Below, one piece after another: positions 1 through 26,466 of a stretch of DNA of 26,466 nucleotides (position 1 is its first letter; each line of letters starts with the position of its first letter). This DNA comes from a virus. The notes under the pieces are model-generated. The model did not search any database, was not told the origin of the DNA, and saw nothing but the letters and a program-made list of their open reading frames with translations. The stretch is from IMG/VR virus record IMGVR_UViG_3300038441_000344, positions 1-26,466 of that record, one strand, 5' to 3'. The position numbers were made by a program, and so were the translations under genes.

Positions 1-2
1 CC

Positions 3-392
3 GCCCTCTCCCAACTCGCTGCTTTGCGGGAAGAGCTGGAACCGAAGACCGTGAAAGAACTGCTTGAACATGAGCATGTTAAAGCCCTTTCGGCAAAGCA
101 AATCAACGATGTCCTGTCCAAGCTGCATGAGCAGAACAAAGACCTTCAGCAGCGCCTTGCGGACGCCGAGCGGCGGAATGCGGCTCTTACTCAGCAGGTT
201 GATAAAGCCTTTGAGTCAGCTGCTCGCTGGGTAGAGTCGCGTCGTGACGATTACGTCAATGATTACGGTTCTCTTGATCCTGAGACGGGAACGGTTGAAT
301 TTCCCGGAAACGGCGAAGAGTACGTCGGCGAACTGGGAGAAATCGCAGAAGGACTGCGCGCCCTCAACAAAACCGAAGAGGCCAAGCCATGA
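3..392 (+). CDS. hypothetical phage protein, 5'-truncated by window edge
   Basis: The frame is open from the first complete codon of the window, so the true start probably lies upstream; TTG at 24 is the first start-like codon. The visible protein is strongly charged. A heptad-like helical stretch rich in Leu, Glu, Lys and Gln spans about the first 60 visible residues and is a likely coiled coil. An acidic Gly/Glu-rich tail follows. It overlaps the next gene by ATGA, so the two are translationally coupled. I see no catalytic motif. It resembles the coiled-coil accessory proteins found in early operons of temperate phages, but I cannot name a family. Confidence 0.7.
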   Translation, partial: ALSQLAALREELEPKTVKELLEHEHVKALSAKQINDVLSKLHEQNKDLQQRLADAERRNAALTQQVDKAFESAARWVESRRDDYVNDYGSLDPETGTVEFPGNGEEYVGELGEIAEGLRALNKTEEAKP

Positions 393-847
393 GCGATAAA
401 ACCGTAACTATGTCGCGGGAGCTGGCGGAGTCAGCATTGACGATCGTCTCCAGAAACTGCACTTCAAATTGGTCTGCGCGGGTAAAGGACGGTATCGAGT
501 CAGCGCTCGCCGCCCCAGCCGACGAACTCCGCGCCGTTCTCGCTCAGGAAGCGGGGAAGTGCGAGCCGGTGGCTGAGTTGTTAGTTGAATTCTTCGAACA
601 TGGGCCTATGGCGGCCATAAACTGGTTTACGCCTTCTGCGTTCGAGCATGGCGCAACGAAAGTCTACACCTCCCCGCCAGCGCCGGTGTCGGTGGTGCTG
701 CCGCCACGTAAACCAATGCCAGATCAAGCCACTTTTGTCGGCGGCAACACCTACTTCTGCAAAATGTTCGACGAGGCTCGCGGGTACAACCAAGCACTCG
801 ATGACGTGCAGGCCTGCCTCGGCAAGGTCAAGGAGCTGAATCCATGA
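389..847 (+). CDS. conserved phage hypothetical protein (VVLPPRKPMPDQAT type)
   Basis: This 152-residue protein starts at ATG 389, overlapping the previous stop by ATGA. The C-terminal third carries the segment VVLPPRKPMPDQAT, then a GYNQALDDVQACLGKVKELNP-like ending with a short helix. From memory, this arrangement is common in accessory proteins of Pseudomonas and enterobacterial phages, where the N-terminal part varies and the proline-rich linker plus helical tail is conserved. No enzymatic motif is visible and the function is unknown. It is coupled to the next gene by another ATGA overlap. Confidence 0.8.
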   Translation: MSDKTVTMSRELAESALTIVSRNCTSNWSARVKDGIESALAAPADELRAVLAQEAGKCEPVAELLVEFFEHGPMAAINWFTPSAFEHGATKVYTSPPAPVSVVLPPRKPMPDQATFVGGNTYFCKMFDEARGYNQALDDVQACLGKVKELNP

Positions 848-1155
848 GCAGTAAATGCGATGACGATGTTTTCAAGAATGGCCAAAGCGTGTGCTTGGTG
901 GATATCCCAAAAGAAGTCGCCGAGAACATCTGCCGAGGGTTATCGGCTGTTACCGGGTGCAAAATAGATTGGTATTACGCCGGTGGCAGGGTTCACATAA
1001 AGGCAATTCCTCCGGCCACGCAAAATAGCCATCATGTCACACCACTTCACCCCCACAACGACGGCCTCGACGAATACCGGCAGCCCGTGCACGTCGGTGA
1101 ACTTGATCCGGCGCAACGGTTGTCGCTGGCTAGGGGTGAAAAATGGGAAGAATAA
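844..1155 (+). CDS. hypothetical phage protein
   Basis: This is a 103-residue protein starting at ATG 844 in an ATGA overlap. The first half has alternating hydrophobic residues and two cysteines (CLVDIP, NICRGLSAVTGCKIDWYYAGGRVHI) and could form a small alpha/beta fold. The second half is polar, with several histidines and prolines. The gene runs 13 bases into the following HTH gene. I do not recognise the family. Confidence 0.65.
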   Translation: MSSKCDDDVFKNGQSVCLVDIPKEVAENICRGLSAVTGCKIDWYYAGGRVHIKAIPPATQNSHHVTPLHPHNDGLDEYRQPVHVGELDPAQRLSLARGEKWEE

Positions 1156-1628
1156 TTGTTACTGAGGCTCAGCGAGAGACTGCGCACTTGATGCGGCTTG
1201 CCGGCAAGACCTGGGCGGCAGTTGAGGCGGTGATCGGGTTTAGTCGCGACACGCTGCGCAGAAACATGAAGGTTAAAGGCCTTGAGATGCAGGGCAAGTT
1301 CGGTAAGCTGCCCGTCAGAAAGCTATCGGCGCCACCGAGTGAGATACGGTTCCACGTTATGCGGCTTGGCAACAGAAAGGCCGTGGCTGAGCTGTACGGC
1401 GTCGGGCATGTAACGGTTTATCAGGCGCTACCTGTCACAGATATCGATTATTACCATCGCGGGCAGATGGTCAGTATTGGAGGTATCCTGGCTAAGAAGT
1501 GCTTCGTCTGCGGAGTTGCCAGGGAACTGGAGCGGTTCCTTGCTAATCCAGCGGCAAAATCTGGCTGCCGGGAAACCTGCGATGAATGCTTATTGAAAGC
1601 CAGGATGAAAAAGTATAATGTTCACTAG
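1143..1628 (+). CDS. double helix-turn-helix protein with C-terminal zinc-ribbon-like motif
   Basis: This 161-residue protein starts at ATG 1143 inside the end of the previous gene. Residues about 10-43 (RETAHLMRLAGKTWAAVEAV, then IGFSRDTLRR) and about 72-97 (NRKAVAELYGVGHVTVYQAL) each look like a helix-turn-helix of the kind seen in resolvases and transposase-like regulators. A C-terminal Cys set (C120, C123, C142, C146, C149) fits a small zinc site, like the ribbon 'KKCxxC...F...G...CxxC' found in several phage DNA-binding proteins. It is therefore probably a DNA-binding protein; target and role are unknown. It is the last gene before the rightward terminator at 1650. Confidence 0.75.
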   Translation: MGRIIVTEAQRETAHLMRLAGKTWAAVEAVIGFSRDTLRRNMKVKGLEMQGKFGKLPVRKLSAPPSEIRFHVMRLGNRKAVAELYGVGHVTVYQALPVTDIDYYHRGQMVSIGGILAKKCFVCGVARELERFLANPAAKSGCRETCDECLLKARMKKYNVH

Positions 1629-1649
1629 TCAACGCTTCCAGTGATACCC

Positions 1650-1677
1650 AGCCGACCTACTAAGTCGGCTTTTTATT
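1650..1677 (+). terminator. intrinsic terminator closing the left rightward operon
   Basis: A 7-bp stem AGCCGAC/GTCGGCT with loop CTACTAA is followed directly by TTTTATT, 21 bases after the stop of the HTH gene. It ends rightward transcription just before the convergent leftward operon. Confidence 0.85.
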
Positions 1678-1711
1678 GCCCTCGATTTAGCGCTGCATTT
1701 TCTACACCCAT

Positions 1712-1735
1712 AAAAAAGCCCATCCGAAGATGGGC
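1712..1735 (-). terminator. intrinsic terminator of the leftward primase/repressor operon
   Basis: Read leftward, the sequence is GCCCATC-TTCG-GATGGGC followed by TTTTTTATG: a 7-bp stem with a stable UUCG tetraloop and a six-T tract. It lies 41 bases beyond the stop of the primase-like gene and faces the rightward terminator at 1650, so the two convergent operons are insulated from each other. Confidence 0.9.
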
Positions 1736-1776
1736 AACCGGCAGCACTGACAGGAGCAGATCCGGGTATTCCGAGG

Positions 1777-2652
1777 CTATGCCGCCGAAGTCTTCATGTC
1801 AAGTTTGGCGTAAGGGTCAAGAGGCAAAGCGATAAATGCCCGACCCATTTCTGCGTGATCATCAGCTTCTGATGGGTCGCAGCCAACATGGGTAAAGCGA
1901 TCCTTACAGTTCGCCAGCATCCAGTTCAGGTTGTCGGCTTCCATGGCGCATAACACCCGACTCTTACCGAGTTGCGACCACCAGATGCGCCAGGCATGGG
2001 CGTAGTCGGCGCAGATAATCGTTTTGCCATCGTACTCAGCTTCCGAAACTGGCTCCAGGATAGCGGTAGAGCCAAAGGATGGATTTCCGGCTGCGTACTT
2101 GATGGTGCCGTCAGCGGTGATCGCCGCCGCGTTTACTTTTTCGCCGATGTTGTTGATCAGTGGGACAATCAGTGAGCCTTTTATAGTCAGGCACTGGGCA
2201 TTTGGAGCGGTATTGTTCTGCATAAGGTACTTGTGTTGTTCGGCTGGCTGGCAGCGGGAAAGAATGTCTTCGGATTTCTGGCGGTCTTCGGCGTGGCTGG
2301 GTAGATCGCAACGGGTGGCGCGGACGACTTGTTTGCGTGACGCGACGGATCCAGGCTCTAGGACTAGCTCGCCAAGAATAGACTGGACAGCTTCACGGAA
2401 CCCCATGCCCGGATTCATTGCACGCACAAAGCCGACGGCATCGCCACCAGCGCCGCAGCCCTGGCAATAATAGAAATCCTTCGACTCCACGACGCCGAAG
2501 CTTGGCGTCTTCTCTTTGTGGAATGGGCACAGCGTTACCCAGTTCTTGCCAGCCTTTTTCAGGTCCGGCAGATACCCACGAATCACGCCAACAATATCCT
2601 CATTGGCACGATCAACGACATGCTGGGGAACGCGATCTTGTTCGCCACTCAT
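1777..2652 (-). CDS. primase-like protein: CHC2 zinc finger plus degenerate TOPRIM-like region
   Basis: I chose ATG 2652, in an ATGA overlap with the upstream repressor gene, giving 291 residues. A longer open frame to 2754 exists but would run deep into that gene. Residues about 17-85 match the DnaG CHC2 zinc-binding domain, with ligands C42, H45 (CPFH) and C63, C66 (CQGC) and the usual KTPSF between them. The C-terminal part (IICADYAHAWRIWW ... HVGCDPSEADDHAEMG) aligns loosely with a TOPRIM fold, but the canonical EG and DxD signatures are altered. It may act as a primase or only bind DNA as a zinc-finger/TOPRIM relic. No helicase domain is fused to it. It is co-transcribed with the repressor and ends in the terminator at 1712. 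Confidence 0.85.
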   Translation of the reverse strand: MSGEQDRVPQHVVDRANEDIVGVIRGYLPDLKKAGKNWVTLCPFHKEKTPSFGVVESKDFYYCQGCGAGGDAVGFVRAMNPGMGFREAVQSILGELVLEPGSVASRKQVVRATRCDLPSHAEDRQKSEDILSRCQPAEQHKYLMQNNTAPNAQCLTIKGSLIVPLINNIGEKVNAAAITADGTIKYAAGNPSFGSTAILEPVSEAEYDGKTIICADYAHAWRIWWSQLGKSRVLCAMEADNLNWMLANCKDRFTHVGCDPSEADDHAEMGRAFIALPLDPYAKLDMKTSAA

Positions 2653-3110
2653 TTCGCCGCCAACGCCCGAATGGTCTCGCGCCGACGAACCGGAATCTTC
2701 CCGCGTGACTTCCAGTTGTGGTAGATCGAAACGCTGACGCCCAGGACACCACACAGCCTCGGTACGCCGCCAAACTTCTTCGCCAAATCAGCCAACAGCC
2801 TGGCATCCTCGCTATCCTTGATGGAATCCTGGCCTGGCACCGGACCCGGAAACTTGCGCTCCCAGTCCTTAGCACTCAGGTCTGGCCGGAACTCTTCCTT
2901 CTCGCGGCCAGTCGCTTCAGCCAGCAATCTGGCGCCACGCATCGAGATCTTTTCGAGCTGAACCCAGGTGCTGATAACCGTGCTGGCGACACCAATCTTT
3001 TCGGCCAGCAGGACGGAAGACCCGAACTCCTGGATCACGGACAGCAGTGCTCGCCCGCAATCGCCGGACTGAGCCAGTCGAGCATTTCGTTGCTGCAAGG
3101 ATTCCCGCAT
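2649..3110 (-). CDS. repressor-like protein with two Cro/YdaS-type helix-turn-helix domains
   Basis: ATG 3110 has a GGA nine bases upstream and gives 153 residues. ATG 3131 is an in-frame alternative, but it sits within about 11 bases of the predicted transcription start with no ribosome site. The N-terminal domain (LLAEKIGVASTVISTWVQLE, then RPDLSAKDW) resembles YdaS/Cro-like regulators, in which the RPDL ending is typical. The C-terminal domain (KKFGGVPRLCGVLGVSVSIY, then HNWKSRGKIP) is a second HTH of similar layout. This tandem arrangement could bind two half-sites. It is divergent from the rightward early region and its promoter overlaps P3125, so I infer control of the TTGACATAGTGAT promoters. 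It is followed by the primase-like gene through ATGA. Confidence 0.8.
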   Translation of the reverse strand: MRESLQQRNARLAQSGDCGRALLSVIQEFGSSVLLAEKIGVASTVISTWVQLEKISMRGARLLAEATGREKEEFRPDLSAKDWERKFPGPVPGQDSIKDSEDARLLADLAKKFGGVPRLCGVLGVSVSIYHNWKSRGKIPVRRRETIRALAAK

Positions 3111-3124
3111 ATTTGTTATTCCAG

Positions 3125-3153
3125 TTGACATAGTGATATTCAATGCTGATAAT
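3125..3153 (+). promoter_or_regulatory. strong rightward promoter with operator-like ATAGTGATATTC
   Basis: A perfect -35 TTGACA (3125-3130) is followed after 17 bases by GATAAT (3148-3153), and then CGAAACGG at 3158-3165 near the expected start of transcription. The spacer holds CATAGTGATATTC, one member of a family repeated at four other sites in the window. It drives the DUF551 and zinc-ribbon genes. Confidence 0.85.
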
Positions 3154-3177
3154 ATCGCGAAACGGCTACTATGGCAA
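3149..3177 (-). promoter_or_regulatory. leftward promoter for repressor/primase operon, overlapping the rightward promoter
   Basis: Read leftward: -35 TTGCCA (3177-3172), a 17-base spacer, then -10 TATTAT (3154-3149). The -10 overlaps the -10 of the rightward promoter at 3148-3153. A protein bound to the ATAGTGATATTC element (3130-3141) would therefore affect both directions. This is the usual geometry of a phage early switch. Confidence 0.75.
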
Positions 3178-3193
3178 TGACGGGAGAAACGAG

Positions 3194-3424
3194 ATGAGCG
3201 AGTGGATAAAGTGCAGTGAGCAACTTCCGGCCTGCCAGCATGAATGCACGACTGAAGATGTAATGGTCTCGCAATCAGTACTGGTATGTGACGGCGGCGC
3301 GCAATCTCTTGGCATGGCTCACATGAGGGAAGATGGCTCATGGAAGATGTACGGCGGCGACCATGATTTCATGTATCCAGACCCAATCACTCACTGGATG
3401 CCATTCCCGGACTCGCCCCAATGA
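3194..3424 (+). CDS. DUF551-type protein
   Basis: ATG 3194 is preceded by GGGAG at a good distance, giving 76 residues. The N-terminus MSEWIKCSEQLPA, a central VLVCDGG and the C-terminal ITHWMPFPDSPQ are the signature of the small DUF551 family, widespread in phages and prophages and of unknown function. It is the first gene after the strong promoter at 3125, so it should be expressed early. It overlaps the next gene by ATGA. Confidence 0.85.
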   Translation: MSEWIKCSEQLPACQHECTTEDVMVSQSVLVCDGGAQSLGMAHMREDGSWKMYGGDHDFMYPDPITHWMPFPDSPQ

Positions 3425-3813
3425 AAACCCACTGCCGCTGCCGAACCTGCCGATCAAGGCGGAAGCTGCCGAAGCATCCAGGCGACTACCGGATGCGCAA
3501 GAAATGCCCGCTCTGCAAACGAGATCATTTCTCGGAAAGCAATGCTTGCCAGACAGAAAAATGCGGATTCGTCGGCATGATGACTACGCCTAAATGCCGG
3601 TCTTGCGGAAGTCGAGAGTACGTAGTCGATCAGTACCGAACTGATGGCAAGGATGCGCGCCCGACATGCTCAAGCAAACAGTGCTGCCCGTATCCGCACC
3701 GAATGGGGTCGAACAATTTACTGCCAGCGCACGGCGAGCTGAATTGCCTGTTCGACGCTGACGGAAGCTACAGAGATTTTTCGGGCGACTTTTGTTATCG
3801 CGACAACAGTTGA
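3421..3813 (+). CDS. cysteine-rich zinc-ribbon phage protein
   Basis: ATG 3421 lies in an ATGA overlap; 130 residues. The protein has repeated Cys pairs: CRCRTC near the start, CPLC, CQTEKC, CRSC and CSSKQCC. The N-terminal MKTHCRCRTCRSRRKL and the later PYPHRMGSNN match a small phage family that I recall as lone zinc-ribbon proteins. It probably folds around two or more zinc ions and may bind nucleic acid or protein; nothing points to catalysis. Compared with the shorter family members I remember, this copy seems to contain an extra internal Cys block. Confidence 0.75.
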   Translation: MKTHCRCRTCRSRRKLPKHPGDYRMRKKCPLCKRDHFSESNACQTEKCGFVGMMTTPKCRSCGSREYVVDQYRTDGKDARPTCSSKQCCPYPHRMGSNNLLPAHGELNCLFDADGSYRDFSGDFCYRDNS

Positions 3814-3838
3814 TTGATTGTTGTTGTTTGGATATAGT
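3810..3838 (+). promoter_or_regulatory. promoter for the ParB/methyltransferase operon
   Basis: TTGATT (3810-3815), a 17-base spacer, then TATAGT (3833-3838), followed by CGCTAAC and an excellent AGAAAGGAG ribosome site before the ATG at 3868. The GATATAGTCGC block is shared with the promoter at 12305, so these may form a second promoter class. Confidence 0.75.
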
Positions 3839-3867
3839 CGCTAACACTTTAGAAAGGAGCAACACCG

Positions 3868-4788
3868 ATGGCCTTCACTTTGAACAACATCGCATCCGAC
3901 AAAGAAAACACGGCAGCCAAGCGCGGCGATGCAATCCGCGCACAACTCAGCAAAATCAAGATCGTCAACGGTTTCAATGAGCGCGATTTCAAGCGTGAAG
4001 ACGTGAGACTACATATCGCGTCAATCGTCGCGTCACTGATTGCTGGCGAGCCCATCCCGTCGCTCGTGGTCTGGACCAATCCTGAAACCGGTGATATCGA
4101 GCTGGTAGACGGCGAGTGCCGCTACTGGGCCTACACTGATTTCGCCGAGACGTATCCTGATCGCTTCGATGGTTACGTCAGCGTCGTGCCGTTCCAGGGT
4201 ACGCCAGCCCAGCGCAAGGCCATGGTCGCCAAGAGCAACAGCCAGTTGCCGCTTGACCCGATTCAGCGCGGCAGGGTTTACCTCTCTTTGCGCGACGACC
4301 ACGGCATGACCCGCCAGGAAATCGCGCTGGACATGAACAAGTCGCTAGCGCATATCGACCAGCACATCCTGCTGGCAAGTGGCTCCGAAGAAATTCACCA
4401 AGCCGTCGAGCGCAAGGAAATCAGCGCTACCGAAGCAACAAAACTCATCCGCGACCACGGTTCCGATGCGCCTGCCGAGCTGGAGCGCCGCAAGGAGGCT
4501 GCCAAGGAGATTGGCAAGGACAAGGTTACGGCTAAGGTTGCGGCGCCTAAGAAGGCTTCAGCCAAGCGCGAATGGCCCGTCAATCTGGTTGCATCGTCTC
4601 GCGCCATCGCTGGAAGCCTTGGCGAAGGGTTGTTGCAGGCCGTCGTCCTCGGCAACTCTTCCGAACTTGTCGAGATCCGAGCCGACCTCCTAGCTGAGCT
4701 GCTCATGGCTATTGGCGACATCGCAGAGGAAGAACTCCCAGACGCTCCTAACACCGCTCAGCTCGACATGCTTGGCGAGGCGGTATGA
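3868..4788 (+). CDS. ParB/Spo0J-like partition-family protein
   Basis: ATG 3868 follows AGAAAGGAGCAACACCG; 306 residues. Residues about 25-120 form the ParB N-terminal domain, with VDGECRYWAY at the position of the GERR box that binds nucleotide in ParB-type CTPases. The stretch NSQLPLDPIQRG, then a helix-turn-helix (MTRQEIALDMNKSLAHIDQH), matches the ParB central DNA-binding part. A Lys/Ala-rich linker (about 215-240) joins a C-terminal helical region. No ParA gene accompanies it here. It could be a centromere-type protein of a plasmid-like prophage, a transcription regulator, or a partner of the methyltransferase it overlaps by ATGA. Confidence 0.85.
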   Translation: MAFTLNNIASDKENTAAKRGDAIRAQLSKIKIVNGFNERDFKREDVRLHIASIVASLIAGEPIPSLVVWTNPETGDIELVDGECRYWAYTDFAETYPDRFDGYVSVVPFQGTPAQRKAMVAKSNSQLPLDPIQRGRVYLSLRDDHGMTRQEIALDMNKSLAHIDQHILLASGSEEIHQAVERKEISATEATKLIRDHGSDAPAELERRKEAAKEIGKDKVTAKVAAPKKASAKREWPVNLVASSRAIAGSLGEGLLQAVVLGNSSELVEIRADLLAELLMAIGDIAEEELPDAPNTAQLDMLGEAV

Positions 4789-5708
4789 ATGAGCTGGCTC
4801 TTTTCGCGGGCGCTGGTGGTGGAATACTTGCAAGCCAAATCATCGGCGCCAATACGGTCTGCGCGGTCGAACGGGATGCCTATGCCGCAGGCATACTTGC
4901 CCAAAGACAGAATGATGGACTACTCCCGGCTTTCCCGATCTGGGATGACGTTAGCACCTTTGATGGGAAGCCTTGGCGAGGAATTGTTGACTTGGTATCT
5001 GGTGGATTCCCCTGCCAGGACATTAGCGCCGCAGGATCTGGCGCCGGGATCGAAGGTTCAAGATCGGGACTTTGGAAGCAAATGCTTAGAATTGTTGGCG
5101 AGATACGACCTGGATTCGTCTTCATGGAAAACAGTCCGCTCATCATCAGAAGAGGTCTTGCCGTGGTCATCAGTGACCTTGCCGAGATCGGGTACGGCAT
5201 GCAATGGCTGTGTTTATCCGCAGCCGAGTGCGGCGCCCATCATGGACGAGATCGTTTCTGGGGTCTGGCCTACCCCGACATGCAAAGGCTTGGATGGCGG
5301 CAGCAACTCCAGGAAGGCGGCGAAAGCTCGGGGCATGTGGCCAACGATTACAGTTCACGGCAACTACAACCGCAAGGGCGCCAGCAAGACGAGCGGCGAC
5401 GGACTGATAACGGCCATCTGGCGGACTCCGAATGCGTCGGATTCCAACAAGTGGAGCAATCAGTCGCTAGCCGAGCGCCAGGAGAAGGGGCAGCAGATCA
5501 GGCTGAACACGCAAGTATCTCCAGAGGGTGGCAAGGGTGGCCTGCTGAACCCAATGTGGGTCGAGTGGCTGATGGGGTGGCCTCTCGGGTGGACAAGCTT
5601 AGATGTCTTGGAAACGGACAAGTACCAAGAGTGGCTGCGGCAGCATTCGAAATATTGATGGGCAGAATATCCTGCCGAGAATCAGAACAGCTTTGGAGCA
5701 ACGAATAA
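4785..5708 (+). CDS. C5 cytosine-specific DNA methyltransferase (Dcm-like)
   Basis: ATG 4785 overlaps the ParB stop (ATGA); 307 residues. Conserved motifs appear in order: I LFAGAGGG (SAM binding), IV GGFPCQDIS with the catalytic Cys, VI ENSP with the catalytic Glu, VIII GRDRFWGLA, and IX/X near the end LGNGQVPRVAAAAFEIL. The region between VIII and X, where target recognition sits, is short and rich in Gln, Arg and Gly. It should methylate cytosine in a short DNA motif, probably to protect phage DNA from host restriction. No restriction enzyme gene is beside it. Almost the whole gene is also open in the +1 frame, and that frame looks like a real protein (4789-5658), which constrains this sequence. 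Confidence 0.92.
   Translation: MNELALFAGAGGGILASQIIGANTVCAVERDAYAAGILAQRQNDGLLPAFPIWDDVSTFDGKPWRGIVDLVSGGFPCQDISAAGSGAGIEGSRSGLWKQMLRIVGEIRPGFVFMENSPLIIRRGLAVVISDLAEIGYGMQWLCLSAAECGAHHGRDRFWGLAYPDMQRLGWRQQLQEGGESSGHVANDYSSRQLQPQGRQQDERRRTDNGHLADSECVGFQQVEQSVASRAPGEGAADQAEHASISRGWQGWPAEPNVGRVADGVASRVDKLRCLGNGQVPRVAAAAFEILMGRISCRESEQLWSNE
4789..5658 (+). CDS. overprinted protein in the +1 frame of the methyltransferase gene (MSWLFSRALV / WPTP family)
   Basis: A 289-residue frame starts at ATG 4789, only four bases after the methyltransferase start, so both share one ribosome site. Its features match a phage protein family I recall as occurring on its own elsewhere: N-terminal MSWLFSRALV, MPQAYLPKDRM, SGMTLAPL, repeated WPTP/WRTP elements (WPTPTCKG, WPTITVHGNYNRKGA, WRTPNASDSN), and C-terminal NPMWVEWLMGWPLGWT ending with a short KYQEWLRQH tail. 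These elements coincide base for base with methyltransferase motifs; for example the NPMWVEW region encodes EPNVGRVADG in frame 0. Function is unknown. Whether both frames are translated is an inference. Confidence 0.6.
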   Translation: MSWLFSRALVVEYLQAKSSAPIRSARSNGMPMPQAYLPKDRMMDYSRLSRSGMTLAPLMGSLGEELLTWYLVDSPARTLAPQDLAPGSKVQDRDFGSKCLELLARYDLDSSSWKTVRSSSEEVLPWSSVTLPRSGTACNGCVYPQPSAAPIMDEIVSGVWPTPTCKGLDGGSNSRKAAKARGMWPTITVHGNYNRKGASKTSGDGLITAIWRTPNASDSNKWSNQSLAERQEKGQQIRLNTQVSPEGGKGGLLNPMWVEWLMGWPLGWTSLDVLETDKYQEWLRQHSKY

Positions 5709-5935
5709 TGGAACTGAAATTCTACGTCAACCACAAGACCAGAATCTGCCGCGTACTCCATCCCGGCGACCTGGCGAACCTGGCCGATGCCGAGAAACAA
5801 GGCTTCGTCGAAGTAACCGGCCCCGAGCAAGACGCATTCCGGGCTGAAACCAAGAAGGCGGTAGACGCTGGATGGAAGCCTGCCGCTCGCATCAGTTACG
5901 CAAGATTCATGGAAGTGCATGGGGGTGAGGAATAA
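5708..5935 (+). CDS. small hypothetical phage protein
   Basis: ATG 5708 overlaps the methyltransferase stop as TAATG, with GGAGC upstream; 75 residues (MELKFYVNHKTRICRVLHPG...). The first half reads like a short beta-rich fold (ICRVLHPGDLANLADAEKQG), the second like a helix rich in Ala and Lys. No motif identifies a function. It is coupled to its neighbours on both sides by one-base overlaps. Confidence 0.75.
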   Translation: MELKFYVNHKTRICRVLHPGDLANLADAEKQGFVEVTGPEQDAFRAETKKAVDAGWKPAARISYARFMEVHGGEE

Positions 5936-6279
5936 TGACTATCGTTAAATGGGCTGTATCGCCATTCAACTCGTCTCCAGCGCGCCAAGAATATTCCCAC
6001 GAAACCGCGAAGTTCTACATGCATGCACGTGGTCGTGGTCGCGACTCAAAGGAAAGCACCTGGCTGCGCTATTTTGACTCCGAGCAAGAAGCCCTGGAAT
6101 TCATCCGCCAGCGCAAAGAAAACAAGGTCGAGCAGAAACGAGTCGACCAGATCAAGCGGCATGCGGTTGAGTTGCTTGAGGCGCTGGAGAAGATGCTTGA
6201 TCACTTCGAGGGAAATATTCCTCTGGAGTTGTTTGAGTTCGCTGAGTCTGTCGTCGCCAAAGCAAAAGGAACTGAGTGA
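5935..6279 (+). CDS. hypothetical phage protein with C-terminal coiled coil
   Basis: ATG 5935 in a TAATG overlap; 114 residues. The N-terminal 45 residues are polar with several aromatics (KWAVSPFNSS, HETAKFYMHARGRG). From about residue 46 the protein is helical and highly charged (EALEFIRQRKENKVEQKRVD...), probably a coiled coil. No known domain recognised. Confidence 0.7.
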   Translation: MTIVKWAVSPFNSSPARQEYSHETAKFYMHARGRGRDSKESTWLRYFDSEQEALEFIRQRKENKVEQKRVDQIKRHAVELLEALEKMLDHFEGNIPLELFEFAESVVAKAKGTE

Positions 6280-6560
6280 TGGCGATCCAATCCATTGAAG
6301 ACTCTAAGCGACTGCGCGAAGAGGGAAGGCGTCTTGGCCGAGCGGGCATGAGTCAGCGCGCCCACGCGTTGATTGCCGAATACATGACCAAGTATCCGGG
6401 CGGCCATTACATCGAAGCCATCACCCTGGCGGGACGTCTTCATGCTATCTCTCTGGCTTCACGCTGCGACGGTTATTGGCATGAGAAATCCAGCATCGGG
6501 TTCCGCAATGAGATCTGGGATATTCAGAAATTTGAACCGGAACCAGTCGCCGCCGAGTAG
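6279..6560 (+). CDS. small hypothetical phage protein
   Basis: I chose ATG 6279 (TGATG overlap with the previous stop); an in-frame GTG at 6276 is the alternative. 93 residues, mostly helical: a basic N-terminal helix (SKRLREEGRRLGRAGMSQRA), a middle helix ending in MTKYPGGHYIEAI, and an acidic, proline-containing tail. No motif recognised. It is the last gene before the structured region 6603-6735. Confidence 0.7.
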   Translation: MAIQSIEDSKRLREEGRRLGRAGMSQRAHALIAEYMTKYPGGHYIEAITLAGRLHAISLASRCDGYWHEKSSIGFRNEIWDIQKFEPEPVAAE

Positions 6561-6602
6561 ACCTGGCTGCTGGGAATTGGTATTGTTGGGTTTGCGTAGC
6601 CC

Positions 6603-6735
6603 GTGAGACGGTGAGGCAAATCAGGATCGACGGCTAACCAGAGCCTTTTGATGTTCGCTGTTCCTAGCAGGATTGACCGCCGTCGATCCAAGTCCTGCCA
6701 GGAGTCTCACCAGCGAACAGTCAAAGGGCTTTTTT
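6603..6735 (+). ncRNA. structured RNA region ending in a large intrinsic terminator; two competing folds
   Basis: The 188-base gap between genes is dense in inverted repeats. Fold A: GTGAGAC (6603-6609) pairs with GTCTCAC (6704-6710), and inside it GGATCGACGG (6624-6633) pairs perfectly with CCGTCGATCC (6680-6689). Fold B: 6642-6660 pairs with 6711-6730 over 19 base pairs with one bulge and one wobble, followed at once by TTTTTT, like a terminator. Its loop holds a further hairpin (GGATTGAC/GTCGATCC, 6670-6689). A and B cross, so they are alternatives or a pseudoknot. It could be an attenuator, a riboswitch-like element or a small phage RNA; no known class was recognised. Confidence 0.6.
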
Positions 6736-6748
6736 GTGGGTGAGGTTT

Positions 6749-7375
6749 ATGCCGGGCGCATTTGGAGTAAGAAGAAAAACCAGACTTGTTCACGGGGTCG
6801 GAATTAATGATGCCGACTATGTGACGCAGAAAAAAATCAAGGATGAAAACGGTATGGTTCGAGTAGAGTATTGTCCGTTTTATCAGACCTGGATAAATAT
6901 GCTTAAGCGGTGCTATTCATCCGCTTATCAGTCGGTACAGACAACATATATCGGATGCTCGGTATGTGAAGAGTGGAGAAGATTTAGTAGCTTCAGAGGC
7001 TGGATGATGTCTCAGAAATGGGAAGGCATGCAGCTAGACAAAGATCATACTTCTCCTGGAAATAAAATCTACAGCCCTGATTTTTGTGTATTCATACCGC
7101 AGGCATTGAATCTGTTTTTGAATGATCAGCGCAGGCAGCGAGGTGAATGGCCTATCGGTGTAACGTACAACAAGAGGTCTCGCGTTTTTATTGCTCAGTG
7201 CTGTAATCCTTTTAGCGGCCAATATGAAAACCTAGGCAGGCACAAGACGCCAGAGCTTGCCCATGAGGCGTGGAGAAAAGCCAAGCACAGACATGCATGC
7301 CGATACGCCGACATGCAGACTGATCCAAGGATTGCCGCGGCTTTGCGTATTCGTTATCTGATGGAGGATTTGTAA
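6749..7375 (+). CDS. HNH/AP2-type endonuclease-like protein (homing-endonuclease family)
   Basis: ATG 6749 is preceded by GTGAGG at short spacing; TTG 6734 and GTG 6740 are in-frame alternatives inside the terminator tail. 208 residues. The order CPFYQTWINMLKRCYS, CSVCEEWRRF, QLDKDHTSPGNKIYSPDFCVF, NLFLNDQ matches phage HNH proteins with a zinc-binding CxxC and a GNKxYSPxxC core. It is followed by an AP2-like DNA-binding unit (PIGVTYNKRSRVFIAQ ... YENLGRHKTPELAHEAW). It is noticeably richer in A+T than its neighbours, which suits a recently acquired mobile gene. No intron or split gene is evident around it. Confidence 0.8.
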   Translation: MPGAFGVRRKTRLVHGVGINDADYVTQKKIKDENGMVRVEYCPFYQTWINMLKRCYSSAYQSVQTTYIGCSVCEEWRRFSSFRGWMMSQKWEGMQLDKDHTSPGNKIYSPDFCVFIPQALNLFLNDQRRQRGEWPIGVTYNKRSRVFIAQCCNPFSGQYENLGRHKTPELAHEAWRKAKHRHACRYADMQTDPRIAAALRIRYLMEDL

Positions 7376-9385
7376 TTGGGACTTTTAAGCCATCAAAAAC
7401 CAGTAGTTGCAGCGCTGACCAAGCATTTTAAAACACGGCAAACAGTCAAGTTCGGCGAACGTGATATCCATCCACCAGTAATAGTCTCGGCTTCCGTATC
7501 AAGCGGGAAGTCCGTGATGCTCGCCGAGTGCGCCAAGGCCGTGAAAGATGCGGCTCTCGCAAAAGAAAAACCATCGACAGTGTTCGTTATGGTAATTCAA
7601 AACCAGGGGCTCCTCTGCGCCCAAAATAGCGCGGCAGCTTGGGATATAGGGCTGAATAACTCCGTGTTTTCTGCTTCGTGTGGAGGTCGCAAGAGCACTC
7701 ATTATTCAGTCGTCTATGGAACTATCGGGACCATAGCTAGAGCGCTTGAGACATACAGATTCAGCGCTTACACCCCTGAAGAATTGGCGATGTCGCCCGA
7801 GCAGCGCTTTAGGCTTAACAAGTGGTTCCCGGACTTAATCCTTATTGATGAAGTGCATCAAGTTCCTTTTGAGAACGTTGAGGCGCAATACATGAAGGTC
7901 CTGAATCACTTCTATGATATGAAGCCGCACCTAAGGCTTGCCGGAATGACCGGCTCCCCTTTCCGTGGCTCGAACTCCATCGTCGGAACTACCCTCGAAC
8001 ATCTCTGGAAATCGGTAGCCAGCATAGAGCCTGGAGACCCTGACTATCCGCCAGGTGGTGTCGGTAACGGCATAATCTCTACCGAGTTCAGCGCTGATCA
8101 AGGCTGGATTCTCAGCCCGATATTTGGGTATCCAGACGACGAGAATATCCGGTATGACTTCTCCCATCTGGTCGATCAGGATTGGGCGTACCCAGAGTCA
8201 GATCTGGATGCCGCCGTCAGCGACAAAGCTTTGTGCCTATCTATCTGCGCCGACTTCATCAGGAAAACAGTCGACCGTAAAGGCGTGCTTATTTTTGCTG
8301 CCACCAAACGACACACTAGGCAGATCGCGGCAGCCCTGAAACTGCTCGGCGTCGATCCAGAGCAAATCGGCGTGATAACCGAGAACACTCCGCAAAAAGA
8401 GCAGACCAGAATTTTGGATGCAGCAAAGGCCGGCAAGCTTAAGTTCACCATCAACGTCTCAGTGCTGACCACGGGGGTCAATGTAGCCTGGTGGGATTCA
8501 GTCGTGTTCATGCGCCCAATCGCCTCAATTGTTCTGCTGATTCAAGCCATTGGTCGTGTCTTGCGACTGCTAATCGAAGACGGTGACGTCCCAATGCTGG
8601 AGCGTGACGCGCTTACCGCTGAGATGCGTAAATTGCTGATCGCTGCCAGCAATAAACCAGATGCGCTGGTCCTTGATTACGCGAATGTTATGGACACTCT
8701 CGGTCACCTTTACGAGAGCCCCATCCTGGAAGCGGCCGAACTGGACAAGGCCAAGAAGGAAGGTAAAGAGCTGATCGAATGTCCAAAATGCATGAAAGAT
8801 CATGGCATTCAAACGATGAACAGCCCGAACGCTCGCCGCTGCATTGGCAAGACAGGAAAGGATCCGCTGACTGGCGCCGCTCAACGCTGTGATCACTTCT
8901 GGCACTTCCGGTTATGTCCTGGATGTGGCACGCAAAATGATCAGGTTGCCCGTGAATGTCGCAATGCTGAATGCCGTCGACTTCTCGTGGATCCCAATGC
9001 AAGTCTTAACGGCAAGCACTACGTATCAGGCGAGTCGATCCCGGTCCGAGCTATGACCGCAGGCGCCGGATCCGGCGGAAAATTCTTCATCCGCTACGAG
9101 CTATCGACGGGCGACACACCAATCGAAATCTTCTACCCGCATGCAGGCGCCGATCCGCAGAAGAAGAAGATCAACACGGCCATATGGGCGAAGTTTGTAG
9201 ATCAGTTGCCGATTGATTCCAGGTCGAAGTTTCGATTGAAGGCGATGAAGGCTTCGACGGTTGCTGAAAATCTGGAGCTGATACCGGTTCCGAATGAGAT
9301 ATCGGCACGTAAGAAGGGCGAGAAGTGGACTGTAGGCCGCAGATGGTATGCGGAGACTGAGAATTTTATGGAGGCGACGGCATGA
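7376..9385 (+). CDS. superfamily 2 DEAD/DEAH-type helicase with C-terminal zinc-binding region
   Basis: The start is TTG 7376. It follows the previous stop directly, no earlier in-frame start is possible, and GGAGG lies eight bases upstream. 669 residues. Motifs in order: Q-like HQKPVVAAL, I SVSSGKSVML (Walker A), II LIDEVHQ (DEVH box), III GMTGSPFRG, IV GVLIFAATKRH, V VSVLTTGVNV, VI QAIGRVLRL with the arginine finger. After the helicase core come Cys pairs (CPKC, CPGC, CRNAEC) of a zinc-binding region. It should unwind or remodel nucleic acid using ATP, probably for phage DNA replication or recombination. It overlaps the next gene by ATGA. Confidence 0.92.
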   Translation: MGLLSHQKPVVAALTKHFKTRQTVKFGERDIHPPVIVSASVSSGKSVMLAECAKAVKDAALAKEKPSTVFVMVIQNQGLLCAQNSAAAWDIGLNNSVFSASCGGRKSTHYSVVYGTIGTIARALETYRFSAYTPEELAMSPEQRFRLNKWFPDLILIDEVHQVPFENVEAQYMKVLNHFYDMKPHLRLAGMTGSPFRGSNSIVGTTLEHLWKSVASIEPGDPDYPPGGVGNGIISTEFSADQGWILSPIFGYPDDENIRYDFSHLVDQDWAYPESDLDAAVSDKALCLSICADFIRKTVDRKGVLIFAATKRHTRQIAAALKLLGVDPEQIGVITENTPQKEQTRILDAAKAGKLKFTINVSVLTTGVNVAWWDSVVFMRPIASIVLLIQAIGRVLRLLIEDGDVPMLERDALTAEMRKLLIAASNKPDALVLDYANVMDTLGHLYESPILEAAELDKAKKEGKELIECPKCMKDHGIQTMNSPNARRCIGKTGKDPLTGAAQRCDHFWHFRLCPGCGTQNDQVARECRNAECRRLLVDPNASLNGKHYVSGESIPVRAMTAGAGSGGKFFIRYELSTGDTPIEIFYPHAGADPQKKKINTAIWAKFVDQLPIDSRSKFRLKAMKASTVAENLELIPVPNEISARKKGEKWTVGRRWYAETENFMEATA

Positions 9386-9978
9386 TGATCGCGGCATTGT
9401 TTGTCCAGAAAGACGGCTGCTACGCCAATGACTCATCGGTCGATGCGTGGCCAGAGGATCGCGATGCTCGCCTGTATCGTGGAAGTCTTCCGGTGGTTGC
9501 GCATCCACCTTGCCAGCTTTGGGGGCCGATGGCGGCAGTTAACTTCAAGCGCTGGGGTGGCGAGCACAATCGCCCAGGCAACGATCACGGCTGTTTTGCA
9601 TCAGCCCTTGCCAGCGTCCGTGAGTTCGGCGGCGTACTTGAGCATCCGGCAAAGACACGGGCTTGGGTTGCGCACGGCCTTACCAAGCCGACAACTATCG
9701 GCTGGCAACGTTGTGGGAATGGCTGGGTATGTGAGGTATGGCAGTCCGCGTACGGTCACCGAGCAAATAAGGCGACCTGGCTCTATTACTCTGGCGTGCG
9801 CAAGCCTTTCGATCTTGATTGGTCGAGGCCAAAGGGAACGCATCAGATTGGTTTTCATGATCAGCGTGGGAAGGCTGCCAATAAACCCACGCTGTACAAG
9901 CGAGAAGCCAATGCTACGCCGCCAGCATTCAAGGAGGTTCTGATTCGTTTGGCGCTCCATTCGAGGGCAATAGCATGA
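9382..9978 (+). CDS. conserved phage protein of unknown function with HPPC motif
   Basis: ATG 9382 in an ATGA overlap (a second ATG follows directly); 198 residues. The opening IAALFVQKDGCY, then VDAWPEDRDARLY, VVAHPPCQLWG, GGVLEHPA and a C-terminal PPAFKEVLIRLA mark a family seen in many phages. I recall it as unnamed or loosely labelled methyltransferase-like. The PPC and GGVLEHP segments resemble catalytic motifs IV and VI of C5 cytosine methyltransferases (PPC, ENP), but there is no clear SAM-binding glycine loop. It may be a distant relative with another chemistry. It sits between the helicase and a nuclease in one operon. Confidence 0.8.
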   Translation: MMIAALFVQKDGCYANDSSVDAWPEDRDARLYRGSLPVVAHPPCQLWGPMAAVNFKRWGGEHNRPGNDHGCFASALASVREFGGVLEHPAKTRAWVAHGLTKPTTIGWQRCGNGWVCEVWQSAYGHRANKATWLYYSGVRKPFDLDWSRPKGTHQIGFHDQRGKAANKPTLYKREANATPPAFKEVLIRLALHSRAIA

Positions 9979-10163
9979 ACAGCTGGGATGACGTCAGAAG
10001 CTACGCGGCCACATTGATTTGCGGGATACTCATTGGCTGGTTGTTCGGCTGGATTCATGCTCACGGCACCGTCGCTAGCGAGTGCAAAAAACTCGGCAGC
10101 TTCTACGTCGGCGAAGTCGTATTTGAGTGCGAGAAGGTTGCGCAAAAGGTTGCTGCCAAGTGA
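9975..10163 (+). CDS. small single-span membrane protein
   Basis: ATG 9975 overlaps the previous stop (ATGA); 62 residues. One clear transmembrane helix covers about residues 11-28 (ATLICGILIGWLFGWIHA), with a short polar N-terminus and a C-terminal segment holding two cysteines. It overlaps the nuclease gene by GTGA. Function unknown; it lies in the replication operon, not the lysis region. Confidence 0.75.
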   Translation: MNSWDDVRSYAATLICGILIGWLFGWIHAHGTVASECKKLGSFYVGEVVFECEKVAQKVAAK

Positions 10164-10573
10164 TCCGCATCTACGACAGCGGCTACCGAGGCGAATGCCG
10201 GCAAGAATGGCCGGAGCAAATCGACTGCATGGGCTGGCTGGAATTCAACCACCCTGATCGCTGGCCCTTGTGCTTTCACGTCCCGAATGAGGTGACCGTT
10301 GATAAGCGAAAGCCTGGTTGGGCGCAACACCTAGCTAAGCGGCAGAAAATGGGCGTGAAGAATGGTGTCTCAGACATCATTGATTTTGGAGTCATCCGGG
10401 GCGCGTTCGAGTTGAAAAGACTGGATCGCACCCAGTCGCCAATCAGGAAGGAGCAGAAGGAATTCCTGCAATCGGTAGACGACTCAGGAGGTTTTGCAGC
10501 CATCGTCTACGGCTTCGAGCAATTCAAATTGGCCTACGCCGATTATCTTGAGTTTGTTCGGTTGCGCAGTTGA
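10160..10573 (+). CDS. VRR-NUC domain nuclease
   Basis: GTG 10160, in a GTGA overlap with the previous stop, gives 137 residues; a longer GTG start at 10127 would overlap far more. The core GVKNGVSDIIDFG, then GAFELKRLDRTQSP, IRKEQKEFLQSVDDSGGFAA and a final segment FEQFKLAYADYLE is the VRR-NUC fold, a PD-(D/E)XK-type nuclease. It has the D of SDIIDF and the ExK of FELKR as predicted metal-binding and catalytic residues. Stand-alone VRR-NUC proteins are common in phages and are thought to cut branched or flap DNA. It is the last gene of this operon; the next promoter starts in its stop region. Confidence 0.9.
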   Translation: MIRIYDSGYRGECRQEWPEQIDCMGWLEFNHPDRWPLCFHVPNEVTVDKRKPGWAQHLAKRQKMGVKNGVSDIIDFGVIRGAFELKRLDRTQSPIRKEQKEFLQSVDDSGGFAAIVYGFEQFKLAYADYLEFVRLRS

Positions 10574-10598
10574 CATAATGATTATTCGGGGATAATCT
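10570..10598 (+). promoter_or_regulatory. strong rightward promoter with ATAATGATTATTC operator-like element
   Basis: TTGACA (10570-10575), a 17-base spacer and TAATCT (10593-10598); GATAAT at 10591 is an alternative -10 at 15 bases. The spacer contains ATAATGATTATTC and the expected transcription start lies at CGAAACGG (10607-10614). It closely parallels the promoter at 15579. Confidence 0.8.
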
Positions 10599-10635
10599 TT
10601 GCTTAACGAAACGGAATTACATGGAGAAAGACGAA

Positions 10636-10788
10636 ATGATCAGGCAATACAACGTGATTTGGGTACGTGACGACAAGGGTACTCGCGGACAGTTTAACGC
10701 CACTCCGATGACCCACGCTGAAGCCTGCACCTTCAAGTCCAAGATCACGAACTACCCGTGGCGCCGAGTGCTTCTTGAAGAGGTTTGA
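10636..10788 (+). CDS. small early protein, 50 residues
   Basis: ATG 10636 is preceded by GGAGA eight bases upstream; an in-frame ATG at 10621 has no ribosome site. Sequence features: MIRQYNVIWVRDDKGTRGQF, then a Thr/Ala helix and a basic PWRRVLLEEV end. The strand-strand-helix-strand look suggests a compact globular domain. It is the first gene after the strong promoter at 10570, so it should be made early and abundantly. Function unknown; a host-takeover or anti-defence role is a guess from position only. Confidence 0.7.
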   Translation: MIRQYNVIWVRDDKGTRGQFNATPMTHAEACTFKSKITNYPWRRVLLEEV

Positions 10789-10849
10789 TAACCGAGTCCC
10801 CCACTGAGCGGGCCTTGCCAGTACCAAAATCCCCCGACAGGAGTGTCAC

Positions 10850-11173
10850 ATGAATCAAGAAGAGCAAACCAGGTTCGAGCATTTTGTCGCGAACGCCAAA
10901 GCGGATATTGACACGTACCGCCAGAACCTGAAAGGCGATGGCTCATTCCAGTATCTGGATCAAGCCACTCAGCTCGAGAAACTGCAAATCAATCTAAGCC
11001 ATCGCATGATGACCTATCTGTTCGGCGAGCGGATGGGCGACCACAACTGGCAAAAGTTCTCGGTTGAGTGCAGCCACAACCTGCTGCGCTTTTTCCGTCA
11101 GCTCCACCATGAGGATCGTTTTTTCATTATTTACGAGCTGAAAAATAACGACATGCTTTTCGCAAATTCCTGA
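10850..11173 (+). CDS. hypothetical phage protein, helical
   Basis: ATG 10850 follows CGACAGGAGTGTCAC; 107 residues. The protein is predicted mostly helical (EEQTRFEHFVANAKADIDTY, LEKLQINLSHRMMTYLFGER) with an aromatic C-terminus (RFFIIYELKNNDMLF). No motif recognised. Its stop codon is part of the TGACAGGAG ribosome site of the GHKL ATPase gene, so the two are probably coupled. Confidence 0.75.
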   Translation: MNQEEQTRFEHFVANAKADIDTYRQNLKGDGSFQYLDQATQLEKLQINLSHRMMTYLFGERMGDHNWQKFSVECSHNLLRFFRQLHHEDRFFIIYELKNNDMLFANS

Positions 11174-11185
11174 CAGGAGCACCAC

Positions 11186-12280
11186 ATGAACGCAGTAGCT
11201 ATGCAGCATCAAACATCACGCACCATCGAACTCCCGCTGTCCCGCGATTACGTCCGTCACTGGGGTGTCCGCGAGGCCGTCAAGGAGCTGATCCAGAACG
11301 CCATCGACAGTGACTCGCCATTCGAGTATTCGTTCTACGGCGACACGCTGACGATCACCAGTCGCGAGTCCAGCCTTGAATCGAGAACCTTGATTCTCGG
11401 CGCCACCAGTAAGGCCGACAAAGCCGACAAAATCGGCAGCTTCGGCGAAGGCTACAAGATCGCCTTGCTGGTCCTGACTCGCGAAGGTCTGCCGGTCTAC
11501 GTCCGCAACGGCTACTACGACTGGGTGCCGTCATTCGTTCACAGCGAGAACTACGGCGACGAAGTGCTGTGCATCACCGAGCATCCAGCCGAACGCGTCG
11601 GTCAAGGCCTGGAGTTCGTCATTGGCGGCCTGAGCCATCAGCAGGCGAGCGACATTCGCGATAGCTGCCTGTTGATGCAGGATGAAATGAACGACGCTAT
11701 CCAGGCTGTCCAAGGCCGCATCCTGCCTAGCCGTCCTGGCAAGCTGTACGTCGGCGGCCTGTACGTCTGTGACACCAAGCTGTCCTACGGCTACGACATG
11801 AAGCCGGAATACCTGAAGCTTGAGCGTGACCGGATGACCGTCAGTGACTTTGACGTCAAATGGCAGGCCAAGGATATGTGGTTCTCCACAAAGCAGTGGG
11901 ATCGCATTGCCGAGCTGATGGAGGCTAATACTCCGGACCTGGAATACGCTGAGCATGGCTGCCCGGAACTGGTCAAAGAAGCCTGCTTCCGTCAGTTCCA
12001 GAAGAACAACCCTGGCGCAATCGCTGTGTCGAGCCAGAAAGAAATGGAGGCGGCTGTCGCTAAGGGGATGACGAAGACCGTTTATTGCGGCGGCAGCTAC
12101 TACTCGGCGGTCACAAAGTCAGCAGGCTACGAAACAAGCGTCGGTCACCTGGTTCGCGTTGCAACTCCTGCCGAATACCTGAAAGCCTGGGCTGAGCAGA
12201 ATCAGCGCGGCATGAGTCATCCGTTGCGGATCGCATTTAAGGCTGTGATCGCTGCTGCCGCTGAATGGCGCACAAAATAA
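11186..12280 (+). CDS. stand-alone GHKL-fold ATPase
   Basis: ATG 11186 follows TGACAGGAGCACCAC; 364 residues. Residues 29-42 (EAVKELIQNAIDSD) form the N-box of the Bergerat ATP-binding fold, with E34 and N38. LILGATSKADKADKIGSFGE then GYKIALL (about 69-94) give the lid and the G-box GSFGEG. The usual DxGxG motif between them is not obvious. This is the fold shared by Hsp90, MutL, GyrB and sensor kinases, but no kinase, transducer or client-binding partner domain is recognisable in the C-terminal 250 residues. It likely binds and hydrolyses ATP; its role in the phage is unknown. Confidence 0.85.
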   Translation: MNAVAMQHQTSRTIELPLSRDYVRHWGVREAVKELIQNAIDSDSPFEYSFYGDTLTITSRESSLESRTLILGATSKADKADKIGSFGEGYKIALLVLTREGLPVYVRNGYYDWVPSFVHSENYGDEVLCITEHPAERVGQGLEFVIGGLSHQQASDIRDSCLLMQDEMNDAIQAVQGRILPSRPGKLYVGGLYVCDTKLSYGYDMKPEYLKLERDRMTVSDFDVKWQAKDMWFSTKQWDRIAELMEANTPDLEYAEHGCPELVKEACFRQFQKNNPGAIAVSSQKEMEAAVAKGMTKTVYCGGSYYSAVTKSAGYETSVGHLVRVATPAEYLKAWAEQNQRGMSHPLRIAFKAVIAAAAEWRTK

Positions 12281-12310
12281 TCACTATCTCAATCAAGGCG
12301 GTGATATAGT
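12276..12310 (+). promoter_or_regulatory. extended -10 promoter with reverse-oriented operator-like element
   Basis: An extended -10, TGATATAGT (12302-12310), has no good -35. AATAATCACTAT (12277-12288, overlapping the stop of the ATPase gene) is the reverse complement of the ATAGTGATTATT element in the other promoters. It drives the 12344 gene and the RecE-like nuclease. The GATATAGTCGC block is shared with the promoter at 3810. Confidence 0.6.
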
Positions 12311-12343
12311 CGCCGCTTGAATCCTATGACAGGGGTAAGAAAG

Positions 12344-12568
12344 ATGAGCAAGAAAGATAACGGCGGTCCGGCGTTTCCGAAAGAGTCCGATTACGGCTTT
12401 AGGGGTATGAGCCTACGCGATTACTTCGCGGCAAAGGCGATGGCATCGTTAACAACCGTTTATTGGGAGATCGAAGAACAGTATTCGGGAGGTGATGCGC
12501 TGATCAAGTGCCAAGCAGAAACCGCGTACCAGATGGCTGACGCCATGCTTGCGGAGCGCGCCAAATGA
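12344..12568 (+). CDS. conserved small phage protein (NGGPAFP...GMSLRDYFAAKAM family)
   Basis: I chose ATG 12344 (MSKKDNGGPAFPKE), preceded by TGACAGGGGTAAGAAAG; 74 residues. A TTG at 12317 is less likely. The NGGPAFP start, GMSLRDYFAAKAM and a helical end (CQAETAYQMADAMLAER) define a very common phage and prophage family of unknown function. It overlaps the RecE-like gene by ATGA, and in this window it heads the recombination operon. Confidence 0.85.
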   Translation: MSKKDNGGPAFPKESDYGFRGMSLRDYFAAKAMASLTTVYWEIEEQYSGGDALIKCQAETAYQMADAMLAERAK

Positions 12569-13566
12569 CCGCCCAAGCCAAAACCCCGTCAGTCCGCATC
12601 TTCACGCCTGACGCCCTAAGCAACGAGGACTATCAAGCCCTGCCTCAGCGCTCCGGCAGCTTCCTGCATCGCCTGCTGACCCATTCTCCAGCCAAGGCCA
12701 TGTTCGGCGAGATCCCGTCACGTAAGGCTCTCGACTTCGGCATCTGGTCGCACGCCATGATGCTGGAGCCCGAGCGATTCGCTGAAGCCTACTGCCGGGA
12801 CTTCGATCCAAGCATCTATGAATCGATCATGACCAAAGGCCAGGACTACAAGGACTGGCTCAAGGATCGCGGCATGAAGGTGTCCGGCACCAATGCCGAG
12901 TTGATCGAGCGGATCCTGGAGACCAAGGAAGCCGTTCATATTGAAGATGTTGAGCGTGATAAGTATCGCATTGAGCGTACGGCCGCACTTCGCGACGACG
13001 TCGAATTCATCCCTGTCGCCGACTACGACAAAATCGAAGCCATGCGTCATTCGTTAATGCTGGACGAAGACCGCGCCAAGATGTTCGCTGGCGGCTTCTC
13101 GGAAATGTCGATTGTGACCGACGAGTTCAAGTGCCGTCCGGATCTGATCACGGCTGGCGAATGGCTGGCTAACTATAAAACCACGCTGGATGCCGAGCCT
13201 GAGAAGTTTGGCCGCAAGGCTACTGACATGGGCTATCCGATGCGTGCCGTGCTGGAGTGCGAGCTGTTCAAGCAGGCATACGGTCACTATCCGGCTGGCT
13301 ATGCAATCGTTGCACAGGAAAAGGATATTCCTTATCTCTGTAAAACGTTTGTGATTATGGATCGGTCGCGTAGTGGTCGAATTGATCCGTCGTCGCCTGA
13401 GTGGCATGCCGAGCAGCCAGCAGCCTGGCAGCTAGGTCGAAAGCAGCTGGGCGCCGCAATCAAGAAGTACCGGGCTTGCCGAGATGCTAATTCGTGGCCT
13501 GGTCTTGGCGGCGCTGAGGATTTGCCGATTTCTGAATGGGTGCTTAAGCGTGAGGGGGTTTTGTGA
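12565..13566 (+). CDS. RecE-like exonuclease (PD-(D/E)XK family) with SAP-like insertion
   Basis: ATG 12565 in an ATGA overlap; 333 residues. The N-terminal LDFGIWSHAMMLEPERF (H63 and acidic residues), the central KCRPDLI (P192, D193) and LANYKTTLDA (K205), then YPMRAVLECELFKQAYG match the RecE/exonuclease VIII type of PD-(D/E)XK nuclease, which digests one strand from a double-strand end for recombination. Two oddities: residues about 94-120 (YKDWLKDRGMKVSGTNAELI) look like an inserted SAP DNA-binding motif, and the position before xK is Asn203 where Asp or Glu is expected. It should work with the annealing/recombination ATPase at 14488. Confidence 0.85.
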   Translation: MTAQAKTPSVRIFTPDALSNEDYQALPQRSGSFLHRLLTHSPAKAMFGEIPSRKALDFGIWSHAMMLEPERFAEAYCRDFDPSIYESIMTKGQDYKDWLKDRGMKVSGTNAELIERILETKEAVHIEDVERDKYRIERTAALRDDVEFIPVADYDKIEAMRHSLMLDEDRAKMFAGGFSEMSIVTDEFKCRPDLITAGEWLANYKTTLDAEPEKFGRKATDMGYPMRAVLECELFKQAYGHYPAGYAIVAQEKDIPYLCKTFVIMDRSRSGRIDPSSPEWHAEQPAAWQLGRKQLGAAIKKYRACRDANSWPGLGGAEDLPISEWVLKREGVL

Positions 13567-14135
13567 TGAGTGAGATTGATTGGAGTTTGGCACCTGAAGG
13601 GGCAACGCACGGCCGTAAAACGTATAGTGGGATTGATTGGTATAAAATTATTGATGGCGATTTTTTCTATCTTGCTAATAGCGAGCACTGGGACTTAGCC
13701 GTCACAACAATGTCGATGTGCGAGATTCGTCCGGCAAAAAAAGAATGGACCGGCGCAGGCCTGCCGCCTGTTGGGACGGTGTGCGAATTCGCTGGAGGTG
13801 CTGAGCGCCCTGAAGATCCATTCGACAAAGATCTGAAGGAGGGCATGAAGGTAACAATCATCGCTCACTTCAAGAGCGGCGATTTCACGCTGGCAGCTTT
13901 CACCTTTGATCCTGAAAATCCAGATCGCGGAATGGTGCAAGTCGAGCAGGGTAACTTCGGTTGCTTCCGCCCCATCCGCACGCCCGAGCAGATTGCGGCG
14001 GAAGAGCGTGAAAAATTTATCAGCGAGTGCGGCGATTTTGCCAGCGTAACAAGCGATTGGCGCGACGTATTCGGGATGATGTTCGACGCCGGCTACCGCC
14101 GTTTCGAAATCACAGACGTCAGCGATCCGGCGTGA
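13566..14135 (+). CDS. WSKAP-type phage protein, long member
   Basis: ATG 13566 (TGATG overlap; GTG 13563 is the alternative); 189 residues. The N-terminus IDWSLAPEGATHGRKTYSGI followed by DWYKIIDGDFFYL is a WS(K/L)AP...AT...WYK..DG.F.YL domain shared with the proteins at 17308 and 18201. A central part (GLPPVGTVCEF, EGMKVTIIAHF) looks like a small beta-barrel and is followed by a helical C-terminus. The family is widespread in Pseudomonas and other phages; function unknown. The stop overlaps the next promoter. Confidence 0.8.
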   Translation: MSEIDWSLAPEGATHGRKTYSGIDWYKIIDGDFFYLANSEHWDLAVTTMSMCEIRPAKKEWTGAGLPPVGTVCEFAGGAERPEDPFDKDLKEGMKVTIIAHFKSGDFTLAAFTFDPENPDRGMVQVEQGNFGCFRPIRTPEQIAAEEREKFISECGDFASVTSDWRDVFGMMFDAGYRRFEITDVSDPA

Positions 14136-14150
14136 TATAGTTATTATTCA
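14133..14150 (+). promoter_or_regulatory. extended -10 promoter with ATAGTTATTATTC element
   Basis: GTGATATAGT (14132-14141) gives a TG-extended -10, TATAGT; there is no good -35. The -10 runs into ATAGTTATTATTC (14137-14149), one mismatch from the ATAGTGATTATTC consensus. A bound repressor would cover the -10 directly. It drives the 14174 gene and the recombination ATPase. Confidence 0.6.
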
Positions 14151-14173
14151 AATCCTGACAGGAGCGGTAAACA

Positions 14174-14491
14174 ATGAGTGATGCGACCTACAAATACAGC
14201 CTAAAGTCGGCGAGCAGCTACAAGTCCGATCAGTCCGGGGATATCACGCCAGAGCGGCATGGCGTTGTCTGCGCCGCGCTTGCCGGCAAAATCCCAGACG
14301 ACCTTGATCTTTTGAGGGCGGCTCCAGATCTTCTCGTTCATCTCATTCTGGCCGCCGAAACTCTGCGCCGTTACGAGACCCTGCATCGCGCCAAGAATAC
14401 CGAAGAGAGCACCGTCAAGGCTGACGTCAATGCTGACCTTGCTGCTCGATTCGAGGCGACGATTGCCAGGGCGAAAGAGGACGCTCAATGA
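14174..14491 (+). CDS. hypothetical phage protein
   Basis: ATG 14174 follows TGACAGGAGCGGTAAACA; 105 residues. The N-terminal 30 residues are polar (MSDATYKYSLKSASSYKSDQ); the rest is probably helical, with LLRAAPDLLVHLILAAETLR, a pattern common in small accessory proteins of phage early operons. No motif gives a function. ATGA overlap with the downstream ATPase gene suggests a related role or simple coupling. Confidence 0.75.
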   Translation: MSDATYKYSLKSASSYKSDQSGDITPERHGVVCAALAGKIPDDLDLLRAAPDLLVHLILAAETLRRYETLHRAKNTEESTVKADVNADLAARFEATIARAKEDAQ

Positions 14492-15525
14492 GTATTTTAA
14501 ATATCCGCCCAGCAGTCCGAGAAGGGGCGCGCCTGGTCATCGGCATTGCTGGCGTGTCTGGATCGGGAAAGACCTTCACAGCCCTGCAGATGGCCTGGGG
14601 CATGGCGAAGGGCGATGCCAGCAAAGTCGGTCTGCTCGATACCGAGAACAAGCGAGGCAGTCTGTACAGCGATATCCTCGTCGACAAAAACGGTAACGCC
14701 AACCAGTTCATGATTGGCGACCTGTATCCGCCGTTCTCGCCGCAGCGCTACTCGGAGGCGATCAAGGAATTCCAGGCTTCAGGAGTTGAGGTCTTGGTTG
14801 TCGACTCAGGGTCTCACGAATGGGAGGGCGAAGGCGGCTGCGAAGACATCGCCGACGACGGCGGCAAGGTGGCGAACTGGAAGAAGGCTAAGCGCGAGCA
14901 CAAGCGCTTCATGAATACCCTGCTGACTTGCGACATGCACATCATTCTGTGTCTGCGCGCCAGAGAGAAAACCAGTTTCAAAAACCCAGCCAAACCAGAA
15001 AGCCTGGGCATCCAGCCAATCTGCGAGAAAAACGTACTTTTCGAGATGACGGCAAGCATGCTGATCCACGATCAGGGCTCGTTTCGTGAGATCCTGAAGT
15101 GCCCAGCCGACCTGCAAGGCATCCTCGGCAAGCAAGACGGATACTTGGGTGCCCGCGAAGGCCTTGCGCTGCGTCAATGGGTAGACGGCGGCGCCAAACT
15201 AGACCCGGAAGTAGAGCGAGCCCGCAACACGATCCTAAGCCACACAGCGGAAGGCCTGGCAAAGGTCGAGGAACTCTGGTCGGCACTGGCAGCCAAGACG
15301 AAGAAATCCCTAGGCCAACAATTCATCGATATGGCCCGCAGCTCAGCTCAGGAGTTTGACGCTCAGGCGGCAGCTCGAAATGCCGGTCAAGAGGATGATC
15401 TCGACATGTCCTCTGGCGGCTTCAATCCAATGACGGCCGTGGCTCAGGATGTAGTGGCCGCTCACAAGGCTGAGGATGAGCCGCCGCAGTACGATGACGA
15501 TCCGTTTGCTGATTCTGCCGCGTAA
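14488..15525 (+). CDS. RecA-fold recombination ATPase (Sak4-like, AAA_24 type)
   Basis: ATG 14488 in an ATGA overlap; 345 residues. Walker A is GVSGSGKTFTAL (residues about 22-33); Walker B is VEVLVVDSGSHEW, followed by the HIILCLRAREKT strand typical of phage Sak4/AAA_24 proteins, which anneal single strands with a partner exonuclease. That partner is the RecE-like gene at 12565. The C-terminal 100 residues are helical and then acidic, ending in PPQYDDDPFADSAA. The DDDPF resembles the acidic tip of single-strand-binding proteins. Transcription ends at the terminator 7 bases beyond the stop. Confidence 0.88.
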   Translation: MSILNIRPAVREGARLVIGIAGVSGSGKTFTALQMAWGMAKGDASKVGLLDTENKRGSLYSDILVDKNGNANQFMIGDLYPPFSPQRYSEAIKEFQASGVEVLVVDSGSHEWEGEGGCEDIADDGGKVANWKKAKREHKRFMNTLLTCDMHIILCLRAREKTSFKNPAKPESLGIQPICEKNVLFEMTASMLIHDQGSFREILKCPADLQGILGKQDGYLGAREGLALRQWVDGGAKLDPEVERARNTILSHTAEGLAKVEELWSALAAKTKKSLGQQFIDMARSSAQEFDAQAAARNAGQEDDLDMSSGGFNPMTAVAQDVVAAHKAEDEPPQYDDDPFADSAA

Positions 15526-15531
15526 AGCAAG

Positions 15532-15555
15532 AGCCCTCCAAGTGAGGGCTTTTTT
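15532..15555 (+). terminator. intrinsic terminator of the recombination operon
   Basis: AGCCCTC (15532-15538), loop CAAGT, GAGGGCT (15544-15550), then a six-T tract. Its 3' flank GGGCTTTTTTGTGGG is nearly identical to the terminator end at 6727-6740. Confidence 0.92.
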
Positions 15556-15578
15556 GTGGGCGATTGATCGAAAGTGGT

Positions 15579-15607
15579 TTGACATAGTGATTATCTTGAA
15601 ATAGTAT
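15579..15607 (+). promoter_or_regulatory. strong rightward promoter with ATAGTGATTATC operator-like element
   Basis: TTGACA (15579-15584), a 17-base spacer containing TAGTGATTATC, and TAGTAT (15602-15607). CGAAACG at 15616-15622 sits at the expected transcription start, the same offset as in the promoter at 10570. It drives the run of small genes from 15645 to 18437. Confidence 0.85.
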
Positions 15608-15644
15608 CTGGTTATCGAAACGCAGCACTGACAGGATATTCGCC

Positions 15645-15815
15645 ATGTGCCTCGCCCAAGTCACTCAGTGGAACAACAAAGGTTGCTACCGTCTGAACTC
15701 GGATTCGCTGGACGAGATCCGTACCTGGGCGAAGTCGGTCGGCAAAACTGGTGATGAGCTGATGATTGTGCGTAATGGCGACTCACTGAAGAATGCTCGC
15801 AAAATTATTATCTGA
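15645..15815 (+). CDS. small early protein, 56 residues
   Basis: ATG 15645 follows TGACAGGATATTCGCC. The protein (MCLAQVTQWNNKGCYRLNSD, then DEIRTWAKSVGKTGDELMIV and an RKIII end) looks like a compact alpha/beta domain. It is the first gene behind the strong promoter at 15579, like the 50-residue gene at 10636 behind its own promoter. Function unknown. Confidence 0.7.
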   Translation: MCLAQVTQWNNKGCYRLNSDSLDEIRTWAKSVGKTGDELMIVRNGDSLKNARKIII

Positions 15816-15838
15816 TCAGCGTAACGGGAGTAACCGAA

Positions 15839-15931
15839 ATGGGAATTTTCGCCTTCACATTCTTCTGCCTCTTCATGACTCGCGACGCGAAGTCGGTGAA
15901 AGTGGCAACCAAGTACACCAAGCAAGCTTAA
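15839..15931 (+). CDS. 30-residue hydrophobic mini-protein
   Basis: ATG 15839 has GGGAG eight bases upstream, a textbook ribosome site. The translation MGIFAFTFFCLFMTRDAKSV plus a basic tail has a hydrophobic N-terminal 12 residues and a Lys-rich end, so it may sit at the membrane. It lies in the same transcript as the genes on both sides. It is short, so the call rests on the ribosome site and the clean spacing. Confidence 0.5.
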   Translation: MGIFAFTFFCLFMTRDAKSVKVATKYTKQA

Positions 15932-15962
15932 TCGCCAAGATAAAACGACAGGAGCATTACCC

Positions 15963-16211
15963 ATGGCCGCACGTAAACAGATGTCACTGAAACAAATGGA
16001 AGTCCAAGCAAAAGCCGCCTGCTTCGACTGGAACGCCAAATACCCTGACGGCACGCTGGTCAGCTACGAATCGATTGTAGGTCGCGGCGAAACCAAGCGC
16101 GGGCAGACTACTGGCGAAGCATTTGTGTCGAGCTGCGAAGCCGTTGTTTTCGTCAGCGGCATTTCTGGCTACGTCTCGCTTGGTCACTGCACTGCTATTC
16201 AGGAGGCGTAG
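15963..16211 (+). CDS. hypothetical phage protein
   Basis: ATG 15963 follows CGACAGGAGCATTACCC; 82 residues. The first 25 residues form a basic helix (KQMSLKQMEVQAKAACFDWN); a YPDGTLVSYESIVGRGETKR segment follows, then hydrophobic strands near the end (AVVFVSGISGYVSL). I see no known motif. Its last codons contain AGGAGG, the ribosome site of the next gene. Confidence 0.75.
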   Translation: MAARKQMSLKQMEVQAKAACFDWNAKYPDGTLVSYESIVGRGETKRGQTTGEAFVSSCEAVVFVSGISGYVSLGHCTAIQEA

Positions 16212-16213
16212 CC

Positions 16214-16588
16214 ATGCCAGCCCTACTAACAGCAATCGTAATCACCTGCGGCGCGCTTAAGTCCTCCAACGAAGTGCTAGCCTGCCGCGCCCAGGTTTAT
16301 CATGGCGCCTATGCCGAACCGGTCGCCTGCGGTAAGACAGCACAGGAACTCGCCCTTGAGTTTGAGCGCAACATCGTCGCGGCAGGAACCATGACGAAGA
16401 CCAGCTCACACGGTGAATGTGTATCTGCCGCCGACACTGCTGACGTCACGGCTTTCCTTCCGCAATTCATGCGCGAAAAGATGGGCGCCGTATCAACTAG
16501 GGTCGTTCATCTTGATCTGGTTGATGGCGTGGCTGTTGAGCGGAAGTCCGCGCCGGCTAAGAAGGCTGTTAAGGGTGCTTCGATATGA
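16214..16588 (+). CDS. hypothetical phage protein with hydrophobic N-terminus
   Basis: ATG 16214 has AGGAGG seven bases upstream; 124 residues. The start MPALLTAIVITCGALKSSNE is hydrophobic but short for a confident signal peptide. The rest is mixed alpha/beta (CRAQVYHGAYAEPVACGKTA) with a Lys/Ala-rich tail. No family recognised. ATGA overlap with the next gene. Confidence 0.72.
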   Translation: MPALLTAIVITCGALKSSNEVLACRAQVYHGAYAEPVACGKTAQELALEFERNIVAAGTMTKTSSHGECVSAADTADVTAFLPQFMREKMGAVSTRVVHLDLVDGVAVERKSAPAKKAVKGASI

Positions 16589-16872
16589 GCGTCGTAATCG
16601 ACATCGAGAAAATCAAGAAGGCCGCCCAGCTGTCAGTTGACCGAGAGTTTGCCATCCCGGAAGCCGGCGATGAAGATCGTCGCTATACAGGGCCTGAAAT
16701 CGCATGGCTTGATTTTGTGAGCCTGGCTACTCCGGCTGCGGTGCTTGCGCTGCTGGCGGAGAGAGACCGGCTTAAGGCTGAGCTTGATTGCGCTGTCGGT
16801 GACCTGAGAACAGCACTCCAAATCATCGAGCGGAATCGACACGCCGCCGATAGCCAGCTGGTGAGCAAATGA
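16585..16872 (+). CDS. hypothetical phage protein with C-terminal coiled coil
   Basis: ATG 16585 in an ATGA overlap; 95 residues. The C-terminal stretch (TPAAVLALLAERDRLKAELD, then QIIERNRHAAD) carries the ALLAERDRLKAE repeat typical of phage Ead/Ea22-type accessory proteins and should be a coiled coil. Function unknown. Confidence 0.75.
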   Translation: MSVVIDIEKIKKAAQLSVDREFAIPEAGDEDRRYTGPEIAWLDFVSLATPAAVLALLAERDRLKAELDCAVGDLRTALQIIERNRHAADSQLVSK

Positions 16873-17060
16873 AAGCCGAAATGTCCGAAGACGGCGTAAT
16901 AACTATCCGGCCTGAATCATCGGTTGAGGCTTATGCTTTGCGACGACGGATGGCCTGCGAGGACTTCCAGGTCCAGGATGCAGCAACATCAAAAGTCTGC
17001 ATGCATACCATGGCTAGGATTTGCATAAATGCGACCTGGCCGCAGGAGCCGCCAAAATGA
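16869..17060 (+). CDS. small hypothetical phage protein
   Basis: ATG 16869 overlaps the previous stop (ATGA); 63 residues (MKAEMSEDGVITIRPESSVE...). It has a short beta-like start, then a helix with several Cys and Met (CEDFQVQDAATSKVCMHTMA). No motif recognised. The next gene begins at its stop codon. Confidence 0.7.
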   Translation: MKAEMSEDGVITIRPESSVEAYALRRRMACEDFQVQDAATSKVCMHTMARICINATWPQEPPK

Positions 17061-17311
17061 ACAACGACCAATGCGTAGATCTCGGATCTGACATGTGGCT
17101 GCTGCTGGCTGACACCTTCAAGGCCGCAATGGAAGCCGACGGCATAACTGATATCGCTGATCAGGCGCTGGTTTACGCCGGTTTCATCAGTACGATGTCC
17201 GGTTTCATGCTCGCCGAACTTGGCCCCGAAGCCACTCGGATGATTCTCGACCAGGCCAAAGACGGCTGCGCCAAATGCATGCGGTCTCAGTTTGTGGTGG
17301 TGCCGAAATGA
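17057..17311 (+). CDS. small hypothetical phage protein
   Basis: I chose ATG 17057 (ATGA overlap, GGAGCC upstream); 84 residues. It is mostly helical and hydrophobic (DMWLLLADTFKAAMEADGIT, LVYAGFISTMSGFMLAELGP) and ends with a CAKCMRSQF segment that holds a CxxC pair. No family recognised. Confidence 0.72.
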   Translation: MNNDQCVDLGSDMWLLLADTFKAAMEADGITDIADQALVYAGFISTMSGFMLAELGPEATRMILDQAKDGCAKCMRSQFVVVPK

Positions 17312-17508
17312 GCAGGCCGGATTGGAGTAAAGCGCCAGATTGGGCGAAGTATTTAGCAATGGACGCTGACGGTGGTTGGTGGTGGTTTGAGGCCCGCCCA
17401 ACAATGAAGGCGAGTATCTGGGAGCTGCCTAAGCTTACGAACTTTTCTTTTGCGCTGGCAACTGACCATCTGCCTGATTTTTCTGAAACCTTGGAATCGC
17501 GACCATGA
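17308..17508 (+). CDS. WSKAP-type small phage protein
   Basis: ATG 17308 in an ATGA overlap; 66 residues. MSRPDWSKAPDWAKYLAMDA then GGWWWFEARP is a compact version of the W-S-K-A-P domain also found at 13566 and 18201: a short polar start, WSKAP, then an acidic DG and an aromatic strand. The family's role is unknown. Confidence 0.78.
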   Translation: MSRPDWSKAPDWAKYLAMDADGGWWWFEARPTMKASIWELPKLTNFSFALATDHLPDFSETLESRP

Positions 17509-17651
17509 CCCCATTCGAACAAGGCTACAAAGATTTCCTCGACGGCAAGCCAAAAGACAGCAATCCATTCGACGATAAGTCGCCGTGGTCGGCCAACAAG
17601 TGGATTGATGGCTGGACTAAGGCGCAAGCTGACAGGAGATCGAAGCGATGA
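17505..17651 (+). CDS. Rmf/CrpP-like small protein
   Basis: ATG 17505 (ATGA overlap with the previous stop); 48 residues. The order GY..FLDG, NPFDD, SPW....WIDGWTKAQ matches the layout of ribosome modulation factor and the related CrpP family (G-x-G, N/C-P-Y/F, W-x-x-G-W). Family members bind ribosomes or act in small-molecule modification, but many phage copies have no assigned role. Similarity is by pattern only. The C-terminus overlaps the TGACAGGAG ribosome site of the next gene. Confidence 0.72.
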   Translation: MTPFEQGYKDFLDGKPKDSNPFDDKSPWSANKWIDGWTKAQADRRSKR

Positions 17652-17863
17652 GCAATATTTCAGCAACAGTAAAAGTTCGCCTTGAAATTGAGGTGACCAT
17701 CGGTAATTGGTCTGGCGGCGAGACTTTTGAAGGCCTTCGTGATCTGGCCATTCGTGAGTCAAAGCAGAAGGTTTTCAATGCCTTCGCCAATGCTGCCGGC
17801 TGCCGGATTATCGGAGAGCCAAAGTCGATCAACGTTTCGCTGGAAGGCGAGATCAAGCCATGA
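17648..17863 (+). CDS. small hypothetical phage protein
   Basis: ATG 17648 follows TGACAGGAGATCGAAGCG and overlaps the previous stop by ATGA; 71 residues. The alternation of strands and one helix (ISATVKVRLEIEVTIGNW, then FEGLRDLAIRESKQKVFNAF, and a final INVSLEGEIKP) suggests a small beta-alpha-beta fold. No family recognised. Confidence 0.75.
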   Translation: MSNISATVKVRLEIEVTIGNWSGGETFEGLRDLAIRESKQKVFNAFANAAGCRIIGEPKSINVSLEGEIKP

Positions 17864-18006
17864 CCCTCCTAGTCCTAGCCAGCACCGGCAGCAAAATTCA
17901 GTCATGGGCGAGAGCGCATACTGTTCGAATCGGCTTATGCCGTCCGCAAATCTGCGATGACGCGACCAGTGACGGGCCGCATTGTAAGGTTAAATTTAAG
18001 GGGTAA
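17860..18006 (+). CDS. small hypothetical phage protein, 48 residues
   Basis: ATG 17860 overlaps the previous stop (ATGA). The translation begins MTLLVLASTGSKIQSWARAH and includes three cysteines (CRPQICDD, HCKV) in the second half. The evidence is the overlap pattern, consistent with the rest of this operon, and a clean stop just before the next ribosome site. Function unknown. Confidence 0.55.
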   Translation: MTLLVLASTGSKIQSWARAHTVRIGLCRPQICDDATSDGPHCKVKFKG

Positions 18007-18009
18007 GTG

Positions 18010-18204
18010 ATGAGCCACAGCAAATGGCATTGCGGCATCTGCGGAAAATCCGATTGCAAGTGGCGGCCATCGCCACCTAATCCGCCACCGATGCGCGGGC
18101 CAGCAAAAGAATCAGGTATTGGCGGTTACCTTCTAATCATTATCTTTACGCTAGCCACGGGAGTCACTGCTGGCTGGCAAATGCATGGAGGGGTCTGTTT
18201 GTGA
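18010..18204 (+). CDS. small zinc-finger membrane protein
   Basis: I chose ATG 18010 with AAGGGG upstream (GTG 18007 is in frame); 64 residues. The N-terminus has HCGICGKSDC, a possible zinc knuckle, then a proline-rich linker, and one transmembrane helix (GGYLLIIIFTLATGVTAGW). A cytoplasmic zinc knuckle tethered to the membrane is plausible. Function unknown. It overlaps the next gene by GTGA. Confidence 0.72.
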   Translation: MSHSKWHCGICGKSDCKWRPSPPNPPPMRGPAKESGIGGYLLIIIFTLATGVTAGWQMHGGVCL

Positions 18205-18437
18205 GTGGCGCCAACTGGTCAAAAGCCCCGCACGACGCAACCCACTTCGGGCCGGACTCAAAAAGCTATTCAGCCTGCTACTACAAAAAGGTCGACGGAG
18301 TCTGGTATTTCAACAAGGCTTGGTGCGCCGGTAAATACTGGCATCCTATGAGTAAGCCGCCGAGCAAGTTTCGATTTGGCAAGATGGAGAAGCGACCGGG
18401 ATTGATTCCGCAGATGGATAAAACAAGGCGCCACTAG
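18201..18437 (+). CDS. WSKAP-type small phage protein
   Basis: GTG 18201, GTGA overlap, GGAGGGG upstream; 78 residues. NWSKAPHDATHFGPDSKSYS then CYYKKVDGVWYFNKAWC is the clearest copy of the WSKAP...AT...YYK..DG.WYF domain in the window. A basic C-terminus follows. It is the last rightward gene; its end overlaps the end of the convergent Rz gene by four bases and lies inside the terminator. Confidence 0.8.
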   Translation: MSGANWSKAPHDATHFGPDSKSYSACYYKKVDGVWYFNKAWCAGKYWHPMSKPPSKFRFGKMEKRPGLIPQMDKTRRH

Positions 18438-18449
18438 GGCGCCTTTTTT
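18426..18449. terminator. bidirectional intrinsic terminator between converging transcripts
   Basis: AGGCGCC (18426-18432), loop ACTAG, GGCGCCT (18438-18444) with six Ts on the right. Read leftward, the stem is followed by TGTTTTATCC, a weaker T-rich tail. It serves the rightward early operon and the leftward lysis/tail operon, whose last codons lie within it. Confidence 0.85.
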
Positions 18450-18916
18450 ATAGCTGGCGGTGCGCTTCTTTTTCCTAGTTCTGAGCGGCATAACTGAAGT
18501 AGTGAGTACTGCTCAGCTAGGCCGCGCTCCAGGGCGAAATAATAGCCCGTAGCAGTGGCGTCAAGTTCTGCGGTTCCGGCACCAGCTCTGCCGGCATCGG
18601 CTCCGTTGGAGGGCACACCAGCGGGACACTTGGCCTTGATGTACAGCCGCTCAGGGCCAGCAGTAACACGACGCTCAAGATCATTGATTTCACGTTCTGC
18701 CCCTGACTTATATTCGATGAATGCTGTGCGGAATGATTCTGTCTCTTCGCGAGCCTTTGTCATTTCCGCATTGATAGCGTCTACGGCCGCGACAGTGGCG
18801 CTCGCTGAGGCAAGACTGATCGACGCTACGTCGTTATCCCAGCGAATCCCTTGGATGTACCAGGCTCCGCTAGCGCCAATGAGAAGCGCGACGCAATAGC
18901 CGTAGAGTGGGCTCAT
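18434..18916 (-). CDS. Rz: i-spanin (Rz-like)
   Basis: ATG 18916 in an ATGA overlap with the endolysin stop; 160 residues. It has an N-terminal signal-anchor helix (LYGYCVALLIGASGAWYIQG), then a long charged helical periplasmic part (EETESFRTAFIEYKSGAERE) and RLYIKAKCPAG, with a C-terminal helix after an Ala/Gly linker. This is the standard Rz plan: inner-membrane subunit of the spanin pair that fuses inner and outer membranes at the last step of lysis. The o-spanin is encoded inside it in another frame. Confidence 0.88.
   Translation of the reverse strand: MSPLYGYCVALLIGASGAWYIQGIRWDNDVASISLASASATVAAVDAINAEMTKAREETESFRTAFIEYKSGAEREINDLERRVTAGPERLYIKAKCPAGVPSNGADAGRAGAGTAELDATATGYYFALERGLAEQYSLLQLCRSELGKRSAPPAIKKAP
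18517..18693 (-). CDS. Rz1: o-spanin lipoprotein (Rz1-like), fully embedded in Rz
   Basis: GTG 18693 has AGGGG six bases upstream; ATG 18684 is an alternative. The 58-residue product starts MKSMILSVVLLLALSGC: a basic start, hydrophobic core and LSGC lipobox with Cys17 as the lipidated residue. The mature part is proline-rich (PSVPLVCPPTEPMPAELVPE), as in known Rz1 proteins. The whole gene lies in a different frame within the Rz gene, the classical embedded arrangement. It should be the outer-membrane partner of Rz. Confidence 0.9.
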   Translation of the reverse strand: MKSMILSVVLLLALSGCTSRPSVPLVCPPTEPMPAELVPEPQNLTPLLRAIISPWSAA

Positions 18917-19371
18917 GAGTCCAGAACCCCGCCCTTTGTCTGGTAGATACCGATCAGTCGATCTGTCGTATGCTCGTGCTGGCCGTAACCTGCGCCAGGC
19001 AGCGACGCCCAGCGTGACCGGCACTTGTGCAGCGCCGAGGCAATGCGCCCCGCATTCACGTCATCCATCGCCTTGCACTCTTTGATTAACTGGATAGCGA
19101 TCTTGTCCTGACTGGCTGGAGAGAAGTCGGGGAGCTTTAGCTGCTTCTTGTAGGCATCGTAGTAGCGAGCCAGCACCTGGTAACGGCCGGCAGCCGTGGA
19201 CTTAATGCCGAGCTTCGGCAAATCAACAAGCTTTCGCGGGTGATCCGCATAGCTGGAGAATAGCCCGCCGCCGACAATCACGTCGTAACCATGATCCTTG
19301 CTTGGCTGCCCCGGCTTATCCGTCCCTTCGCTGAAGGCAATTGTATCGAGGAATGCACTAAGGTTTGTCAT
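18913..19371 (-). CDS. endolysin, lambda R-like transglycosylase (GH104)
   Basis: ATG 19371 in an ATGA overlap with the holin candidate; 152 residues. The sequence FLDTIAFSEGT (catalytic Glu15), GYDVIVGGGLFSSYADHPRK, then STAAGRYQVLARYYDAYKKQ is the signature of the phage lambda R lytic transglycosylase family. It cleaves the glycan strands of peptidoglycan without water. It has no signal peptide, so it needs a holin to cross the inner membrane. Confidence 0.93.
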   Translation of the reverse strand: MTNLSAFLDTIAFSEGTDKPGQPSKDHGYDVIVGGGLFSSYADHPRKLVDLPKLGIKSTAAGRYQVLARYYDAYKKQLKLPDFSPASQDKIAIQLIKECKAMDDVNAGRIASALHKCRSRWASLPGAGYGQHEHTTDRLIGIYQTKGGVLDS

Positions 19372-19592
19372 GCCGACGGACCAGAGACTGATACCTGCTT
19401 GACCTGGAGCGCCAAGAAGGTCGCAACCGACAGGCCAAGCATGATCAGTTTGTAGGTCTGCGGCTCAACGAATTCCTGAATCGACGGCATGAATCCGAGG
19501 ATGTCGTTAACGTTGATGGTCGCGACAAGCGCAAGCAGCCAGGTCGACCAGCGCTTATACCAGGCTTTCCAGTTCGGGATTAATTCGAGCAC
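19368..19592 (-). CDS. holin candidate
   Basis: GTG 19592 has GAGGA seven bases upstream; 74 residues. An amphipathic start (ELIPNWKAWYKRWS) leads into two hydrophobic helices (TWLLALVATINVNDILGFMP and YKLIMLGLSVATFLALQVKQ) with a polar C-terminus. Size, two membrane segments and position directly before the endolysin with an ATGA overlap all fit a small holin. The membrane proteins at 19609 and 19872 are rivals for that role. Confidence 0.75.
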   Translation of the reverse strand: MLELIPNWKAWYKRWSTWLLALVATINVNDILGFMPSIQEFVEPQTYKLIMLGLSVATFLALQVKQVSVSGPSA

Positions 19593-19608
19593 GGAGATTT
19601 CCTCTTGA

Positions 19609-19875
19609 TCAAGTTCTAATTCTCGGACGCAGCGCCAGTATGAGTCCAGCCACGATCATTAGCACGGCATGGGCGACGGCTGACCACTCGACATGCCAAT
19701 TGCCTTCAATGGTGCGCAGGATCGCCCAGGCAGCAGCGGCGCCTAACAGAACGATAGGCAGGCGGACAAGATGGTTGGTTGACTTGGACATGCGGCCCGC
19801 GACACACACGCAGACCATCAGGCAATAAAACGACGACACAAGGGCGGGGATAATTAATACGCTGAGAAAGTTCAT
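19609..19875 (-). CDS. membrane protein of the lysis region
   Basis: ATG 19875 in an ATGA overlap with the upstream gene; 88 residues. Three hydrophobic segments are visible: FLSVLIIPALVSSFYCLMVC, RLPIVLLGAAAAWAIL and AVAHAVLMIVAGLILAL, followed by a basic tail. It could be a class I holin, an antiholin or an unrelated membrane factor. No ribosome site distinguishes these roles. Confidence 0.75.
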   Translation of the reverse strand: MNFLSVLIIPALVSSFYCLMVCVCVAGRMSKSTNHLVRLPIVLLGAAAAWAILRTIEGNWHVEWSAVAHAVLMIVAGLILALRPRIRT

Positions 19876-20204
19876 TCGCCAGCCTCCGGGACTTTGCTCT
19901 TGGTGAACCGCTCGACAAGGCCGAAAACCAGCGGGACCAATTTCATACCGAGCAGACCAACCCAAAAGTACAGAGTTCCAAGGATAGCCGTCTCGATTGG
20001 AAAGGTAGGCCACTCCCAAAGGATCGCGTAGTAAATCGCTGGCGAACTGGCGGCGCTAATGCATGTTCCTGCGCCAACTTTGATTATGGCCTGCCTGCGA
20101 TCTTGCGGCGGCCAAAAAGAAAGCGCAACCAGTGCGCCTAAAAATGCGAGGGCTAGCAGATCGGCACGCAGAAGTGAGGCTATGTTTTTTGCGGGGTCAT
20201 CCAC
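19872..20204 (-). CDS. multi-span membrane protein of the lysis region
   Basis: I chose GTG 20204, which has GGAGG seven bases upstream, over the longer TTG 20228 start; 110 residues. Segments LLALAFLGALVALSFW, VGAGTCISAASSPAIYYAIL and TAILGTLYFWVGLLGMKLVP are transmembrane, and the tail is charged (ERFTKSKVPEAGE). Membrane proteins of this layout often sit beside phage holins. It overlaps its neighbours on both sides. Confidence 0.72.
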   Translation of the reverse strand: MDDPAKNIASLLRADLLALAFLGALVALSFWPPQDRRQAIIKVGAGTCISAASSPAIYYAILWEWPTFPIETAILGTLYFWVGLLGMKLVPLVFGLVERFTKSKVPEAGE

Positions 20205-20916
20205 GGTGATGCCTCCATATCGGCGCAAGTATCGTCAGGCAGTTGTTGCGCCAGGTCCACTTTGTCCCGATCAATGCATCTAGGCCTTCGATCAGCTCTT
20301 GGGAGGCTTTGCCGCCTCGCTGCACATGATAGCTAATAGATGGCAACGACGATACCTTGCGGCGCACAAGTCGACCGCTGGAGAACTTATATAGATAGCC
20401 GTTTGCGCACAGTGAGTAGCCACCGTCAGGGCCGAAGCAGCCAGACATCGAGATCAGAAAGTCTTGCGCGCTTGTCGGAATATGGCGGACGCAATACAGG
20501 TAGCCACAGGCAAGCTCATCGGATGGCTGGCCGTATGATCGCCGCCAGTAGTAGAGGAATGCGGATAGTGCGCCGACGCCTTGGATGACGACCATTGAGA
20601 TTGGCGACGGGAACTGCCAGGCGTACCAGGTGATACAGACTACGGCGTCGGAAATGTAATAGCCGCACAAGGCGGCTAATAGACATTTAAGGCGAAGGCT
20701 GCGCCACGGGGTTAGCGTGGCGCAGATTGCGAGAGCGGCCGCCATTCCGATTGGTCGCAGCGAGTCAGTGATGTACCAGGCAAAGCTAGCGGTCGGATCC
20801 GGCAGGAGCGCGAGCAGGTGTCGGCTGACCAAGGCCGCCAGCACGACCAGTAACAGGACTTTTACCGCACGGCTTGGCCTTTGGTTTTGTTGCTGGCTTG
20901 GCGACTGGTTTCGCAC
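20197..20916 (-). CDS. membrane protein with possible papain-like (NlpC/LRAT-type) C-terminal domain
   Basis: The longest frame starts at GTG 20916 without a good ribosome site, so the exact start is uncertain; up to 239 residues. About four transmembrane helices (VLLLVVLAALVSRHLLAL, AALAICATLTP, LLAALCGYYISDAVVCITWY, VIQGVGALSAFLYYW) fill the first 130 residues. The soluble C-terminal 110 residues include ISYHVQRGGKA and KWTWRNNCLTI. The His followed by an NNC is reminiscent of permuted papain-fold enzymes, but this is only a pattern. It precedes the holin/endolysin genes. The N-terminal coding overlaps the Lys/Pro/Ala-rich frame at 20786. Confidence 0.7.
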   Translation of the reverse strand: MRNQSPSQQQNQRPSRAVKVLLLVVLAALVSRHLLALLPDPTASFAWYITDSLRPIGMAAALAICATLTPWRSLRLKCLLAALCGYYISDAVVCITWYAWQFPSPISMVVIQGVGALSAFLYYWRRSYGQPSDELACGYLYCVRHIPTSAQDFLISMSGCFGPDGGYSLCANGYLYKFSSGRLVRRKVSSLPSISYHVQRGGKASQELIEGLDALIGTKWTWRNNCLTILAPIWRHHRG

Positions 20917-20947
20917 TTGGCTTGCTCGCAGGTTTCTTTGCTGTCAT
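20786..20947 (-). CDS. small Lys/Pro/Ala-rich protein
   Basis: ATG 20947 has AAAGGA nine bases upstream, a better ribosome site than that of the overlapping membrane gene; 53 residues. The first half is a KPxxKP repeat (MTAKKPASKPSAKPVAKPAT), the second GKSPVTGRAGGLGQPTPARA. The highly basic repeats resemble histone-tail-like phage proteins that bind DNA or acidic partners. It overlaps 131 bases of the membrane gene in another frame, so one or both starts could be misjudged. Confidence 0.55.
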   Translation of the reverse strand: MTAKKPASKPSAKPVAKPATKPKAKPCGKSPVTGRAGGLGQPTPARAPAGSDR

Positions 20948-20972
20948 GACTATACATCCTTTGGTTAATTGT

Positions 20973-21959
20973 TCATCTATTGAAGCCGCGACCCCACGCG
21001 ATTTCTTGCGCGGAATAACCACTATTTATAACGGCGCATCGCTCGGTAAGCACGTCAGCACCATATAGGTTCTGGTTCGTTCCGTCAGTCCAGATAAGGG
21101 CCTGCGTGGTAGGCGCAGGGAGGCCGTTACGCCCGGACAGATAAACCTTGTCCATGCGCAAGTCTGTCGTAGATCCCTGCACCGTCAAGCCAAATCCGCC
21201 AACGAGCGAAGATTTCATGTTCTGCGACTCGATGTAATGGCAGCCGACGAAAGCGTGACCTCTGCCACCGACACTGTCTGCCATCGTGTGACCGAGCACT
21301 ACAGCTCGGCAGCCCTGGAACCAGAAGCCATGCTGCTCTGACTTGCCACCAGTTGCAGCGGTGCCAGTGACGTCGACGTGGTCAAGGTGCAACCCTTCAA
21401 CGTTGAAGAACGACCAGGCTGGCACGCCTACTTCCGCAAGGTTCCCAATGTAGTCGGCGGTACACTTGCGCAAAAAGATGTAGGCGAACGCACGAGTCAG
21501 GTAACTTGCACGCCCCCGCAACAGGCGAGCCATGACGTCGTCCATTTCAAGATCGATGATCATGCCGGACGGATTGCTGTTGTCCGCAATGAGCCCGAGC
21601 GAGTGGTGGGTTCTGACGTCCTTGAACCTGAATTTCTGGATGTGCTGGGCGGTGTCAAGCATGACGGTATAGCCACCGGTTGAAAGGTGCTCGTCAGTCT
21701 CAAATCCAGATAGCCGAACTCCGTCGCCCTTCACCGTGAAAAGATTCGAGCCGCCTTGCTTGATCAGGTTGTGCCTGCTCCCGATGGAACTCCATGAGCT
21801 ACCAGGAAGCATTGAAACAGGCGCGCCGACAACGATGTCGGCGCCACCCTCAACTACCACCGAACAACGAGCATTGACCGGTCGGTCAATTATATACTGG
21901 CCGTAGTCGACATAAACAACCCCTCCAATCTGGCAGTTTATTCTGTCGACAAGATCCAT
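20973..21959 (-). CDS. beta-helix tailspike/depolymerase-like protein
   Basis: ATG 21959, four bases after the previous stop; 328 residues. The start (DRINCQIGGVVYVDYGQYII) is the entry strand of the pectate-lyase-like right-handed beta-helix fold. Repeating short strands with Gly, Asn and Val follow (FTVKGDGVRLSGFETDEH, IIDLEMDDVM, GLHLDHVDVTG, FQGCRAVVLGHT, VGCHYIESQNM). Such proteins bind or cleave surface polysaccharide of the host. No N-terminal particle-binding domain precedes the helix, which is unusual. It is the last tail gene before the lysis region. Confidence 0.8.
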   Translation of the reverse strand: MDLVDRINCQIGGVVYVDYGQYIIDRPVNARCSVVVEGGADIVVGAPVSMLPGSSWSSIGSRHNLIKQGGSNLFTVKGDGVRLSGFETDEHLSTGGYTVMLDTAQHIQKFRFKDVRTHHSLGLIADNSNPSGMIIDLEMDDVMARLLRGRASYLTRAFAYIFLRKCTADYIGNLAEVGVPAWSFFNVEGLHLDHVDVTGTAATGGKSEQHGFWFQGCRAVVLGHTMADSVGGRGHAFVGCHYIESQNMKSSLVGGFGLTVQGSTTDLRMDKVYLSGRNGLPAPTTQALIWTDGTNQNLYGADVLTERCAVINSGYSAQEIAWGRGFNR

Positions 21960-21962
21960 TAT

Positions 21963-22391
21963 TTAGATCGACTCTGATGGCTGGTCGGGCCACATGATTT
22001 GAATCGGGAAGCCCTCTTGGCTAGGGATAGCCTGAAGATTTATTGCGTACTGATGAAGCTCTAGCAGTTTTTCTTTGAGCTTTCCTGCGTAAGTATCATC
22101 GCTGGTCATGTCAATCTCGCGTCGGACCATTTGCGTTCCTGCGTCATACACCGACCTAAGCAGGTAATCCCGTTGATTCCTTGCTGCATTAGCCAGCATC
22201 TCAAGATCTGGCTCTGGCTCAGGAGGAGGTGGTGGCGGAATAAACTCACCACTAGCGTATGAGTCACCGGGGCTTGCAGTATCGCTCCTGACAACCTCAT
22301 GACCATCTGGCGGCGTCCATTCAACCGGCTCATCAAGCTCGATCACATTTACTACCAGGGCGGTAGCAATTTCAATCAGTGCATATCGCAT
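21963..22391 (-). CDS. tail-fibre assembly/chaperone-like protein
   Basis: ATG 22391 has AAGG upstream; 142 residues. The N-terminal ALIEIATALVVNVIELDEPV strand, a proline-rich hinge (IPPPPPPEPEPD), a helical middle with NQRDYLLRSV and a C-terminal helix ending IPSQEGFPIQIMWPDQP fit the small proteins placed directly after tail-fibre genes in Pseudomonas and Mu-like phages (DUF4376/XkdW-like tail-fibre assembly). The assignment rests on position and general layout. Confidence 0.7.
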   Translation of the reverse strand: MRYALIEIATALVVNVIELDEPVEWTPPDGHEVVRSDTASPGDSYASGEFIPPPPPPEPEPDLEMLANAARNQRDYLLRSVYDAGTQMVRREIDMTSDDTYAGKLKEKLLELHQYAINLQAIPSQEGFPIQIMWPDQPSESI

Positions 22392-22397
22392 TCTTAT

Positions 22398-23534
22398 TTA
22401 CCTTACGCAAAATGAAATAACTACGACAAGGCCAGCCGTCCCGCCGCCGCCTACTTGAGATACCGAGGTGCATGCCCCGCCAGATCCACCACCACCCCTT
22501 CCGCTCGAAGTTACGCCAGCACTTACCGGTCCTGACTGCGGCGCCCTACTGCTGAATGGACTCGCCGCACCAAATCCGCTTAATCCTCCGTTGGTGGTGC
22601 CCATGATAAATCCTACACCGCCAAACTCTCCTGGGATGTTTACGTCGCCACCGGTAGCTGTCCCGCCCGCCCCGCCGGATCCAGACAGTGCAATAACAGA
22701 CCCTGACACACCCGCAGTCCCGCCGTTCCCGCCAGCGGTACTCAGAAGCGCGCCGAATGTTGTAGCGCCGCCATTACCACCGTTAGCGGCCGCGTTTCCA
22801 GGGGCTCCAGCACTCCCGATAGTTACAGACTGAGACGCGCCAACCTGCGCCGCCGTGAAAAGTTTTTCGCTATATCCCCCGGCGCCGCCACCACCTCCAG
22901 CCGAGCTGCCGCCACCGCCGCCAGTACATCCGGCGCCGCCGCCGCCACCGCCAACTTGTCTAACAAGGTGGTATAGGGCGCCAATAGGAGCCGTGAATGT
23001 TCCGGTTGCGCTAATTACGGTAAGGACTGGCTTCATAGTCCATGGAAGTATCTCCCATGCTCCATTGCCACCGTTAAATGCCGCATTGTAAATAACCTGA
23101 ACGTATTGACCGGCCTGTATGGCGTCGGCAGGAATAGCGGCGTCACTCTGCGTGCGAATTGCCTTTGAGCCGATGAGCGTACCCGTGGTCTGCCCAATGT
23201 TTAGTGTTGAAGCCGCAGTGTTCGAAAATGCCGCCTTAAAAGTTAAGACCGCGCCATTCATATTTGCATAATCTGGCGGCAGCAATACGCCATTTGTCCC
23301 GGAGATCGGAGTAGCCACATAAGCATTCGCTGCGCCACTATCCTGAAATGACTCCGACTTTACGCCGTGCAGGAACAGGGATTGCGCGAGCTGCGTTGCT
23401 GATGCACCACTAAGAGTCTGCCCTGATCGCAGGACCGCATTCTCGGCTTCGCTCGCCAAGTTATTGAACTCGGCAGCAGAAAGCTGACCGCCAGGTGGTG
23501 GCGAGTTATCCGCCTTTGTGCCGAAATCCTGCAT
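22398..23534 (-). CDS. tail fibre with glycine-rich C-terminal domain
   Basis: ATG 23534 has GAGG seven bases upstream; 378 residues. Residues 1-190 carry the common fibre N-terminal plan (MQDFGTKADNSPPPGGQLSA, then an AEFNNLASEAENAVLRSG helix and a VLTFKAAFSNTAASTLNI module). From about residue 190 the protein is almost half glycine (GGGGGGAGCTGGGGGSSAGG and many repeats), resembling glycine-rich adhesins whose polyglycine-II sheets display host-recognition loops. The final GTAGLVVVISFCVR strand closes the domain. It probably mediates host binding. Confidence 0.85.
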   Translation of the reverse strand: MQDFGTKADNSPPPGGQLSAAEFNNLASEAENAVLRSGQTLSGASATQLAQSLFLHGVKSESFQDSGAANAYVATPISGTNGVLLPPDYANMNGAVLTFKAAFSNTAASTLNIGQTTGTLIGSKAIRTQSDAAIPADAIQAGQYVQVIYNAAFNGGNGAWEILPWTMKPVLTVISATGTFTAPIGALYHLVRQVGGGGGGAGCTGGGGGSSAGGGGGAGGYSEKLFTAAQVGASQSVTIGSAGAPGNAAANGGNGGATTFGALLSTAGGNGGTAGVSGSVIALSGSGGAGGTATGGDVNIPGEFGGVGFIMGTTNGGLSGFGAASPFSSRAPQSGPVSAGVTSSGRGGGGSGGACTSVSQVGGGGTAGLVVVISFCVR

Positions 23535-23543
23535 TTTATGGCC

Positions 23544-24134
23544 TCACTGGAAAATAATTAATACGTTGGCTGGGGCGATCTGCTCGAACACGCAACGAAT
23601 GATGTTGTCGCCAGTCGAAACAAAGTTGAACGGAAACAAATACGGGAAGCCGCCTATCGCATCATTGAACGTGACATACAGCTTAAAGTAAGAGTTGCCG
23701 CTAGCAAAGTAGATTGGGAAGTCCAACGGAAACAGCTCCAGCTCTGCGCCAGGCGTTACGGTTACGCTGAGGCCTGTTAGCTGAAAGGCAAGGTCTTCAT
23801 AATCCTGCTTTGTGACGAAAGGGATTTTACGCAATCGCAAGATCACCGCGTTTCGGCGATCTTCAAGCGAAGCCATTGCGCCAATGCATTCCTCTGGCAG
23901 GCCGGTTGATGTCTCCCAGTCAGGAAGAAGCTGATTAGTCAGTCTGATATTGAATTCGGTTGCCAGTGTTTCGATCTGGATCTGGATTGCCCTGAACTCG
24001 GCGGCGCAGGCGCTAGTCACCGCATGCATGCCGGTGCCAGCAAGATTCTTTGCCTGCCATGCTCTGCCGTCAGGAATGGTCGATGCCAGCTGCCTGGCAG
24101 CCTCTTCCTGAGATGGCGCCGTGAATTTCATCAT
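23544..24134 (-). CDS. tail protein, Mu gp48 / DUF2313 (YmfQ) family
   Basis: ATG 24134 (a second ATG at 24131) overlaps the baseplate J stop as ATGA; 196 residues. The pattern ARQLASTIPDGRAWQAKN, the LLPDWETSTGLPEECIG segment and ERRNAV-like SLEDRRNAVILRLRK are typical of the Mu gp48/YmfQ family, part of the baseplate wedge that connects the baseplate to the fibre. The C-terminal half is rich in Phe and Leu beta-strands. Confidence 0.88.
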   Translation of the reverse strand: MMKFTAPSQEEAARQLASTIPDGRAWQAKNLAGTGMHAVTSACAAEFRAIQIQIETLATEFNIRLTNQLLPDWETSTGLPEECIGAMASLEDRRNAVILRLRKIPFVTKQDYEDLAFQLTGLSVTVTPGAELELFPLDFPIYFASGNSYFKLYVTFNDAIGGFPYLFPFNFVSTGDNIIRCVFEQIAPANVLIIFQ

Positions 24135-25480
24135 GGGAATGTCACCGCACCAAGAACCGGGATATTCCCGTCGGCGACAACGATTGCAGCTGTAGGGCTG
24201 GATAGCGTGAATGACTGCAGGCGATCTCCAGTAACGGTATCCCGCGTATTCTGGATGGCCCCCTGATAGCTCGGCGCCGGAATATCTTCCTCGAATGTAA
24301 CGCTATCCTGAAAGAAAGCGATCAGCTGATTCCTGATTGATGTCTTCATTGTTTCGGTATTGGGTAGGATCGCCGAGAATGCAAAGTCCACGACCTGCGC
24401 AACTGGAGCCAAAACAAACACGTCATCTGCGCGGGTATGCGCAGGCAACTTGCCCTGCTCGATGATCGCAACCTTGGTCTGATCAAGGATGCTTTGCGTT
24501 GGAATGATGTTGGCGTCGTCATCGCGCACGATAATCACGACGACCTGTCCGGCAGCGGGGCTGTATGACGGCAGACCTTGAGTGCCACTGCCGAGCGCGG
24601 TAACTGGACGCTTAACGAACACTCGCGTGTTGCCGGGAATCGTGCGTGCCGCAATCTTAATCTGGTCCTCGGTGAATACGCCGCTGATATTCGCGCGACT
24701 CTCGATAATCCGATCACGGTATGGATCATCTTTTTCAAGATCTGCGCCACCACTCACGCCGGCAAACTGAACATAAGCCAGAGAGTCAAGATTCGGCAGG
24801 CTGACATTCAGCGTTGCACCAGCGATCATGTTGGTTCCTGGGCCGGTGGTATCGGCCTGGATATTCAGCGATGCGAAGTTGCTGGTCTCGGTAATCACAC
24901 CTGTAGCTGGCGTTGCTGGAGCGCCAACAACCTGATAAGTAAATGTGTCCGGGCCTATCACCGTGACTGGCGCCGATACGTTATAGGCTGCCTGATCTGC
25001 GCCAGAGATTGTCATGGACATGCCGGTCGCGAGTCTGTGCGGAGTTGGCGTGATAGCGGTTGCGGTAGTTCCTGAGCGAGTCAGCGACGAAAGCAGTAGC
25101 GCCACGGTCTCTACGGCGGCAGGCGAAAGCACGGTGTAGACCACGCTATTCGACCCGGTGAACTGCTCGCCAGCATTGATAACCGTTGCCACTACGCCGT
25201 TAAGGCTGACGGGGCCGCTTGCGCCGGTAGCCGGATTTCGCGGCAGATTCTCATAGCTACCCCAGCGATCAAGGAACTCATCGGTGGCGGTCTGCGGGAA
25301 CATTTCCTGCTCAAGATCGCGCACCAGAAATCCCATCGCGTGAGCCATGGCGCCGCAGCCGTCGATGAACCCACGAGACCATGAGCCGAACACGGTCGGG
25401 TCGACATTCGGCAGTTGCCTGCGGAACTCAGCGCGAGCCGTTTCAATCAGCTGCTCAAGTGTTGGGTATGACAGAGGCAT
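24131..25480 (-). CDS. baseplate J-like protein (Mu gp47 family)
   Basis: ATG 25480 has GGAG eight bases upstream; 449 residues. The N-terminal LEQLIETARAEFRRQLP, FGSWSRGFIDGCGAMAHAM and a long LDRWG...PRNPATGASGPV region match baseplate J; the C-terminal half (GVSGGADLEKDDPYRDRIIE, GNTRVFVKRP, GQVVVIIVRDDD) carries the family core. Residues about 131-200 (TRSGTTATAITPTPHRLATG ... YNVSAPVTVIGPDTFTYQV) look like an inserted Ig-like beta-sandwich. It forms the inner wedge of the contractile baseplate. It overlaps the gp46-like gene by 26 bases. Confidence 0.92.
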   Translation of the reverse strand: MPLSYPTLEQLIETARAEFRRQLPNVDPTVFGSWSRGFIDGCGAMAHAMGFLVRDLEQEMFPQTATDEFLDRWGSYENLPRNPATGASGPVSLNGVVATVINAGEQFTGSNSVVYTVLSPAAVETVALLLSSLTRSGTTATAITPTPHRLATGMSMTISGADQAAYNVSAPVTVIGPDTFTYQVVGAPATPATGVITETSNFASLNIQADTTGPGTNMIAGATLNVSLPNLDSLAYVQFAGVSGGADLEKDDPYRDRIIESRANISGVFTEDQIKIAARTIPGNTRVFVKRPVTALGSGTQGLPSYSPAAGQVVVIIVRDDDANIIPTQSILDQTKVAIIEQGKLPAHTRADDVFVLAPVAQVVDFAFSAILPNTETMKTSIRNQLIAFFQDSVTFEEDIPAPSYQGAIQNTRDTVTGDRLQSFTLSSPTAAIVVADGNIPVLGAVTFP

Positions 25481-25916
25481 TCGTCGCTCTCCAAAGAGTC
25501 TGGTAACGGCTCACGACGTTAGAGGTGTCCGTGATCTGAATAGTGATGATGATACCCGTCTGCGACTGGCGTGTCAGATTCACAAGCACGCCGAGAGCTA
25601 CGCCGTCGTCAACCATCCACTGGAATGCATCTTGAGCGGCCAGCCTGGCGACGTTGAGAGTTTCCTGCGTGATCCTTGTCTGATCGAGAACCCACAGGAT
25701 CGACCCAAGTTGGCGCATGGTTGCGGCAGTCATCAGGTTGCCAATCCAGCCGCGACGATTCTGCGGCTCAGCAACCAATGCGGCCGGAGCCCTGGCGTCA
25801 GTGAATAGCGAAACCGGGATTGCAGTTTCGAATCCGCCAGCCGACGCGAACTCATTGCCTTCTATGACAAAATCATAAAGGCCGTCGCGATTGGCGCGGA
25901 TCAAAATATCCTGCAT
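25455..25916 (-). CDS. tail protein, Mu gp46 family
   Basis: ATG 25916, only three bases after the gp45-like stop; 153 residues. FETAIPVSLFTDARAPAALV, RRGWIGNLMTA, GSILWVLDQTRITQETLNVA and QWMVDDGVALGVLV follow the Phage GP46 profile (RRGWWGD, GSRLW, L..DGVA). This is a baseplate protein, equivalent to gpW/gp25-like wedge parts, that triggers sheath assembly. The order gp45-gp46-gp47-gp48 confirms the assignment. Confidence 0.9.
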   Translation of the reverse strand: MQDILIRANRDGLYDFVIEGNEFASAGGFETAIPVSLFTDARAPAALVAEPQNRRGWIGNLMTAATMRQLGSILWVLDQTRITQETLNVARLAAQDAFQWMVDDGVALGVLVNLTRQSQTGIIITIQITDTSNVVSRYQTLWRATNASVIPNT

Positions 25917-25919
25917 TGG

Positions 25920-26435
25920 TTATGTCTCTATGAAGTCGTCGGCTGTCACGGTGCCGGGAGTCACGATATTCCCGGATGAGTCTATAGTAACGCCATTCAG
26001 GTTTATTTGTGTGGCGGTAGCTACGATGTTTCCGGTCACCGTTGCATTCATGCTCCCGCTAACCGTGAGCGTCACGTCGCCAGTGATATTGGCGATCAGG
26101 TTTCCTGCCTCGGTGAACACTTCGATGTCGCCGTTTTCCCTGAACATTGCATACGAGCCGGTCAGGTAATTGGCTAGGCCAACTTCGCCAGTGGCGGTAT
26201 CGCGAACCGGCCGGATGTTCGGGTGATCAGCGAGACCAATAGACGCCGACTCCTGGCCGTTCTGAGGCAGCAGTAGAACCTGACTCCCTTCTGGTGGGTT
26301 GCTGATCAACCCATAAAGGCTGGCAAGCTGGATTGGCTGACTTTGCCTCCCAAGCCAGGACGCCGCGCCGCGCCGAGTGCCGCCAGAGTCGTCTACCGAT
26401 TCCAGGTTGCCAGTTTTCAGCTTTGCGTCCTTCAT
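25920..26435 (-). CDS. baseplate spike protein, Mu gp45-like
   Basis: ATG 26435 gives 171 residues but has no good ribosome site and the frame stays open to the right edge, so the true start may lie outside the window. The order VDDSGGTRRG, SQPIQLASLYGLIS, PEGSQVLLLPQNG, GEVGLANYLTGSYAMFRENG, then a repeating polar beta-strand tail (IANITGDVTLTVSGSMNATV, INLNGVTIDSSGNI) fits the Mu gp45 family. In this fold an OB-like domain precedes a triple-stranded beta-helix needle that punctures the outer membrane. Confidence 0.85.
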   Translation of the reverse strand: MKDAKLKTGNLESVDDSGGTRRGAASWLGRQSQPIQLASLYGLISNPPEGSQVLLLPQNGQESASIGLADHPNIRPVRDTATGEVGLANYLTGSYAMFRENGDIEVFTEAGNLIANITGDVTLTVSGSMNATVTGNIVATATQINLNGVTIDSSGNIVTPGTVTADDFIET

Positions 26436-26466
26436 CCAACAAACCCCGCGAATGGATCTTCTTTGC

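Follow-up and report, generated by a model that had tools for sequence, protein, structure and literature searches.

The window, meaning the whole stretch of virus-record DNA that was analysed (26,466 bases), reads as a fragment of a tailed phage or prophage because genes for endolysin, tail-fibre assembly and baseplate lie on the minus strand (18913-25480) and DNA-metabolism genes, such as helicase and exonuclease, on the plus strand. A C5-cytosine DNA methyltransferase frame, here called alpha, was found to share almost its entire length with a second open frame, beta, displaced by +1. The features of the locus are the following:

3868-4788, plus strand: ParB-like gene upstream of alpha (phrog_1033, 1.9e-49)
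4777-4791, plus strand: start region common to alpha and beta, read from the sequence
4785-5708, plus strand: alpha, large subunit of a C5-cytosine DNA methyltransferase (307 aa, frame 0), ATG start, PF00145
4794-5261, plus strand: alpha motifs I-VIII (FAGAGGG; GFPCQ at 5004-5018; ENS at 5127-5135; HGRDRFW, to 5261)
5283-5537, plus strand: alpha filler, from motif VIII to the EPNVGRVADG segment, unconserved in frame 0 and with no consensus
5610-5627, plus strand: alpha motif X, GNGQVP, from motif reading and a regex census
4789-5658, plus strand: beta, 289 aa, frame +1, ATG start, proposed small-domain subunit (target recognition and motif IX); homologous and open in 157/161 viral loci, dNN/dNS 0.12 overall
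4789-5262, plus strand: beta N-terminal extension (MSWLFSRALV...), overlying alpha motifs I-VIII
5263-5538, plus strand: beta PTP-repeat region, the predicted target-recognition region (WPTPTCKGLDG, WPTITVHGNYNRKGASKTSGDG, WRTPNASD)
5545-5592, plus strand: beta motif-IX-like segment LNPMWVEWLMGWPLGW, with invariant P255, V258, E259, W260 and M262

Start region and domain content of the two frames

The 289-codon +1 frame that the initial annotation placed four bases after the start of frame 0 is present, at 4789-5658 inside 4785-5708. The TGA stop of the ParB-like gene (4786-4788) overlaps the alpha ATG (4785-4787) and is followed directly by the beta ATG (4789-4791), with a GAGG (4777-4780) lying 4 nt before the former and 8 nt before the latter. 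Initiation of both products from one region, as had been suggested, agrees with this GAGG and with the fixed 4-nt offset, and a single ribosome site serving alpha and beta is plausible. The beta start lies exactly 4 nt past the alpha start in 148 of the 161 viral loci, and the first beta codon is ATG in 158. Among 148 loci, the start region takes the forms ATGAATGAG, TTGAATGAG and GTGAATGAG (122, 17 and 9 loci, respectively), the alpha start codon being ATG in 122, TTG in 17 and GTG in 9, with a median gap of 5 nt between the Shine-Dalgarno sequence and the alpha start. While the alpha start codon varies in these loci, the AATGAG that creates the beta ATG is invariant, and the beta ATG dictates an AAT at alpha codon 2, found in 119/119.

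Alpha matches PF00145 (1.5e-29), is covered by an HhaI match over residues 4-163 and aligns through its motifs I-VIII to single-chain methyltransferases (E = 3.9e-37). It carries in one chain the catalytic features of PF00145 (motif I, PCQ of motif IV, EN of motif VI and motif VIII), and the motif X feature (GN.VP) is found as GNGQVP. The identification of frame 0 as a C5-methyltransferase with all catalytic motifs was upheld for motifs I-VIII and X, with the correction that motif VI reads ENS, not ENV. A target-recognition region and motif IX were absent from the alpha chain, a motif-IX-like segment occurring only in the +1 frame; the filler (residues about 167-250, dNS/dSS 1.56) sits where the target-recognition region is usual. 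The AF2 model of alpha is confident over residues ~1-170 and 279-305 and disordered over 181-238 (pLDDT below 50), and its top Foldseek match was M.HhaI, over ~175 columns. In this model, alpha resembles the large domain of such an enzyme with the small one missing.

Beta gave no family in Pfam, NCBIfam or PDB profile searches, and when all 83 beta proteins were scanned against Pfam and NCBIfam, only chance matches came back. Modelled alone by AF2, beta was predicted poorly (mean pLDDT 56), and Foldseek with this poor model found no PDB fold match, results that neither support nor exclude a small-domain role. In profile comparison, beta 159-271 aligned with residues 200-353 of single-chain methyltransferases (probability 97.3, E = 1.9e-11), an alignment resting partly on the repetitive PTP segments, and alpha 5-166 aligned with residues 5-160 of the same proteins (E = 3.9e-37). 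The separate second subunits of split loci align both with beta (3.5e-15) and with single-chain methyltransferases; a TALE match of one such second subunit was rejected as repeat noise. The "WPTP repeats" of the initial annotation comprise one exact WPTP, the two other copies being degenerate (WPTI and WRTP). For motif IX, HhaI 272-321 (RKLHPRECARVMGYPDSY...GNSVV), a peptide checked against its PDB copy, was compared with a profile built from the IX-X segments of single-chain and split proteins and gave a weak score of 4.5 bits (E = 0.0015 for one sequence), against 3.4 bits for the best of 500 shuffles. The LNPMWVEWLMGWPLGW segment of beta resembles the C5-methyltransferase motif IX, with modest support that comes also from its order and position. 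Since the conserved half of beta is found in frame and rightly ordered within single-chain actinophage methyltransferases, beta is probably the small domain of a methyltransferase, and not a new overprinted protein with a role of its own.

Open frames and selection

Synonymous codon shuffling within alpha gave an expectation of 7.2 stops in the +1 frame across the beta region, and this frame was open in 0/5000 shuffles. The viral set consisted of 161 loci among the matches listed and the genomic set of the best 80 of 311 relatives; beta stayed open throughout the match in 157 of the 161 viral loci. Frequent +1 stops in relatives had been named in the initial annotation as one sign that would speak against it, and 80 loci retrieved by methyltransferase sequence alone held only 2 stops in total in their +1 matches. 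A mean of about 5.8 +1 stops per locus was expected over 142 family loci, a set filtered for open frames, so that the unfiltered figures carry more weight. Together with the constraint on the beta frame described below, these values bear out the claim of two genuine overlapping proteins. Stops do occur in a few copies: alpha carries nonsense codons with beta open in three genomic loci (L270, L285 and L333), one of them inside the PCQ motif, and beta carries stops, mostly with alpha open, in L018/L019/L160, L098 and L321. These are probably decaying copies or sequence errors, and both frames are affected. Elsewhere in the window, a second long +1 frame (9401-9943, plus strand, 180 aa, inside 9382-9978) was open in 3.9% of synonymous shuffles, which is compatible with chance.

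Selection was measured on 57 non-overlapping (independent) pairs, with single-chain methyltransferases as the control. The dNN/dNS of beta was 0.12 overall, 0.084 in the PTP region (bootstrap 0.057-0.116) and 0.065 towards the C-terminus, the bootstrap limits lying well under 0.2, against 0.34-0.53 in the corresponding part of the control. The comparison of both frames across homologous loci that had been proposed at the outset revealed reduced nonsynonymous change in the second half of beta. For the N-terminal half, dNN/dNS was 0.27 against control values of 0.52-0.54, a difference that was gone with position-matched transversions (0.33 versus 0.36-0.47). Silent alpha changes that would create a beta stop were found at 0/1828 sites in this half and at 1 in 2821 sites in all, in the independent pairs. 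For beta 1-158, avoidance of stops is demonstrated and amino-acid constraint is indistinguishable from the control. A pooled test in the manner of OLGenie, which took the +2 frame as control (dNN/dNS 0.2 versus 1.5), was set aside in favour of the independent pairs, this control being biased by differing codon positions, and the claim of strong constraint on the N-terminal half was then dropped.

Over motif IX, fourfold sites of alpha are frozen (P256 CCC 120/120, G259 GGT 118/118, V261 GTG 110/110, A262 GCT 107/107 and G264 GGG 118/118), and codon variety returns from about residue 276, as motif X begins. In the middle region, beta is constrained and alpha has no consensus; the strong amino-acid constraint on the second half of beta coincides exactly with the stretch in which alpha is unconstrained. 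Both frames are constrained, and by order the conserved half of beta corresponds to the part of single-chain relatives lying after motif VIII and before motif X.

Single-chain, split and nested relatives

Three arrangements were found among the relatives. In ShiLan gp70, prophiT49-1 gp22 and others, one frame holds motifs I-VIII, repeated LLPTPxA.D, RLAPAFSEWMMGWPAGW and then RIIGNGVVPQQ. In RemusLoopin gp34/gp35, phiBT1 9.1, Kampy gp78/gp77 and Dylan gp7/gp6, the catalytic frame ends past motif VIII, and the PTP repeats, an EWLMG/EWMMG motif and GNGV lie in the +1 frame. The nested type, to which the window and most fetched loci belong, has the PTP and WLMGWP parts in the +1 frame and GNGQVP in frame 0. 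A regex census, which may misplace a few loci, counted 19 single-ORF actinophage methyltransferases with motifs I-VIII, PTP repeats, IX and X in one frame (17 plus 2), 29 split loci with I-VIII in alpha and PTP, IX and X in the +1 frame (25 plus 4), and nested loci in four sets (76/80, 77/80, 26 and 9); a frame-0 motif IX was absent from every nested locus of these sets. The first motif-IX expression required a proline and missed most actinophage loci, and a looser version was used.

In the catalytic-domain tree, single-ORF and split forms are interleaved (e.g., the sister pair L191/L179); few of the inner branches are well supported and an outgroup is lacking, so that the tree does not fix the direction of change. 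Frame toggling seems easy in this family, since the two forms are interleaved and since in Mycobacterium phage Ochi17 (L173) and in L243 a frameshift swaps the halves, the N-terminal half of alpha ending early and that of the beta frame continuing into the C-terminal half of alpha. In split mycobacteriophage loci (L175, L179 and L196-L225), annotated second-subunit starts differ, and an ATG is conserved 94-109 nt before the alpha stop, often as the Met of SGMTRSG; this ATG likely starts the second subunit in most split loci. Gene 9.1 of Streptomyces phage phiBT1 (L178) is annotated as a methylase, possibly inactive, and a +1-frame second subunit at about 1471-2082 is unannotated. In Paenibacillus polymyxa plasmid pAP1 (L170), the NPxWVECLMGFPLxWT motif occurs twice in tandem in the +1 frame, with frame-0 segments duplicated to match. 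Relatives were found in phages of Acinetobacter, Salmonella, Pseudomonas, Vibrio, Microcystis, Lacticaseibacillus, Bacteroides, Paenibacillus and actinobacteria, in Pseudomonadota contigs and in metagenome-assembled genomes labelled Verrucomicrobia, Planctomycetota, Spirochaetia, Patescibacteria and Anaerolineales, labels that may be wrong.

The initial annotation also held that the +1 product occurs as a stand-alone protein and that its family was born by overprinting of methyltransferase motifs. All 161 listed viral beta matches and all of the best 80 genomic ones lie +1 to the methyltransferase catalytic frame, and the first claim found no backing: stand-alone beta was seen in 0/241 loci (the 161 viral matches listed and the best 80 of 311 genomic relatives), a count that excludes PHROG 26627, 35493 and 27243, with distant or stand-alone forms possible beyond the best matches. 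A database entry for a stand-alone protein most likely records just one of the two frames in a dual-coded gene. The second claim is reversed, the conserved half of beta being methyltransferase sequence that stands in frame in single-chain enzymes. A de novo overprinted gene has no non-overlapping homologue, and single-chain methyltransferases hold in-frame counterparts of the conserved half of beta; the overprinted parts are the alpha filler and the N-terminal half of beta.

Among two-polypeptide C5-methyltransferases, Lee, Kam and Shaw are said to have described in 1995 an EcoHK31I beta nested in an alternative frame of alpha, both being needed in vitro, and this beta has about 176 aa; the second polypeptide of the window likewise lies inside alpha in another frame, and differs in covering almost all of alpha and in starting 4 nt after it. 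M.EcoHK31I (YGGCCR) has motifs I-VIII and X on its large subunit and motif IX on the smaller polypeptide, and its predicted target-recognition domain was placed in the large subunit (PMC3404938). The distribution of motifs I-VIII, X and IX is the same in the window, a likeness of architecture, whereas the conserved variable region of the window is in beta. In M.AquI, the catalytic and the IX-bearing parts are also on two polypeptides (PMC3404938). The small subunit of M.AquI carries both motif IX and motif X, an arrangement matched by the split actinophage loci L164, L175, L178 and L179, whereas the window has motif X in alpha. ShiLan gp70 and prophiT49-1 gp22 share the order of modules (I-VIII, PTP repeats, IX and X) and differ in having all of them in one frame, with no second protein. 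Alpha matches the large domain of M.HhaI and M.HaeIII in sequence and fold; their small domain is on the same chain, and no fold match of beta to that domain was detectable. A literature search on overlapping or nested methyltransferase genes found nothing past mentions of EcoHK31I and AquI, and an E. coli genome search gave four distant relatives and no identifiable EcoHK31I system.

A probable split enzyme and its alternatives

The locus probably encodes one split C5-cytosine methyltransferase, an alpha/beta pair in two overlapping frames. Alpha would supply the large catalytic domain, with motifs I-VIII and X, SAM binding and the catalytic Cys of PCQ, and beta the small domain, which comprises motif IX and a variable target-recognition region bearing the PTP repeats. 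Beta would initiate 4 nt downstream of alpha from the same Shine-Dalgarno region, starts so close together would couple the synthesis of the two chains, and these would form an obligate heterodimer, as in M.EcoHK31I, predicted to methylate phage DNA at a specific site. Site-specific self-methylation by phage methyltransferases is an established means of avoiding host restriction, and methylation of the phage DNA would here probably serve to evade it. Frameshifts that compensate each other at the borders of the domain, one separating motif VIII from the target-recognition domain and the other motif IX from motif X, would have put the small domain in the +1 frame and left motif X in frame 0; we infer the order of evolutionary events behind the frame split.

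That beta might instead be a separate overprinted phage protein with its own function, such as an anti-restriction or regulatory factor, is unlikely, even though it belongs to no Pfam, NCBIfam or PDB family and its N-terminal half has no counterpart in single-chain methyltransferases. A weak Lar-like restriction-alleviation match elsewhere in the window (1143-1628, plus strand, phrog_5558, 9.5e-5) would fit an anti-restriction theme. Against such a protein, single-chain enzymes carry counterparts of the conserved half, in frame and in the right position, no homologue apart from a methyltransferase was found among the 161 viral matches listed and the best 80 of 311 genomic ones, and alpha is without the small domain that the enzyme needs. 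Of the modulator of methylation or restriction first envisaged, the link to DNA methylation survives, and the modulator role is replaced by the small-domain subunit proposal.

Programmed frameshifting, by which ribosomes would shift +1 past motif VIII into the beta frame and back before motif X to yield one full-length enzyme, would account for several split mycobacteriophage loci that lack a start codon near the alpha stop and for the interleaving of split and single-ORF forms in the tree (L191/L179 as sisters). It is nevertheless very improbable: in the nested type the ribosome would have to shift twice, in opposite directions, beta opens at a constant position with an ATG of its own (ATG in 158/161 loci, alpha codon 2 AAT in 119/119), and an internal ATG is conserved about 94-109 nt before the alpha stop in most split loci. 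Least credible of all is the idea that the +1 frame goes untranslated and only mirrors conserved alpha sequence and GC-rich codon choice. Constraint on the N-terminal half of beta is indeed near the position-matched control (0.33 versus 0.36-0.47), but no synonymous shuffle of 5000 left the frame open, beta is constrained where alpha is unconstrained, and silent alpha changes hardly ever make a beta stop (1 in 2821 sites in independent pairs).

With the split enzyme as the preferred reading, the locus family would form a natural set of split methyltransferases, and it is on balance probable that it represents an unrecognised large class of phage and prophage C5-methyltransferases: obligate heterodimers with two domains in two frames of one DNA, in which, in at least two lineages, pairs of frameshifts at the domain borders carried the small domain out of the main frame, with dual coding kept by selection. 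Dual coding is perhaps kept to force equal synthesis of the subunits, or to let target recognition diversify beside fixed catalysis. If this is true, hundreds of phage and prophage methyltransferases annotated as one protein are two-protein enzymes, and a second methyltransferase subunit is missing from Pfam and NCBIfam, the partner of phiBT1 9.1 being one that is unannotated. The case would be one of unusually clean dual coding, the two frames being two structural domains of one enzyme, and the single-chain, split and nested forms would be natural intermediates that allow tests of the origin and upkeep of overlapping genes.
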